A DNA stretch of 64,000 nucleotides from positions 62,001 to 126,000 of the forward strand of contig JAJDAC010000046.1 in the NCBI GenBank assembly GCA_029262065.1. Direction: 5' to 3'. Below are positions 1-64,000 of the stretch, piece after piece. The notes beneath the pieces are model-generated. The model made no database searches and was not told the origin of the DNA. It saw only the letters and a program-made list of their open reading frames with translations. Every line of letters starts with the position of its first letter. Position 1 is the first letter of the stretch. A program made the translations under genes and the position numbers. This stretch comes from Candidatus Krumholzibacteriota bacterium (GTDB lineage: Bacteria > Krumholzibacteriota > Krumholzibacteriia > JAJRXK01).

Positions 1-2
1 TT

Positions 3-242
3 CCGAAGACATCGATCGAATTCCGAGGCGGCATTGCGCACGAGCGCATCGGCGGTTGGTCATGGCTGCGCGGAACATACGGCGCGCTCTACGCACTTGA
101 AGGTGGGTTCGGCTGGTTCTTGCGCGGAGAATACCGTGGCGTATATATCGACGCGTCGAGTCGTAGTTGGGAGCCGGGTCGATTTGAAGCGGGGATACGT
201 TGGGGCGCTCACCCCGGGCGGGTGGGTCGCAACGGCAACTAG
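3..242 (+). CDS. C-terminal end of a barrel-like surface protein (partial)
   Basis: An open frame enters from the left edge and stops at TAG 240-242, giving 79 residues of a C-terminus; the start lies outside the window. The peptide is rich in Gly, Trp, Tyr and Arg in an alternating pattern (for example WSWLRGTYGALYALEGGFGW), as in transmembrane beta-strands of outer-membrane proteins, but too little is present to name a family. The last residues are polar (GRVGRNGN) rather than the terminal aromatic typical of Bam substrates. It faces the peptide transporter gene tail to tail; the 38-base gap holds a perfect 12-base palindrome, GATCAGCTGATC at 262-273. A different frame over the same bases is open longer but has no protein-like composition. 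Confidence 0.45.
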   Translation, partial: PKTSIEFRGGIAHERIGGWSWLRGTYGALYALEGGFGWFLRGEYRGVYIDASSRSWEPGRFEAGIRWGAHPGRVGRNGN

Positions 243-280
243 TGCCGCTGCGACCCCAGACGATCAGCTGATCCAGTCCG

Positions 281-1804
281 CTAGTGGATACCGTGCATCC
301 ACTTCCGCAGCAGCGGAACCAACGCCAGTGAAAGCACCGTGGCGGCCATGGCGGCCAGTCCGATGTTCTGGAATACGTCACCGTAGATCGCCACTGTCTG
401 TATCGGGTCAAGCGCCTCGGCCGAGCCGCCCTCGGCGCCGCTCACCGAAGTGAAGCGCGCGATAACCGATGCGAGGTAGTTGGCGAATGCGTTCGACAGG
501 AACCACGCGCCCATGACCATACTGACGATCTTCATGGGGGCCAGCTTGGTCACCATGCTGAGTCCCACGGGAGAGAGGCAAAGCTCACCCGTGGTGTGCA
601 GCAAGTAGCCCAGGATGAGCCAGATGATGGCCACCTGACCGGTGTCCGAACTCAGGCGCGCGCCAAAGGCCAGCACCAGAAAGCCCAGGCCGAGCTGGAA
701 GATACCCAGCGTGAACTTGAGCGGGGTGGGTGGCTCACGGTGCATGGTTCCAAGCTTGGTCCACAGCGCCGCGAAGGGCACACCCAGCAGGAGAATGAAC
801 GCCGGATTGAACGACTGGCCCCATGAAGTGGGCATCTCCCAGCCGAATATTCCACGGTCCACGTTTCTTTCGGTGAACAGGTTGATCGAACTACCTGCTT
901 GCTCGAAGAAGCTCCAGAACAGTGTAGAGAAGAAGATGAGTACCAGGACGACCCACATCCGGTGGCGCTCGGCCTCTTCAAACCGGGTTGATGAGTAGAA
1001 CAGGTACGCCAGCACCACCACGCCCGTGGCGATCATCAGGAACTTGATGATGGGATTCACCGGCTCGTTTCTCACCAGCAGCGAGAACACCGCCACCGAC
1101 GCGATCACCGCGATGTACGTGATGACTTCCTTGCTCAGACCCGCGAACTTCGGACGCTTCAGGTCCTCGGGGTCGGGAGGGTTGCCGTAGGCAGCCATTT
1201 TCTTGCCGCCCGCACTGAACACGATCTGACCAAGTACCATGCCCACGCCGGCCAGTCCAAAACCGTAGTGCCAGCCCACGTTCTCGCCAATCCAGCCGCA
1301 CACCAGCGGAGCCAGGAACGCGCCCAGGTTGATGCCCATGTAGAAGATCGTGAAACCGCCGTCGCGGCGGGGATCGTCTTTCTTGTACAGCTCTCCGACC
1401 ATGGTCGAGATATTGGGTTTGAACAGTCCATTACCCGCGATCAACAGGCCCAACGCTCCGTAGAAGGCCCACATGGGAGGGAAGGCCATGAGAAAATGGC
1501 CCGCCGCCATAAGGATGCCGCCCAACGTGACGGCCTTCTTCCGGCCCAGGATGCGGTCAGCGATCATGCCGCCGATGAATGGCGTGGCGTACACCAGCGA
1601 GGTGTAGGCGCCGTAGACCACGTAGGCGCGGTCGTCGCTGAAGACGAATTCCTGCGTCATGTACAGCACGAGTAGCGCGCGCATGCCGTAGTAGCTGAAC
1701 CGTTCCCACATCTCCGCAAAGAAGAGGATGTACAGCTGACTGGGCTGACCCGTCTGGGAAGGTGCCGGGGCGCCTCCGGCGGTAGTAGCAATGTTTTCGG
1801 TCAT
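281..1804 (-). CDS. POT/PTR2-family proton-coupled peptide transporter
   Basis: Inner-membrane major-facilitator transporter of 507 residues that imports di- and tripeptides with protons. The family signatures are visible: the ExxER element near the N-terminus (EMWERFSYYG), the FYxxINxG motif in the middle (FYMGINLGAF) and a long run of hydrophobic helices through to the C-terminus. A longer frame runs upstream, but the ATG at 1804 (MTENIATT) is preferred because AGGA lies seven bases before it and the upstream residues are not protein-like. The 183-base gap to the upstream minus-strand gene suggests its own promoter. Family assignment is firm; the exact substrate is not known from sequence. 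Confidence 0.93.
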   Translation of the reverse strand: MTENIATTAGGAPAPSQTGQPSQLYILFFAEMWERFSYYGMRALLVLYMTQEFVFSDDRAYVVYGAYTSLVYATPFIGGMIADRILGRKKAVTLGGILMAAGHFLMAFPPMWAFYGALGLLIAGNGLFKPNISTMVGELYKKDDPRRDGGFTIFYMGINLGAFLAPLVCGWIGENVGWHYGFGLAGVGMVLGQIVFSAGGKKMAAYGNPPDPEDLKRPKFAGLSKEVITYIAVIASVAVFSLLVRNEPVNPIIKFLMIATGVVVLAYLFYSSTRFEEAERHRMWVVLVLIFFSTLFWSFFEQAGSSINLFTERNVDRGIFGWEMPTSWGQSFNPAFILLLGVPFAALWTKLGTMHREPPTPLKFTLGIFQLGLGFLVLAFGARLSSDTGQVAIIWLILGYLLHTTGELCLSPVGLSMVTKLAPMKIVSMVMGAWFLSNAFANYLASVIARFTSVSGAEGGSAEALDPIQTVAIYGDVFQNIGLAAMAATVLSLALVPLLRKWMHGIH

Positions 1805-1987
1805 GGACGTTCCTAGGTGGGGCGAGATACCAGGGTTACAGTCGGGAGTGTGGACGAGAATCCGTCCGGTACAATTGCCCGCGAGTGTATCGCACACAGG
1901 CGGCAGCTGCAATTGGAACCCCAAGCGTGCGTTTGGTCCCAAATCGTTGGAATTGTGGAGGTTAGGCCCGTTCCGCCGGGTGGGCGT

Positions 1988-3220
1988 CTACTGCGTGGCC
2001 TTGGCCACGATGGCCCGGATCTCCTCGTCGGAGAGTAGCTCGGCTACTTCTTTCGCTCGATTCAGCACAGCCTCTACCACGGACGGCTCGTGCGGCAGGT
2101 CGCGCGACTGCAGGTAGTAGAGCACGTTGGACGCCCCGGACATGTGGCCGACTTCGATTTCCTGCTCGCGCCCGATCCAATTGGCCGGTACGCCCGAATA
2201 GATGCGGTCGGCCAGCCAGCGATCGCCGCGTCGGTCGGCCTTGAGCACCGCGGCGGCGTGGACACCGGTTGCCGTGCGGAACGCGTCACGCCCCACGATG
2301 GGGCAGTTCACGGGAATGGGCACCCGTGTCGCCTCGGAAACCGCGCGTACGTATTCGTGCAGTTTGGAGAGATCGTCGTCGCGGTAGCCCAGAAGTTTGA
2401 AGTTCACCAGGATCTGTTCCATGGGCGCGTTGCCCACGCGTTCGCCGATGCCAAGCGCGGTTCCGTGGATGCGCGTGGCTCCACCCTCGACGGCGGCGAT
2501 GCAGTTGGCGATGTCGAGTCCGCGGTCACGATGGCCGTGCCAGTCGATCCCCACGTCTACACCGAGACCCTCGACGAGCTCGTGGGTCCAACGCACCAGA
2601 TTGTACGTACCCTTGGGTGTAGCGGCGCCCACGGTATCGCACAGACAGAGTCGCGCGGCGCCGGCATCTATGGCTGCCTTGAACAGCGTGGTGAGTTGGT
2701 CCGGGTTTGAACGGATCGTGTCCTCGGTTACGTAGATGACCTCGAGGCCTTCCTTCACCGCGAACTCCACGCTGTCGCGTGTGTGCTTCAGGACGAGCTC
2801 AAGATCCCATTCCTCGGCGTACAGTCGGATCGGACTGCTGCCAATGAACAGCGCGGCTCCCATCCGAACGCCGGTCTTCTGCATGATATCAGCCATTGGG
2901 GCGGCATCGGCCACCAGCGTGCGGCCGGCGCAGAACGGCTGGATGTTCATGTTTGCCCGAATGATCTCCTGGCACAGGGCCAGGACGGCATCGTACTGAC
3001 GCTGGCCCGCACCCGGTAGGCCAATGTCGGCCACGTCTATATGTAGATCTTCCATCAGGTGCAGGATGGCTAGCTTCTCGTCGAGATCCGGATCACGCAC
3101 CGACGGGCTCTGGAGGCCATCCCGCAGACTCTCGTCCCATACAGCAATGCGCTGCGTGTCACGGGGCGCGGAATCGTTGGCCCAGTCGAAGATCAGCGTG
3201 TCGCGGTCGATCGATTCCAA
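1988..3220 (-). CDS. DRE-TIM metallolyase (2-isopropylmalate/homocitrate/citramalate synthase family)
   Basis: A 410-residue TIM-barrel enzyme of the family that condenses acyl-CoA with a 2-oxo acid or does the reverse cleavage. The N-terminal DESLRDGLQ block carries the divalent-metal Asp and the catalytic Arg; CDTVGAATP is the late barrel strand, and HGHRDRG with GIGERVGNA matches the HxH metal site and the following glycine loop of LeuA. The usual HCHND is HGHRD here, so the substrate cannot be assigned. The C-terminal part continues the helical subdomain but I see no regulatory LeuA dimer domain. Translation appears to start at TTG 3220, with GAGG just upstream. It diverges from acs across 131 bases. 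Confidence 0.8.
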   Translation of the reverse strand: MESIDRDTLIFDWANDSAPRDTQRIAVWDESLRDGLQSPSVRDPDLDEKLAILHLMEDLHIDVADIGLPGAGQRQYDAVLALCQEIIRANMNIQPFCAGRTLVADAAPMADIMQKTGVRMGAALFIGSSPIRLYAEEWDLELVLKHTRDSVEFAVKEGLEVIYVTEDTIRSNPDQLTTLFKAAIDAGAARLCLCDTVGAATPKGTYNLVRWTHELVEGLGVDVGIDWHGHRDRGLDIANCIAAVEGGATRIHGTALGIGERVGNAPMEQILVNFKLLGYRDDDLSKLHEYVRAVSEATRVPIPVNCPIVGRDAFRTATGVHAAAVLKADRRGDRWLADRIYSGVPANWIGREQEIEVGHMSGASNVLYYLQSRDLPHEPSVVEAVLNRAKEVAELLSDEEIRAIVAKATQ

Positions 3221-3351
3221 GATGCCTCACTTGGCGGATGGCTGGGGGAAGGGCGCTTGGGCCGCGCTGGCGACCATGATATAGATTAAGCCTCGTTGCT
3301 TGCACCGCCAAGATCGCGGTTTGGTACCCCTGCACACGGAGCCGTCGCTGA

Positions 3352-5301
<1,950 letters not shown>

Positions 5302-5327
5302 GCGGCGCGCCCCGCGTGCCCTGACCT

Positions 5328-5354
5328 CGCCTTGCCCTCCCTAGGCGGTTTTTT
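5328..5354 (+). terminator. weak intrinsic terminator after acs
   Basis: A 5-bp stem (CGCCT 5328-5332 with AGGCG 5343-5347, 10-base loop) is followed by one G and six Ts, 27 bases after the acs stop. The stem is short, so efficiency is doubtful. On the other strand it lies beyond the anti-sigma stop at 5419, with no T-run in that direction. Confidence 0.4.
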
Positions 5355-5418
5355 GCTCCCGACGTTCGGCAGGTCCCGCGGGTCCCGCGGGCCCCGCAGG
5401 TCCGGCAATCCGGCGGGT

Positions 5419-6987
5419 CTACTGTTCGTCGCGGCTTTCCAGCCAGCGGCGTACGCGTACTCGAAGTTCGGTGTCTTCCACGTTGTTCACACGTCGTTCC
5501 AGATAGATGGCGACCGAGTCCTGCAGGGTTGGCGTGTTCTGCATGCGCGCGGCGAAATCGCTGATACGCCGCGCGAGTGGACTGCGATTGCGGCGTGTTT
5601 GGTTGTCGGTCTCGAACGTGGACTCGCGGGTGAGTTGGGCACCATTCTCGCCGTCCAGTTGGTTCATGATCGAACGAATCCACTCGATTTCGTCTGGCTG
5701 GCCCTCTGCTTCAGTCGCAATTTCCAGCGTGCGCCGTAGAGCCGACACGGCGTTGTCCGAATCGATCGCTTTCGATTGGGCGATGTCGTCGAGACTTGGG
5801 GCGGGTTTGTTCTCGGCCTGGGGTGATCGGGACTCCAGCTCGGAGATCCGGTCTTCCCGTGCACCGTCATTGGAATCGTCGTTATCCACGCTGCGTAACT
5901 TGGAGGCGATCTCGACTGGTGTCGAGGCACTGGGTCCACCCGCGGCTTCCGCGACCTCTTCGGCGAGCACGACTTCCCCCTGACTCACAGGCGTCTGGCT
6001 CGCAGTTCCTTGGCTCGCAGTCGCTTGGCTCACAGTCGCCTGGCTCGCAGTCCCCTCGGTCTTTTCTTCGCGGCCCGACTTTTCAAGCGATGTTGGCTTG
6101 CTTACCAGTTGGCCGAACGCGCCCGCACCGTCCTGACGCTTGGAATCTTCCTTGCCAACTTCCTTACCACCTTGATCGCGCGACAGTTCGCTACGGGGGC
6201 TCGCGAGCCCCGGGTCCTTGGTCGCTTCGTTCGGAGCAGAATCGTCGCGGTCGCCGAAACCGTCGGCCGAGGACTTGGCCGCGGGCCGCGCCGCCGACTC
6301 ATCCGCCGACGAACTTTCCAGATGTACCGCTCCGGGGCTGCCCGGAAGGTGCACGGGATTGGCCTGCCACTGTCGCAGGCTGATGACGCCCACGAGAAGC
6401 ACGGCGAACGCCGTGGGTGCGACCACCGGCCACCGCCATCTCGACCACCATCCCATGCCCAGGCCCATGCCCATGCCCCGGCCCATGCCCAGGCCAAATG
6501 GGTTTCCGCGCGTGCGTGAGTTGTCGGCACCGGAGCCCTGGCCCGCGGCACCTTTGCGTCCCGCGGCACCCCTGCGTCCGGCGGTACCCCTGGGTCCCGC
6601 TACACCGGCTCGCGCGGTGTCCGAACTGTCGTCCAGACCTTCGCCCGCGTCACCCAGCATGGCCGCGGCCCTCGCCGGAAGCACGTCGCCCGCGTGGGCT
6701 TCATCGCGCTCGGAGCGTCGACGCGGCTTGCCGCCGATTTCGTCCATGACCGACTTCGTCATGTTGGCAAAAAACGCTGGGGATGGTTCCGGTCGGGTGT
6801 CCACGGAGCTGGCGGCCACGGAGTCGACCTGCTGGATCCAGCTGGCCACGGCCTGGCACCGGTCACAACCGGCCAGATGGTGGCGTAGGGCCTTGGCCTC
6901 GGTGGAATCGAGTTCGCCCTCTACCTGAGCGCCCAGTCGGTCGCGGGCTTCCTGGCAAGCGGGGGGAATGGAGGGTCTTGGTGTCAT
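5419..6987 (-). CDS. membrane anti-sigma factor with zinc finger, collagen-like and SQ repeats
   Basis: Predicted partner and inhibitor of the ECF sigma factor encoded just upstream; the two genes overlap by ATGA (6984-6987). The ATG at 6987 gives 522 residues. H37-x3-C41-x2-C44 is the zinc-binding anti-sigma motif. Residues 128-152 form about eight Gly-X-Y triplets, 165-180 are Gly-Met rich, and 187-204 form the single membrane helix, so these repeats face the cytoplasm. The very long outer part includes five copies of a pentapeptide ending in SQ (311-335) and a charged C-terminal helical region. Anti-sigma factors with this finger are usually 100-300 residues, so the length and repeats are unusual. 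The role is inferred from motif and position. Confidence 0.82.
   Translation of the reverse strand: MTPRPSIPPACQEARDRLGAQVEGELDSTEAKALRHHLAGCDRCQAVASWIQQVDSVAASSVDTRPEPSPAFFANMTKSVMDEIGGKPRRRSERDEAHAGDVLPARAAAMLGDAGEGLDDSSDTARAGVAGPRGTAGRRGAAGRKGAAGQGSGADNSRTRGNPFGLGMGRGMGMGLGMGWWSRWRWPVVAPTAFAVLLVGVISLRQWQANPVHLPGSPGAVHLESSSADESAARPAAKSSADGFGDRDDSAPNEATKDPGLASPRSELSRDQGGKEVGKEDSKRQDGAGAFGQLVSKPTSLEKSGREEKTEGTASQATVSQATASQGTASQTPVSQGEVVLAEEVAEAAGGPSASTPVEIASKLRSVDNDDSNDGAREDRISELESRSPQAENKPAPSLDDIAQSKAIDSDNAVSALRRTLEIATEAEGQPDEIEWIRSIMNQLDGENGAQLTRESTFETDNQTRRNRSPLARRISDFAARMQNTPTLQDSVAIYLERRVNNVEDTELRVRVRRWLESRDEQ
5980..6054. repeat. coding minisatellite, five 15-bp units in the anti-sigma gene
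   Basis: Five consecutive 15-base units of the type CTGGCTCGCAGTTCC, diverging by one to four bases, encode on the minus strand the pentapeptides GTASQ, ATVSQ, ATASQ, GTASQ and TPVSQ. The unit is a multiple of three, so copy changes would alter the length of the extracytoplasmic linker without breaking the frame. Confidence 0.9.
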
Positions 6988-7589
6988 GGTGTGCCCCCTT
7001 CGCGCGGCCCGAAGGTCTGGGCCAACGCCTCGGCCAGGCGCGCACGCGCACGCGCCAACTGCGACATGACGGTTCCCATGGGAACGTCCAGAGTGGCCGC
7101 GATTTCGGCGTAGGAAAGCTCTTCGAAATTGCGAAGCCGGAACACTGCCGCCCACGCAGGCGGTAGGTCGTCGAGTGCCCGGTCGACCGCGGTCTGTACC
7201 TCACGGGCGCGTAGGTCAGCGTCGGAATTCGCGCCGCTGGCGCGCTCGGCCAGGGCTTCGTCGGACACCTCGTGCCGGCGTTTGCGTTTGTCGAGTTCAT
7301 TGAGAGCGAGATTCACGGCGATCTTCCTGAGCCAGGGATAGAACTCCCGCGTGGGGTCGTAGCGATCCAGGTTCTTGAAGGCCCGGACCAACGCCTCCTG
7401 CAGGACATCTTCCACATCGGCGTCGTCGCGGAAAAACCGGCGCAAAGTACGGTGCAGAACGGGACCGTGCCGGTCCACCAGGTACGCATATGCACTGGTA
7501 TCGCCCTGCCGAACGGACCTGACCCATTCCACGTCTTGCCGATGAGCAACATCGGCGTCCGTGTTTTCCGAAGCCACGGGTTTGTCCAT
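6984..7589 (-). CDS. ECF-type RNA polymerase sigma factor
   Basis: A 201-residue group 4 sigma-70 factor with region 2 (about 25-95: DVEDVLQEALVRAFKNL for core binding, then the WLRKIAVN segment that contacts the -10 element), a linker, and region 4 (about 130-190: LPPAWAAVFRLRNFEELSY followed by the helix-turn-helix AEIAATLDVPMGTVMSQLAR that reads the -35 element). It is translationally coupled to the anti-sigma gene. Upstream within 200 bases lie two 31-base direct repeats with palindromic cores. Its regulon is unknown; the adjacent lipoprotein genes on the same strand are natural candidates (inference). Confidence 0.93.
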   Translation of the reverse strand: MDKPVASENTDADVAHRQDVEWVRSVRQGDTSAYAYLVDRHGPVLHRTLRRFFRDDADVEDVLQEALVRAFKNLDRYDPTREFYPWLRKIAVNLALNELDKRKRRHEVSDEALAERASGANSDADLRAREVQTAVDRALDDLPPAWAAVFRLRNFEELSYAEIAATLDVPMGTVMSQLARARARLAEALAQTFGPREGGTP

Positions 7590-7667
7590 CGACGACCTCT
7601 ATTGCCAGTACAGCGCTGCCTGCCCACTTATTCCCGAAAATCAGGCATTCTCAGGAACCCGCCAAAC

Positions 7668-7729
7668 AGACAGCCCTCGTGCGAGTCAGCCCCGCGCAAG
7701 ACAGCCCTCGTGCGAGACAGCCCCGCGGA
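7668..7729. repeat. two 31-bp direct repeats with CTCGTGCGAG palindromes
   Basis: Copies at 7668-7698 and 7699-7729 differ at about two positions. Each contains the 10-base palindrome CTCGTGCGAG followed by a CAGCCCCGCG block. A decayed, shorter relative follows around 7730-7757. They lie 79 to 140 bases upstream of the sigma start, a fitting place for operator sites. Two abutting copies with no spacers do not make a CRISPR array. Confidence 0.75.
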
Positions 7730-7825
7730 GGTTCCTGGGAGACAGTCCCCCGGAGGGTATTCCGCGAAACCGGGCCTGGCGAGAATTTCGCGCGGCGGCG
7801 CCAATTGGTCAAAGAGCATATTTCC

Positions 7826-7848
7826 GGCCCGGGCGGAGAGCCCGGGCC
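7826..7848 (-). terminator. 9-bp perfect hairpin downstream of the P460-like gene
   Basis: GGCCCGGGC at 7826-7834 pairs perfectly with GCCCGGGCC at 7840-7848 around a 5-base loop. Read on the minus strand it is followed by GGAAATATG with no real U-tract, so it may be a terminator helper, an RNA-end protector or a regulatory hairpin. Confidence 0.45.
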
Positions 7849-7869
7849 CAGCGAGGTCAAGAAGCCTGC

Positions 7870-7890
7870 CCGCGGGCCGATGGTCCGCGG
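7870..7890 (-). terminator. hairpin directly after the P460-like stop codon
   Basis: CCGCGGGCC (7870-7878) pairs with GGTCCGCGG (7882-7890) with a 3-base loop and one wobble, starting five bases beyond the stop of the P460-like gene. The following minus-strand bases (GCAGGCTTCTTG) are only weakly U-rich. Together with 7826-7848 it probably marks the end of the lipoprotein operon. Confidence 0.5.
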
Positions 7891-7895
7891 ACAGA

Positions 7896-8429
7896 CTATT
7901 TGTCCAGGATCAGGCAGGTGAAGTCTTTTTCGGGGCCACAGTCGGGGTTGCCGCCGCTGTGGCAGTTGATGCACTCGGGTAGCTGGCCTGAGCGTTCGGT
8001 CCCGTCGTCCAGGTCGAATTCCTGCCATTCCCAGTCGCCGCTGTTGGGGGCAGTGCCGGCCGGGCCCTTGCGCATGGACGTGATGCGGATCACGTCGCCG
8101 CCACAGGTCGGATCGATATTGCTGTACTCGGTCTTGACGATGACGGTGCCCACGGGGAAGCCGTAGGTCTCGTCGATGTAGTTGTCGAGCTGGTCGGCCG
8201 AGATGTACACACCGACGGTGTTGCCGAAGTGGCCGGAGCTGAAGGTCCGGCAATCGAGCGCCTGACCGAACGCGGTCAGGTAGTCGTCGGGAAAGAAGCG
8301 CTCGACTCCGTTGCCGTTGCCGCCTGTGGGGGTGGTGCCGTCGTCGTCGCAGGCGGAAAGGCCCGCGATGGTGCCGCTAAGCAGCACCACCGCGACGAGC
8401 CATGCCCAACGCGTGTCATGGGTGTTCAA
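7896..8429 (-). CDS. cytochrome P460-like c-type haem lipoprotein
   Basis: A 177-residue exported lipoprotein: an N-terminal hydrophobic segment ends in a lipobox (LSAC, Cys near residue 27). The mature part follows the cytochrome P460 plan: an FPVGTVIVK strand, a SMRKGPAG turn, GDWEW, and a C-terminal haem-binding CINCH motif followed by a KDFTC segment. Known P460 proteins are periplasmic haem enzymes that act on hydroxylamine or related nitrogen oxides; whether this member does so is unknown. The start is a TTG at 8429 with AAGGA just upstream. It is the last gene of a three-gene minus-strand set of lipoproteins (21-base gap to the NHL gene upstream). Confidence 0.72.
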   Translation of the reverse strand: MNTHDTRWAWLVAVVLLSGTIAGLSACDDDGTTPTGGNGNGVERFFPDDYLTAFGQALDCRTFSSGHFGNTVGVYISADQLDNYIDETYGFPVGTVIVKTEYSNIDPTCGGDVIRITSMRKGPAGTAPNSGDWEWQEFDLDDGTERSGQLPECINCHSGGNPDCGPEKDFTCLILDK

Positions 8430-8450
8430 TGGGTTCCTTCCCGGTCTTCG

Positions 8451-9992
8451 CTACTTGCGAATGATTCGGATGCGATTGTTGTAGGTGTCGGTGATGTACA
8501 CGTTGTCGTCGCCATCCACGGCTACGCCGTACGGCTGGCGCAGCCAGGCCCGCGTAGGCAGACCGCCGTCGAGTACTTCGGTATCGCTGATGTCGGGGTT
8601 CGCGCGGCCCTGGCCGGCGAACGTGGTAATGATTCCCGCCGTGTCGACTTTGCGTACGGAGCTGTTGTTGGTGTCGGCGATGTACAGGTTGCCTGCGCTG
8701 TCGAAAGCGACGTCGGCCGGGAAGAACAGCGTGGCATCGGTCGCGGGACCGCCGTCGCCGGTCCAACCCTGGAGTGGCGTGTTGGTCTGCGGGTTCAGCC
8801 CGGCGCCGCCACCGGCGACCGTCTCCACCATGTTGGTGGTCATGCTGTAGCGTCGCACCAGGTGGTTCTGCGAATCGGCGAAGTACACATAGTCACCGTT
8901 CACGACCAACTTGCTGACCGGCGCCGCCGCCTGTCCGCCGGGCGCGTGAAGCCGTACATCGGTGCCCACGCCGTCGCCGTTGTAACCGTCTTCGCCGGTA
9001 CCCACGACGGTGATGATCTCACTCAGGTCGCCGGTCGAATTCGTATCGGTGATCTCCCCGTTGACCGGGCTGAGCCGACGGATACGTGTGTTCTTCTGAT
9101 CGGCGATGTAGAGATATCCGTCGCTATCGAACGCGGCCGCCGAAGGCAGGTCGAGGCAAGCCTCGATTCCGGGCCCATTGTCGCCACCGTAGCAGCGGTT
9201 ACCGTTCACCGAGATGCCTTCGAGACCACAGATGCGCGTGAGCTCGAGGGTGGTGGGGTCATATCGCATGATCTTGGAGTTGTGCCACGCTGACATGATC
9301 AGACGACCCTGCGGGTCGAACGCAATGTTCGTGGGGTGGTTCAAGCCCGCGTCCAGCGCCGGTCCTTCGGGGGCGTTGCCCAGCGTGCCGGTTCCGATGA
9401 TCGAGTACACGCGGTCGTTGCGTACCTCGAGGATGCGGTGGTTGTTCCAGTCGATGATGTACGGCGTGCCGTTGGGCGCGAAGGACACGTCCATGGGAAT
9501 CGCGAACTCGGCGTTCAACAACACCGTGCCATCGGGGGAAGCTGCGTTGGCGCCGGTGCCGGCCCACGTATCGATGATCGAGTACGACCCACCCACCGCG
9601 AACGTATTGTTCCGATCGTCGATGGCGCCGCCTTCGGCCGTGGTGACTCCGGTCACTTCGACGTCGTAGACCGATCCGTCCAGCAACGCCGACGCCAGGT
9701 CCAGCTGCACGCTGGTGTTGGCCGGTCCCACGACCGTCGCGGTGTTGACCGCGATGGTGGCCGCGCTGTTCTGATCGGCCACGGCGTAGTTGGCGGCGTT
9801 GCCGGCGCTGGTCGCGTCGACGGCCACGTTGAAGTCCACGAGCAGTTGCGTGCGCGCGGGGTTGTTGGCGGCCACGCCGGTCACGCGCAGGCGATCGACC
9901 GCGGGCGGAGCCGTGGAGTCAGAACCACAGGCCGGCAACAGCAGGGCCATGGCCAAAAGGAGAACGAACGAGAGAGCGTGTCGGGAGTGCAT
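8451..9992 (-). CDS. NHL-repeat beta-propeller lipoprotein (first paralogue)
   Basis: 513-residue lipoprotein; the lipobox LLPAC follows a hydrophobic signal. After the anchor comes an Ig-like domain of about 100 residues (strands such as LLVDFNVAVDATSAGNAANY), then six NHL blades with the recurring pattern of hydrophobic-P-x-D followed by LYIADxxNxRIRR, which should close into one six-bladed propeller. ATG 9992 is preferred over GTG 10004 because AGAGGTGG lies eight bases before it. No catalytic residues are evident; NHL propellers usually bind proteins, peptides or polymers. It sits 15 bases after the second NHL gene and 21 bases before the P460-like gene. Confidence 0.87.
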   Translation of the reverse strand: MHSRHALSFVLLLAMALLLPACGSDSTAPPAVDRLRVTGVAANNPARTQLLVDFNVAVDATSAGNAANYAVADQNSAATIAVNTATVVGPANTSVQLDLASALLDGSVYDVEVTGVTTAEGGAIDDRNNTFAVGGSYSIIDTWAGTGANAASPDGTVLLNAEFAIPMDVSFAPNGTPYIIDWNNHRILEVRNDRVYSIIGTGTLGNAPEGPALDAGLNHPTNIAFDPQGRLIMSAWHNSKIMRYDPTTLELTRICGLEGISVNGNRCYGGDNGPGIEACLDLPSAAAFDSDGYLYIADQKNTRIRRLSPVNGEITDTNSTGDLSEIITVVGTGEDGYNGDGVGTDVRLHAPGGQAAAPVSKLVVNGDYVYFADSQNHLVRRYSMTTNMVETVAGGGAGLNPQTNTPLQGWTGDGGPATDATLFFPADVAFDSAGNLYIADTNNSSVRKVDTAGIITTFAGQGRANPDISDTEVLDGGLPTRAWLRQPYGVAVDGDDNVYITDTYNNRIRIIRK

Positions 9993-10007
9993 GTTGGGTA
10001 CCACCTC

Positions 10008-11285
10008 TTAGAGCTTCATCTTGCGAATGCGATTGTGGAACGTGTCCACGATGTACAGGTTTCCGGCCGCGTCGAATTCGATGCCGCGCGGAAAGCGAAG
10101 GAGGGCCTCGGTGGCAGGTCCACCGTCGCCGATCTGTGAGAAGGAAGGATAGTTGCAGCTGTCGGTCGTGGTCTGGCCGCCGACCCCGGCGACCGTGGTG
10201 ATCGTGCCCGCGGTCAGGTCGATGGCGCGGATCGCGTGGTTCAGCTCGTCGGCCACGAATAGACGCCCGTTGGGTCCAAACGCCAGGTCCAGCGGCGTGT
10301 TCATGGCCGCGGCCAGCGCGTTGCCGCCGTCGCCGCCGAATCCCTGCACGCCCGAGCCGGCCACTGTGTTCACCGTGTTGGCCACGAAGTCGATTACGCG
10401 GATGCGGTGGTTCTCACCGTCCGATACGTACAGCTTGTCGTCGGGGCCGAAGATCATGCCGCCCGAGTACTGCGGATTGGTTCCCTGCTGAAAGTGGAAG
10501 AGCGCCTGATCGGGCGCGCCGCCGTCGCCGGAGAAGCCCTGCACGCCGGGCGACCCGGCCACGGTCTCGATGATTCCGTCGGGGTCGGTCAGGTAGTCGC
10601 GGATGCGGCGGATCACCTGGTTCTGCTGATCCAGGATATATAGGTGCCCGTCCGGCCCAATGCGGCTTTGCGAGGGCTGCTTCAGCAGAGCGCCGCTATG
10701 CGGCTCACCGTCGCCCGCGAAGCCGGGCGCGTCGCCGCAGGTGACCATGACCTGGTTCGTGGTCAGATCGAGCTCACGGATCTTGTGGTTGTGCCAAGCG
10801 GTGATCAGCAGATTGCCGTTGGGTAGCTCATCGAGCACGGTGGGGTGATTCAGCCGCACCAGCAGACCATCGACCGGGGCCACCCGGTCGTCCAACTCGG
10901 GATACAGGCTCATGTCCGGTCCGTCCCCCGGAAAGCCAGGGGTGCCGACGATCAGCTCCAGCGTGTTCTGAGCCGTGACCTTGCGGATACAGTGGTTGTT
11001 CCAGTCCAGAATGTAGGCGTCGCCGGCGCTGGTGAAGATCATGTCGGCGGGCTGGGAGAACCAGGAATCCAGCAGGGGATTGTTGCCCCCGTCGTACCCG
11101 GTCTTGCCCGTGCCCGCGAAGGTGTACAGGATTCCCGGCTGGCCGGCGTCGACCGCCGGCGTCAGGTCATCACAAGGATCGCCGGGTGGCGAGGTCGTGT
11201 CGTCGCTGCCGCAGCCCGCTCCGGCAAGAATCACGGCCAGCAGGGCGAACGCGGGTCCGCTCCGGCCGAGGCTTCTGAATGGCAT
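10008..11285 (-). CDS. NHL-repeat beta-propeller lipoprotein (second paralogue)
   Basis: 425-residue lipoprotein with lipobox LAGAGC at the end of its signal and then, without the Ig-like domain of its neighbour, six NHL blades (for example AYILDWNNHCIRKV and LYIVDTFHNRIRKM). Blade order and wording closely mirror the downstream paralogue (WNNH, AWHN, DQQN/DQKN blades in the same order), which indicates tandem duplication. Inserted loops rich in Gly-Asp (GFSGDGG, GFGGDGG) connect blades. ATG 11285 has AGAGGGA seven bases upstream. As the first gene of the lipoprotein operon its promoter lies in 11286-11661. Confidence 0.87.
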   Translation of the reverse strand: MPFRSLGRSGPAFALLAVILAGAGCGSDDTTSPPGDPCDDLTPAVDAGQPGILYTFAGTGKTGYDGGNNPLLDSWFSQPADMIFTSAGDAYILDWNNHCIRKVTAQNTLELIVGTPGFPGDGPDMSLYPELDDRVAPVDGLLVRLNHPTVLDELPNGNLLITAWHNHKIRELDLTTNQVMVTCGDAPGFAGDGEPHSGALLKQPSQSRIGPDGHLYILDQQNQVIRRIRDYLTDPDGIIETVAGSPGVQGFSGDGGAPDQALFHFQQGTNPQYSGGMIFGPDDKLYVSDGENHRIRVIDFVANTVNTVAGSGVQGFGGDGGNALAAAMNTPLDLAFGPNGRLFVADELNHAIRAIDLTAGTITTVAGVGGQTTTDSCNYPSFSQIGDGGPATEALLRFPRGIEFDAAGNLYIVDTFHNRIRKMKL

Positions 11286-11661
11286 GTGTTCCCTCTTGGT
11301 TGCTCGTTGCGGTCGATAGACCGTATGAGATTTCGTGGCTCAAGCTGCCCCTGGGCGAGTGGCAGCGCTTGCGAAAGCCCCGTACACGGCTAATTATACC
11401 AACTTCGGCCGCTGTTCACCATGGCCCTTCAAGGGCGAGGGGATTCCCCGGCCGAGCAATCTGGTATAGACTTGGCATTGTCCAAAACGCGCTACCTTGG
11501 GACGGCCCCGGCCTCGCCATCGGCTTCCGGAATCTGTTCTCCTGCAAGGCTTCTAGACCGCTAGGGGCTTTCTTTGGTACCTGTTACTGGTACCAGGCAG
11601 TCCCGCCCCAGAGTAGCACTCTGCAACGTCGTCTCGCGGCATACCCTGGTGCGTTCCTGTG
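11286..11661. other. divergent intergenic region before the NHL operon and the ligase gene
   Basis: 376 bases with no gene. Besides the foldable element at 11395-11468 it contains repeated GGTACC sites (11577-11582 and 11590-11595) separated by seven bases, the second inside the palindrome CTGGTACCAG, and a CTAG-ACCG-CTAG inverted repeat near 11553-11564. It should carry promoters for both directions; I could not assign -35/-10 boxes with confidence. Confidence 0.6.
11395..11468 (+). ncRNA. predicted multibranch RNA element upstream of the ligase-sufS pair
   Basis: 74 bases fold as nested helices: TATACCA (11395-11401) with TGGTATA (11462-11468), then TCGGCCG (11405-11411) with CGGCCGA (11449-11455), enclosing two hairpins, GCCCT-TCA-AGGGC (11424-11436) and GGGG-ATT-CCCC (11439-11449, sharing one base with the second helix). 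All pairings were read by eye. It is not tRNA-like because the two helices stack directly. It could be a cis-regulatory leader for the plus-strand genes starting 194 bases downstream; the complementary strand folds equally well, so strand is uncertain. Confidence 0.35.
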
Positions 11662-13131
11662 ATGTACAGCTGGCTTCTGCAAAAACTCGCCCTGCCCACG
11701 GTTTCCCGTGTCACCAGTAGTAAATTCTGGGACGACTATCAGGAAATGCTGCGGGCCGATCAGGCTCCCCTGGAGCAACAGAAAGCGCTGCAGTGGCAGC
11801 GACTGCAGTCCATGCTGGACCACGCCTACGAGACGGTACCGTTCCACCGCCAGCGCTTCGATGCGGCCGGAATCAAGCCCTCGGACATTTCTTCCTACGA
11901 AGACCTGCTGCGTATTCCGCCCAGTACCAAGATCGACATCCAGGCCAACTTCCCCGATCGGGTGGCTTCGTCGATCGGTGATCAGGACGCTTGGCGCTAT
12001 GTGTCCACTTCGGGCACGGCCAACCGGCTCATGGTCATCCAGGATTTTCGCAAGCGCGATATGGTACGTGCGTCGACGACCCGTTCGCTGGCCCTGTCCG
12101 GTGACTACGCGGTGGGCAAGACCATCGTCGAGATCCCCCCCGACATCTGTAACATCGTATGCGGCGCCGAGGGCGAAAGCCTGGACGGCGTGTTTCCGCA
12201 GATCGCATCCATGGTGAAGCATCGGGAGCTTACCGACCCCAAAGCCATCAGCTCGCTGCGCGGCCGCATCGAACGCAATTGGGTGTTTCGCAAGAAGACC
12301 TATCAGCCTTTCGGCCCGCAGGGCACCAACCTGACCGAGGAGCACATGCAGGGGTACGTCGATTCGCTGCTACGCGATCGTCCCTATCTCCTGAAGGCGT
12401 TGCCCACCTATCTATTCGAGATCGCGCGCTACGTGGAACGGAAGGGGATTGAGCCGTTGCCGGTGCAGGTGATCAAGCCCATGGGTGCGTCGATCTCGCC
12501 GTCCATGCGCGACGCGATCGAGCGCAGCTTCACCGGCCAGTTCCGCGAGGAATACGGCAGCGCCGAGTTTGGTGATATGGCGTGCGATGGTCCCGAACGG
12601 GACGGCTTGCACGTGTTCATGGATCTCTTTCTCGTTGAGGTGGTTCGCGACGGCAAGCACGCCAAAGATGGCGAGCTGGGTCGCGTGCTCATTACCGATC
12701 TCATGAACAAGGCCATGCCGCTCATCCGCTACGACATTGGCGATATCGCTCGCATGTCGCCCGCGCCCGCCAGCGCCAAGCGCCAGGGCACGCGACTTTG
12801 GGTGGAGGGTCGTGCCGACGATACCCTGGTGACGGCCGAGGGCCAGGTCTTCACCAGTGACAAGGTCATGGATTTCTTCTACAAACGGACCGATGTGGAC
12901 CAATTCCAGCTACTGGAGACGCGTCCGGGCAAGCTGGATCTGCTGATCGTCCCCAGCAACGGCTCGGTCCGTGGCGCCGGCATCGAAGACGAGCTGCGGG
13001 GATTCCTGCAGAGCGAGGTCGACGTGACGCTGTACGAAGTAAAAACCATCAAGCCCGAGGCCAGCGGTAAGTTCCGCTTCGTGCAGTCGAAGTCGCACGA
13101 CCGATTGGGCCATGAGGTCACCCATGCTTGA
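11662..13131 (+). CDS. PaaK/CapK-like adenylate-forming ligase
   Basis: 489-residue ANL-superfamily protein most like phenylacetate-CoA ligase and the CapK group, which activate a carboxylate with ATP. The phosphate-binding loop is shortened to STSGTANRLM, the aromatic motif is EEYGSAEFGD, the hinge region contains IRYDIGDIARM and WVEGRADDTLV, and the C-terminal lid ends with a lysine in KPEASGKFRF at the position of the catalytic lysine. The substrate cannot be told. ATG 11662 is chosen; a GTG three bases earlier is possible, and no strong ribosome site is visible. Its end overlaps the start of sufS by eight bases, which implies coupled expression. Confidence 0.82.
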   Translation: MYSWLLQKLALPTVSRVTSSKFWDDYQEMLRADQAPLEQQKALQWQRLQSMLDHAYETVPFHRQRFDAAGIKPSDISSYEDLLRIPPSTKIDIQANFPDRVASSIGDQDAWRYVSTSGTANRLMVIQDFRKRDMVRASTTRSLALSGDYAVGKTIVEIPPDICNIVCGAEGESLDGVFPQIASMVKHRELTDPKAISSLRGRIERNWVFRKKTYQPFGPQGTNLTEEHMQGYVDSLLRDRPYLLKALPTYLFEIARYVERKGIEPLPVQVIKPMGASISPSMRDAIERSFTGQFREEYGSAEFGDMACDGPERDGLHVFMDLFLVEVVRDGKHAKDGELGRVLITDLMNKAMPLIRYDIGDIARMSPAPASAKRQGTRLWVEGRADDTLVTAEGQVFTSDKVMDFFYKRTDVDQFQLLETRPGKLDLLIVPSNGSVRGAGIEDELRGFLQSEVDVTLYEVKTIKPEASGKFRFVQSKSHDRLGHEVTHA

Positions 13132-14305
13132 CGTCCGTGCGGACTTTCCGATTCTCGAACGACAGATCAACGGCAAGCCCATCGTCTACCTCGACAGCGC
13201 GGCCACGTCGCTCAAGCCGCGTTGCGTGATCGACGCGGTTACGAATTTCTACACCTTGCACACGGCCAACGTGCACCGAGCCGTCCATGCCCTGGCCGAA
13301 GAGGCCACCGAGCAGTTCGAAGACACGCGGCGGGTGCTGGCACGGCTCATCAACTGCGACGAAAACGAAGCGGTGTTCGTACGCGGTACCACTGAAGCCA
13401 TAAACATGGTGCATCGCTGTTATCCCGGTTTGAAGCGCAGCGTGACCACGGCCATCGAACACCATAGCAACCTGCTTCCGTGGGGATTTGGTCCCGATCG
13501 CCATATCGTGAGCGTCGACGCCGAGGGACGTATCGACATGGATGCGCTCGACGCGGTGTTGGCCGGCGGCATCGACCTGGTGGCGGTGTCGCACGTGAGC
13601 AACGCCATCGGCGCGGTTCAGCCTATCAAGGACATCATCGATCGCGCGCACGCGGCGGGCGCACTCGTGCTGGTCGACGCGGCGCAGTCGGCGCCGCACT
13701 TGCCGCTGGACGTGAAAGAGCTCGATGTGGACTTCCTGGGGTTCAGCGCGCACAAGATGTTGGGCCCCGGTGGTATTGGATGCCTGTACGCCAAGGCCGA
13801 GCACCTCGACAAGATGAGCACCTGGATGCTGGGTGGTCATGTCGTGGACCAGGTGCATCGTGAAGGCTACACGTTGCAGGAGGTCCCGCATCGTTTCGAG
13901 GCCGGTACCCCGGCGATCGAGGCGGTCATTGGTTGGGGGGCGGCCCTTCGCTACCTCGCCGGAATCGGACTCGATAACGTCCACGAGCACGATCGGGAGC
14001 TCGTGACCTACGCGCGCAATCGGCTGTCCGATATCGATCACGTCAAGCTCATTGGACCCACCGACCCCCAGCGTTCGGGTTCGGCCGTATCCTTCCAGGT
14101 CGACGGTCTCGAGGCGCATGGCGTGGCCCGCATGCTCAACAATCGAGAGAACATCATGGTACGCAGCGGTTTCCACTGCGCTCAGCCCCTGCACGAGTCA
14201 CTCGACCTGCTGCCCACCGTCCGCGCCAGCTTCTATGTATACAATACCAAGGAAGAAGTGGATTCCCTGGCGCAATGCCTGGAAGCCGTCATCCAATTCC
14301 TCTAG
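13124..14305 (+). CDS. sufS: SufS-type cysteine desulfurase
   Basis: 393-residue pyridoxal-phosphate enzyme that removes sulfur from cysteine as a persulfide. The PLP lysine is in GFSAHKMLGP, the histidine that stacks on PLP is in TTAIEHHSN, and the persulfide cysteine lies in the short, SufS-type loop RSGFHCAQP. ATG 13124 is preferred over 13112 because GAGGTC precedes it. The gene overlaps the ligase gene by eight bases. None of the usual partners (sufB, sufC, sufD, sufE or sufU) is in this window, so the sulfur acceptor is open: Fe-S assembly elsewhere, or a job tied to the ligase. Confidence 0.92.
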   Translation: MLDVRADFPILERQINGKPIVYLDSAATSLKPRCVIDAVTNFYTLHTANVHRAVHALAEEATEQFEDTRRVLARLINCDENEAVFVRGTTEAINMVHRCYPGLKRSVTTAIEHHSNLLPWGFGPDRHIVSVDAEGRIDMDALDAVLAGGIDLVAVSHVSNAIGAVQPIKDIIDRAHAAGALVLVDAAQSAPHLPLDVKELDVDFLGFSAHKMLGPGGIGCLYAKAEHLDKMSTWMLGGHVVDQVHREGYTLQEVPHRFEAGTPAIEAVIGWGAALRYLAGIGLDNVHEHDRELVTYARNRLSDIDHVKLIGPTDPQRSGSAVSFQVDGLEAHGVARMLNNRENIMVRSGFHCAQPLHESLDLLPTVRASFYVYNTKEEVDSLAQCLEAVIQFL

Positions 14306-14368
14306 TATAATCCCCGCTGGCTCGTGCTGGTCACGAGCTTGTTGCACCGCGACTCCCCGGGGGAATAG

Positions 14369-15238
14369 ATGCCAGCAACGAAAGCCCAGGTAGAGCCCGC
14401 CAATGTCCGGTTCGGCACCTCGTCGTTCTCGTCGAAAGACTGGGTAGGTCCGTTCTACCCGCAGGGGACCTCGCCTTCGGACTTTCTCCGCGTGTACGCC
14501 GAACACTTCGACACGGTGGAGATCGACGCGACCTACTACGCCATTCCGGACAAGAAGACCGTACTGGGATGGGTAGAAAAGACGCCGGAGAACTTCATCG
14601 TGTGCGCGAAGTTTCCGCGATCCATCGTGCACGGCGGCGACGGCGCGCAACCCGACGCGTCGATTCTGCTGACTGAAGATACCTACAAGGAACGCGATGA
14701 TTTCCTCGAGGTCATGTCGCACATGTCATCGCGAATTGGTCGACTGGTACTCCAGTTCCCGTACTTCAGTCGCAACGCGTTTGCGACCCACGACCCGTTC
14801 TTGAAACGTCTCGACGAGTTTCTCACCGACCTGCCGTTGGACTTTCGCTACGCCGTGGAGATCCGCAATCGGGCCTGGGTGAATCCCGACTTCGCCCATT
14901 TGTGCCGCGGCCACGACGTGGCCATGGTGCTGGTGGATCAGGCCTGGATGCCGCACGGTGATGAAATCGAAGAGAAGTTCAACTGCATCACCAGTGACAC
15001 TGCCTACGTTCGTCTGCTGGGAGATCGCAAGGAAATAGAGGCCATAACCCAATCGTGGGACGTGGAAGTGGTCGATCGTAAGGAGCGTCTGGTGCGCTGG
15101 GCCAATTTTCTGGCCCGGCAGGCTCGCAAGGGCACGCCCACGCTGTGCTACGTGAACAACCACTACGCGGGGCACGCGCCCACCACAACCCGGCGTCTGC
15201 AGAAGTTGTTCGAAGCGGCCATGAGCCGCCCCCGCTGA
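14369..15238 (+). CDS. DUF72 (YecE-like) TIM-barrel protein
   Basis: 289 residues with the DUF72 signatures: the N-terminal FGTSSFSSKDWVG..YP segment, EIDATYYAIP, CAKFPRSIVH, LVLQFPYF, YAVEIRNRAW and a C-terminal YVNNHYAGHAPTT block. The family has a TIM-like barrel resembling endonuclease IV folds, but its reaction is not established. The start ATG 14369 follows GGGGGAAT. It lies 63 bases after sufS and 10 bases before glcD, so it could be co-transcribed with either. No signal peptide or membrane segment is present; it should be cytoplasmic. Confidence 0.9.
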   Translation: MPATKAQVEPANVRFGTSSFSSKDWVGPFYPQGTSPSDFLRVYAEHFDTVEIDATYYAIPDKKTVLGWVEKTPENFIVCAKFPRSIVHGGDGAQPDASILLTEDTYKERDDFLEVMSHMSSRIGRLVLQFPYFSRNAFATHDPFLKRLDEFLTDLPLDFRYAVEIRNRAWVNPDFAHLCRGHDVAMVLVDQAWMPHGDEIEEKFNCITSDTAYVRLLGDRKEIEAITQSWDVEVVDRKERLVRWANFLARQARKGTPTLCYVNNHYAGHAPTTTRRLQKLFEAAMSRPR

Positions 15239-15248
15239 TCCACGGTCC

Positions 15249-16694
15249 ATGACGCGACCGTCAAGCCCGCTACCGGCGTCGGCGCGCCGCGATCTCGTCG
15301 CCATTCTGGGCGAGGACGCGGTCTTCGACGATGCCGTGCATCGCAAGATCTACGATTCCGATGGATATGCACTCGACGGTGTCACGCCCGATGCGGTGGT
15401 CCTACCGCGCACCGCGGTCCAGTTGCAACAGGTCGTGAAATGGTGCGTGCGCCATGGCGTTCCCTACGCGGCGCGCGGCGCCGGCACCGGATTGTCGGGG
15501 GGGTGCCTGACCCTGGGCGGCGGCATCCAGATTGGTACCAGCCGACTGCGCCGCATCGTCGAAGTCAATGAAGTCGATCGTCTGGCCGTGGTGGAACCCG
15601 GTGTGGTGAACCTTCAGTTGAGTCAGGCGGTCGCACACCTGGGTCTTCAGTTCGCACCCGATCCCTCCAGCCAGGCGGCCTGCACCATCGGCGGCAACTT
15701 CGCCGAGAACAGTGGCGGTCCCCATACGCTCAAACACGGCGTGACGCTGCCGCACATTCTGGGAGCCACCGTGGTCCAACCCGACGGCGAGTTGGCGGTT
15801 TGGGGTGGGCGAAGTCAGCCGGGTCCGGGAGTAGACCTGTTGGGCCTGGGCGTGGGCAGCGAAGGCACGTTGGGCATTGCCGTGGAGTTGACGGTACGCC
15901 TGGTGCCCACGCCCGAGAGTGTGGCCACGTTTCTGGCCGTGTTCGAGACCGAGGCCGATGCCGCGCACGCCGTCAGCGGTCTCATTGCCAGAGCCATCGT
16001 GCCCGCGGCCATGGAGCTGATTGATCGCGTCATGCTGCGTGCGGTCGAGGAAGCATTTTCATTTGGCTTCCCGCTCGACGCGGGGGCGGTACTCATCGTC
16101 GAGGTCGACGGATCCGCTCGCGATCTCAAGCACGAACGCCCGGTGGTGCGTGATGTGTTGAACGAGTTCGGTGCACGTGAGGTGCGCGAGGCCAGTTCGG
16201 CCGAAGAGCGCACTCACCTGTGGCGCGCGCGCAAACACGCCTTCGGCGCCATCGGTCGGATGTCTCCCAACTACGCCACCCAGGACGGCGTGGTGCCGCG
16301 GGGTCGCGTACCCCACATCGTGGCGTCGATCGCCCAGGCCGCAAAGCGCCACGACGTCGTCATTGGCACGGTCATCCATGCCGGCGATGGAAACATCCAT
16401 CCCTGCGTGTTGTTCGACGAACGCGACGATGCCCAGGTAGACCGCGCGCTCGCCGCGTGCAAGGACATCCTGGAACGTTGCCTGGAGCTCGACGGCAGCC
16501 CCACCGGCGAACACGGCATAGGCATGGAGAAGCGGGAGTTCATGCCGCTGTTGTTCGGCCCCGCCGATCTCGCCCTGATGACGGATCTGCGGGATGCCCT
16601 CGAACCAACGGGACTCTGCAATCCGCATAAGATCCTGCCCGGTGCATCGCCCTGCGGCGAGCTACGCGTGGCCGGGCGCCAGGTGGCGCTGTGA
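15249..16694 (+). CDS. glcD: glycolate oxidase, FAD subunit GlcD
   Basis: 481-residue flavoprotein subunit that oxidises glycolate (or a related 2-hydroxy acid such as D-lactate) to the 2-oxo acid. The FAD-binding PCMH core shows ARGAGTGLSGG, the PDPSSQAACTIGGN motif and GVGSEGTLGI; the C-terminal FAD-oxidase domain carries HAGDGNIHP, with the metal or flavin-site histidines, and the closing GEHGIGMEK and NPHKILP motifs. It is the first gene of a tight glcD-glcE-glcF set (4- and 8-base overlaps), which supports glycolate over lactate oxidase, though the substrate needs an assay. Confidence 0.94.
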   Translation: MTRPSSPLPASARRDLVAILGEDAVFDDAVHRKIYDSDGYALDGVTPDAVVLPRTAVQLQQVVKWCVRHGVPYAARGAGTGLSGGCLTLGGGIQIGTSRLRRIVEVNEVDRLAVVEPGVVNLQLSQAVAHLGLQFAPDPSSQAACTIGGNFAENSGGPHTLKHGVTLPHILGATVVQPDGELAVWGGRSQPGPGVDLLGLGVGSEGTLGIAVELTVRLVPTPESVATFLAVFETEADAAHAVSGLIARAIVPAAMELIDRVMLRAVEEAFSFGFPLDAGAVLIVEVDGSARDLKHERPVVRDVLNEFGAREVREASSAEERTHLWRARKHAFGAIGRMSPNYATQDGVVPRGRVPHIVASIAQAAKRHDVVIGTVIHAGDGNIHPCVLFDERDDAQVDRALAACKDILERCLELDGSPTGEHGIGMEKREFMPLLFGPADLALMTDLRDALEPTGLCNPHKILPGASPCGELRVAGRQVAL

Positions 16695-17914
16695 CGATCG
16701 ACGCGCGCGAAGGGTTGGTGGCCCATCTGGGGCTGGCGGCGGTAGGTGAACGCGTGGTGCGCCCGAAGCATCGCGAAAGCTCACGACTCTGCGTCGAGAC
16801 CTTCGTCGAAACCCGCACGCCCTGGTGGCCCCGTGGCGGCGGCGGTGGCGACAAAGAGGGCGATCGCACGGCCACGAAGCCGCTTGCGCCCAGTGATCCC
16901 GATCGTTGGTGTCTGGACATGCGCGGTTTGGACTCGATACTGGATTACTGGCCCGATGACCTGGTGTGCCGCGTGGGTGCGGGCATCACGTTCGACAACC
17001 TGCAGACCACACTCGCCAGGCGTGGCTTGCGGTTGCGTGGTTCGAGCCTGCGACCGAGAGACACCACGCTCGGCGGAGCGTACGCGCGTGGTGACGCGGG
17101 TTTGCGTGGCGCACCCGGCGATAGCCTGCGCGATCAGGTACTGGGCCTGGTGGCCGTGGCGGGCGGCGGTGAGGTGGTCAAGGCGGGCGCGCGCGTCGTC
17201 AAGAATGTGGCCGGCTACGATCTGGCTCGGCTGTTCCACGGATCCCACGGTGCATTCGGCGTGGTGCTCGACTTCGTGTTGCGTTTGGAGGCAATTCCCG
17301 GCGCCAGCCACTGCGTGGCGTTACCGACCAACTTCGACGCGGCGCTGGACTTGTTGTCGAAGTGGCGGCGTCCGGCGCGGTCGTTTGACCCCGCGGTGCA
17401 ATTGTGGCTGAACGCCACGGCCAGCCGCGCCTTGGGAGGACCCGAGCAGGGCGCCTTGTTTCTGATGGCCGAGGGCTGGCCTGAGTCGATCGACGCCTGG
17501 CGCGAGGCAACGGCGCGGGCCCAGGGCGTTACGCTGGCCAATGAGGCGGCGCAGGCCTGGAACGCCGTGCGTGATCTGGACGCCAATCACGCGCTCTGGA
17601 TCCAGCTTCCCGCCAGCCGCCTCGTGCGTTGGTGGGGCGACAACCAGGGTTGGATATCGGGACGTGGTTCGCAGCCGAACCTGGTTGCCGACCTGCTCGC
17701 TGGTTCGGCGCGGCTTTGGTCGACGCCAAGCCCGTTCGATGGCGAACTTGTGGCCGAGGTGGCGCGAACCGTGCGCGAAGCGGGAGGGTGGGTTTGGTCG
17801 CCCACCGCGGCTTCGAGTCCTTCGCCCGCATTGATTCGGCTGAAGCGGGCGCTTGACCCACATGGCCTGTTGCCACCAATCCCCACGCCCGTGTTGGGGC
17901 CGACCGATGGTTGA
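16691..17914 (+). CDS. glcE: glycolate oxidase, FAD-binding subunit GlcE
   Basis: 407-residue second flavoprotein subunit. It starts at GTG 16691 overlapping the glcD stop (GTGA). The PCMH fold is recognised from PWWPRGGGGG (first FAD loop, widened), CRVGAGITFDNLQ, the RDTTLGGAYARG segment and VKNVAGYDLARLFHGSHGAFG, which is the hallmark of GlcE. The glycine-rich loop has an insert (GDKEGDRTATKP) compared with the usual short turn. GlcE associates with GlcD and the iron-sulfur subunit GlcF at the membrane. The final eight bases overlap glcF. Confidence 0.92.
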   Translation: MTIDAREGLVAHLGLAAVGERVVRPKHRESSRLCVETFVETRTPWWPRGGGGGDKEGDRTATKPLAPSDPDRWCLDMRGLDSILDYWPDDLVCRVGAGITFDNLQTTLARRGLRLRGSSLRPRDTTLGGAYARGDAGLRGAPGDSLRDQVLGLVAVAGGGEVVKAGARVVKNVAGYDLARLFHGSHGAFGVVLDFVLRLEAIPGASHCVALPTNFDAALDLLSKWRRPARSFDPAVQLWLNATASRALGGPEQGALFLMAEGWPESIDAWREATARAQGVTLANEAAQAWNAVRDLDANHALWIQLPASRLVRWWGDNQGWISGRGSQPNLVADLLAGSARLWSTPSPFDGELVAEVARTVREAGGWVWSPTAASSPSPALIRLKRALDPHGLLPPIPTPVLGPTDG

Positions 17915-19163
17915 ACGACTGAATGCCCAGACGATTTCGTCCGACGCGCTCGACGCGCAGCTTCGGGCCTGTGTGCACTGTGGGCTGTGTTTGAACTCCT
18001 GTCCTACGTACCTGTTGACCGGTGACGAGGTGCACGGTCCGCGTGGACGACTCGTGCTGATGGCCAACGTGGTGGGGAAGGACGCCGCGCTGGACGCCGG
18101 TGATTTTTCCCGTGAGTCGATCGATGCGTGTCTGGGGTGTCGCAACTGCGAGACGGTGTGTCCGTCGGGAGTGTCCTACGGACACCTGCTGGAAGAAACC
18201 CGTGCCCGCCTGGGGCCGGCGCCCGGTCAGACGAATGCGTTGTTGGCGTGGGTCCTGGACCATGTATTGGCTCACCCCCGGCGCTTGGCGCTGGCTGCGA
18301 TGCTGGGTGGATTCACCCGTCGTTGGGCGGCGGGACTGGTACCCGCCCGTTGGCGGTCGATGTTGCAGGCGTTGCCGGCTCGGCCCGCCACGTGGCCAAG
18401 GCGTCACGGCCTGGCTGCGAGCGGCGATCCATCCCACGATCAGGCGCTCTTGTTGGGGTGCGCGCAATGGGTCTACACACCCGAGGTTGCCAGGGCCACC
18501 GCCGCTCTTGTGACGGCGGCCGGCGGGATCCCCTACGCTCCCACGTCGCAGGGTTGTTGCGGGGCTCTGAGTCACCACAACGGATCGGTGTCGGTTGCCC
18601 GCGAACGCGCCGCCGACACCGTGGACGCCTTCGCCCAGGCCGGCTGTGTGGTGGTTCCCAGCGCCGGGTGCTCAGCGCACCTGAAGACGGCGGTGCCCGA
18701 ACTGCTGGCCAATGACCCCGCGCGTTCGGCCGAAGCACAACGGCTGGCCGGGGTCACCGCCGACGTGGTCGAGTGGTTGCATGGACGGCGCGACCGCCTT
18801 CGTTTTCGGGTCGGCGACCCCGTGCGGGTGCTCTACCATCCGCCGTGCCACCACTCGCACGCCCAGGGCATCCGCAACGAGCCCCTGGAATTGCTGGCCA
18901 TGGTCCCCGGCGTCACGGTCGTCCAGGCCGACCGTCCCGAGCTTTGCTGCGGCTCGGCCGGCAGCTATAGCCTGCAGCGTCCCCGGGAAGCTCGGGCCAT
19001 CCGCGACGCCAAGCTGGAGTCGATGGAACAGACCCGCTTCGACCTGCTGGTGACCGCCAATCCCGGTTGTGAGCTATTTCTTCACCAGGGACTGAGGGAG
19101 CAGGGCGTACAGGTGCCGGTAATGCACCTGGTCACATTCCTGGCGGATCGACTGGATAGTTAA
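17907..19163 (+). CDS. glcF: glycolate oxidase, iron-sulfur subunit GlcF
   Basis: 418 residues from ATG 17907. Two ferredoxin-type clusters near the N-terminus (CVHCGLCLNSCP and CLGCRNCETVCP) bind 4Fe-4S centres that pass electrons from the flavin subunits to the quinone pool. Two CCG domains follow, with QGCCGAL and ELCCGSAGSYS, as in heterodisulfide-reductase-like subunits. The stop TAA at 19161-19163 lies within a likely promoter for the next gene. Complete and without obvious defects. Confidence 0.94.
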   Translation: MVERLNAQTISSDALDAQLRACVHCGLCLNSCPTYLLTGDEVHGPRGRLVLMANVVGKDAALDAGDFSRESIDACLGCRNCETVCPSGVSYGHLLEETRARLGPAPGQTNALLAWVLDHVLAHPRRLALAAMLGGFTRRWAAGLVPARWRSMLQALPARPATWPRRHGLAASGDPSHDQALLLGCAQWVYTPEVARATAALVTAAGGIPYAPTSQGCCGALSHHNGSVSVARERAADTVDAFAQAGCVVVPSAGCSAHLKTAVPELLANDPARSAEAQRLAGVTADVVEWLHGRRDRLRFRVGDPVRVLYHPPCHHSHAQGIRNEPLELLAMVPGVTVVQADRPELCCGSAGSYSLQRPREARAIRDAKLESMEQTRFDLLVTANPGCELFLHQGLREQGVQVPVMHLVTFLADRLDS

Positions 19164-19189
19164 CGCTATTAAAATCAATGGCTTATAAT
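19160..19189 (+). promoter_or_regulatory. sigma-70-like promoter candidate for the lysine aminotransferase
   Basis: TTAACG (19160-19165), an 18-base spacer and a perfect TATAAT (19184-19189) in a local AT-rich patch, overlapping the glcF stop. It would give a 5' leader of about 300 bases before the ATG at 19496. The -35 box matches consensus at four of six positions. Confidence 0.4.
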
Positions 19190-19495
19190 CGAACCTGGCC
19201 GGCCGTGAGGGCCGTGGGTTTTCGCCCTCCCGTGCCTGCGATAGAATTGACGTGGGCGGTCGCCTTCGCGCGGCGGTCCAAAGGTCGGTGCGGGGTATGT
19301 CCGCAGGTATACCTCGTATCTCCGCGAACTAGCGGGTTCTGGCGGGTGGAGGCACGTTGAGTCGCAGTGCCAATGCTTCGCTGGCCCCGTCCCGCATCGA
19401 CGCTTAAACTATCCAGCCAGTTGCTCTCCACCGGTCGTCGATCATTCCACCGATTGTCCCTGCCGGTCTTGTCTCAAACCCTCCGGGAGGGGCCG
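19164..19495 (+). other. 332-base leader/intergenic region before lat
   Basis: No coding frame with protein character. It contains a stable hairpin, GGGGTAT (19292-19298) with ATACCTC (19309-19315) around a ten-base loop, and several smaller GC inverted repeats. I found no match to the lysine riboswitch signatures I know, nor to 6S, SRP, RNase P or tmRNA landmarks. Confidence 0.5.
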
Positions 19496-20836
19496 ATGGC
19501 GGACGCCACCAAGAAACTGAAGCTGCACAAGGTTGCGACCGACCAGGTCCATTCGATCATCGGCCGTTCGATGCTCAAGGACGGCTTCCCGTTCGTAGTG
19601 GATCTGGACAAGAGCGAGGGCTCCTACCTGGTGGACAAGGTCACCGGCAAGCGCACCCTCGACTTCTTCAACTACTTCGCTACGCAGCCGCTAGGGCACA
19701 ATCATCCGGCGATGACCGATCCGGAGTTCATGGAGCACATTGGTCGGGTGGCCATCACCAACCCGAGCAACAGCGATTTCTACACCGAGGACATGGCGGC
19801 CTTCGTCGACATGCTTCACCAGACGGCGCAGCCCAAGAGTCTGCCCCATCTGTTCATGGTGTCCGGCGGTGCGTTGGCCGTGGAGAACGCGATGAAGACC
19901 GCGTTCGACTGGAAGTTCCAGAAGCGCGCCGCGCGCGGCCTGCCCGACGACGAAGACCTGAGCATACTGCACTTCCGCGAGGCGTTTCATGGACGCACGG
20001 GATACACCATGAGCCTCACGAACACCGAAGCCAACAAGGTCCGTTGGTTTCCCAAGTTCGATTGGCCGCGGGTGAGCAATCCCAAGATCGTATTTCCGCT
20101 CGAGGACAACCTGGCCCAGGTGGAAGAAGCGGAAGAGCGCTCACTGGCCGAGATCCGGTCGGTGTTCGAGCACGCGGGTGACCGCGTGGCCGGAGTCATC
20201 GTGGAGCCTATCCAAGGTGAAGGCGGCGACAATCACTTCCGTTCTTCCTACATGCACGCGCTGCGCGAGATCACTCGCGACAACGAGGCACTGCTGATCG
20301 TGGACGAGGTGCAGACGGGCGTGGGCACCACCGGAACCTGGTGGGCCCACGAGCATCACGGCATCAAGCCGGACGTTCTGTGTTTCGGCAAGAAGATGCA
20401 GGTGTGTGGAATCCTGGCGGGGCCGCGGGTCGACGAAGTGGATTCGGTGTTCTCGGTTTCCAGCCGCATCAACTCCACGTGGGGGGGCAGCCTGGTCGAC
20501 ATGGTTCGCGCCACGCGCTACCTGCAGGTCATCGAGGCCGAGGGCCTGGTACAGAACGCGGCCGAACGCGGCGAACAGTTCCTGGTTCGACTCTGGGAAT
20601 TGGCCGGTGTGCACCCGCACCTGGTGTCGAACGTGCGAGGCAAGGGCCTGTTCGTGGCGTTCACGTTGCCCACGCGCGAACAACGAGACCGGTTGCTCGA
20701 CGTGAGTCGTGAGCACGGGATGATGGCGTTGGCGTCGGGACCCAACTCGGTGCGTTTTCGTCCGCCGCTTACCGTGTCCAGCGCCGAGATCGAGCAGGCC
20801 GTCGAGATTCTCGACACGGCCCTGGCCCTACTCTAG
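19496..20836 (+). CDS. lat: L-lysine 6-transaminase
   Basis: 446-residue class III PLP aminotransferase that moves the epsilon-amino group of lysine to 2-oxoglutarate, giving 2-aminoadipate semialdehyde. Lat-specific wording is clear: KVATDQVHSIIGRSML near the start, FFNYFATQPLGHNHP, FREAFHGRTGYTMSLTNT, the VDEVQTGVGTTG motif and the PLP lysine region CFGKKMQVCGI. ATG 19496 follows GGGAGGGG. The next step of lysine breakdown (semialdehyde dehydrogenase) is not in the window. Its stop TAG shares the CTAG with the stop of the convergent potassium-channel gene. Confidence 0.92.
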   Translation: MADATKKLKLHKVATDQVHSIIGRSMLKDGFPFVVDLDKSEGSYLVDKVTGKRTLDFFNYFATQPLGHNHPAMTDPEFMEHIGRVAITNPSNSDFYTEDMAAFVDMLHQTAQPKSLPHLFMVSGGALAVENAMKTAFDWKFQKRAARGLPDDEDLSILHFREAFHGRTGYTMSLTNTEANKVRWFPKFDWPRVSNPKIVFPLEDNLAQVEEAEERSLAEIRSVFEHAGDRVAGVIVEPIQGEGGDNHFRSSYMHALREITRDNEALLIVDEVQTGVGTTGTWWAHEHHGIKPDVLCFGKKMQVCGILAGPRVDEVDSVFSVSSRINSTWGGSLVDMVRATRYLQVIEAEGLVQNAAERGEQFLVRLWELAGVHPHLVSNVRGKGLFVAFTLPTREQRDRLLDVSREHGMMALASGPNSVRFRPPLTVSSAEIEQAVEILDTALALL

Positions 20837-21879
20837 ATCCGGTCGCTGTATTTCGCGGCCGCACCGTGGTTCAGTTCGCCCCGGCGGCCGCAGTGTTCCT
20901 GGGTGCCGATCACCAGCAGCAACGACCCGGCGTGGAGCACCACGCTGGGATCGGGATTCAATTCCGATCCCGCGGGGCCGCGAATGCCAATGACCAAGGC
21001 CCCTGTGCGCTCGCGCAGGTTCAGATCCTGCAGCGTACTCCCGGCCAGTTCGCTTCCTTCGTTCACCAGTACCTGTTCGATTTCCACGGCGAAGCTGTCC
21101 TGGGGGTCGGAGAAGAACTCGAAGAAGTCCATGGCGCTGGGGTTCATGGCCAGATGCGCCATGCGATTGCCGCTGGTGGAGTAGGGAGACACCACGCGGT
21201 CGGCACCGATCTGGACCAGGCGTCGGACCGTGTCGGGCTTTCCGGCCCGAGCGACCACCCACACCTTGTTGTTGAGGGCCTTCGCGGTCAGCGTGATGAA
21301 CACGTTCTGGGTGTCGCTGTCGACGCAGGCGACCAAACCGGCGGCGCGTTTGATACCCGCGTCCCACAGGGTCTGTTCTTCTTCGGCGCTTCCCACTACG
21401 TGGGCGATACCGCCGCGCTCCAAATCGGGTTCGTCCCCCTGCTCGATGACGACGACCGCCTTGCCGGCGTTCGTGAGGTCGTGGGCGACCTGACGGCCCA
21501 CTCGGCCGTAACCGCAAACGATATAGTGTTCCGACATCTGCCGGATGATCTTGTCCATGCGCCGCCGCCTCCGGACTCCTGTGAATTCACCTTCAAGCAC
21601 GAACTGGATGGCCATGGCCGCGGCATTGGCCACCACGCCCACGCCGCCTACCAGCAATACGAACGTCCATATGCGGCCAGCCTCGGAAAGCGGCTGAACC
21701 TCGCCGTAGCCCACCGTCGTAACCGTGATGAGCACCATGTACAGGCTGTCGCTCCAGCTCCAGCCTTCGATCAGACGAAAACCCACGGCGCCCACGAAGC
21801 ACAACGTGAGGGCCATCGCGCTGGCCATGAGGGCGCGGCGACTCAGCGAATCCTTGGGTGGTGTGGGGGAACTCTTCAT
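20833..21879 (-). CDS. two-helix potassium channel with RCK (TrkA-N/TrkA-C) domains
   Basis: 348 residues. Two membrane helices (about 18-38 and 70-92) flank a pore loop with the selectivity filter TVGYGE. A TrkA-N Rossmann domain follows (IVCGYGRVGRQVA as the nucleotide-binding glycine loop, then VIEQ at the end of the second strand), and the C-terminal TrkA-C region starts near residue 250. This is the MthK/Kch plan, in which ligand binding to the RCK ring gates the pore. AAGGGA precedes ATG 21879. It diverges from adenosine deaminase and converges on lat with shared stop bases. Confidence 0.93.
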   Translation of the reverse strand: MKSSPTPPKDSLSRRALMASAMALTLCFVGAVGFRLIEGWSWSDSLYMVLITVTTVGYGEVQPLSEAGRIWTFVLLVGGVGVVANAAAMAIQFVLEGEFTGVRRRRRMDKIIRQMSEHYIVCGYGRVGRQVAHDLTNAGKAVVVIEQGDEPDLERGGIAHVVGSAEEEQTLWDAGIKRAAGLVACVDSDTQNVFITLTAKALNNKVWVVARAGKPDTVRRLVQIGADRVVSPYSTSGNRMAHLAMNPSAMDFFEFFSDPQDSFAVEIEQVLVNEGSELAGSTLQDLNLRERTGALVIGIRGPAGSELNPDPSVVLHAGSLLLVIGTQEHCGRRGELNHGAAAKYSDRI

Positions 21880-22022
21880 TGTCCCTTGGGGCGCCAGCGA
21901 GTTACTCGCGTTGGCCTATTGCCTTACAGGCATTGGCCGGATTCGTAAAGAAATCAAACCCGTGGCCGCTTCCGCGGGCCGCTGCTACCGTGAATGGAAC
22001 CAAAATCACAGGAGTCGACCCT

Positions 22023-23099
22023 TTGGACGTGACCCCAGAGCTGCTGCGTCAGCTACCCAAGACCGACCTTCATCTGCATCTCGACGGCAGCCTGCGCCTG
22101 ACCACGGTTCAGGACTTGGCTCGTGAGCGCGGCATTGCCCTGCCCGCCGACGACCTCAAGGGCCTACGGGATATCCTAGAGGTCGGCATGGAGTGCGAGA
22201 GTCTGGAGGAATACCTGCGGGCCTTCAGCATTACGGTGCCCCTGTTGCAGGACGCCGAGGCGCTGACCCGTACCTCATTTGAGCTGGCCGAGGACGCCCA
22301 CCGCGAAAACGTACTCTACGCCGAGATTCGGTATTCGCCGCTGCTGCACCGCGAAGGTGGTTTATCGCTGGACGAGGTGATCACCGCGGTGGAGCGTGGA
22401 CTCACCAGGGCGCGCGATCAGTTCGGTATCCGCACGGGACAGATCCTGTGCGGAATCCGTCATATCAGCCCCGAGAGTTCGCTCGAGCTGGCGCGGTTGG
22501 CCGTGGATTGGAAGGGTCGCGGCGTGGTGGGTTTCGACCTGGCGGGCGCCGAGCGCGACTATCCCGCCAAGGATCATCGCGAGGCGTTCTACCTGGTCCA
22601 GAACAACAATGTGAACATCACCATCCACGCCGGCGAGGCCTTCGGTCCGGCCAGTATCCACCAGGCTCTTCACTACTGCGGGGCGCATCGTATCGGTCAT
22701 GGCGTGCGCCTGCGCGAAGATGAAGATCTGTTGCAGTACGTGAACGACCATCGCATTCCGCTGGAAATCTGTCCCACCAGCAACGTGCAGACGAAAGCAG
22801 TGCCCAGCCTGGCCGAACACAGTCTTCCGTTCTATCTGGATCGGGGTCTGCGCGTGACCATCAACACCGACAATCGACTGATCTCGGGAACCGACGCCTC
22901 GCGCGAACTATGGGTGGTGGCCAAGCAGTTCGACCTGAGCCTGGCCCAGATGGTCGATCTGGTGGTGGCGGGTTTCAAGAGCGCGTTCCTGCCCCTGCCC
23001 AGCAAGGTGCGGCTGCTCGAGGAAGTGTTCGCGCGGTTGCAGGCGTTGGGTATTCCCTACGCCCAGGAGATCTCACGCCGTCGGCGGAGCAACCTCTGA
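22023..23099 (+). CDS. add: adenosine deaminase
   Basis: Zinc hydrolase converting adenosine to inosine; 358 residues from TTG 22023, chosen because AGGAG (22010-22014) lies eight bases upstream and the family motif DLHLHLDGSL begins soon after. The zinc and catalytic residues are present: HxH in LHLHLDG, HAGEAFGP with the catalytic Glu, RIGHGVRL, and TDN in NTDNRLISGT. Animal and E. coli enzymes have TDD here; the TDNRL form is one I associate with other bacterial adenosine deaminases. The 3' end overlaps the convergent methyltransferase gene by 27 bases. Confidence 0.93.
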   Translation: MDVTPELLRQLPKTDLHLHLDGSLRLTTVQDLARERGIALPADDLKGLRDILEVGMECESLEEYLRAFSITVPLLQDAEALTRTSFELAEDAHRENVLYAEIRYSPLLHREGGLSLDEVITAVERGLTRARDQFGIRTGQILCGIRHISPESSLELARLAVDWKGRGVVGFDLAGAERDYPAKDHREAFYLVQNNNVNITIHAGEAFGPASIHQALHYCGAHRIGHGVRLREDEDLLQYVNDHRIPLEICPTSNVQTKAVPSLAEHSLPFYLDRGLRVTINTDNRLISGTDASRELWVVAKQFDLSLAQMVDLVVAGFKSAFLPLPSKVRLLEEVFARLQALGIPYAQEISRRRRSNL

Positions 23100-23717
23100 T
23101 CGACAGCCCGTCAGTTCGTCGGCGCCCGGCTCCGTGATTCGTGGTTGCATGGCGTCGAGTTGGGCGCGAAACGTGTAGGCGGCCACGCCAAACGCCACGG
23201 CCACGTTCAGCGATTCCTTGCGACCGGCCATGGGTAGTTCCACGGCCGCATGGCACTCGGCCAGCGTTTCATCGCTGATCCCGGTCACTTCGTTGCCAAC
23301 CACGAATGCCATGGGGGCCGGCCATTGGACCTGGGCGATCTCGACGCTGCGGTTGGTGTGTTCCAGGGCCAGCACCTTGTAGCCCCGTTCACGTAGCCAA
23401 CGACACGCCTGCGGCGCGGCGCTCCAGTACTGCCACGGCACGTAGTCGGTGGCGCCCAGCGCCGTCTTGTCGATTTCGCGCCGCGGTGGGTGGGGGGTGT
23501 ACCCGCAGAGGAACAGCTGTTCCAGCCGGGCTGCGTCGGCCGTGCGAAACATGCTGCCCACGTTCCACATGCTCCGGATGTTTTCGAGTACCGCGATGAT
23601 CGGCAGCCGAGGCTGCTCTTCTAGTTCATCGTCGGTGGGGCGTTGTCGTGTGAGTTCCGCCGCCGAGAGTTTGCGGCCGGCGGCGAGTATGGTCGCCCGA
23701 GGTTGCGTTTGACCCAT
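23073..23717 (-). CDS. SpoU/TrmH-family RNA 2'-O-methyltransferase
   Basis: 214-residue SPOUT methyltransferase. The three motifs are visible: NIRSMWNVGSMFRTADA (motif 1), AFVVGNEVTGIS (motif 2) and ELPMAGRKESLNVAVAFGVAAY (motif 3, with the knotted SAM-binding loop). A short N-terminal region contains ELTRQRPTDDEL, seen in some rRNA or tRNA methyltransferase branches; I cannot tell which RNA is modified. It begins 11 bases after a small protein gene that follows the DEAD-box helicase, so a three-gene RNA-processing operon is likely. The 3' end overlaps adenosine deaminase on the other strand. Confidence 0.88.
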   Translation of the reverse strand: MGQTQPRATILAAGRKLSAAELTRQRPTDDELEEQPRLPIIAVLENIRSMWNVGSMFRTADAARLEQLFLCGYTPHPPRREIDKTALGATDYVPWQYWSAAPQACRWLRERGYKVLALEHTNRSVEIAQVQWPAPMAFVVGNEVTGISDETLAECHAAVELPMAGRKESLNVAVAFGVAAYTFRAQLDAMQPRITEPGADELTGCRSEVAPPTA

Positions 23718-23728
23718 TCGTCGATCCC

Positions 23729-23992
23729 CTACCGGTCGCCCTGTCCCCGCCGGAACGATTTGATGTTGGCCTGCGAGCGTTGGGCCGATGGCCCGGAGCC
23801 GCGGTTTCCGGTGCGCTTGTCGGTATCACCAAGCACTTCAACCGAGCCGTCGGCCACGAGCTTCTTGAACTCGGCGTGCTCGATCGCGTTGTCGGCGATC
23901 TGGGCCACGCGCGCGGGTCCCAGGTGAAGCGTCTTGCCGCCCGGCAGGGGCACGCGAAGCGGGCGCGAGGTCTTGTTCTTTATCTCTTTCAT
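23729..23992 (-). CDS. small conserved-looking protein between helicase and methyltransferase
   Basis: 87 residues of unknown function. The first 58 or so (MKEIKNKTSRPLRVPLPGG then LHLGP, IADNAIEHAEFKKLVADG, SVEVLG) read like a compact beta-rich domain with one helix; the last 28 are Arg, Ser and Gln rich, basic and probably disordered. Basic tails of this kind often bind RNA. It lies 28 bases after the helicase stop and 11 bases before the methyltransferase start. The start ATG 23992 follows a CTGACATG context with no strong ribosome site. Composition and operon placement argue that it is real. Confidence 0.7.
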   Translation of the reverse strand: MKEIKNKTSRPLRVPLPGGKTLHLGPARVAQIADNAIEHAEFKKLVADGSVEVLGDTDKRTGNRGSGPSAQRSQANIKSFRRGQGDR

Positions 23993-24020
23993 GTCAGCAA
24001 TCCTGAGGTACGGGAGGTGG

Positions 24021-25682
24021 TCAGTGCGAATGGCCGCCGCGAGCCAGGGAGATGTTCATGGGCTGGCCGCACACGCGGACTTTCTGGAGATGCTGGAAAG
24101 CATGATTGGGCATGCCCTCGGGCAGGTCCACCAAACTGAAGGTGTCGAAGATCTTGATCTGACCGATGTACTGGCCGTCGATCCCAACCTCGTTGGCCAA
24201 TGCACCCACGATGTTCTTGGGTTGGGCGCCGTGATCGAGCCCAACTTCGATGCGGTAGCACACCATGCGGCCCTGGGGCGGTCCGCCCTTCCCGCGCCGA
24301 GGGTCGCGCCGTCGTCCGCCGGGGCGATCGTCACGGCGGAACTCGCGGTCTTCCCGCGGAGCGCGCTCTTCCTTGACGATCAACGGGCGCTCGAGCTGCA
24401 GCAGGTACGTCATGGCCGCCGCGATCTCACGCAGGTCCTTGTTGTGTTCCTGTCGGTACTGCTCGACCACTTCTTCGAAGAACCCAAGTTCTTGCGACTC
24501 GATGGTGGCGGTGATCTTGTCCTTGAACTGATCGATTCGACGCGTGGCCAGGTCTTCTCGCGTGGGCAGCTGCATTTCTTCGATAGGCTGGCGTGTCGCA
24601 CGCTCGATGGCGCGCAACATGTGTCGCTCGCGAGGGGCCACGAAGAGGATAGCCTCACCCTTGCGTCCAGCTCGTCCGGTGCGTCCGATGCGATGTACAT
24701 AGGACTCGGTGTCGATGGGAATGTCGTAGTTGAGTACGTGGGAAATACGTTCCACGTTCAATCCGCGTGCGGCCACGTCGGTGGCCACGACGATGTCGAT
24801 GGACTTGCGTTTCAGACGATCCACGGTCTGCTCACGCTGTTTCTGCGGGATATCTCCGTTCAGAGCCGCGCTGGAGTAACCACGGGCTTCGAGTTTCTCC
24901 ACCAGCGCGACCGTGGCGTTCTTCGTGCGAACGAAGATGAGCATCGCATCGAACGGTTCCACTTCCAGAATGCGGGTCAGCGCATCCAGTTTGTGGGTGC
25001 CAGTGACCCGCCAGAACCGTTGGGTGGTGGTCTCGACCGTGCTGGTCTTGCTTTCGATGCGTACTTCCACCGGGTTGCGCAGATGCCGCTGGGCGACCCG
25101 GCGGATCTGCGCCGGCATGGTGGCCGAGAACAGTGCGATCTGTCGTTCCTCGGGGGTGTGGTCGAGGATCCACTCCACGTCGTCGAGGAACCCCATCTTC
25201 AGCATCTCGTCGGCCTCGTCCAGTACCAGCGTTTTCAGGCGAACCAGCTTCAGGGTCTTGCGGCGAAGGTGGTCCATGACCCGGCCTGGCGTTCCTACTA
25301 CCACGTGGACTCCGCGTCGCAGCCTCTGCAGTTGAATGTGCATGGGCTGACCGCCGTACACCGGCAGGACGTGGAAGCCCTTGAGGTGGCGGGCGTAGGT
25401 CTGGAAGGCCTCGGCCACCTGGATCGCCAGTTCGCGGGTGGGAGTGAGGACCAGGATCTGGGGCTCGCTGACCGACATATCCAGGCAACTGAGCAGGGGC
25501 AGGGCGAAGGCGGCGGTCTTGCCGGTACCCGTCTGGGCCTGCCCCAGCAGGTCGCGCCCCTCGAGCAGCGAGGGGATGCTTTCGGCCTGGATGGGTGACG
25601 GCGATTCGTAACCCACCTCGGCGATTGCCGCGAGAATCGGGGCGGAGAGCGCCAATTCGTCGAAGCGGACGGCGGAAGACAT
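24021..25682 (-). CDS. deaD: DEAD-box RNA helicase with DbpA-type RNA-binding domain
   Basis: 553 residues from ATG 25682 (GGAG five bases upstream; a longer upstream frame is not supported). All DEAD motifs are present: the Q motif (YESPSPIQ), AQTGTGKT, PTRELA, TPGR, DEAD in LVLDEADEM, SAT, ARGLNV and HRIGRTGRAG. After an Arg-rich linker (about 445-470) comes a DbpA-like RNA-binding domain (MVCYRIEVGLDHGAQPKNIV and IGQIKIFDTFSLVDLP). Such helicases act in ribosome assembly and cold adaptation. It is the first gene of the set followed by the 87-residue protein and the SpoU methyltransferase. Confidence 0.94.
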   Translation of the reverse strand: MSSAVRFDELALSAPILAAIAEVGYESPSPIQAESIPSLLEGRDLLGQAQTGTGKTAAFALPLLSCLDMSVSEPQILVLTPTRELAIQVAEAFQTYARHLKGFHVLPVYGGQPMHIQLQRLRRGVHVVVGTPGRVMDHLRRKTLKLVRLKTLVLDEADEMLKMGFLDDVEWILDHTPEERQIALFSATMPAQIRRVAQRHLRNPVEVRIESKTSTVETTTQRFWRVTGTHKLDALTRILEVEPFDAMLIFVRTKNATVALVEKLEARGYSSAALNGDIPQKQREQTVDRLKRKSIDIVVATDVAARGLNVERISHVLNYDIPIDTESYVHRIGRTGRAGRKGEAILFVAPRERHMLRAIERATRQPIEEMQLPTREDLATRRIDQFKDKITATIESQELGFFEEVVEQYRQEHNKDLREIAAAMTYLLQLERPLIVKEERAPREDREFRRDDRPGGRRRDPRRGKGGPPQGRMVCYRIEVGLDHGAQPKNIVGALANEVGIDGQYIGQIKIFDTFSLVDLPEGMPNHAFQHLQKVRVCGQPMNISLARGGHSH

Positions 25683-25896
25683 GAGGCTCCGATTGCGATG
25701 AGATTCGGGGAAGGGCAGCGCGGCGATCTGGCCGTGACCGGGAATTGATCCCCAACCTAACACTCTATGGGTCGTGAGGCACGGCTAGACGTGGTTTGGG
25801 CCCGTGGATCGGACCGGGAGGGTCGAGCGGTGCCTCCGTTCGTGCTAGTCTCGCGGGCCCTTCATTCGATTCAGGGCACGAGGCAAGGAGACGACC

Positions 25897-26961
25897 TTGG
25901 GGAACCATTCCAGCCCAGACGGAGAACGCGTGCGCGCGGTAGGCATGCTCTCCGGCGGACTCGACAGTACGCTGGCGCTGGCCCTCATGCGCGAGCAGGA
26001 CATCGACGTGGTGGGTGTGAATTTCAGCACCGGATTCTGCCTGACCGATCATCACCAGAAGGTTCATCGCGAGGGCACTGACCCCAAGAAACTGCGTAAC
26101 GGAGCGTTGAAGATCGGCGCCGACTTCGAGGTGCCGGTCGAGATCATCGATATCGCCGACGAATACATGAACGTGGTGAAGTATCCACGCTACGGCTACG
26201 GTACGCACGTCAACCCCTGTGTCGACTGCCGGATTCTCATGATGACACGAGCGCGTGAGTTCATGGAGAAGATTGGGGCGCAATTCGTCTTCACCGGTGA
26301 AGTGCTTTCGCAGCGCCCCAAGAGTCAGCATCGCGACGCGCTGCGTACCATCTCCATCCAGAGCGGCTTGTCCGATCGTCTGGTACGACCTTTGTCGGCG
26401 CGATTGCTGGCCCCTACCTGGCCCGAGCGAGCGGGGCTGTTGGACCGTGAAAAACTCATGGGGTTCCACGGTCGCGATCGCAATCCGCAGTTCGAACTGG
26501 CCCGGCGATTCGGCATCGAAGAGTGGGAGCAGCCGGCCGGTGGATGTTGTTTCCTGACCGATGCAAACTACGCGGTCAAGGTGTTCGACATGTTCGAGCA
26601 TACCGACCGCGACACGGTCACGCGCGATGACATGCTGTTGTGCAAGGTGGGCCGACATTTTCGGCTCGACGCCAACGCCAAGGTCATCGTCGGTCGCTTC
26701 CCCGAAGAAGATGCTTTCCTCAAGAATTTCGGCGGAGCTCGCCCGCGCCTGTCGGCCGTCGACCACAAGGGTTCGTTGGCGTTGCTGGAAGGCGAAGTGA
26801 GTCCCGAGACATTGTCGCGAGCGGCGCGCATTGCCGCGCGGTACTGCGCGGGCAAGCGAGACGCGGAAGTCCGCGTGCGGATAGACCACGCCGGAACCGA
26901 GCAGGTGCTGGAAGTTCCGCCCTACCAGCCCGAAGAGTGTGAGGCCTGGATCTTGCGATGA
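25897..26961 (+). CDS. PP-loop tRNA thiolation-type enzyme with NFACT-R-like tail
   Basis: 354 residues beginning at TTG 25897 (AAGGAG six bases before). The N-terminal PP-loop SGGLDS at 19-24 binds ATP and adenylates RNA in MnmA/ThiI-like enzymes. Cysteines that could carry sulfur lie in VNPCVDC (about 108-111) and GGCC (about 213-216). The C-terminal 120 residues, with CKVGRHFRL and AKVIVGRFPEE, resemble the NFACT-R domain, a combination described for predicted RNA-sulfur enzymes. It overlaps the TusA-like gene by ATGA, which supports a sulfur-transfer role. The modified base is unknown. Confidence 0.8.
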   Translation: MGNHSSPDGERVRAVGMLSGGLDSTLALALMREQDIDVVGVNFSTGFCLTDHHQKVHREGTDPKKLRNGALKIGADFEVPVEIIDIADEYMNVVKYPRYGYGTHVNPCVDCRILMMTRAREFMEKIGAQFVFTGEVLSQRPKSQHRDALRTISIQSGLSDRLVRPLSARLLAPTWPERAGLLDREKLMGFHGRDRNPQFELARRFGIEEWEQPAGGCCFLTDANYAVKVFDMFEHTDRDTVTRDDMLLCKVGRHFRLDANAKVIVGRFPEEDAFLKNFGGARPRLSAVDHKGSLALLEGEVSPETLSRAARIAARYCAGKRDAEVRVRIDHAGTEQVLEVPPYQPEECEAWILR

Positions 26962-27191
26962 GCGGCGAAGACGTGCTTGATACGCGCGGTTCGCTGTGTC
27001 CGCAGCCGATTCTCGACCTGGCGAAACGCCTGAGCCAGGTACCGGTGGGAACGGTGGTTTGCGTCGTCTCGGACGACGCGGCCTTCCCGTTCGATCTCGA
27101 AGCCTGGTGTGCCGGTCATCGGCACGAGTTTCTCGGTTGCACCACGCAGGGCCATGACCATACCGGGCACGTGAAGAAATCGCACGAGTAG
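26958..27191 (+). CDS. tusA: TusA-family sulfur carrier
   Basis: 77-residue carrier with the family signature: DTRGSLCPQPILDLAKRL, in which the Cys of CPxP carries a persulfide. Length matches TusA (about 80). A short His-rich end (GHDHTGHVKKSHE) extends past the usual fold. It starts at ATG 26958 inside the last codons of the PP-loop gene (4-base overlap), so the two are probably made together, with TusA handing sulfur to the PP-loop enzyme (inference). Confidence 0.9.
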   Translation: MSGEDVLDTRGSLCPQPILDLAKRLSQVPVGTVVCVVSDDAAFPFDLEAWCAGHRHEFLGCTTQGHDHTGHVKKSHE

Positions 27192-27249
27192 GCAGCTTTT
27201 GCCCCGTTCGTAGATTGATCCACGCAGATGCCATTGTCCGGAGCCCACG

Positions 27250-28638
27250 ATGACCAAGCATTCCCTGACTCTTTGCATGATCGTCCGCGACGAAGAAGAA
27301 ACCATCGGCCGCGCCATCAAGTCGGCTCTGGCCGTGGTGGACGAGGTGGTCGTTGTCGATACCGGCTCGACCGACAACACCCGCCTGATCGTGGAAGGCT
27401 ACGGCGCTCGGGTAATCGACGTGGCCTGGAGCGATGATTTTTCGGCCGCGCGCAACGCGGGACTCTCAGCCGCCTACGGCGACTGGATCCTGATTCTCGA
27501 TGCCGATGAGGTGCTCGACTCGATTCGCCCGATCGAAATGGGTGGCTACCTGTCCGACCCCGAAGCCATCGCGTACTACGTGCGCATCCGCAACGAAGTC
27601 CACGGCCGTCAGACCACGGTGTACGACAAGGTGCGGTTGTTCCGCAATCATCCTGAGATCCGATACCGCTACCCCATCCACGAACAGATCACCCCGGCTA
27701 TTCTGAGCGTGGCGGCCAAGATCGGCGGCGAGTTCAAGCCCTCGTCGATCACGGTCACTCACCACGGGACCGAGCAGCGCGAGGAGCGTGGCAAGCGTGC
27801 CCGCAATCAACGCCTGCTCTCTCGCGCCATCGAGTCGTACCCCGAAGAGCCCTACTTTCGCTACCAGCTCGCGTGCGAGATGGCGGCGTATCTCGAGGAA
27901 ACGGTTCTGCCGATCAAGGGCTTCTCACGCATGCTGGACGAGTTGGAGCAGGCGGTGGCCCAGGTGGCGCAGACGCCGGTCGACGGCAAGGTGCACCTGG
28001 GCTACGGGCCCGATCTCTACGCACGGTTGGCCACGGCGCTCATGGCGGCCGGCCGCCGCGAGGAGGCGCTGGTGGTGGTCGAGGAAGGCCTCGATCGTTT
28101 CGGCGCTTCGTCGCTGCTGCGATTTACCCACGGTGTGGCCCTGTACCGCGCATCGTTGGGCGGAAACGAACGCGAAGAACGTCTCGATCTGGCCCGTGAA
28201 CAGCTGGACGCCATGATCGAGCAACGAAGCGACCTCGAGCCGGCGCCCATTTCGGCCGCGTACTTTTCTTTGTACCCGTTGCGGTTCCTGGGGTTGGTGG
28301 CGCTCGAGTGCGGCGAGATCGAGCAGGCGAGGGAGTACTTTCGGCAGTCGCTCGAAATCGATCCTTCGTACACCGGAGGCTTGTGCGGTCTGGGGCGTGT
28401 CGCCGCCAACGAGGGGCGTCAGCGAGAAGCCCTGCAGATCTACCTACGCGCGCTGAGCATCAACGAGCACGAGGTCGAGGCCTGGATCGAAGGCGCACGA
28501 CTGCTGATTGAAATGGGCTTCCAGGACAACGCGCGCAGCTGGTTGCAACGCCTGCATCGGGCCTTGCCCGAGCATCCCGGCCTGGTCGAGCTGTTGAAAC
28601 AGGTTTCGCTCGATCGCGAATTGGTGGGACAGTCCTGA
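27250..28638 (+). CDS. family 2 glycosyltransferase fused to TPR repeats
   Basis: 462 residues. The GT2 domain (1-220) starts with the WaaE-like LTLCMIVRDEEETIGRAI, then VVVVDTGSTDNT, and the DxD-type metal site LDADEVLD. From about 230 onward, helical pairs follow the TPR pattern (for example YARLATALMAAGRREEALVVVEEGL and FRQSLEIDPSYTGGLCGLGRVA). Proteins of this plan are cytoplasmic and often serve lipopolysaccharide core or flagellin glycosylation. GGAG precedes ATG 27250. It stands 58 bases after tusA and 76 before the nucleotidase gene. Confidence 0.9.
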   Translation: MTKHSLTLCMIVRDEEETIGRAIKSALAVVDEVVVVDTGSTDNTRLIVEGYGARVIDVAWSDDFSAARNAGLSAAYGDWILILDADEVLDSIRPIEMGGYLSDPEAIAYYVRIRNEVHGRQTTVYDKVRLFRNHPEIRYRYPIHEQITPAILSVAAKIGGEFKPSSITVTHHGTEQREERGKRARNQRLLSRAIESYPEEPYFRYQLACEMAAYLEETVLPIKGFSRMLDELEQAVAQVAQTPVDGKVHLGYGPDLYARLATALMAAGRREEALVVVEEGLDRFGASSLLRFTHGVALYRASLGGNEREERLDLAREQLDAMIEQRSDLEPAPISAAYFSLYPLRFLGLVALECGEIEQAREYFRQSLEIDPSYTGGLCGLGRVAANEGRQREALQIYLRALSINEHEVEAWIEGARLLIEMGFQDNARSWLQRLHRALPEHPGLVELLKQVSLDRELVGQS

Positions 28639-28714
28639 ACCGACGCGGCGTGCGATCAGGCGCCGAAGTCCGTATGTTGGAAGACCCGCAACCCGTTCGT
28701 GAACCAGGACGCTG

Positions 28715-30262
28715 ATGACCGCAAGCACTGACTTTCATTCTGCCGCCGGCGACGACGTGGGCGAATCCGGGCATTACCTTCCCGGAGAGCGCAACGTTCC
28801 GCTCGAGAATCGAATCTTCATCAATCGCAACCTGCGGCTCGATCGCGTGCGGGCGTTGGGCTTCGATATGGATCACACGCTCGCGCTCTACAATCGCGAG
28901 ACGTTCGAGCAACTGACGTTCGATCTGGCCATGGACAACCTGGTGGAGTGGAAGGGTTATCCGGATGCTATTCGTAGCATCGAATACGACCCCAATTTCA
29001 TCATCCGCGGGCTGGTGGTGGACAAGACGTACGGCAACCTGTTGAAGATGGACAACCATGATTACGTGGCCCGTGCGACGCACGGTACCCGTCCATTGAG
29101 CAAGGCCGAACGAAAGAAGCGCTACCGGGGATTGCGTATCAACCTGCGCAGTGATCGTTACCAGAGCTTCGATACCCTGTTCAGCATGCCCGAGGGCGCA
29201 TTGTTCGCCAAGCTGGTCGACCTGAAGACCGACCAACCGCGCCGCGGACCACTGAAGAACGTGAAGGTCTCACAGATCTTTGGTGATGTGCGTAACTGCG
29301 TTGACAAGGTCCATCGTGACGGCTCGTTGAAATCCAGGATCATGGCCGACCTGGAACGGTACTTCATTCGCGACGACCGGTTGGCATCCACGCTGCAGCG
29401 CCTTTGCGCCGGTGGCAAGAAAGTGTTCCTGGTCACCAACAGCGAGCATGACTACACGCACGCGGTGCTGTCATTTCTACTGAACGACCAGGCTGGGGAC
29501 TGGCGTAGCCTCTTCGACCTGATCATCGTCGACTCGCGCAAGCCCGGATTCTTTACGCAGAAGATCGCGCCCACACCGATTCCCACCGACGGGTTCGATA
29601 CCATCTACCAGGGCGGCCACGCGGCGTTCGTCGAGGAATACCTGGGGGCCAATGGCGATCAGGTGCTGTACTTCGGCGACCACACCTACGGCGATATCCT
29701 GCGTAGCAAGACCAGCGTCGGATGGCGTACCGCCATGATCGTGCAGGAGCTGGAAGAGGAAGTCGCGGTGAACGAGAGTCAGGTGTACCACCGCCGGGAG
29801 TTGGCCGATCTCATTTCGCGCCGCAAGGACATCGCGCGGGATCTCGACCAGACCCGCCTGTTGATGTCGGTCATGGATGGCATGGTCGGCTACCCGCAGA
29901 CGCAGACCAACGGCATCCCGCCCTGGACGCGCGGCTACGCGCGGCGGCAGCTCGAGCTGTTCCATGCCATGGACGGCGGCGAGCGGAGCGACCACCTGAG
30001 GCGGATCCGGCATACGGCCGAGGGCCTACAATTTCTCATGGACCAGACGGTGGCCCGCATCAGGGTTCTCGAGCGCGACATGGCCCATGCCCACAACGCG
30101 GTATGGGGCCCCCTGTTTCGCGAAGGAAACGAGCTCAGTCGTTTCGCCCGGCAAGTCCGGGAGTTCGCCTGCATCTATTCGAGTCGCGTGGCCAACTTCA
30201 TGAATTATCCGGTAAACTACTACTTCATCTCGCCCGAAGAACGTATGCCGCACGACGTCTAG
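28715..30262 (+). CDS. HAD-IG family purine 5'-nucleotidase
   Basis: 515-residue haloacid-dehalogenase-type phosphatase of the cytosolic IMP-GMP 5'-nucleotidase family. The nucleophile motif is GFDMDHTLALY (residues about 49-59); VFLVTNSEHDYT is motif II; LYFGDHTYGDI is motif IV. The long inserted cap and the C-terminal helical region match HAD-IG proteins in length. It would remove phosphate from IMP or GMP, linking to the adenosine deaminase and thymidine kinase genes elsewhere in the window only by theme. AGGA lies shortly before ATG 28715. Confidence 0.9.
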   Translation: MTASTDFHSAAGDDVGESGHYLPGERNVPLENRIFINRNLRLDRVRALGFDMDHTLALYNRETFEQLTFDLAMDNLVEWKGYPDAIRSIEYDPNFIIRGLVVDKTYGNLLKMDNHDYVARATHGTRPLSKAERKKRYRGLRINLRSDRYQSFDTLFSMPEGALFAKLVDLKTDQPRRGPLKNVKVSQIFGDVRNCVDKVHRDGSLKSRIMADLERYFIRDDRLASTLQRLCAGGKKVFLVTNSEHDYTHAVLSFLLNDQAGDWRSLFDLIIVDSRKPGFFTQKIAPTPIPTDGFDTIYQGGHAAFVEEYLGANGDQVLYFGDHTYGDILRSKTSVGWRTAMIVQELEEEVAVNESQVYHRRELADLISRRKDIARDLDQTRLLMSVMDGMVGYPQTQTNGIPPWTRGYARRQLELFHAMDGGERSDHLRRIRHTAEGLQFLMDQTVARIRVLERDMAHAHNAVWGPLFREGNELSRFARQVREFACIYSSRVANFMNYPVNYYFISPEERMPHDV

Positions 30263-30302
30263 GGTCTTGAGCCACCCCTTGGAGTTGCACTAGGATCTGC
30301 GC

Positions 30303-30851
30303 ATGATCACTGCCCTGACCCGCCCCGTTCTCGTTCTCGATGCCGGCTACCAAGCCGTCAACGTGGTATCGATGCGCCGTGCGCTGAGCCTTCTGGCTAG
30401 CGGCAAGGCGGTCGCGGTCGAAGAGGACGAACGTCTCGTGTTCCACAGCGAGCGGTCCTCGTTCCGGTGCCCCGTCATCATCCGGTTGTTCATGGCCGTG
30501 GCCCACCGCGTGTACCGATCCCTGAGGGTGAAGTTCAACAAGAAGAACGTCATGGCGCGCGACGGCTATCGCTGCCAGTACTGCAACCGGGGCGACGCGC
30601 CCTTGACCATCGACCATGTGCACCCCCGAAGTCGACGATCGCCCGAACATCCGGGCGGTGGTGCCACTTCCTGGGAGAACTGCGTAACCGCCTGTATCGA
30701 TTGCAATACCGGTAAAGGCAACCGTACGCCCGAAGAAGCCAACATGCCGTTGTTGAGCCAGCCGGGACGGCCGCGATGGTTCTTGCCGCTGGTTCATCGT
30801 CGGGCCAGCACGCGGTTCTACCTGCAGTGGCGCAAGTACCTGTTCGTCTAG
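30303..30851 (+). CDS. HNH endonuclease-family protein
   Basis: 182 residues with a C-terminal HNH domain: two CxxC pairs (CQYCN and CIDCN) that bind structural zinc, the catalytic His in LTIDHVHPRSR, and the NCVTAC..CNTGKGNRTP block holding the N and final polar residue. The N-terminal 80 residues (VLDAGYQAVNVVSMRRALSL) belong to a widespread stand-alone HNH family whose targets are not known. No restriction, phage or toxin genes lie nearby, so a housekeeping or RNA/DNA repair role is as likely as defence. ATG 30303 is the only reasonable start. Confidence 0.85.
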   Translation: MITALTRPVLVLDAGYQAVNVVSMRRALSLLASGKAVAVEEDERLVFHSERSSFRCPVIIRLFMAVAHRVYRSLRVKFNKKNVMARDGYRCQYCNRGDAPLTIDHVHPRSRRSPEHPGGGATSWENCVTACIDCNTGKGNRTPEEANMPLLSQPGRPRWFLPLVHRRASTRFYLQWRKYLFV

Positions 30852-30867
30852 AGAACGCCGCGCCTCT

Positions 30868-32658
30868 TCAGCGCACGAGAGTCACGCGCTGGCTGTCGAC
30901 GCGTTGGTCTCCCCGACGCAATTCCACCACGTACACGCCGCTGGCCACGGGCTCGCCCCGGTGGTCGTCACCGCTCCAGGTCTGGGCGTGGGTGCCCGGC
31001 TCCAGGTGGCGTGGCGCCAGGCGCCGGACCTCGCGTCCGCGTAGGTCGAACAGCCGCAGGTGGTATTGGCCTGCGACATCGACTTGCATGCGTAAGGTGG
31101 TGCGGGGATTGAAGGGGTTGGGCAGGTTGGCCAAGAGCGTCGCCGCGGAGGTGGCGGGGGTGGGCGTCGCGGTCGCCGAACCCAGTTCTTCGATCGTGTC
31201 GACCGAGATGTAGCCGTCGGCTGCGTTGGAAGCGTCTTCGATCCACAGGTACACGCTCTTGCCCATGTGTGGAATCAGGTCCCATTCAATCTGGCTCATG
31301 GTATCGATACCCTGGCCGGTGGCCGATGCCAGAACGGTCTCGGGACCGGACTCCACCAGGGCCACGAAGCAGTTGGGGTCGAGGCCGCCGCCCACCTTCA
31401 GTCGCATCCGCTCGCCGGTGATCGTGAACACGCGGCTCTTCAGGGTACCGGTGGCGCCACCACCCAGCTGAACGCCGGGACCGCCGAAACCCGAGAGTGG
31501 GCCGGCGTAGAACTCCTTGCTGCCGATGTAGCCGTGCCCGTCGGGGCCGGTGGCGGCTTCGCCTCGCTCGAGCGAGTTGTCGCCGAACGTGGGGACCGCC
31601 AGGAAGGAAGTACCCGTCCGCACCGGCCAATCGGATGAGATCACATCGGTGCGGGTGATGACCGGCATGTCGTTTCCGTCGAAGCTCAGGGTGTCGGCTC
31701 GGATCGACCAGAACAAGTCGGACACGTCATACGCATGGCTGGACGCGATGTGGCGCGTGAACAAATAGCGGTCGTTGCCAATGGGTGTCACCTCGGCCGC
31801 GATACCAATGTCGATGGTGACCGACTGGTTGAAATCCCAGCCCGAGTCCATCTGCGTGCTGCGCAGGTGCTGGACGCCCTGGAGGTTCGTCTCGGTGTAG
31901 AACATGTGCCAGAATCCGTTGCGTTCGAATAGCTGGATCGACTCGATCTCGTGCCACGCCGCGTTGTCGGGGCCGTTGTGCAGGGCCAGGGGTGGTTGCT
32001 CCACCCAATTGCCAAAGGTGTTGGAGGTCAAGTGGTGGATGGCTCCCCGCCGCCCCGCCGATACCGTGGAATCGGGGATGACGGCGGTGTGGAGCAGATG
32101 GTGGGTACCGTTGTGCTCGAAATAGAACGGATCGCGAAACGAACTGAATGAGAGCGAGGAGCCCCACTGGTACGTCATCGAATCGGGTTCGGCGACGGGG
32201 TTCAGAAGGGTCTTGCTCCACAGCGAGATACTCGGTCCGAAACTCACGGCGGTGCCCATGCGTTGAACCACAAGGGGCGTGGTGCCCGTGTAGAACATGG
32301 TCCACTGAGAGCTGCTTCCCGGCGTCGGCACCACGTGTGGCGCCCAGACGTTTCGACTGTCCCAGAAATCCGGACCGGCCGCGACGGCGGGAGTCAGAAT
32401 GGACCACGTCGACAGATCTTCCGTGGTGGCGTGCCCCAGCGCATTCTCGGTCGCGGTTCCGGTGTCTTCGTCACCGCGGATGTAGAAACAATGCGTGGTA
32501 CCATTGATCCTGACGATCGAGTGGTCCTTGAGGGTGTGTTCGTTGTCGAGAAGGTAGGGTCCCTCGAAGTCGAATCGTTCGAAGGCGGAGGCCGGCGATG
32601 ACACCAGCGTCAGTAGAAGGAAACCCAGCCAAGCGGCGGAGGATAGGCGTCGTCGCAT
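30868..32658 (-). CDS. secreted five-bladed-propeller (GH43/32-like) protein with FlgD-like C-terminal module
   Basis: 596 residues from ATG 32658, giving a clean signal peptide (LGFLLLTLVSSPASA). The front half reads like glycoside-hydrolase five-bladed propellers: DHSIVRINGTTHCFYIRG, NVWAPHVV, WTMFYTG, FRDPFYFEHNGTHHL and MFYTETN blades with Asp and Glu in likely catalytic places. A lectin-like beta domain follows (about 430-520). The last 85 residues (LPNPFNPRTTL then GREVRRL and GVYVVELRRG) are the FlgD-Ig-like sorting module typical of secreted proteins in FCB-related phyla. The enzyme's glycan, if any, is unknown. It converges on the HNH gene. Confidence 0.75.
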   Translation of the reverse strand: MRRRLSSAAWLGFLLLTLVSSPASAFERFDFEGPYLLDNEHTLKDHSIVRINGTTHCFYIRGDEDTGTATENALGHATTEDLSTWSILTPAVAAGPDFWDSRNVWAPHVVPTPGSSSQWTMFYTGTTPLVVQRMGTAVSFGPSISLWSKTLLNPVAEPDSMTYQWGSSLSFSSFRDPFYFEHNGTHHLLHTAVIPDSTVSAGRRGAIHHLTSNTFGNWVEQPPLALHNGPDNAAWHEIESIQLFERNGFWHMFYTETNLQGVQHLRSTQMDSGWDFNQSVTIDIGIAAEVTPIGNDRYLFTRHIASSHAYDVSDLFWSIRADTLSFDGNDMPVITRTDVISSDWPVRTGTSFLAVPTFGDNSLERGEAATGPDGHGYIGSKEFYAGPLSGFGGPGVQLGGGATGTLKSRVFTITGERMRLKVGGGLDPNCFVALVESGPETVLASATGQGIDTMSQIEWDLIPHMGKSVYLWIEDASNAADGYISVDTIEELGSATATPTPATSAATLLANLPNPFNPRTTLRMQVDVAGQYHLRLFDLRGREVRRLAPRHLEPGTHAQTWSGDDHRGEPVASGVYVVELRRGDQRVDSQRVTLVR

Positions 32659-32735
32659 GGCGGTGGTTGAGCCTGGGTGCGGGGCAGGAAATACAGCGAC
32701 AACGGGGGGGGCCGCTGTTACGAGGAGCAACTCCA

Positions 32736-33905
32736 TTGTACCGTTTGCCTTCACCCAGGGTCAAACCCACCACGCGGTGGCTTCAGTGGCTCGGGCCGGT
32801 TTGCCTGGTCTGGGCGGCTATGGCGTCAACGGCCGGGGCCGACGATCTGGAATCGCGATTGCAGGATGCGGCCGCCCACGAGCAGACCCTCGCTCAGTGG
32901 ACGCGCCAGGTTGAGGCGGGAGAATTCGAGGAAGTGCTCGAAGCTACCCACGGTGCCGAAAACGACCCGCGCGTCTTCAATTTGCGTGGCCTGTCCCTGG
33001 CCGGGCTCGAGCGTTTCGCCGACGCCGTGAAGGCCTTCGAGAGCGGAATTCGGCTGGATCCCTCATTGCCCGAGCTGCACCTGAATCTCGCCACGACACT
33101 GCTGGCCACCGGCGCCGGCGGACGCGCCATGGCCGAATTCGAAGATGCGGCCCGGCGGGCGCCGGAGTGGGTCGACGCCCGGCTGGGCCTGGGGCGCAGC
33201 CTGCTCAGGTTCCGCCGCTACCCGCGCGCCCGCGAGGAGTTGGCGGCGGCGCTTCGGCTGGCCCCTGGCGACGTCCGGGTACTGACCGCGTGGGCCAATT
33301 GGCAGGAAGTAGCGGGTGAGCCGGCGGACGCCCTGGAGGCCTGGCGACGGGTTGACGCGGTCGATCCCACCGCCGACACCGCCGAGCATCTGGCCGGCCT
33401 GCTGGTGGCCGTGGACGCCGCCGGAGCCGAGGCGGCGTGGCGTGATTGTCTGGATCGGGACCCCACCCGTGGCGACTGCGCGGGTTCGCTGGGAACTGCG
33501 TTGTTGGCCAGGGGGCAGCCCCAGGAGGCGGCTGAGCTCCTGACTCAGGCCATCGACCAGGAATCGACACCGTCCCTCTTGCATAACCTGGTGCTGGCAC
33601 TGCAAATTATGGGCGATGCTACAGCCTTGGAAAGGGTGGTACGGGAGTATCCCCCGGCTCAGGGAGCCACCTGGGGAGTCGTGGCGACGGCCCGCCGGAC
33701 CGCGGGGAAATCAAGCCTCGCACTCGAAGCGGCCCAGTTGGCCGTGGCGGCGGCGCCGCAGGATCTCGAACTGGTCAACCTCCTGGCGGTCTTGCTCGAC
33801 GAGAACGGCCAGTCCCAGAAGGCGATCGAGCGGTGGCGGTGGATCCTGAGCCAGGATCCGGACCACGCTCGGGCCCGGCAGAATCTGGAGTCGAGGCGGG
33901 GCTGA
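32736..33905 (+). CDS. exported TPR-repeat protein
   Basis: 389 residues from TTG 32736, selected because GAGGAG (32722-32727) lies eight bases upstream and the resulting N-terminus is a good signal sequence (WLGPVCLVWAAMASTAGA). The mature protein is a series of about nine TPR-like helical pairs (for example LNLRGLSLAGLERFADAV and LHLNLATTLLATGAGGRAM), so it should be a periplasmic scaffold. Upstream in-frame codons overlap the divergent propeller gene and look non-coding. The 77-base gap between the two start codons must hold both promoters. Confidence 0.8.
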   Translation: MYRLPSPRVKPTTRWLQWLGPVCLVWAAMASTAGADDLESRLQDAAAHEQTLAQWTRQVEAGEFEEVLEATHGAENDPRVFNLRGLSLAGLERFADAVKAFESGIRLDPSLPELHLNLATTLLATGAGGRAMAEFEDAARRAPEWVDARLGLGRSLLRFRRYPRAREELAAALRLAPGDVRVLTAWANWQEVAGEPADALEAWRRVDAVDPTADTAEHLAGLLVAVDAAGAEAAWRDCLDRDPTRGDCAGSLGTALLARGQPQEAAELLTQAIDQESTPSLLHNLVLALQIMGDATALERVVREYPPAQGATWGVVATARRTAGKSSLALEAAQLAVAAAPQDLELVNLLAVLLDENGQSQKAIERWRWILSQDPDHARARQNLESRRG

Positions 33906-34026
33906 ACGCCGGGTTTACAACGCCGGCGGGGCTGCCGTACCTTAAGGGCTCTTTTGACAGGTGGTTCGTTGCCCTCGTGCGCCCCAGACGACCCACTCGC
34001 TTTCGCAATCTTGAGGAATCGCAGAC

Positions 34027-35238
34027 ATGAGCATGATTGGGCGGATGAAGGCCTTCGTGATCTTCGCATCGTTGGCGTTGGCGGCGGCCGTTGGCTGTGA
34101 GAGTGATACCGAAAAGTGTTTCGAACTCACCGGCTCGTTGTCGCAGGTGACCTCGGATACCATGCAGACGCGTCATCTCTGGCCCCGGTTGCGACCGCCC
34201 ATGGGCGATCAGATCCTCTTCACCACCGATTTTTTCGGTGGTGAGGATTTTGATGACAACGGTTCCCGCCACTTCGCTCTGATCGATGTGCCGGGCAGCG
34301 GTGAGGTGCGACCTCCCGTACCCAGACTGATCGACATCGGCAACGCCAAGCGCATTGTCCTGGGAACGAACTTCCAGCTCACGTCCGATGCAGGCAACGA
34401 CTTCGATGCCAACGAAAGTGCCAAGTCGGCACCGGCCTGGCACCCCGACGGCATGCGCTTCGCCGGCATCGTAAACAACGGCAACAACCTCGAGCGTCTC
34501 TACATCTTCACGATCGACTTCGGATCGGGCACTGGCACGAATCTGAACACAAGCGAGTCGGTTCTGGTCCGAGATGTGGATCTGACGGATCCCACGCAGA
34601 ATCAGTACTTCTACTCGACGCCATCCTTTTCGCCCGATGGCGAGTGGCTTGCGTATGCGCGCTCCTTCTACCGGCCGCCTCCCCAGGGTGAGGGTGGGCA
34701 ACCCGAACGCTCCGAGCCGCAGACGGTCTACGCCTACAACCTCAGCGACGGTCGTGTGGTCCAGGTCAGCGCCGGTGCTTCGCAGGAAGAGAATCCCAGT
34801 TGGAGCCCCGACAGCTCGAGCATCGTCTTCGATAGCAACCGGGACGGATCCCGCGAAATCTACACGATCGCCTTCGACCCCGACGCGGGCGCGCCGGTCA
34901 TGAGCAGTCTTCGTCGACTGACCGTGAGCAACGCGGTACCCGTGGGCGGAACTCCGCAGATCCAGGCCCAGAGCTTCGATCCCACGTGGCTTTCGAGCGG
35001 CGAGATCGTCTACGTAAGCACGAGGCGGGCGCCGTGCTCATCGCTGCGCGAGCGTAATCTGTGGCAGATGCTGGAGGATGGATCGTCCCAGGAGGCGATC
35101 TTCTTTTCGCGCGTCGACGACCATTTCCCAGACCTGGTGCCGGGCGGCGGCCGTTCGATCGTGTTTTCCACGCAGAGCAACCCGGTGGACGCGTTCAACG
35201 GCAACAAGACCGACATCTACATTCTGCGCAATTTCTAG
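34027..35238 (+). CDS. PD40/TolB-type beta-propeller lipoprotein
   Basis: 403-residue lipoprotein: signal with lipobox AAAVGC (Cys near 24), then blades with the PD40 wording typical of TolB-like propellers (SAPAWHPDGMRFAGI, STPSFSPDGEWLAYA, ENPSWSPDSSSIVFDSNRDGS, FDPTWLSSGEIVYVS). The fold is a six-bladed propeller that usually binds protein partners at the envelope. It differs from the NHL proteins at 8451-11285 in blade type. GAGGAA precedes ATG 34027. A class II aldolase gene begins nine bases after the stop. No enzymatic motif is seen. Confidence 0.85.
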   Translation: MSMIGRMKAFVIFASLALAAAVGCESDTEKCFELTGSLSQVTSDTMQTRHLWPRLRPPMGDQILFTTDFFGGEDFDDNGSRHFALIDVPGSGEVRPPVPRLIDIGNAKRIVLGTNFQLTSDAGNDFDANESAKSAPAWHPDGMRFAGIVNNGNNLERLYIFTIDFGSGTGTNLNTSESVLVRDVDLTDPTQNQYFYSTPSFSPDGEWLAYARSFYRPPPQGEGGQPERSEPQTVYAYNLSDGRVVQVSAGASQEENPSWSPDSSSIVFDSNRDGSREIYTIAFDPDAGAPVMSSLRRLTVSNAVPVGGTPQIQAQSFDPTWLSSGEIVYVSTRRAPCSSLRERNLWQMLEDGSSQEAIFFSRVDDHFPDLVPGGGRSIVFSTQSNPVDAFNGNKTDIYILRNF

Positions 35239-35247
35239 CGGCCCCCG

Positions 35248-35997
35248 GTGGAACTCGAGCACGCGCGTCGCGAGATCGTCGAGGCTGGGCGTCGCATGTA
35301 TTCGCTGCGGCTGGTGGTTGGCAACGACGGCAACCTTTCGGCCCGTGTAGGCGCGGACCGCGTACTCACCACGCCGGCCGGAAGCTGCAAAGGCTTCCTG
35401 CAACCGAATGATCTCGTGCTGGTCGATATGCAGGGTCACGTCGTGTCCGGCGGGCGGCCCAGCACCGAACTTCCCATGCATCTGGCGGCGTACTCGCGTC
35501 GCGTCGACGTGGAGGCCGTAGTCCATGGCCACCCCGCCCACGCCACCGCTTTCGCGGCCGCCGGCCGCGCGCTCGACGCGTGTGTTCTGCCCGAGGTGGT
35601 GACGACGCTGGGACGCATTCCGGTGACCGACTACGGCACGCCCAGTACCAGCGAAGTTCCCCGCGTGGTGACCGACGTGGTGGGAAACCACGACGCCTTT
35701 CTGTTGCGCAATCATGGCGCGGTGGCGGTCGGCACGAGCGTGTTCGATGCGCTGGCCAAGTTGGAGACCGTCGAGCATCTGGCCCAGATCACCCTGTTGG
35801 CCAACCAATTGGGCGGGGCCACGGTGCTATCGCGGGCACAGGTCGATCGCCTGGTTGAAATCCGTGGGGTCTATGGCCTGGAGGGACCGGTGCCAGACTG
35901 CTCGGCCGCCGACGAGTCAACGGAGAACGACGGCTTGGCTGACGATCGGTTGGCCGATGTGGTTGCCAAGGCGCAACGGCGGGCGCGGGCGGACTGA
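35248..35997 (+). CDS. class II aldolase/epimerase-family protein (FucA-like)
   Basis: 249 residues beginning at GTG 35248. The family's metal site is present: catalytic Glu in STELPMH, the HxH pair in VVHGHPAHA, and the third His in LLRNHGAVAVG; GNDGNLSARV is the phosphate-binding N-terminal loop. Relatives cleave L-fuculose- or L-rhamnulose-1-phosphate or act on methylthioribulose-phosphate; specificity cannot be read here. The last 30 residues are an acidic then basic tail not shared by the core fold. It follows the PD40 lipoprotein by nine bases but the pairing has no evident logic. Confidence 0.85.
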   Translation: MELEHARREIVEAGRRMYSLRLVVGNDGNLSARVGADRVLTTPAGSCKGFLQPNDLVLVDMQGHVVSGGRPSTELPMHLAAYSRRVDVEAVVHGHPAHATAFAAAGRALDACVLPEVVTTLGRIPVTDYGTPSTSEVPRVVTDVVGNHDAFLLRNHGAVAVGTSVFDALAKLETVEHLAQITLLANQLGGATVLSRAQVDRLVEIRGVYGLEGPVPDCSAADESTENDGLADDRLADVVAKAQRRARAD

Positions 35998-36052
35998 AAG
36001 CCGCTCCGCGCCCATCGTGTTCGTTCGACCTCAGGCTCGTGAAACCATCGCC

Positions 36053-37474
36053 CTAGAATGTCAGTGTGCTAAGCAGGAACACGCTCAGAGCTGAACTCAG
36101 ATCAGCCGGACTGCTGACGGCTTCGGCGGCTGACGCCGCGCCGCCCGCCAAGGCCGTAGCCTGCTTTTGCCAATCGCCGGGCATCCAGTTGGCCAAATGG
36201 CCTTCGAAACGCAAGCTGGGTTCGGGCTGGAAGCGCACGCTGACGTCGATCTCGCTGCCCAGCCCCGATGAGAACGCCGTGTCGCCAACGAGTCCTCCAA
36301 CTGCCTGGCCGTTGGCGGCGTACCAGGCGTCGGCGGCTTCCACGAGCGAGAAATTGTGGAAGCTGGCCCATAGGCGCCATGAGTCGTTGGGCTGGATGCC
36401 CGCGGTGATCTGCAGCGCCTGGATGTTCTGCCATCCGACGAAGTCGATGTAGCCCAGTACCGCGTGTCCGGTGGGGAACAACTGGTGGTAGGTCTTGTCT
36501 TCGGTGGCGTCCGCCCCGTCGTCACCGCTGGCCATGTTGAACTCAGCGCCTAGCCAGGCCTTGCCCTCGCCCGCCGCGAACGAGTAGTTGCCGCCAAGTA
36601 CCAGCGCGTACGCCGCGATATCCATGCCGTCCAGGACCGCCTCGCTGCCTCCGGAGTCGGTGCCCAGGAATTCGGGCGCCGTACCCAGCTGATAAGCCGC
36701 TTCGCCGTATACATCGATGCCGCCCTCGCTACGTACTCGCACGCGACCACCCACGGTGATGCGGCTGCCAATGGCGTCCGTGGGGTCGGTGTCGCCCGCG
36801 GCCATCACATCGCCGTTGTCCGTGTAGCTGTCCAGTACGTACGCCTCGATCTGGGCCTCCTCGCTGGCATCGTAGTGGACGTACATACCCAGGAACGCGG
36901 TCTCGGGATTCTGGCCGCCGTCGGTGCGATCGATGCCGTCACCGTCGTTCACGCCCACCGCGATGCCGCCGGTCTCCTTGGTCTTCATGCCGAAGAAGTG
37001 CACCCAGCCGAAGCTCTCCACATCAACCATGGCCAATACACCGTCGAACGCCCGGCCGGTGTCGCTCCAACCCAGGGTGCCGATCTGGCGGTGCTGGCCG
37101 TAGGCCATCTCGGTGCGGCCGAGCTTGAACTCCAGGGGTTTGTTGAACGCATTCTGGATGTGAATGTAACCCTGGTGCAGGTCCACCTGCTCGAGGCTGG
37201 TGACCGTGGACACGGGTTCACCCAGGACCCGCGTGTCCTGGAACTCGATGAAGGCCGAGCCGAATTCGCCGACCTGGCTGGAAATGTTCACGCGCGTGCG
37301 CAAGGTGGCGAAGTTATCCGAGTTGCCCACGTCGCTCATGAAGTCGTGGTTGCTCTTGATCGTCTCGCGAACACGGACCTGACCGCCGACTTCGACTTCG
37401 GCGGCAGCCGGGTTGGCCAGGGCCAGGCTCAGAACGGCAAGGGCCACGCCCCGGACCAAGGTATTCTCACGCAT
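36053..37474 (-). CDS. alginate-export-type outer-membrane beta-barrel
   Basis: 473 residues from ATG 37474 (AGAGGA eight bases upstream). A signal peptide (VLSLALANPAAA) is followed by beta-strand wording of the AlgE-like family: VGGQVRVRETIKSN, LRTRVNISSQVGEFGSAFIEFQDTRVLG, LEFKLGRTEMAYGQHR. The terminal phenylalanine (LSTLTF) suits recognition by the Bam machinery. It is the last gene of a minus-strand set (two DUF507 proteins, a GT4 glycosyltransferase and this barrel). Alginate itself is not implied; relatives move various polysaccharides or act as general porins. Confidence 0.82.
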   Translation of the reverse strand: MRENTLVRGVALAVLSLALANPAAAEVEVGGQVRVRETIKSNHDFMSDVGNSDNFATLRTRVNISSQVGEFGSAFIEFQDTRVLGEPVSTVTSLEQVDLHQGYIHIQNAFNKPLEFKLGRTEMAYGQHRQIGTLGWSDTGRAFDGVLAMVDVESFGWVHFFGMKTKETGGIAVGVNDGDGIDRTDGGQNPETAFLGMYVHYDASEEAQIEAYVLDSYTDNGDVMAAGDTDPTDAIGSRITVGGRVRVRSEGGIDVYGEAAYQLGTAPEFLGTDSGGSEAVLDGMDIAAYALVLGGNYSFAAGEGKAWLGAEFNMASGDDGADATEDKTYHQLFPTGHAVLGYIDFVGWQNIQALQITAGIQPNDSWRLWASFHNFSLVEAADAWYAANGQAVGGLVGDTAFSSGLGSEIDVSVRFQPEPSLRFEGHLANWMPGDWQKQATALAGGAASAAEAVSSPADLSSALSVFLLSTLTF

Positions 37475-37513
37475 GGGATCCATCCTCTCGTCGTGAATTG
37501 TCAAACGAACTCG

Positions 37514-38791
37514 TTATCGTCGTCGCGGACCGTCGGTTCTTCCCTCCAGCTGGGTCATGAGTCGATTCACGGTGGCGTCCCAGCTGTACAGACTCGCCAC
37601 GCGTTCCCGGCCCGAGGCGGACAGTTGCCGCAGGCGGTCGGGGTCTTCAATCAATTCCAGGGCTCTCCTGGTGAAGTGCTCGGCCGAGGTCGCTACCACG
37701 ACGTCTTCTTCACCTCGCGCATCGATGCCTTCCAGGCCAATGTCGGTGGTGAGCACCGCGTTGGCGCGCGTCATGGCCTCGAGAATCTTGATCTTGATAC
37801 CGCCGCCCGAAAACAGGGGGGCCACGAACAGCCAGGCATTGTCGTGCACCTCATCGAGGCTCTCCACGAATCCATGCACGTTGACGGCTGACCCGAGGCC
37901 CGCGGCCCGTAGTGCGATGGCGGGCGGCAGATGGGCGCCTACCAGGTCCAGTTCTACGTCGGGGCGGTGCTGCAGTATTCGCGGCATGATCTCGTCAATG
38001 AGAAGGGCGGCGGCGTCGCAGTTGGGAAGATGCTGGTAGTTTCCCACGAATAGCAGTCGCGGCGGCGAAGTGTACTGGCATTGGGCGCGCGGCAATTCAC
38101 GCGCGTCGACCCCCAACGGGAATTCCAGGAATCCATCGCGGGCGGACAGAGACTCGAGGAACCGGCGGTCCTGGTCGGTCACGCAGAGAACCGTGTCGGG
38201 CCAACTCATCGCGGTTCGCTCGAAGCGCGCCCATCGGCGCAGCTCGACCGCGTGCCGCCATTGCTGCCAGCGGGAGCGGGACACCATCAAGCGTCGTATC
38301 CGAGGGAGCGAACCCGCTTCGTGCGTATTGAGAACCACATGCAGCTTCGAGTCCTTGTCACCCAGCGGACCTTGCTTGTCGAAGCGGTTCCTGGCGTAGG
38401 ACGCCATCTTCGTGAACTCGATGAACAACACGTCGGGCGGGTCGCTCGACAACAGGTCGTCCAGCCGCTCGGTGAATTCGGCTCGTGCATACTTTTCCAC
38501 TTCGAGCGGCCAGCCGCTGCGCCAAGAACGGGCCAGACAACGCAGACGATCGGCGATCAAGGCCACCCGGTCGAGTCCGGAATCGTGATCTGACCGAAAG
38601 TCCACTGGCACCACCCGGACGCCGCGGCTGGTCAGGTCCTCTGCGAACGACTCCTCGCCACTGCGTCGAAAGCACAGGCAGGTCACGTCGTGATGCGCCG
38701 CCATGTACACGAGCATCTTGTAGGTAGATATGCCCCCACCGTGACCGATGCGGTGGTGGGGTAGATAAGGAGACAGAACCAGGATGCGCAC
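37514..38791 (-). CDS. family 4 glycosyltransferase
   Basis: 425 residues with a GT-B fold. The N-terminal Rossmann half starts MRILVLSPYLPHHRIGHGGG (glycine loop for acceptor binding); the C-terminal half has RLLFVGNYQHLPN, VNVHGFVESLDEV and the sugar-nucleotide signature VAPLFSGGGIKIKILEAM with the conserved Glu. It starts at GTG 38791 with GAGG six bases before, seven bases after the DUF507 stop, so it is co-transcribed with the two DUF507 genes. The sugar and acceptor are unknown; a capsule, O-antigen or exopolysaccharide role is plausible given the downstream AlgE-like barrel. Confidence 0.9.
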   Translation of the reverse strand: MRILVLSPYLPHHRIGHGGGISTYKMLVYMAAHHDVTCLCFRRSGEESFAEDLTSRGVRVVPVDFRSDHDSGLDRVALIADRLRCLARSWRSGWPLEVEKYARAEFTERLDDLLSSDPPDVLFIEFTKMASYARNRFDKQGPLGDKDSKLHVVLNTHEAGSLPRIRRLMVSRSRWQQWRHAVELRRWARFERTAMSWPDTVLCVTDQDRRFLESLSARDGFLEFPLGVDARELPRAQCQYTSPPRLLFVGNYQHLPNCDAAALLIDEIMPRILQHRPDVELDLVGAHLPPAIALRAAGLGSAVNVHGFVESLDEVHDNAWLFVAPLFSGGGIKIKILEAMTRANAVLTTDIGLEGIDARGEEDVVVATSAEHFTRRALELIEDPDRLRQLSASGRERVASLYSWDATVNRLMTQLEGRTDGPRRR

Positions 38792-38798
38792 GCTGGCC

Positions 38799-39083
38799 TC
38801 AGGGAAGAACGTAGCCGCGTCGGATTGCGAGCAGGTCGCGCTGTTTTTCCAGCTCGATCTCCCACTCGTCCGTACTCTCCTGCATGTGCTTTCGATTCAG
38901 GCGAATCCACTCCACGGCGTCACGTTGGATCTCTTCTTCTATGTACAGATCCTTCTGGAACGCGACCGACAGCACGTCGGCCAGATCTTCCTCGGAGATC
39001 GTGAGGTCGATCATCTCGTCTTCGGCCAACCGGTCCACGATGGCCGTGCAGATGGCGTCAATGCGGTTCTCGTTCAGTCGCAC
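38799..39083 (-). CDS. DUF507-family protein (second of a tandem pair)
   Basis: 94 residues, start GTG 39083 with a strong AGGAGGA site seven bases upstream that overlaps the stop of the first copy. Strongly acidic N-terminal half and helical throughout; the pattern RxxxDAICTAIVDRL, then DLTISEEDLADVLSVAF and the C-terminal EIELEKQRDLLAIRRGYVLP match DUF507. The function of the family is not known. Paired copies of nearly equal length with different sequences suggest they form a heterodimer (inference). Confidence 0.85.
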   Translation of the reverse strand: MRLNENRIDAICTAIVDRLAEDEMIDLTISEEDLADVLSVAFQKDLYIEEEIQRDAVEWIRLNRKHMQESTDEWEIELEKQRDLLAIRRGYVLP

Positions 39084-39095
39084 GCGGTATTCCTC

Positions 39096-39377
39096 CTAGA
39101 GCCTGAAGCCACGCTTCTTGGCGATCTCGCGTTTGAACTTCACTCGAAGTGCCTCGACGTCGAGATCCTCGCTATTTATCTGACGAGAGTGTTCCGCGAT
39201 CAGCGCGTCGACCTCGGCGTTGATGTCGTCTTCTTCGGCCAGGTTGTCCGTGATGACGCTGCCAATGGCCACGCGCAACGCGTCACTGGATGCCAGAGCA
39301 TCGACCTTGGGGTGGTCCTGGATGGTCTGGGCGAGGTGCTCGGCCAGGGCGTGGATCTTGTCGGGGCGAAGCCGCAA
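39096..39377 (-). CDS. DUF507-family protein (first of a tandem pair)
   Basis: 93 residues from TTG 39377, chosen because AGGAAGG lies six bases upstream and the length then matches its paralogue (94). Same plan: RPDKIHALAEHLAQTI, an acidic middle (DNLAEEDDINAEVDALIAEH) and a basic end VKFKREIAKKRGFRL. It opens the minus-strand operon that continues with the second DUF507, the GT4 glycosyltransferase and the barrel. The operon promoter lies in the 230-base divergent region shared with moxR. Confidence 0.83.
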   Translation of the reverse strand: MRLRPDKIHALAEHLAQTIQDHPKVDALASSDALRVAIGSVITDNLAEEDDINAEVDALIAEHSRQINSEDLDVEALRVKFKREIAKKRGFRL

Positions 39378-39491
39378 TCGGAGCCTTCCTGGGCCACCAC
39401 GGAGCGCGGCCAAAGGTGAGATTGCCCGCACGGCCCGCTGCGCCTACACTGTTCGACCGGACCGGCGAGGAATGCCAACCGTACTGCTATC

Positions 39492-39513
39492 CCTTGTGTT
39501 TGCAAGGATTTTT
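39492..39513 (+). promoter_or_regulatory. hairpin plus T-run in the leader of the moxR-bat operon
   Basis: CCTTG (39492-39496) pairs with CAAGG (39503-39507) around a six-base loop; one A and five Ts follow. This looks like an intrinsic terminator, but no plus-strand gene ends before it and moxR starts 95 bases later, so an attenuator or a guard against read-through from upstream is possible. Confidence 0.35.
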
Positions 39514-39607
39514 CTGTCCCCCGGGCGGCCTGCGACGGAACTTTTCGCGGCCGCCGGGCGTACGTATCCATCGCCTCGAAGTACCGAGAATCCAGTGGAG
39601 CGGCATC

Positions 39608-40594
<987 letters not shown>

Positions 40595-40612
40595 TCTTCG
40601 GCGGAGTGATCC

Positions 40613-41524
40613 ATGGCGCAATGGTCGGGTAACGACGCCAACGACCGTTCCATCCCCGCCGACCTGCTACAGCAGGTACGGCGACTGGAAATCAGGACGC
40701 GGCGCACCGTCGACGAACTCTTTGGTGGCGAGTACCACTCGGTGTTCAAGGGTCGCGGAATGGAATTCCGCGAGGTGCGCGAATACATACCCGGCGACGA
40801 CACCCGTTCGATCGATTGGAATACCACCGCGCGCATGGGTGTGCCCTACATCAAGAAATACGAAGAAGAACGCGAACTCACCGTGATGGTGGTGGCCGAC
40901 CTATCGGCCTCGGGTCACTTTGGCAGTTCCCACCGGCGCAAGACCGAGGCCATGGCCGAATTGGGCGCCCTGCTCGTGTTTTCGGCGGTCAGCAACCAGG
41001 ACAAAGTCGGGCTCATCCTGTTCACCGACGAGGTGGAGCTTTTCGTGCCTCCCAAGAAAGGTCGATCACACGCGCTGCGCGTGATCCGGGAACTGCTGTT
41101 CCACCCCGCCCGTTCCCGGGGCACCGACCTGGCTGAAGCCCTTACTACCCTGAATCGTGTGCAGAAGCGGAAGGCGGTGGTGTTTCTGATGAGCGATTTC
41201 CTTACCGAAGGATACGAGACGCCGCTCAGCATCGCGGCTCGTCGCCACGATCTGGTGGCGTTGCAGCTCCTGGATCCACGCGAGCGCGAGCTTCCGTCCT
41301 CGGGTCTGGTGCGGTTGGAGGATTCTGAGACCGGCCAGTCGATGCTGGTGGACACATCCGACGCCCGGGTGCGTGCGGCCTACGCCGAAAGTGGAGCCAT
41401 GCGGCAGCGTCAGCTCGAGGCGTTGCTGCGTCGTGTGAAATGCGATCTCGTGAGCGTCGATGTAAGCGAGAGCGTCGTGGATCCGCTGCAGCGGTTCTTC
41501 CTGAAACGAGAGAGGCGGCGTTGA
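40613..41524 (+). CDS. DUF58 protein of the bat operon
   Basis: 303 residues with the family core GMEFREVREYIPGDDTRSIDWN in the first third, followed by a VWA-like domain (VMVVADLSASGHFGS, with the DxSxS metal site as DLSAS). DUF58 proteins accompany MoxR ATPases nearly everywhere. No membrane helix is seen. The stop shares bases with the TTG start of the next gene. Soluble partner of MoxR (inference from family and context). Confidence 0.93.
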   Translation: MAQWSGNDANDRSIPADLLQQVRRLEIRTRRTVDELFGGEYHSVFKGRGMEFREVREYIPGDDTRSIDWNTTARMGVPYIKKYEEERELTVMVVADLSASGHFGSSHRRKTEAMAELGALLVFSAVSNQDKVGLILFTDEVELFVPPKKGRSHALRVIRELLFHPARSRGTDLAEALTTLNRVQKRKAVVFLMSDFLTEGYETPLSIAARRHDLVALQLLDPRERELPSSGLVRLEDSETGQSMLVDTSDARVRAAYAESGAMRQRQLEALLRRVKCDLVSVDVSESVVDPLQRFFLKRERRR

Positions 41525-42390
41525 GGCATCGAGCGAAGTGGAGCGCGTGGTTGCCGTTGCTGTTGTGGTCTGCGACGGCGCTGGCGCAGTCACCCCAAGC
41601 GAATCTCACGCCCGAAAACCCTGCTCTGGGACAGGACGCGGTGCTCGTACTTGATCCGGCGCCCGTGGATTCCACGTATGCCCCGGTGGGCTTCGGCGTG
41701 TTGGTCACGCCCACCGAAACGGCGGGTCGCTACGCCGTGGTACCGGTTCGCACCGGGTCGGTAGGTATAGTCACCGCGCCCGGCGATACCCTGGGGTGGA
41801 CCATCGCCGCCAGCATTGAAGAGCCGTTTCCCGAACGCTTGCGCCCCTTGAAGTCGGCTCAGCCCGTTCGCCCCCGTTGGTGGCCCACGATTGCCTTGAT
41901 TGCGGCAGTGGTGGCCATTCCCGTGGTGTGGCTCTTGCGTCGCTTGCGTCGTCGTCGCCGCCCGGCGCCCGCGTTTGCAATTGCCTCTGAGCCGCCGCAC
42001 GACGTGGCGTTGCGACGATTGCAACAGCTGGTCGACGGCGACCTCCTCAACGCCGAGCAGTTCGACCAATACTACGTGGAGGCCAGTCATGCGTTGCGCA
42101 CGTACATCTGCGGACGCTATCGCGTACCGGTGCTCGACTGGACCAGTGCCGAGGTCGTTGATCGCCTGCGCGCGGCCGGCTACCAACGCGATCTGGTGGC
42201 CACGGTGGGACCGTTGCTCATGGAAGCCGACTCGGTGAAGTTCGCGGCCGACCGACCGACCCCACACGCAGCTGGTGAGTGGGTGCAACGCGCCCGTACC
42301 TGGATTCAGGAAACCGCGGTGGAGCCCGTCTATAGTACGCCCGAGGCTATCGCGGCGGCGGAAGTCCTGACGACGGGAGGACACTCGTGA
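41521..42390 (+). CDS. single-pass membrane protein of the bat operon (DUF4381-like)
   Basis: 289 residues from TTG 41521 (TTGA overlap with DUF58; GAGAGG upstream). A signal or first helix (WLPLLLWSATALA) is followed by a short Ig-like region resembling the BatD N-terminus, a membrane helix (WWPTIALIAAVVAIPVVWLL) and a basic stop-transfer, then a cytoplasmic helical domain (ALRRLQQLVDGDLLNAEQF). Genes of this type commonly lie between DUF58 and batA. Function unknown; membrane anchoring of the MoxR complex is a guess. Confidence 0.8.
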   Translation: MRHRAKWSAWLPLLLWSATALAQSPQANLTPENPALGQDAVLVLDPAPVDSTYAPVGFGVLVTPTETAGRYAVVPVRTGSVGIVTAPGDTLGWTIAASIEEPFPERLRPLKSAQPVRPRWWPTIALIAAVVAIPVVWLLRRLRRRRRPAPAFAIASEPPHDVALRRLQQLVDGDLLNAEQFDQYYVEASHALRTYICGRYRVPVLDWTSAEVVDRLRAAGYQRDLVATVGPLLMEADSVKFAADRPTPHAAGEWVQRARTWIQETAVEPVYSTPEAIAAAEVLTTGGHS

Positions 42391-43373
42391 GCTTCGCGCA
42401 CCCGTGGGTCTTGTTTCTCATTCCCCTGGTCTGGGTCGTTGCCTGGGTATCGGCGGCCGTCATGGGTCGCGGCGCGGCCATGCTTTTCAGCGGTAACAAT
42501 CTGCTCGAAGGCGTGCCGCGCGGATGGCGGGCCCGCACGCATGCACTGCCCGCGGTGGTTCGCGCAATCGGGGCGTCGTTGGTGGTGGCGGCCCTGGCCG
42601 GACCGCAGATGGCCAACACCGAAGAGCAGGTGGATGGCGACGGCATCGACATTGCCATCGTGCTCGATATTTCCGGCAGCATGCGCGCGCTCGATTTCGA
42701 ACCCGAAGACCGCCTGGCCGTGGCGAAGTCGACCATTCGCGATTTCGTGGATGGCCGGACCCACGATCGCGTTTCGTTGGTGGTATTCGCCGCCAAGGCC
42801 TTCACCCAGTGCCCGCTGACCCTGGACTACGACGTTCTCAAGCGCTTCCTGGATGAGGTGCGTGTGGGCATCATCGAAGACGGCACCGCGATTGGGTTGG
42901 GCATTGCCACCGGGGTAAAACGCCTGTCGCGAAGCCAGGCCGAAAGCAAGGTACTGGTGTTGTTGACCGACGGCGTGAACAACGTGCCCACTGTGGACCC
43001 GCGTACCGCGGCCGAGGCCGCGAAGGCGCTGGGCGTGAAGATCTACGCGGTGGGTGTGGGCAAAGAGGGGGTGGCCGACTACCCGGTTGATCACCCCGTG
43101 TACGGACGTCGTACCACGCAGATCGAAACCCATATCGACGAGGAACTCCTGCAGGAAATCTCGTTGCAGACTGGTGGTCAGTATTTTCGCGCCCAGAATA
43201 CGGAGTCGCTCGAGCGCATCTTCGCCGTGATCGACGAGCTGGAGACCACCCGACTCGAAACCACGATCTATACAAACTACAGTTCGTTGGTGGCCTGGTT
43301 CCTGTTGCCGGCCATCCTGCTGCTCGTGCTGGAACTGTTGATGTCGGCCACCATCTACCGGGTCTTGCCCTAG
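42387..43373 (+). CDS. batA: BatA, VWA-domain membrane protein
   Basis: 328 residues beginning at GTG 42387 overlapping the previous stop. Two N-terminal helices, a VWA domain with the metal site D94-I-S-G-S (VLDISGSMRA) and later TDGVNN, and a C-terminal membrane helix (LVAWFLLPAILLLVLELL). In bacteroides-type aerotolerance operons BatA and BatB form paired membrane proteins whose VWA domains face the periplasm. Complete MIDAS residues suggest metal binding. Confidence 0.93.
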   Translation: MSFAHPWVLFLIPLVWVVAWVSAAVMGRGAAMLFSGNNLLEGVPRGWRARTHALPAVVRAIGASLVVAALAGPQMANTEEQVDGDGIDIAIVLDISGSMRALDFEPEDRLAVAKSTIRDFVDGRTHDRVSLVVFAAKAFTQCPLTLDYDVLKRFLDEVRVGIIEDGTAIGLGIATGVKRLSRSQAESKVLVLLTDGVNNVPTVDPRTAAEAAKALGVKIYAVGVGKEGVADYPVDHPVYGRRTTQIETHIDEELLQEISLQTGGQYFRAQNTESLERIFAVIDELETTRLETTIYTNYSSLVAWFLLPAILLLVLELLMSATIYRVLP

Positions 43374-43382
43374 GGGAACGTC

Positions 43383-44387
43383 ATGCAGTTCGCGCTACCC
43401 GAAGCACTCTGGTTGGTCTGGCTGCTGCCGTTGTTGGGGCTGGTGTTGGTCGTGACCCGGCGTCGCGCTCGCGCGCGTGTGAGGAGCTTCGCGGGCAATG
43501 CGTTGTCGGATCGCATGGCCAATTCGGTCAGCCCTACCCGCCGCGCGTGGCGGGCCACCTTGCGTCTGGTTGCTCTGGCGCTACTTCTGATTGCCGCCGC
43601 TCGGCCCCAGTGGGGGGCCAGCGAGGTGGAAATCGAGCAGAAGGGGATCGACATCGTGGTGGCCCTGGATATCAGCCGCAGCATGATGGCTGACGACGTG
43701 AAGCCCTCGCGGCTGACACGGGCCAAGGTCGAGATCCAGGCGCTGGTCGAATCGCTGCGGGGCGACCGCGTAGGCCTGGTCTTCTTCGCGGGTGCCGCCT
43801 TCCCTCAGTGCCCACTTACGGTGGACTACCCGGCCGCCCGGCTCTTCCTTGCCCAGGCCGACCCTTCCATGATCAGCGCGCAGGGGACCGATTTGGCGGC
43901 GGCGCTGGAGACTTCACTGGAACTGTTGGGCGACGGTGACAGTACTCATAAGGTGATCCTGCTGGTTACCGACGGAGAAGACTTCTCCGAGCGGCTGGAC
44001 GAGGTCCGGGCCGAATTGCAACGCCGGGGCGTGCTGCTCTTCGCCGTGGGCATGGGCACCCCCGAGGGGGCGCCGATTCCCGTCTTCGATGACGCCGGGG
44101 CTCGCCAGGGTTTCTTCCGTGACGAGGCCGGCCAGGTGGTCGTGAGCCGCCTCGAAGAGGCGCCGCTGCTGGAGCTGGTGCGGGCGGCCAACGGCGTCTA
44201 CATTCGCACCGGCGCCGCCGGGATCGATCTGGATCGCCTGCGTAGCGAGCTTTCCTCGCTCGAGGGCCGCACGTTCGCGGCGCGGCGTGTAACCAGCTAC
44301 CAGGAGCGCTACGCCTGGCCACTGGGGGCAGGATTGTTGCTGTTGTTGTTCGAGGGTTTCCTGCACGACCGGAGGCGGAACTCGTGA
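43383..44387 (+). CDS. batB: BatB, VWA-domain membrane protein
   Basis: 334 residues, same plan as BatA: N-terminal helix LVWLLPLLGLVLVV and a second at about 60-75, a VWA domain with D96-I-S-R-S (ALDISRSMMADD) and TDGEDFSER, and a C-terminal helix (WPLGAGLLLLLFEGFL). It follows batA by nine bases and overlaps batC by GTGA. Sequence differs clearly from batA, so this is an old pair rather than a recent copy. Confidence 0.93.
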   Translation: MQFALPEALWLVWLLPLLGLVLVVTRRRARARVRSFAGNALSDRMANSVSPTRRAWRATLRLVALALLLIAAARPQWGASEVEIEQKGIDIVVALDISRSMMADDVKPSRLTRAKVEIQALVESLRGDRVGLVFFAGAAFPQCPLTVDYPAARLFLAQADPSMISAQGTDLAAALETSLELLGDGDSTHKVILLVTDGEDFSERLDEVRAELQRRGVLLFAVGMGTPEGAPIPVFDDAGARQGFFRDEAGQVVVSRLEEAPLLELVRAANGVYIRTGAAGIDLDRLRSELSSLEGRTFAARRVTSYQERYAWPLGAGLLLLLFEGFLHDRRRNS

Positions 44388-45313
44388 CGAGGTTCCCATC
44401 CACACCCGTGATTCTTCGGTCCGCCATTGCCTGGCGCGGCCTGCGGTTCGTCGTGCTTCTAGGTGTACTCCTGGGCGCGGACGCGGTCGAGGCGGGATGG
44501 GACCCGTTCCAGAAAGCGCAACGGGCCGCGGCACGGGGCGAGGCGGCCATGGCCGCGGGCGACAGTCTGAAGGCGATCGAGCAGTTCCTGAAGGCCCAGG
44601 CTCTGGCCCCGGACGACCCGAACATCCGCATGGCCGTGGGCGAAGCGTTCTACGAAAACGAAGAATTCAATTCGGCCCTGGCTCAGTTCAGCGCCGTTGC
44701 GCAAAACGAGGAGAGTTACCCCGGTTCCGGCGACGCACTTTACAACGCGGGCAACGCGGCTTTTCGGGCCGGCGATTACCAGACCGCGCTCGACATCTAC
44801 TCGCGTGCAGTGGCGCGCGGTTCCCGCGATGCGGACCTGCTGCACAACCTGGAGTTGACGCAGAGCATCCTGGAAAACAGCGAATCGCAGGAAGAATCCC
44901 AGCCTGGCGACGAAAGCCAGGATGGCGAGGAGCAGGAACAGCAGGACCAGGAGCAGCAGCAAGAGCAACAGGAACAGCAAGAACAGCAGGAACAGGAACA
45001 GCAGGAACAACAAGAGCAAGAGCAACAGGAACAGCCGGAGCAGGAACAGGGTGAGGAAGAGGAGCAGCCCGAACCCGAGGAGTCGGAGCAGGAAGAAGAA
45101 GAGCAACCCGAGCCCGAGACCGCGCCGGCCGACAGCTCCGCGGTGGATCCGCCGCCGGCCCTGGCCGACAGCACGCTGGCTCTGCCCGAGGGAATGACCC
45201 CCCAACAGGCCATGCGACTGCTCGACGCACTGGATCACGACGAGGAAGAGCTGCGCAAATCGATTCAACGTCGGCTACGGGGCGGCAACACGGAGAGCAA
45301 GCATGATTGGTAG
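44384..45313 (+). CDS. batC: BatC, TPR protein with long Gln/Glu tract
   Basis: 309 residues from GTG 44384. Signal region (about 20-36), two to three TPR units (about 45-160: AIEQFLKAQALAPDDPNIR, GDALYNAGNAAFRAGDYQTAL), then a tract of about 78 residues almost purely Gln and Glu with Pro near its end (168-245), and a conserved C-terminal helix (EGMTPQQAMRLLDALDHDEEEL) typical of BatC. The tract is coded by CAG, CAA, GAG and GAA in mixed order, so it is not a simple triplet expansion. Overlaps batD by 11 bases. Confidence 0.9.
   Translation: MTRFPSTPVILRSAIAWRGLRFVVLLGVLLGADAVEAGWDPFQKAQRAAARGEAAMAAGDSLKAIEQFLKAQALAPDDPNIRMAVGEAFYENEEFNSALAQFSAVAQNEESYPGSGDALYNAGNAAFRAGDYQTALDIYSRAVARGSRDADLLHNLELTQSILENSESQEESQPGDESQDGEEQEQQDQEQQQEQQEQQEQQEQEQQEQQEQEQQEQPEQEQGEEEEQPEPEESEQEEEEQPEPETAPADSSAVDPPPALADSTLALPEGMTPQQAMRLLDALDHDEEELRKSIQRRLRGGNTESKHDW
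44885..45118. repeat. purine-rich low-complexity tract encoding poly-Gln/Glu
   Basis: About 234 bases of near-pure CAR/GAR codons on the plus strand within batC. Strong purine/pyrimidine asymmetry; prone to length change and to misassembly. The opposite strand reads as an uninterrupted Leu-rich frame, which is only the mirror of this bias. Confidence 0.9.
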
Positions 45314-47063
45314 TTCGCGGACGGGCGGGCTCCGCCTCGCGCTCCTGCTGTCGCTGCTGGCGACGGCCGTGCCGGCTTCGGCCGCCGTGGAGGTAGGAGC
45401 CAGTCTCGACCGTGAGACCATCCGCGTGGGCGAGCAGGCGGTGCTCACCGTGACCGTGAACGGAGAAGCCCGTACGGTCGGTAACCCGAAGTTACCCGAG
45501 GTACCCGACTGCGAGATCTTCGGGGGTGGGCAATCGCAGCGCATGAGTTTCGTGAACGGTCAGGTGTCGGCCAGTCACACGTTCACCTACTACCTTCGGC
45601 CGCGCAAAGAGGGCAAATTTCGCATGGCGCCGATCGAGATCGAAGTCGATGGCTCGGTGTTCAAGACACCGCCCCTGGACTTGACCATCGTAGCCGGTAG
45701 CGCGCCGTCGCAACCCGCACCAAACGCGGCGCCGCCCGCCACGGGCACGGTGCCGGACGCACGGGACGACTACTTCGTGACGATGCGCGCGGACAAGGAC
45801 TCCGTGGTGGTGGGCGAGCAGATCGTGCTTACGTTCGCGTTCTACCGGGCTACCGGATCCTCGTTCTTCGACTCGCCGCAGTACACGCCGCCAGCCACCG
45901 AGGGGTTCTGGCGCGAGGCGTTACCGCCCGACCGCCAGACTTCACAGGTCATTCGCAGTCGACGCTTCAATGTGACGGAGATCTCCTACGCGCTGTTTCC
46001 CACGCGGGCCGGGCAGCTGGAAATCGGCGAGGCCGTTGTCAGGATTCCCAACGACACGTTTGGTACGCTGTTGCGTCGCCGCAATCGCCGGCGCAACGAT
46101 GAGTTTCTACGCACCGAGCCCATCGCGATCACGGTGAGGCCCTTGCCGGCGGGCGCGCCCACGGGATTCGGCGGAACCGTGGGCCAGGGCCTGAAACTCG
46201 ACGCGTCGGTCGATCGAACGCGCGTGGCGGTGGGCGATGCGCTGACACTGGCTATTTCACTCGAAGGCGATGGTTACCTCGCGGCGGCGCAACGCCCGGA
46301 GTTCAATCTACTCAGTGGCTTCCGCGTGCACGACGACGGCAATAGCATCGACAGCGGACCGGCCAACGGACGCATGCGGGGCCGCCTGACCCTCAGCAAG
46401 CTGCTGATTCCCACCGAGGCGGGCACCCACAGAATTGGCCCGATCGAATACGTCTACTACGACACCGAACGCGATGAGTACGTGTCGCTCAAATCGCGGG
46501 AGTTGGCGGTCAACGTTACGCCCTCCGACGCCGCGGTCAGTCCGGTGTTCACAGGCAGTGCCCGCAGCGAGATCGAGGTCCTGGGGCAGGACATTCTGCA
46601 CATCAAGCCCATCACCGGCGCCTTGCGTCCCTATACCGGCCCGCTGGCGCGGCGCGGGGTTTTCTGGTTGGGACTGCTGGTGCCCTCGTTGGCGTGGATG
46701 GTCAGTATGGTACTGGCGAAAAGGCGCGACCGGTTATTGGCCGATCCTGCCCGGCGTCGCGCCAGCCGGGCCTTGCGCCAGGCCACGACCGCCCTGAAGG
46801 AAGAAGGGGTACCGCAGGCGCGGGTCGACGCCGCGCTGCGTGGCTACGTGGGTGACAAGAGTGGACGTTCGGCCGCGGGTTTGAGTCGTCCCGAGATCCT
46901 GGAGATTCTGCAACATGGTGGCGTGTCATCGGAGTTGGCCGAGCGGGTGGTGGAGTTGCTTGATCGCTGTGATCACCTGCGCTTCGCGGGCGCGCAGTCG
47001 GGTGGCGACGAACTGACGGGCGAAGCGCATGCGTTGCTTGGTGCGCTCGAAAAGGAATGGTGA
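45303..47063 (+). CDS. batD: BatD, oxygen-tolerance family membrane protein
   Basis: 586 residues: signal peptide (LALLLSLLATAVPASA), three to four Ig-like beta domains (VEVGASLDRETIRVGEQAVLT opens the first; DYFVTMRADKDSVVVGEQIVL the second), a single membrane helix near 455-480 (GVFWLGLLVPSLAWMVSMVLA) and a cytoplasmic helical tail. This order is the BatD standard. ATG 45303 follows GGAGAG. The Ig repeats with VGEQ/VGDA turns suggest a periplasmic adhesion-like rod that may hold the BatA/BatB VWA domains (inference). Confidence 0.92.
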   Translation: MIGSSRTGGLRLALLLSLLATAVPASAAVEVGASLDRETIRVGEQAVLTVTVNGEARTVGNPKLPEVPDCEIFGGGQSQRMSFVNGQVSASHTFTYYLRPRKEGKFRMAPIEIEVDGSVFKTPPLDLTIVAGSAPSQPAPNAAPPATGTVPDARDDYFVTMRADKDSVVVGEQIVLTFAFYRATGSSFFDSPQYTPPATEGFWREALPPDRQTSQVIRSRRFNVTEISYALFPTRAGQLEIGEAVVRIPNDTFGTLLRRRNRRRNDEFLRTEPIAITVRPLPAGAPTGFGGTVGQGLKLDASVDRTRVAVGDALTLAISLEGDGYLAAAQRPEFNLLSGFRVHDDGNSIDSGPANGRMRGRLTLSKLLIPTEAGTHRIGPIEYVYYDTERDEYVSLKSRELAVNVTPSDAAVSPVFTGSARSEIEVLGQDILHIKPITGALRPYTGPLARRGVFWLGLLVPSLAWMVSMVLAKRRDRLLADPARRRASRALRQATTALKEEGVPQARVDAALRGYVGDKSGRSAAGLSRPEILEILQHGGVSSELAERVVELLDRCDHLRFAGAQSGGDELTGEAHALLGALEKEW

Positions 47064-47064
47064 C

Positions 47065-47883
47065 TTGGCTGAACGAATGATTCACCCGGCCGTTGCGCGC
47101 GTGATCCGCGACTTGATCTGCGTCGGCACGTTGGGCCTGGCGTTGGTCGGGCTGGGCGCTGGGTCTTCGTGGGGCCAGGGATCGCTTCCGGAATTGCAAG
47201 CCCAGGCGGCCGAGGGAAACCGAGCCTACGAGTCCGGTGACTTCGACGCCGCCGTGACCGCCTATGAGGCGGCCGTGGCGGCCGGCCTGGATGACGCCGC
47301 TTTGCACTACAATCTGGGCAACGCCTACTACAAGCGTGGCGAAGTGGGGCATGCCATCGCCAGTTTTCGTCGAGCCCTCAAGCGGTCGCCGCGCGATCGT
47401 TCGATTCGAACCAACCTGGAACAGGCCCGATCCCACGTGCGCGACGCCGATCTGGTGCCGTTGGAACTTCCCGTGTTCCTGCGGCCACTGCAGTGGGTGT
47501 ACTCGCGCCTCAGCCTGGACGAATGGACCGCGGTGGGCTTGCTCATGTTCGTGCTCACATTGGGCCTTCTCACGGCTGGCCACTGGACGACGGCCGCAAG
47601 TCGTCTGCGTCGCCGGGCGGCGATGGTCACGGCCGTGCTCGCCGTGCTGGGTTTCCTGAGCGCGGGGATCCACTACACGCGAGAGCAGGGCCAGACCCGG
47701 GCGATCGTGGTGGCCGAAGAAGTCGAGGTCCGCAGCGGCCCGGGGGTGAGCTATAATCTCACCTTCAAGATCCACGAAGGGCTTGAGGTCCTTGTGTCCG
47801 ATCGACGTGAAGATTGGGCGCAGATCGATCTGGGCGGTGAACTCGTGGGTTGGGTCTCGTGGAGCGAGATCGAAGTCTTGTAA
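47065..47883 (+). CDS. batE: BatE, TPR and SH3b-domain protein
   Basis: 272 residues if started at TTG 47065 (AAGGA eight bases upstream); ATG 47077 is an alternative. A signal segment, two TPR units (LQAQAAEGNRAYESGDFDAAV, LHYNLGNAYYKRGEVGHAI), two membrane helices (about 150-200) and a C-terminal SH3b domain (VVAEEVEVRSGPGVSYNLTF, ending WVSWSEIEVL). This matches BatE. It closes the moxR-bat set; mutM begins 27 bases later, close enough for read-through. Confidence 0.88.
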   Translation: MAERMIHPAVARVIRDLICVGTLGLALVGLGAGSSWGQGSLPELQAQAAEGNRAYESGDFDAAVTAYEAAVAAGLDDAALHYNLGNAYYKRGEVGHAIASFRRALKRSPRDRSIRTNLEQARSHVRDADLVPLELPVFLRPLQWVYSRLSLDEWTAVGLLMFVLTLGLLTAGHWTTAASRLRRRAAMVTAVLAVLGFLSAGIHYTREQGQTRAIVVAEEVEVRSGPGVSYNLTFKIHEGLEVLVSDRREDWAQIDLGGELVGWVSWSEIEVL

Positions 47884-47910
47884 TCCTCTTCCAAACGACC
47901 GACATCGCAC

Positions 47911-48780
47911 ATGCCCGAATTGCCCGAGGTCGAAGTCGTGGCGCGCCAGCTGCGCGAGGTCCTGGTGGGCCAGGTAGCCGGTGCCGTGCACGTGCATCAT
48001 CCCGACGTATTCCAGCCCCAGGCCAAGCTCAACCGGCGATCCTTGCGGGGAACGAGTTGCGTCGGTGTACGCCGTCGTTCGAAGTTGCTCATACTGGACT
48101 TCAGTAGCGACCTGGTCGTCACGGTACACCTGCGGATGACGGGGCATTTGTGGATCTCGCCGTCGGCGGAGGTGCGGCCGGCGCATACCCATGTGTGCCT
48201 GGAACTCCAGCGCGGTCGGGAGTTGCGGTTTCGCGATCCGCGCCGTTTCGGTCGCGTGGGGTTGTTGCCGGCGGAGAACCTGGCCGATGACTCCTACATT
48301 CGGCGGTTGGGGCCCGAGCCCTTCGACCTCACGGTCGATGATCTCGCCAACCGCCTGGCCGCTCGTACCGGCACCATCAAAGGAACCCTTCTCGATCAGT
48401 CGGTCGTGGCGGGGTTGGGCAACATCTACGTCGATGAGATCCTCCACCGCGTGGGCGTACATCCCGAGCAGGTGGCCAATCGCCTGTTGTCACGCGAGAT
48501 AGAGGCGCTTTCTTCGGCCATGGTTGATGTGCTGACCGAGGCGATCGCGGTCGGCGGAAGTTCGATTCGCGATTATCTTGGCCTGAGCCAGGAGCCGGGA
48601 AGCTTTCAGGATCGACACCGCGTATTCGGAAGATCGGGTTTGCCGTGCCGTCAGTGCGGCCAGGCCATCGCCAAGCGCAAGGTGGCGGGTCGCGGTACCC
48701 ATTTTTGCCCCTTTTGTCAGAGACTACGACGCCGCAAGCCGAGGCCGCGTCGTTCCGTGACTGTACGAGGAACCCTATGA
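47911..48780 (+). CDS. mutM: formamidopyrimidine-DNA glycosylase
   Basis: 289-residue base-excision repair enzyme that removes 8-oxoguanine. MPELPEVE at the N-terminus gives the Pro nucleophile and catalytic Glu; RRSKLLILDF contains the conserved Lys; the helix-two-turn-helix region has QSVVAGLGNIYVDEIL; and the C-terminal zinc finger is complete (CRQCGQAIAKRKVAGRGTHF then CPFC). A basic extension of 20 residues follows the finger. The stop overlaps the next gene by ATGA, which is an unusual coupling of a repair gene with a membrane glycosyltransferase. Confidence 0.96.
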   Translation: MPELPEVEVVARQLREVLVGQVAGAVHVHHPDVFQPQAKLNRRSLRGTSCVGVRRRSKLLILDFSSDLVVTVHLRMTGHLWISPSAEVRPAHTHVCLELQRGRELRFRDPRRFGRVGLLPAENLADDSYIRRLGPEPFDLTVDDLANRLAARTGTIKGTLLDQSVVAGLGNIYVDEILHRVGVHPEQVANRLLSREIEALSSAMVDVLTEAIAVGGSSIRDYLGLSQEPGSFQDRHRVFGRSGLPCRQCGQAIAKRKVAGRGTHFCPFCQRLRRRKPRPRRSVTVRGTL

Positions 48781-50888
48781 ACCCCAACGGTGATGCCTCC
48801 GTTCCGCGTTGGCTCGCGCATCCCTGGTTGAGTCCGGCTCTGGTGGGCCTGATTGCCCTGGTGGTGCGTCTCATCCATGTACTGGATCTACGCCGGGTCA
48901 TCTTGTTCGACGCTCCGATCATGGACGCGCAGGTCCACGATGGTTGGGCGCGCGGCACCATCACCATGTTCTTCGAGAACACGCCCTACTTTCGCGCACC
49001 TCTGTACCCCTGGTTCCTGGAGTTGGTGTACCTGGTCGATCCCGGGTACCTGGCCCCGCGCATCGCGCAGGCGGCGCTGTCGGCCCTGACCGTGGTCCTC
49101 ATGGCCGATATCGGTCGCCGTCTGTCTGGTCCCGTCGCTGCCATCGCGGGGGGGCTGCTGCTGGCATTTTGTTGGCCGGTGATCTATTTCTCGGGCGAAC
49201 TGCTCATCGTAACCTTCTTCATGGCCCTGATGGGTCTGGCGCTTTGGCTCTTCGTGGTGGCCGAGGTGAAGGATCGTATCTGGGTGGCCCTGGCCGGCGC
49301 GTTGTGCCTGGGCCTGGCCGCCTGCGCTCGTCCGACTGCACTGGTGCTGCTGCCGGCGTTGGTCGCGTTGCCGCTCTGGGCGTGGCGCTCGGATTCCCTG
49401 GTTCAGCTGCGCCGCCGACCGCTTCTGTTGGCCGTGGGCCTGGTGGGTCTGTCACTCCTACCCGGACTCGGTCTCACCGTGCGAAACCTGGTCGTGGGCG
49501 ACGATGCGGTCTTCATCGCCAGTCAAGGCGGTGTGAATTTCTACATCGGCAACAATCCCCAGAGCGATGGTCGCACCGCGGTTGTGCCCGGCACCAGTCC
49601 CACCTGGTTGGGCGGCTACGTCGACACCATGGAAAACGCCGTCGCCGACGAAGGCCGTCCCCTGAAGGCCAGTGGCGTCAGCCGGTACTACTTTGGCAAG
49701 GGCCTACGATATCTGATTGAAGAGCCGGGCGACGCCGCCCGCCTCTACCTTCGCAAAGCGCGGCTATTGTTCGGGGCGGCTGAACGCAGCAACAACAAGA
49801 ACATCCACTTCTGGCGCGAGCAGACCACCTTCCTCAGTGGGCCGTTCTTCGTAAGCTGGAGCGCCATGTTCGGTTTCGGAGTGGTCGGTCTGTTCCTGGT
49901 TCCGCGCTGGCGCCGCCGGGCTTTCGTGGTGTGGTCGTTCTTGCTTCTGTACGCCCTGGGGTTGTTGCTGTTCTTCGTCAACGAACGGTTTCGGACGCCG
50001 CTCACCATTGTGCTGGCGAGTACGGCGGGTGTTCCGGTGTGGAATGCGTGGTTGGCGATGCGTTCGCGCGAGTGGGTTCGTCTCGGTGCCATCGTAATGG
50101 CGGTGGCGGGGTTGATCGTGGTCAGCGAATTGGACCGTCTGGACTTCAAGGGCGACCGGACCGACGCCGACGCCTACAGCCGCTACACGCTGGGCAATGC
50201 CTACCAGCAGGCGGGTAGGCCGCACGAAGCGATTCAGGCCTACAGCGACGCCTTGGCGGTCGGGCGTAAGTTCCGCTTGCGAGGCTTCGACCAGGTGGAG
50301 CCGCTCATCCACTTGAATCTCACGCGGGCTCTCTACCGCGTGCGCAACTACGACGCCATGGAAGATCAGTTGGAGATGTTGGATCTCACCCGCGCCGAAG
50401 ATCCGGCGGTGTTGACCCTGTGGGGTCACTTCCATCGTTCGCAGTACCACTGGGTGCGTGCCTTCGAACTCTACCGTGGGGTGCTCGCGGACAATCCGGA
50501 GTACCTCGATGCGGTCCTGGGCTTGGCGTGGTGTCAGATGAACAACGAGGGCTACCAGACGGCGAGACAGAATTTCCAGCGGGTCCTGGCGAAGGATCCC
50601 CAGAACGCCGAGGCACTGGCCGGTTTGGCCGGGGCCGAGTTGATGGGCCGCAAGAACGAGGGCAAGGCGTGGGACCTCTTGCACCGGGCCCTGGAGATCG
50701 AACCGGAAACAGCCGCCGCGCATCTATATCTGAGCGACATCTATCGTACGCGTGGCGACGGCCCGAATCTGGTGTACCACGCGCGCGAGGCACTGCGTCT
50801 GGATCCCCGGAACATGCGCATTCGCCGCTTCCTGACGCGCGCGAAGATACCCCTGGAACATCCTGAAGGAGAAGCGCCCCGACCATGA
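48777..50888 (+). CDS. membrane glycosyltransferase (GT39/ArnT-like) fused to TPR domain
   Basis: 703 residues from ATG 48777 (GAGGAA six bases before). The first 450 residues form a multispan GT-C enzyme: about ten hydrophobic helices, an acidic loop after helix one (LFDAPIMDAQVHDGWARG) and YFRAPLYPWFLELVY, as in Dol-P-mannose or ArnT-type transferases that use polyprenyl-linked sugars. From about 460 on there are five or six TPR units (YSRYTLGNAYQQAGRPHEAI, LDAVLGLAWCQMNNEGYQTA), presumably periplasmic, that may present acceptor proteins. Overlaps mutM and uvrA by four bases each. Confidence 0.85.
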   Translation: MNPNGDASVPRWLAHPWLSPALVGLIALVVRLIHVLDLRRVILFDAPIMDAQVHDGWARGTITMFFENTPYFRAPLYPWFLELVYLVDPGYLAPRIAQAALSALTVVLMADIGRRLSGPVAAIAGGLLLAFCWPVIYFSGELLIVTFFMALMGLALWLFVVAEVKDRIWVALAGALCLGLAACARPTALVLLPALVALPLWAWRSDSLVQLRRRPLLLAVGLVGLSLLPGLGLTVRNLVVGDDAVFIASQGGVNFYIGNNPQSDGRTAVVPGTSPTWLGGYVDTMENAVADEGRPLKASGVSRYYFGKGLRYLIEEPGDAARLYLRKARLLFGAAERSNNKNIHFWREQTTFLSGPFFVSWSAMFGFGVVGLFLVPRWRRRAFVVWSFLLLYALGLLLFFVNERFRTPLTIVLASTAGVPVWNAWLAMRSREWVRLGAIVMAVAGLIVVSELDRLDFKGDRTDADAYSRYTLGNAYQQAGRPHEAIQAYSDALAVGRKFRLRGFDQVEPLIHLNLTRALYRVRNYDAMEDQLEMLDLTRAEDPAVLTLWGHFHRSQYHWVRAFELYRGVLADNPEYLDAVLGLAWCQMNNEGYQTARQNFQRVLAKDPQNAEALAGLAGAELMGRKNEGKAWDLLHRALEIEPETAAAHLYLSDIYRTRGDGPNLVYHAREALRLDPRNMRIRRFLTRAKIPLEHPEGEAPRP

Positions 50889-53740
50889 ATCGAAACATCC
50901 GCGTCAAGGGCGCCCGTCAACACAATCTGAAGAACATCGATTGCTTGATTCCGCGCGATAAACTGGTGGTCTTGACTGGCGTGTCCGGTAGCGGCAAATC
51001 GTCGTTGGCTTTCGATACGCTCTACGCCGAGGGACAACGTCGCTACGTAGAGTCACTGTCGAGCTACGCGCGCCAATTTCTCGGGCAGCTTGAAAAACCC
51101 CACGTCGACCACATCGAGGGTCTCAGCCCCGCTATTTCCATCGACCAGAAGGCGCCCAGTCGCAACCCACGATCCACGGTGGGTACGGTGACGGAGATCA
51201 ACGACTATCTGCGTGTGCTGTACGCGCGGTTGGGCGTGCAGCATTGCTATCAGTGTGGGCGCGTGGTGGGAAAGCAGGAGCCCGGGCAGATGGCCGAACG
51301 CCTGCAGGAGCTGGACAAGGGTACGCGCCTGCACCTGTATTCGCCCATCGTACGCGGCCGCAAAGGCGAGTACCGCGACGTGCTGAAGAAGCTGAAGCAG
51401 GACGGTTTTCTCCGGGTCCGCATCGACGGTGCCCTCTACGAATTGGATCAACAGGCCGCGCCGAACCTGTCGAAGACCATGACCCACGACATCGATGCCC
51501 TGGTCGACCGCGTGGTGGTGGGCAAGGTCAGTCGTTCGCGACTGGTCGACTCGATCGAGGTGGCGTTGAAACTGAGCGGCGGATTGTTGGTGGCCGAAAC
51601 CGAGCAGGGCGAATCCATCCTATTGGGTGAAGATCGTGCCTGTGTGAACTGCGGCATCGGTTTCGAGGAACTCATTCCCCAGCACTTCAGCTTCAACTCG
51701 CCACGCGGTGCGTGTTCTCGATGCAACGGGTTGGGCACGCTCCTGACCGTTGACCCCGACCGCGTGATCGTGGATCCGTCCCTTTCCATCATGAGCGGGG
51801 CGGTGGCGTTTCTCGGCAACCTCGAGGAAAAGGAAAGCTGGGGCTGGTGGACGCAGAAAGTGGTTCAGATCGCGGAACACTTTCGCATCGACCTCGAGAA
51901 GCCGTGGTCCCGCCTGACCAAGCGTCAGCGCGACATTCTCATGTACGGTGACGAGGGCAAGTCCATCCAATACCGCTACGAAGGCGCGAAGTTCAAGGGC
52001 GACTTCGAGGGTCGCGTAACCGGCTTCGCCACTGAAATCGAGCGGCTCGTCAAGCAGACCCGAAGCGAACACCGTCGCAAATACTACTCCCGGTTCCTGC
52101 ACGAAGGCGCCTGCCCCGATTGCGACGGCGCCAAGCTGTCGCCGGCCACGTTGGCGGTGAAGCTCGGCGGACGGAGCATTGCCGAAGTGGGCGCGTACTC
52201 GATCGACCGGGCGCACGCGTTCTTTCGCGACCTCAAGTTGCCCAAGGCGCAGGCGGAAATGGCCCAGGATGCGCTGCGCGAAGTAGAGACCCGACTGGGG
52301 TTCCTTTTGAACGTCGGCTTGGAGTACCTGACGTTGGATAGGCCCGCGCCGTCGTTGTCCGGTGGCGAGAGTCAACGCATTCGACTGGCCAGCCAGATCG
52401 GCAGCGCGCTCATGGGGGTCCTGTACATTCTGGACGAGCCTTCCATTGGGCTGCATCAGCGCGACAACGATCGCCTTCTGCAGACCCTGAAGGACCTGCG
52501 TGACATGGGGAACACGGTGGTGGTCGTGGAGCACGATCAGGACACCATTGAAGCCGCTGACCATATCATCGACTTTGGTCCGGGGGCCGGCGTGAAAGGC
52601 GGCCAGGTGGTGTTCGCGGGCACGCTGGCGCAACTGAAGCGTGCCTCGGCGCGCAGTCTCACCGCGGGCTACGTGGCGGGAAAACTGAAGGTTTTCGAAC
52701 ACAAGGAGCGACGAACGGCGGGCAGAGACGCGGTGGTCGTGCGCGGCGCCCGCCACAACAACCTGAAGAACATCGACGTTCGATTCCCGCTGGGCCTGTT
52801 CGTCGGCGTAACCGGCGTGTCGGGCTCGGGTAAGAGTAGCCTGGTCAACGAAACGCTGTATCCGGCCCTGGCGCGCGAGCTGCACGCCAGCACGGCCAGC
52901 GTGGGCAAGCACAAGCGCATTACCGGAATCGGTGGCCTGGACAAGGTCATCGACATCAACCAGGACCCGATCGGGCGAACGCCGCGCAGCAACCCGGCCA
53001 CCTACGTGAAGGTGTTCGACGTGATTCGCGAGATCTTCGCGAAGTTGCCCATGGCCCGATCACGCGGGTACGCGCCCGGCCGCTTCAGTTTCAACGTCAA
53101 GGGTGGCCGTTGCGAGGAGTGTGAGGGTCACGGCCAGAAGCGCATCGAGATGCATTTCCTGGCCGATGTGTGGGTCACCTGCGAACGTTGTCGAGGTCAC
53201 CGTTTCAACGCCGAAACCCTCGAGGTCAGGTACAAGGGCAAGAGCGTGGCCGACGTCCTGGAGATGGACGTCCAGGAGGGCCTGGAGTTCTTCGCGAACC
53301 ATCCGAAGATCAGCAAGATCCTGCAGACGTTGCACGACGTGGGCCTGGACTACATCAAGTTGGGTCAGCCGGCCACGACCCTCAGCGGAGGCGAGGCTCA
53401 GCGCGTGAAGCTGAGCCGCGAACTCGCCCGTCGGGCCACCGGTCGCACCGCGTATATCCTGGACGAACCCACCACCGGGTTGCATTTCCACGACATCTCA
53501 CGGCTGCTACAGGTGTTGCATCGTCTGGTTGACGCGGGCAATACCGTCATCGTCATCGAGCACAACCTCGACGTCATTCGCACGGCCGACTGGCTACTGG
53601 ACCTGGGTCCCGAAGGGGGCGACGGCGGCGGGCAGCTGGTGGCCGAGGGAACCCCCGAACAGTTGGCCGGCGCGAAGGGCAGTCACACCGGGCGCTACCT
53701 GGCCAAGATGCTTCCGCGCAAGCGCGCGGCCCGCGCGTGA
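50885..53740 (+). CDS. uvrA: excinuclease ABC subunit A
   Basis: 951-residue ABC ATPase that finds bulky DNA damage with UvrB. Walker A loops are at GVSGSGKSS (32-40) and GVSGSGKSS again near 640; ABC signatures are [15 protein letters not shown] and [15 protein letters not shown]. Both zinc modules are complete (CVNCG with CSRCNGLG, and CEECEGHG with CERCRGHR). Length equals the usual 940-960. ATG 50885 overlaps the glycosyltransferase stop (ATGA) and its own stop overlaps the deacetylase start (GTGA). uvrB and uvrC are not in the window. Confidence 0.98.
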
Positions 53741-54717
53741 TCGCGTCGGGAAACCAGACCGCGTCCGGTGCCCAACGCTTCAAGCCCGGGCCGTTCGTGC
53801 ACTACGTGTACGAAGATGCCGCCTACGTCGACATCGGCGCCCACGTGTTTCCGGTCGACAAGTATCGATTGACCGGCCGATGGTTGCGCGAAGAGTTGTT
53901 CGTGCCACCGGATCGCATGCACGGCTGGCTGCCGGTGAACGACGAACAACTCGAGCGTGTCCATACACCGGGTTACCTTCGCGATCTGCGCGAGGCCAGG
54001 TCCAGTTGGGCCACCCTCAGCAGTGAGCTGCCAGTGACCCGCTCGGTCATCGACGGCTTTCGCGCCATGGTGGGCGGCAGTGTCGCCGCGGCTACCCTTG
54101 CCATCCGTCATGGCGTGGGTTTCCACGTGGGCGGAGGCTTCCATCACGCGTTTCCCGACCACGCCGAGGGCTTCTGTTATCTGCACGACGTGGCCATTGC
54201 CATCGAACAGCTACGGGCCGACGGAGAATGTGAGCGCGTGTTGGTGGTGGATACCGACGTGCACCAGGGCAACGGCACGGCCATCATCTATGCGCAGGAT
54301 GCAGATACCTTCACGTACTCGATCCATCAAGAAAACAACTACCCCGTCAAACAGCGCAGTGATCTCGATCGGGGGTTGGACGACGGTATCGAAGACGAAG
54401 CGTACCTCGAACATCTCCAGCGTGACCTGGTGGCAATCGCCGAGCGTTTCGAGCCCGACTTCGTGGCCTACGTGGCCGGAGTGGATCCGCATCGCGACGA
54501 CCAACTGGGTGGACTGGCGTTGACCGACGAGGGACTGGGACGGCGCGATCGCTTGGTGTTTGACCGCTACGTCGGCGCCGGTATTCCGGTGGGTGTGTTC
54601 CTGGCCGGAGGCTATGCGCCCAGCGCCGATGCCACGGCACGGTTACATCTGGGCACGGCCATGGCGGCCGAGGATGCCTGCGAACGAGCGCTGCGGGATC
54701 TTCAGCCGCCCTCGTAG
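53737..54717 (+). CDS. class IV (HDAC11-like) histone-deacetylase-family protein
   Basis: 326-residue zinc amidohydrolase of the histone deacetylase superfamily. The active site is complete: GGGFHHAFPDH (His pair), VVDTDVHQGNGT (Asp and His zinc ligands), VAGVDPHRDDQLG (third ligand Asp) and FLAGGYAP (transition-state Tyr). Relatives in bacteria remove acetyl or acyl groups from proteins, polyamines or small molecules; the substrate here is unknown. GTG 53737 overlaps the uvrA stop. It converges on queD with a 16-base overlap. Confidence 0.9.
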   Translation: MIASGNQTASGAQRFKPGPFVHYVYEDAAYVDIGAHVFPVDKYRLTGRWLREELFVPPDRMHGWLPVNDEQLERVHTPGYLRDLREARSSWATLSSELPVTRSVIDGFRAMVGGSVAAATLAIRHGVGFHVGGGFHHAFPDHAEGFCYLHDVAIAIEQLRADGECERVLVVDTDVHQGNGTAIIYAQDADTFTYSIHQENNYPVKQRSDLDRGLDDGIEDEAYLEHLQRDLVAIAERFEPDFVAYVAGVDPHRDDQLGGLALTDEGLGRRDRLVFDRYVGAGIPVGVFLAGGYAPSADATARLHLGTAMAAEDACERALRDLQPPS

Positions 54718-55064
54718 ATGCATCGGCTGTTGCACGTCTCGTGCACCGTGATGCGGCTGAGTCCGGGCAGCGAGGCGTTGAGTCGCTCGTAGATCCAGCG
54801 CGCCAGGAGCTCGCTGGTGGGATTCTCCAGACCTTCGACTTCGTTCAGGTAGTTGTGATCCAGTTGGTCCATCAACGGTTGAAACGCGCGCCCGATGTCG
54901 GAGTAGTCCACCAGCCAGCCGCGCGTCTCGTCGATGGGGCCGGTGACCTCTACTTCGATCTTGAAGCTGTGGCCGTGCAGCCGGAAACACTTGTGGTCAG
55001 GGTCCACCATCGGCAAGCGATGGGCGGCCTCGAACTGGAAGTCCTTGATCAAGCGCACCTGCAT
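54702..55064 (-). CDS. queD: 6-carboxy-5,6,7,8-tetrahydropterin synthase
   Basis: 120 residues, very close in wording to E. coli QueD: FEAAHRLPMV with a zinc His, HKCFRLHGHSF with the catalytic Cys and two zinc His, GWLVDYSDIG, LDHNYLN, and the C-terminal ETCNSRCIYEG block. It makes the queuosine precursor carboxytetrahydropterin from dihydroneopterin triphosphate. No queC, queE or queF is nearby. It diverges from the sodium symporter gene over 98 bases and converges on the deacetylase gene. Confidence 0.96.
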   Translation of the reverse strand: MQVRLIKDFQFEAAHRLPMVDPDHKCFRLHGHSFKIEVEVTGPIDETRGWLVDYSDIGRAFQPLMDQLDHNYLNEVEGLENPTSELLARWIYERLNASLPGLSRITVHETCNSRCIYEGG

Positions 55065-55162
55065 GAAAACTACCGTCCTTGACGACTCTCGGCCGTCCTA
55101 CCTAAACTGCCCGCTGGCGCTCGCTGATGCGAGCAATCCAATAGCGTAGCAGGAGAAGTCGA

Positions 55163-56545
55163 ATGCAACCACGGGATCAATGGACTTCCAATCTGGGATT
55201 CGTTCTCGCCGCCGCCGGTAGCGCCGTGGGTCTGGGAAATCTCTGGAAATTCCCCTACATCACGTATGCCAACGATGGCGGAGCGTTCGTGCTGGTGTAC
55301 CTGCTGTGCATCCTGTTGGTGGGAATGCCCATCATGATGGCCGAAATCATGGTGGGACGAAAGACCCAGAAAAGCCCGGTTGGTGCCATGAAGGAGGCCG
55401 TTGGCGATGCCTGGGGCCTGGTCGGCGGCTTTGGCGTGTTGAGCGGGTTCCTGTTGCTGGGCTTCTATACCAACGTCGCTGGCTGGACCATTTTGTACGT
55501 AGTGGAGTGTCTGGACTGGTCCACCGGTGGTTTCGACTCGGCGCAGGCGGGTGGCGACGCATTCGTGGGCATGATCCAGAACGGTGGCCTGCAAGTGGGG
55601 TTGTCGGCGCTTTTCATGGGCGCGACGGTCTGGGTGGTATCCAATGGCGTGAGCGGTGGCATCGAGCGCGCCGCGCGGATCCTGTTGCCTGTTCTCTTTG
55701 GCATCCTGCTCGTGCTGTTCTTCAACAGTCTGCGCATGGATGGCGCGGGCGAAGCGTGGGGCTTCATCTTCAGGCCCAACTTCTCCGAGCTGGGGCGCGA
55801 TGGAGTGCTCGAGGCGCTTGGCCATTCATTCTTCACGCTGTCGCTGGGCATGGGCGCCATGGTCACCTACGGGTCATACATGGCGCGGCGCGACTCGGTG
55901 GTGAAGGCCGCGGGTTGGGTCGTGATACTGGATACGGTCATCGCCATGTTGGCCACCATCATCATGTTCTCGGTCATCTTCAGTCAGCCTGGTTTGCGCG
56001 AGAGTGTGGGACGCTCGACCGCGGGCATGTTGTTCATCACCCTGCCCGAGTTGTTCTACACGATCGTTCCCATGGGCAAGGTCCTGGCGCCGTTGTTCTA
56101 CACGCTGGTGGGTTTCGCTGCTCTCACCTCCACGGTTTCCCTGCTGGAAGTCGTGGTCAGCTACTTCATCGACGAGCGCGGCGTTTCGCGAAAGAAGGCC
56201 AGCTTGATCTGTGGTGGTTCCACGTTCGGGCTGTCCATCCTCACCGGGTTGTCGTTCGGTGCGGTGGGAGGTCTCAGCAGTTTCGAGATCTTCCACGAGG
56301 AAGCGGGACTGTTCGCAACCCTCGATCATTTCGTGGCCAACTGGGCGCTGCCGTTGGGAGGCTTCTTCCTCACGGTGGGCGTGGGCTGGTTCATGCCCAA
56401 GGCCGTTACGCGGGCCGAGTTGGAAGACTCTGGTACCCCCGGATTCGTCTACCCGGTCTGGCTGTTCTTCATTCGGTTTGTCTCGCCCGTAGCGGTGGGC
56501 GCGATCATCCTGGCCGTCATCCTGGGCGAGGCCGACTTCAACTAG
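55163..56545 (+). CDS. neurotransmitter:sodium symporter (NSS) family transporter
   Basis: 460-residue LeuT-fold membrane protein importing an amino acid or amine with sodium. The first unwound helix shows GSAVGLGNLWKFPYITY, the sodium and substrate site; about eleven helices follow. Other family landmarks are GGIERAARILLPVLF and SFFTLSLGMGAMVTYGSYM. AGGAGA lies five bases before ATG 55163. No partner gene hints at the substrate. Confidence 0.94.
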   Translation: MQPRDQWTSNLGFVLAAAGSAVGLGNLWKFPYITYANDGGAFVLVYLLCILLVGMPIMMAEIMVGRKTQKSPVGAMKEAVGDAWGLVGGFGVLSGFLLLGFYTNVAGWTILYVVECLDWSTGGFDSAQAGGDAFVGMIQNGGLQVGLSALFMGATVWVVSNGVSGGIERAARILLPVLFGILLVLFFNSLRMDGAGEAWGFIFRPNFSELGRDGVLEALGHSFFTLSLGMGAMVTYGSYMARRDSVVKAAGWVVILDTVIAMLATIIMFSVIFSQPGLRESVGRSTAGMLFITLPELFYTIVPMGKVLAPLFYTLVGFAALTSTVSLLEVVVSYFIDERGVSRKKASLICGGSTFGLSILTGLSFGAVGGLSSFEIFHEEAGLFATLDHFVANWALPLGGFFLTVGVGWFMPKAVTRAELEDSGTPGFVYPVWLFFIRFVSPVAVGAIILAVILGEADFN

Positions 56546-56624
56546 TCGCTCCTGGTAGCTTCGGCCCGGCCCATCGCTTGCACGAAGGTTTTCGAGGAAT
56601 CCGTCTTCGCTTTGCTTATGTGAA

Positions 56625-58736
56625 GTGAACGCGCGGACTTGGGAGCCACCGCAGCGAAAGCAAACCCCCGTGTCCAATTCCGGGTTGCACACCGATGAAC
56701 CCATCCCTGCCGGGCAACGGCAGGATGTGCCTGGCGTAGAGCCAGCGCTGGCGCCATTGCGTCAGGCGTTCGATTCGTTGAACGAAGCTCAACGGCAGAG
56801 TCAGGTCGCGCTCGAGGCACTCTTGAAGCACCTGGAAACGGTGATCACTTCCACGCCGAACCAGCCAGCCCCGGTCACGGAACCAGCCGCGCCCGTGCCC
56901 GCGGAGTCGCCTGCTTCGGAGCCTGTGCCCGTTACGTTTCCCGAGCTGACCGCGCCCGCGCCCGTGACGCCGTTTGCGCCGCCGGGGTCTTCAACAATGA
57001 CCGAGGCCCTGGTGGGCCCGCGGCCGGGTGGGTCGGGGGCCGAGACCCGCCGGCAGGTGCGTCGAACTCTCACCGACACGCATCGGCTGCTCAGTCAGAT
57101 CGACCGCATCACCGACGAAGATGCGTTGGTGGAACGGTTGTGGGAGCTGGCCCGCAAACGCGGCCTGCGCACGATGCTCTTGTTCGACAAGGGTCGCGTG
57201 ATCCAGGCTGAGCGCGCGGCCGGTTTCGAGAACTTTGAAGGGTCGAAACAGAACCGACTGAAGAAGGTCTCGGTACGCTACGAAGCCGACGGACTGTTCG
57301 CCGCACTCGTGGCCGAACGGGCCGTGTATTCGGGACCGCGACCGGTTCGCGGTCTGCCCGTGGACCTGGTGTTGGTAATGGGCAAGCGCACGCCGGCGTG
57401 GTGTCTGCTCATTCCGCTGCCGTACCGCAATCGCTGGGGCCGGTTCATGTACGTCGATGCTCAGGCGTCCCAACTCGAGGGTATCCTTTTCCTCGATACC
57501 CTGGCTCGCTACACCGTCATGCAACTGCGTGCATCCCGAACCCATCAACACAAGCCAGCCGACAAGGTGCGCGGTTTCATGGAACTCGCGCTGCGCGATC
57601 GTAAGAAGAAGCTCGCCCGCTCGAAGCCAAGTGCGCCCCCGCAACCGGCCCAGGAATCGCCGGACGCGTTGGTCGTGACGGCTGAAACCTCGCTGGCCGC
57701 GCCCGTGGTGCCCGATCTCCTGGCGCCGGCCGAGCTGGAGGCGCTGACCGTGGAGCCGGAACCGGATATCCCGCCGCCGCCGGCGCCTCGCGTCGGCAAG
57801 CTACCCGTGATTCCCGATGTGGTTTCCGGCGGGCCGGAATCGCCGTCCACCTGGGAGCCGCCGCGCCCTGACCGATTCGGTGAGAACGGTGAGTTGCTGC
57901 GTCCCCTGATGCCGCAGGAAATCCTGAATCGCATTGGTCAGCTTCCCACCATGCCTCATGTGGCCGGGCGTGTGCTGGAGATGTTGAACGACCCCGAGGC
58001 CACGGTGGCGTCGCTGCAGGAAGCCATCGGCACCGACCAGGCGTTGTCGGTACGGCTTCTCCAGATTGCCAACAGCTCGCTGTACGGGTCCATGCGCAAC
58101 TGCAACACGATCAGTGAAGCTGTTGTTCGTCTTGGTTTTACCGCTATTCGTTCATGGTTGATGGCCACGGTTACGCGCAGCGCATTCCTGAAGGATGGCG
58201 CGGCACCGGAACTCCATGCGCTCTGGCAACAATCGGTGGTGTCGGGTATGGCCGCGCAAATGGTTGCCGAGCAGACCGGGCGCTTGAACCCCGAGCTGGC
58301 GTTCCTCGGCGGATTGATGCAGAACATCGGTCTGCTGCTGTTGGCGAGGAACCGGCCCGAGGTGTTCTCCCACATCAACGCCGTGGCTTCGCACAACCAG
58401 GTACCCTACTTCGAAGTCGAACGAAGTCTGTTGGGTTTTGACCACGCCGACATGGGCGCGATCATTCTCGAGCGCTGGGGCCTGGGCGAGAATCTGGTCT
58501 CAGCGGTGGCCGCCCATCACCGATTGGAATCGGCGGGATCCGCGGAAACGTTCGCGACGATCATCGCCATGGGCGAGGAAATCGCCATGCGCCTGGCGAG
58601 CGGGCCGACCGAGGCCGTCGAAGCCGACCTGGCCGATAGCGAGATCGCCCAGCGATTGGGTCTGGACTCGATGGTGTTGGCCGATTTGAACGAACGCCTG
58701 GGTCGAATGATGCTCGATCGTAGCCTGGTGGGCTAG
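56625..58736 (+). CDS. HDOD-domain signalling protein with GAF-like region
   Basis: 703 residues read from GTG 56625; a GTG at 56670 is possible and no ribosome site settles it. A Pro/Ala-rich N-terminus (1-135) leads to a folded region of about 200 residues ([22 protein letters not shown], then [18 protein letters not shown]) that resembles a GAF-type sensor. After a second Pro-rich linker the HDOD domain runs from about 425 to 630 ([47 protein letters not shown]). HDOD proteins act in cyclic-di-nucleotide or stress signalling without the HD metal residues. Shares stop bases with tdk. Confidence 0.82.
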
Positions 58737-59446
58737 CCCACTCCGCCACTTCGCCGAAAACTCGAGGGAACATCCGACTCGCCGTTGCTGGTCTTTTCGG
58801 CGCGGGCGGCGTCAGGTTTGGGCACGGGCGCGGGTGGCAGCTCCTGCGTGGGGGCCACGGTCTCCGGCGACTCGAGCTGGGACTCTTCACGCGGTGGTTC
58901 GAAGCAGTACCGACAGCGGGCTTCGTACATCCCCTGCGCGCCGATCTCGATGCGCTCGTGGCTCTCGGTCAGGCGTTGGGTGTGGTTGGCCGGACCGCCG
59001 CAAACCATGCAGATAGCCAGCTGTTTCGAGACGTACTCGGCGATCGCCAGAATCTGGGGTACCGGTTCAAAGGGGCGGCCCCGATAGTCCAGGTCGAGTC
59101 CGGCTACGAGCACCCGCTTGCCCAGATTGGCCAGGCGCGTGCACGCATTCACGATTCCGTGGTCGAAGAACTGTACTTCGTCGATTCCCACGACCTCGGC
59201 CCGGTCGTCGACGCGCGCCAGCAATTCCTGCGAATCCGCCACCGTGATGGATCGCAGCCGCATCTGGCTGTGGCTCACGATGTGGTCTTCGGCGAACCGG
59301 TCGTCCAATCCGGGCTTGAAGATCTGGACCCGTTGCCGGGCCAGTTCGGCCCGTCGCAGACGGCGAATGAGCTCTTCGCTCTTGCCGCTGAACATGCTGC
59401 CGCAGATGGCCTCGATCCAGCCGGTTTTGGGATGAAGACGTTGCAT
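58733..59446 (-). CDS. tdk: thymidine kinase
   Basis: 237 residues from ATG 59446. Type II thymidine kinase: P-loop [11 protein letters not shown], the DEVQ box ([11 protein letters not shown]) with catalytic Glu, and the zinc site made of CMVC and CRYC pairs around the lasso. About 50 extra residues, Pro and Glu rich ([18 protein letters not shown]), extend past the normal end near 190. It salvages thymidine to TMP. Its stop shares the CTAG with the HDOD stop; the divergent 69-base region to the BtpA-family gene holds an inverted repeat. Confidence 0.95.
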
Positions 59447-59475
59447 TGCGTTGGCCGGGGCTCGAGTAAATTCGG

Positions 59476-59507
59476 ACGGGGACAAGGAGGATATCCCCTG
59501 TCCCCGT
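59476..59507. promoter_or_regulatory. inverted repeat between tdk and the BtpA-family gene
   Basis: ACGGGGACA (59476-59484) and TGTCCCCGT (59499-59507) are perfect 9-base arms around 14 bases that include AGGAGGATAT. Placed inside a 69-base divergent gap, it could be an operator shared by both genes, or an RNA hairpin that hides the AGGAGG ribosome-site-like bases. Confidence 0.5.
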
Positions 59508-59515
59508 AGCTCGCA

Positions 59516-60415
59516 ATGGCCGACCCGGAGCAGACCGTTCTCCTGCCGCCGGGCGTGTGGTACTCTCGTCGGCCGATGAGCGCAAAACCCCAAAAACCCG
59601 TCACTTCCCGCCTTACGCGGGCCGATCTGGCCAATGGCGGTTTCCCCCGCTTGTGGGGTATGGTCCACCTGCCCCCGCTTGCGGGCAGTCCGGACTACGA
59701 CGGCAATCCCCACGCCGCGGTCCAGGCGGCCCTGGCCGACGCTCAAGCTCTGGTGGACGCGGGGTTCGACGGCGTGATGGTCGAGAACTACGGGGATGTA
59801 CCCTTCTTTGCCGAAGAGGTTCCCGCGGTTACCGTGGCGGCTCTGGCGCGCTGTGCCGGGGCCATTCGCGATCGATGGCCCCAGCTGAGCCTGGGTGTGA
59901 ACTGCCTGCGCAACGATGCGCGGGCGGCCGTTTCCATCGCCAGTGCCGTTGGCGCGCAGGCCGTGCGGATAAACGTGCACACCGGAGCGGCGTTGACCGA
60001 TCAGGGTCTGGTGCAGGGCAAAGCCGCGGCCACACTTCGATTGCGTTCGCAGCTCGACAGCTCGGCCTGCATTCTGGCCGATGTACGCGTGAAACACGCG
60101 GCGCCCATGGCGCCGCGTTCGCTGATTGACGAAGCGTCGGACATGCGCCAGCGCGGCATGGCCGACGCGTTGCTGGTGACGGGCGCGGGTACCGGTCGTG
60201 AGGCCGATCTTGAAGATGCGCGAACGTTGCGCGAGGCGCTGAGCGACGTGCCCATTCTGGTGGCCAGTGGAGTCACTCCCGACAACGCGGCCCAGTGGTC
60301 GGCCGTGGTAGACGGCGCCATCGTGGGTAGCACACTCATGCGTGGCGGCAAAGCTGGAGCAGGCGTGGACCCGGCCCGGGCAGAAGCCTTCCTGCGAGCC
60401 TGGACAACTCGATAG
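59516..60415 (+). CDS. BtpA/SgcQ-family TIM-barrel protein
   Basis: 299 residues from ATG 59516; the start may instead be ATG 59576 (279 residues), closer to the usual family length, and neither has a clear ribosome site at normal distance. Family wording is plain: [70 protein letters not shown] and VASGVTPDN followed by [10 protein letters not shown]. Members are TIM barrels tied to photosystem I assembly in cyanobacteria and to sugar metabolism (SgcQ) in enterics; the reaction is not established. Confidence 0.85.
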
Positions 60416-60467
60416 CAATCAACGGGAGCCACGGGGACCCCGCACAGAACAAAGTGAGGATATGAGA

Positions 60468-61196
60468 ATGAAGGGTGTGATTCTGGCCGGTGGGCTGGGT
60501 ACGCGACTGCATCCGTTGACGAAGGTGACCAACAAGCATCTGTTGCCGGTCTACCGTAAGCCCATGATCTACTACCCCATTGAAGCCATGGTGGCGGCGG
60601 GAATCCGCGACGTCCTGGTCGTCACCGGTGGCAACAGCGCCGGAGACTTCCTGAAGCTTCTGGGTAACGGATCCGACTTCGGGCTGCCGACGATGAACTA
60701 CACCTACCAGGAGGGGGAGGGGGGCATCGCCGACGCTCTACGCCTGGCGCGGCACTTTGCCGATGATGATCCCATCTGTGTGATCCTGGGCGACAATATC
60801 TTCGAAATGAGCGTGAAGCACGCCGTGGATGATTACCGGAAACAGGGCGGCGGGGCTCGCATTCTCCTGAAGGAAGTACCGGACCCCGAACGTTTCGGCG
60901 TGCCGGTCCTGGACGGCGAGAAGGTCGTGCGCATCGAAGAGAAGCCCAAGAATCCCCAGAGCCAGTACGCGGTAGTGGGACTCTACATGTTCGACCCGCA
61001 TGTGTTCGAGGTCATCGAAACGCTGCAGCCGTCCAATCGCGGCGAGTTGGAGATCACCGACGTGAACAACTGGTACATCGACAACGGCAAGATGAGTTGG
61101 AGTGTGCTCGACGGTTGGTGGACCGACGCGGGCACGTTCGATTCCCTGCTGCGCGCGAGTCAGTTGGTAGCCAAGACCGGCGCCAACAACGCCTAG
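60468..61196 (+). CDS. rmlA: glucose-1-phosphate thymidylyltransferase-type nucleotidyltransferase (short form)
   Basis: 242 residues from ATG 60468; GAGGA lies about eight bases upstream, which favours this ATG over 60462. GGLGTRLHPLT is the nucleotide loop, NKHLLPVYRKPMIYYP the sugar-phosphate site, LGDNIFE carries the metal Asp and EEKPKNPQS the conserved Lys. Enzymes of about 290 residues are usual in E. coli; this short form lacks the C-terminal allosteric extension. It starts a tight pair with rmlB (10-base gap); rmlC and rmlD are not in the window. Confidence 0.92.
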   Translation: MKGVILAGGLGTRLHPLTKVTNKHLLPVYRKPMIYYPIEAMVAAGIRDVLVVTGGNSAGDFLKLLGNGSDFGLPTMNYTYQEGEGGIADALRLARHFADDDPICVILGDNIFEMSVKHAVDDYRKQGGGARILLKEVPDPERFGVPVLDGEKVVRIEEKPKNPQSQYAVVGLYMFDPHVFEVIETLQPSNRGELEITDVNNWYIDNGKMSWSVLDGWWTDAGTFDSLLRASQLVAKTGANNA

Positions 61197-61206
61197 GGAG
61201 ATATTC

Positions 61207-62214
61207 GTGAAGATCGTTGTGACCGGCGGCGCCGGGTTCATCGGTAGCAATTTCCTGTTGCAGCAGATCGCGACCTACGACGACTGCCAACTGGTGAACT
61301 TTGACGCGCTGACCTACGCTGGCAATCTGGATAATCTGAGTAGCATTGAGAGCGACCCGCGGTACAGCTTCGTGCGCGGCGACGTCACCAGGCCCGCCGA
61401 CGTGGCCGGCGTGCTCACCGAAGATGTCGATGCCGTGGTTCACTTCGCGGCTGAAAGCCACGTGGATCGCTCGCTCGATCAGGCCGACCTGTTTCTGCGC
61501 ACCAATATCTTGGGTACCCAGGTGTTGTTGGACCGTGCCCGGGAAGTGGGGTTGTCGCGCTTCGTCATGGTGTCGACCGACGAGGTCTACGGTAGTCTGG
61601 GCCCCACGGGATCGTTTCGCGAAGACACCCCGTTGGCTCCGAACAGTCCGTACTCGGCCAGTAAGGCATCGGCCGATCTGTTGTGCCGTGCCTATCACCA
61701 CACCTTCGGGCTGCCCGTCATGACCACGCGGTGCAGCAACAACTACGGACCATTCCAGTTCCCCGAGAAGCTCATCCCCCTGATGATCAGCAACGCGCTG
61801 GAAGACCGATCCCTGCCGGTGTACGGCGACGGCAAGCAGGTGCGGGACTGGTTGCACGTGGTGGATCATTGCACCGCGATCGATGCGGTCATGCGTGCGG
61901 GCGAACCCGGCGAGATCTACAACATCGGTGGAAACAGCGAGCGTGAGAACCTGCAGGTGGTGGGTGCCATTCTCGATGCGTTGGACAAGCCCCGCTCGCT
62001 CATCGAGTACGTCACCGATCGCCCGGGCCACGATCGTCGCTACGCCATCGACGCTTCCAAGATCCACCGCGAGTTGAATTGGCAGCCTTCGGTGGGCTTC
62101 GAGCAAGGCATTGCCGATACCATTGCGTGGTACCTGGACAACCGGGAGTGGTTGGCCAAGGTGCGCAGTGGGGCCTACCGCGAGTACTACGAGCAGATGT
62201 ACGGGAACCGCTGA
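61207..62214 (+). CDS. rmlB: dTDP-glucose 4,6-dehydratase
   Basis: 335-residue short-chain dehydrogenase-fold enzyme from GTG 61207 (GGGAG six bases before). TGGAGFIGSN is the NAD loop, FAAESHVDRS the substrate loop, VSTDEVYG holds the catalytic Thr-Asp-Glu, and YSASKASAD the Tyr-x3-Lys pair. It turns dTDP-glucose into the 4-keto-6-deoxy form, the step after rmlA, for rhamnose or other deoxysugars of the cell surface. Complete and typical. Confidence 0.96.
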   Translation: MKIVVTGGAGFIGSNFLLQQIATYDDCQLVNFDALTYAGNLDNLSSIESDPRYSFVRGDVTRPADVAGVLTEDVDAVVHFAAESHVDRSLDQADLFLRTNILGTQVLLDRAREVGLSRFVMVSTDEVYGSLGPTGSFREDTPLAPNSPYSASKASADLLCRAYHHTFGLPVMTTRCSNNYGPFQFPEKLIPLMISNALEDRSLPVYGDGKQVRDWLHVVDHCTAIDAVMRAGEPGEIYNIGGNSERENLQVVGAILDALDKPRSLIEYVTDRPGHDRRYAIDASKIHRELNWQPSVGFEQGIADTIAWYLDNREWLAKVRSGAYREYYEQMYGNR

Positions 62215-62246
62215 CGCTCCCTCAGCGCATCAAGGAGAGATCAGTC

Positions 62247-62744
62247 ATGAAGTGGACCGATGTGATTCGCGCCACCCTGGTGCGCGATCTGGACACGCTC
62301 GATGCATTGATTCGTTCCTACCCGCGGGAGGAACAACTCTGGGTGACCAACGACTCGGTACGCAACTCAGCTGGCACTTTGGCGCTACATCTGGCGGGTA
62401 ACCTGCGCGCATTCATTGGACGCCAGCTTGGTGACGACGGTTACGTGCGCGACCGCGACGGCGAGTTCAGCCGTCGCGATGTTCCTCGGTCTGAGCTCCT
62501 GGCCGAGATCAAGTCCGCGCGGGAGGTGGTGAACCGCGTGCTTTCCGACCTTGATGACGCCGCGATCGAGGCCGCCCGGCCCGAGCTGGCGAAATTGCCC
62601 ATGCACGGCGTTGCCTATCTCCTGCAGCTGACGGCCCATCTGAGTTATCACGTGGGGCAGATCGACTACCACCGTCGGTTCGTGGCGGGCGTCAGTGATC
62701 CGGTGGGGGCCATGCGCCCCAATACGTTGAACGACGCGGGCTGA
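62247..62744 (+). CDS. DinB-fold (DUF1572-like) protein
   Basis: 165 residues from ATG 62247, with AAGGAG upstream. A four-helix bundle typical of the DinB/YfiT superfamily; metal-type histidines are placed as expected, in LALHLAGNLRAFIG and in LTAHLSYHVGQIDYHRRF. Members include thiol-dependent transferases; many are of unknown role. It lies 32 bases after rmlB, perhaps in the same transcript but without an obvious link. Nothing suggests a damage-inducible gene despite the family name. Confidence 0.88.
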   Translation: MKWTDVIRATLVRDLDTLDALIRSYPREEQLWVTNDSVRNSAGTLALHLAGNLRAFIGRQLGDDGYVRDRDGEFSRRDVPRSELLAEIKSAREVVNRVLSDLDDAAIEAARPELAKLPMHGVAYLLQLTAHLSYHVGQIDYHRRFVAGVSDPVGAMRPNTLNDAG

Positions 62745-62806
62745 AGCGACGAGGCAAACAACCGCCCGAGCTGGTTGGCGCCGAACAATTCGGCCAATGA
62801 ATGAGG

Positions 62807-64000
62807 TCAACCGCTCCGGCGCGGCGTCGACAGCCGGTACAGGGCTTTGCGAGCAATGCTGGCCACGCTATCGCCAAACGCATCGAGCGCGCGGTCGCGC
62901 AGACAAGCCCGCAGGTGAGCCACGGCGTCGTCGTTGCCCACGTTTCCCAGATGATAGGCCGCTTCGCTTCGCACGTCGGCGGACCCGTCGTACAGGGCGC
63001 CGATGAGCTTCCCCTGGGCTTCGCCACCCATCTGCTCGGCCAACACGTGACAGGCGATCGAACGGACCGCGGGGTCGGGGTCGGAAAGCGCACGCTCGAC
63101 CGCCGCGAGGATCTCGTGGCCACCCATCTTACCCAGCGCCAGTACCGCTTCCTGGCGCACATCGGGATTGGGATCGTCCAGTAGATCGCGTACGCGCTTG
63201 ACCGCTTTGGGGTCGCCAATGGCGCCCAGGGCGTTGGCGGCTTCTTCGCGGATGATCGGGTCCTTGCTTTGCAGCAAGCCCAGCAGGGCGATCAGGGCCC
63301 GGTCGGGGTGGATCTTGCGCAACGCAATGACCACTTCACGGTGGAACGCCCGTTCATGCCGGCTGAGCATGTCGACCAGGCAATGCACGGCGGTGCGGCT
63401 GCCGATTTCGCCCAGCGCCGCGATCGCATCGCCGCGCACGGCCGGCCGCGTCTCGTGTCGCACGCTGTTGATCAATACACGCTCGGCGCGGCGGGCCGCA
63501 TCCTTGCCGAATTCGGGTTCGAGCGCGGAGTCGGCGATGCGATGCAGCGCCCGTACCAGGGCGGTGGGATCGGGTTCGGCGTGTCCGTGCACGAGCGGTT
63601 GCGCCAGGAAGCGAATGAACCCCCGTGCGTCCAGCGAGCTGCGGTGACTGGCCAGACCGTCGGCCGCGCGCCGTCGTATCGAGGCCTCGGGATGATCGAG
63701 CAGCTCCAGAAGCAATCGCGTGCTGTCGTCGTCCTGCACGTTGGCCAGGGCATCGACCAACCAGCGCGATCCCTGGGGCCGTTTGGCCACTTTTTCCAGC
63801 CACCGGACCAAGCCGGCGCTACCGCGGCGGACGAGGATGCCTTCAGCCAGGTTCTGCAAGTCGTAGTGTGAGTGGTTCCAGATCAGCTCCAGAAACTCGA
63901 TGAGCAGGTCATCGGGCCACTGACAAAAATCGGACACCATCTGGTTGTGGGCGTCGTGCGTGGCAAGGAAGTCGGCCAGTTGTCGGAGGGTGTCCGGCGT
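62807..64000 (-). CDS. HEAT-repeat protein (start beyond the window)
   Basis: The frame is open to the right edge, so 397 residues of a longer protein are seen; a possible ATG at 63940 exists, but the 20 codons before it (TPDTLRQLADFL and onward) read as protein. From about 60 to the end it is a chain of HEAT/PBS-lyase-type repeats of 31 residues (IIREEAANALGAIGDPKAV, DVRQEAVLALGKMGGHEIL, DVRSEAAYHLGNVGNDDAV). Such proteins are scaffolds or phycobilin-lyase relatives; nothing here points to the latter. It converges on the DinB-fold gene (62 bases between the stops). Confidence 0.85.
   Translation of the reverse strand, partial: TPDTLRQLADFLATHDAHNQMVSDFCQWPDDLLIEFLELIWNHSHYDLQNLAEGILVRRGSAGLVRWLEKVAKRPQGSRWLVDALANVQDDDSTRLLLELLDHPEASIRRRAADGLASHRSSLDARGFIRFLAQPLVHGHAEPDPTALVRALHRIADSALEPEFGKDAARRAERVLINSVRHETRPAVRGDAIAALGEIGSRTAVHCLVDMLSRHERAFHREVVIALRKIHPDRALIALLGLLQSKDPIIREEAANALGAIGDPKAVKRVRDLLDDPNPDVRQEAVLALGKMGGHEILAAVERALSDPDPAVRSIACHVLAEQMGGEAQGKLIGALYDGSADVRSEAAYHLGNVGNDDAVAHLRACLRDRALDAFGDSVASIARKALYRLSTPRRSG

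Follow-up and report, generated by a model that had tools for sequence, protein, structure and literature searches.

A PaaK-like ligase coupled to a second, divergent SufS: a conserved gene pair with possible thio-acid chemistry

A PaaK-like ligase gene and a SufS-like gene that overlap in a Candidatus Krumholzibacteriota bacterium form a real, conserved module. All five members found of the ligase's clade, which consists of this genome and four genomes of the phylum of Phycisphaera, carry the SufS-like gene directly downstream on the same strand, either overlapping or 2 bases apart. We propose, with a probability of roughly 0.4, that the pair is a closely coupled module dedicated to thiolation, in which an acyl-adenylate would be made and then sulfurated to a thiocarboxylate, perhaps through a CxxxC cysteine pair of the ligase. 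The features of the pair are listed in Table 1, with positions counted in the window, i.e., the whole stretch of 64,000 nucleotides that was analyzed (contig JAJDAC010000046.1, positions 62,001 to 126,000).

Table 1. Features of the ligase/SufS pair, in window coordinates.
Feature	Position	Strand	Remarks
PaaK-like (ANL superfamily) adenylate-forming ligase, 490 aa	11659..13131	+	GTG start; alternative ATG 11662
P-loop-like motif S116-R123 (STSGTANR)	12004..12027	+	12-ligase alignment
Clade-specific insert, about residues 160-205	12136..12273	+	alignments; low model confidence
C164-x-x-x-C168 (codons 12148-12150 and 12160-12162)	12148..12162	+	invariant in 5/5 paired ligases; putative persulfide acceptor and resolving cysteine
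K471, C-terminal lysine of the ANL fold (SGK)	13069..13071	+	invariant in alignments
GAGG, possible ribosome-binding site for SufS start 13124	13114..13117	+	by eye
SufS-like cysteine desulfurase, 393 aa	13124..14305	+	8-base overlap with ligase
K211, presumed PLP lysine of SufS-like enzyme	13754..13756	+	kept in 5/5 paired SufS
C352, presumed catalytic (persulfide) cysteine of SufS-like enzyme	14177..14179	+	kept in 5/5 paired SufS

The preliminary description of this DNA had reported an overlap of eight bases between the two genes and no SUF assembly gene in the window, and both observations hold, the latter as regards SufB and SufD. The overlap depends on the SufS start at ATG 13124, which was judged by eye to be better than the first ATG of the open reading frame at 13112. 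The genome (5.77 Mb in 59 contigs, 95.6% complete) has a complete sufB-C-D-S-U-T operon on contig 2, each product of which scored above the cut-off of a TIGR model (590.1 bits for its SufS, against the TIGR01979 cut-off of 475.1). The only two matches of the genome to the SufB/SufD core are on that contig, none is in the window, and the six scanned neighbors of the pair belong to other families. Because this operon supplies a SufS of its own, the paired SufS, which is 43% identical to the operon's, is a second, divergent SufS coupled to the ligase. A separate suf operon was also read by eye in G662, another genome of the clade.

The other four clade members were found by the ligase alone, and each then showed SufS directly downstream; their ligases are 53, 35, 32, and 30% identical to the window's. 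A pattern scan of one genome per species, covering 84,980 species, gave one relative, Phycisphaera sp. MAG RI_382 (G387, locus L048), whose ligase is 53% identical over the full length and whose SufS, 65% identical to the window's, begins 2 bases past the stop codon of the ligase gene. Among 397 genomes of the class of RI_382, a profile search recovered G662 and RI_382 itself (2/397); among 392 genomes of the phylum of RI_382, another recovered G897, G925, and again RI_382 (3/392). The two genes overlap by 14 bases in G662, 20 in G925, and 4 in G897, depending on the start codons chosen; the G925 and G897 pairs sit on contigs of about 4 kb. No further clade member was found in 114 genomes of the order of G662, where nine genomes matched at E 1e-40 and the best score after G662 was 158 bits. 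With the single ligase protein at E ≤ 1e-33, a cut that could miss clade members as distant as 30% identity, the ligase was absent from the 79 other genomes of the window's phylum (80 searched) and from 386 of the 387 genomes of a broader draw. A three-row profile matched 35 genomes at E 1e-40 in a draw of 387 genomes that includes those 79, and nothing among them was clade-like (best after the window, 221 bits), while G897 and G925, which were outside that profile, scored 376 and 311 bits. Some of these genome searches scored at most four candidates per genome. The pair is therefore conserved throughout the clade as found, and it recurs in the phylum of Phycisphaera rather than in close relatives of the window genome.

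SufS as a direct neighbor was found for none of 62 other PaaK-like ligases (54 with at least 566 bases downstream and 8 with less than 400, where a SufS may have been missed). These controls, 53 cellular and 9 viral with a few near-copies, remained from 71 ligase entries after setting aside nine, namely the five clade members and four second copies that were dropped; they were drawn by searches with the clade's own sequences or relatives and thus are not a random sample. A SufS-like gene does occur in the stretch of two of them, 1.1 kb away after a PP-loop gene in G304 and 2.7 kb away from a second ligase in the G662 cluster. In a tree of the five paired ligases and 34 of the 62 others, the paired ligases formed one clade with support of 100/99.5. 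Among 25 SufS-like proteins placed in a second tree, the five paired SufS likewise grouped as one clade (90/88, not starred); the suf-operon SufS of the window genome and of G662 fell outside it, in a starred group of 16 (95/95). For G897, odd composition was flagged by the tree program in both trees, and its SufS was flagged for a long branch as well.

The preliminary description had allowed that the pairing could be a chance of genome packing, and had staked its proposal on this not being the sole sufS of the genome and on the pair recurring elsewhere. Because the operon on contig 2 contains a sufS besides the paired one, and the pair recurs in 5/5 clade members, the coupling of ligase and SufS is well supported and chance packing is unlikely. 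SufS is commonly an Fe-S enzyme (PMC8300815), which could suggest a spare copy for Fe-S cluster assembly or tRNA thiolation that lies beside the ligase by chance; we regard this as very improbable, as it is opposed by the operon on contig 2, the grouping of the paired SufS in the tree, and the constant pairing. On these grounds and on the absence of the arrangement from the 62 controls, both a chance neighborhood and a spare Fe-S SufS were rejected.

The window ligase matched no Pfam family at E 0.001, and PaaK-type NCBIfam models matched it far under their cut-offs; for TIGR02155 (PaaK phenylacetate-CoA ligase), it scored 127.5 bits against a cut-off of 646.3. A structure model built from 26 rows reached a mean pLDDT of 77.7 and a pTM of 0.80 (mean pLDDT 37.5 from two sequences alone), and Foldseek ranked PaaK1 first for it (E 2e-29, TM 0.62/0.70). 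Seven residues, G119, E303, R357, D362, G384, R385, and K471, are invariant across an alignment of 12 ligases; we take these to be the adenylation residues, with K471 presumably the catalytic C-terminal lysine of the ANL fold. Judging from the modeled fold and these residues, the window ligase is a member of the ANL superfamily with a predicted PaaK-like fold. Like the G925 ligase, it is without a CxC pair (columns 371/373) and a column-311 cysteine, which are near-invariant among the 12 aligned ligases. It is 24-25% identical to two PaaK-type plasmid proteins; 172 plasmid records matched it, all below 60% identity, and the 20 matches listed were at 25-29%. PaaK-like ligases with a C-terminal fusion to aspartate decarboxylase (PanD, PF02261) were seen in the window's class (L033:868-2649 and L041:916-2649), in which further frames of about this length occur.

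What sets the paired ligases apart is their insert, which takes the position of a segment with Trp-Gly in most other PaaK-like ligases (42 of the 62) and YGYGLF in PaaK; two PaaK-type proteins carry YGYGLF or FSYGLW there. In all five paired ligases this segment, which follows the strand near residue 155, reads P-[PA]-[DN]-x-C-[NY]-x-x-C-G, where C164, C168, and G169 are invariant. None of the 62 other ligases has a CxxxC in this segment, one row (L090) being only partly readable; the string CxxxCG occurs elsewhere in two of them, at the N-terminus of L019 and in a helix upstream of the segment in L041, and neither aligns with C164/C168. The motif was first noted on three clade members and held in both members found later, G897 and G925, which are only a partly independent test because the profile that found them included the CxxxC columns. 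Motif A4 is described as an aromatic residue of the acyl-binding pocket (PMC8388817), and the insert segment probably corresponds to this motif as read from the alignment. The cysteine pair would then lie beside the acyl pocket, in a loop modeled at low confidence (pLDDT below 50 for residues 164-205). The pair could instead bind a metal or be structural.

The window pair is flanked by an NHL-repeat gene on the opposite strand and by a DUF72 gene; the latter (14369-15238), 63 bases past the SufS stop, was not recognized beside the RI_382 or G662 pairs. Farther downstream (15249-20836) are two FAD-linked oxidase genes, a CCG/4Fe-4S gene, and a class III aminotransferase gene, of which the oxidase pair and the CCG/4Fe-4S gene presumably make up a glycolate-oxidase-like set. 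In RI_382, a mannose-6-phosphate isomerase gene is upstream of the pair and a GNAT gene downstream, and in G925 a FemAB/GNAT-like gene lies near the pair on the opposite strand. The G662 pair (L058:1-17930) is within a polysaccharide cluster of glycosyltransferases, an epimerase, Wzy_C, a sulfotransferase, and a CysN/CysC protein, with cysD read by eye; this cluster also holds a second CapK-type ligase. The flanks thus differ among the three loci read with long flanks (window, RI_382, and G662), no third gene common to the loci read was recognized, and neither was a substrate-pathway gene beside the pair outside G662 (the G925 and G897 contigs being about 4 kb).

The location of the G662 pair, and the occurrence in similar clusters of CapK-type ligases in stretches that lack an annotated SufS, would agree with a mobile gene couple whose members act separately, the ligase being an unrelated enzyme that activates acids in the synthesis of surface polysaccharides. 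We find this improbable, since SufS stays adjacent (overlapping or 2 bases away) in 5/5, even where ligase identity drops to 30% and the flanks differ, and the clade-specific CxxxC occurs in the same paired ligases. A phage or defense origin of the pair has no support either, as the viral-contig scans (A1, A3) were empty and PADLOC gave no match for the ligase. A search of phage records gave seven with relatives at 23-30% identity, and environmental viral contigs carry CapK-type ligase genes (L129, L132, and L133); these three are 829-codon frames whose second half was not recognized.

The second protein of the pair matched Pfam Aminotran_5 at 414 bits. It has the PLP lysine and catalytic cysteine of the type II cysteine desulfurases (SufS/CsdA group), roles that we assign to K211 and C352, respectively, and the motif VRSG-x-x-C-A around the cysteine is kept in 5/5 paired SufS, where G925 has LC in place of HC. 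Its score of 462.5 bits against TIGR01979 is just under the SufS cut-off of 475.1, and that of the only other paired SufS scored is 412.8 bits, so both fall short of this model. In the paired SufS, both the loop before EHH[SA]N and the part that comes after the next PW are shortened, and one extra residue is inserted near the catalytic cysteine; the G304 and G164 SufS have this extra residue too. In PADLOC, the window SufS reached 177.8 bits with SspA and 172.5 bits with DndA, compared with 462.5 bits for the SufS model, and it is not assigned to the defense desulfurases.

UstD is a PLP enzyme that forms carbon-carbon bonds. The sub-threshold scores, the shortened loops, and the appearance of UstD as a distant match in the PDB list would fit the SufS-like protein being another PLP enzyme of this kind, acting on the ligase product, but the conserved catalytic cysteine argues against it, and among solved chains cysteine desulfurases come closest (best E 3.7e-101), with UstD at only 2.2e-26. 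We consider such a role quite unlikely.

Judging from the residues shown, the dedicated thiolation module could work as follows. The ligase would bind ATP and a carboxylic acid to make an acyl-adenylate, while the SufS-like enzyme would move the sulfur of L-cysteine to a persulfide on C352. This sulfur may pass to one cysteine of C164-x-x-x-C168 and thence onto the acyl-adenylate, with the second cysteine releasing it through disulfide formation. MnmA and ThiI are described as working in this way, with an adenylate, a cysteine that carries the persulfide, and a further cysteine (PMC5372739). The product would be a thiocarboxylate, and making it would require neither CoA nor a sulfur-carrier protein nor a SufE/SufU partner. 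According to PMC8300815, SufS and other type II desulfurases have specific acceptor proteins as partners and are strongly stimulated by them, and the ligase could itself be an acceptor that stimulates the SufS-like enzyme.

Alternatively, the route might have two steps, like that to thioplatensimycin: the ligase would make an acyl-CoA thioester, and the SufS sulfur, together with other factors, would later replace the CoA. CoA ligase activity is known for PaaK itself (PMC4498308), and PtmA3, an acyl-CoA synthetase, gives thiocarboxylates with PtmU4 through acyl-CoA (PMC6006322). However, no CoA-transferase and no PtmU4 homolog was found among the pair and the six scanned window neighbors (10008-20836), none was seen by eye in the RI_382 and G662 loci, and the route leaves the CxxxC pair unexplained; we judge it unlikely. 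Thio-acid synthesis is the leading reading, unproven as it is. Of the possible thio-acid chemistry raised in the preliminary description, the coupling has become well supported, while the chemistry is the best-supported guess from an activating enzyme, a desulfurase, and an invariant cysteine pair.

The ligases nearest to the paired clade in the tree (89/69) are those of G265, G304, and G164. In G304 (L118:6995-10804), a CapK-type ligase gene is followed by a gene for a PP-loop protein (SGGTDS, QueC-like, with a QueC match just above the cut-off) and then by the SufS-like gene. In G164 (L119:3122-5439), a CapK-type ligase gene is likewise followed by a PP-loop gene (SGGTDS, QueC-like), but the SufS-like gene of this genome is found on a different contig, next to a glycosyltransferase-like gene; G265 had no SufS match at E 1e-60. 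The gene order of G304 and G164 is distinct from that of the pair, though compatible with sulfur chemistry, and may represent a sister thiolation operon. We tentatively suggest that the paired clade may represent a new class of thiocarboxylate synthetase, an ANL ligase with its own persulfide-relay cysteine pair beside the acyl pocket that is fed directly by a dedicated SufS and converts a free acid to a thioacid without CoA or a sulfur carrier. The ligase and PP-loop protein of G304 and G164, joined in G304 by SufS, would be a related second design.

In searches of the open-licence literature, we found no paper on a ligase and SufS combination and no description of an ANL ligase in a sulfur-transferase role. 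The window ligase resembles PaaK phenylacetate-CoA ligases and the CapK-type ligases of polysaccharide clusters in fold (PaaK1) and adenylation residues, but differs from them by the CxxxC insert at the acyl-pocket segment and the coupling to SufS. The paired SufS shares fold family and catalytic residues with the SufS of SUF operons, from which it differs in having no SufB/SufD alongside, in scoring below the SufS cut-off, and in having two loops shortened and a single residue added close to the catalytic cysteine. With MnmA and ThiI, the proposed mechanism would have in common an ATP-made adenylate, a desulfurase persulfide, and a second, releasing cysteine (PMC5372739), whereas those are PP-loop enzymes acting on tRNA and the window enzyme is an ANL ligase that presumably acts on a carboxylate. 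In natural-product synthesis, a desulfurase with an ATP-dependent partner, as proposed for the window pair, is also encoded by the 6-thioguanine genes tgsA/tgsB (TgsA predicted to be SufS-like, with a predicted ATP-dependent sulfur transferase; PMC7994395) and was described for the thiotetronate genes stuS/stuJ (TlmS/TlmJ; PMC5518548), although the partner there is TtuA-like or thiouridylase-like, not an ANL ligase. PtmA3 of the PtmA3/PtmU4 system is an acid-activating acyl-CoA synthetase en route to a thiocarboxylate, like the window ligase as proposed, but that route (PMC6006322) needs CoA intermediates, a type III CoA-transferase, and sulfur-carrier proteins, which the proposed window route would not. 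If the proposal is true, a self-contained two-gene thioacid synthetase would extend a very large enzyme superfamily to a new function and could offer a simple means of preparing thioacids, and a ligase with CxxxC next to a SufS gene would be a search handle for sulfur compounds in Planctomycetota and other uncultured bacteria.
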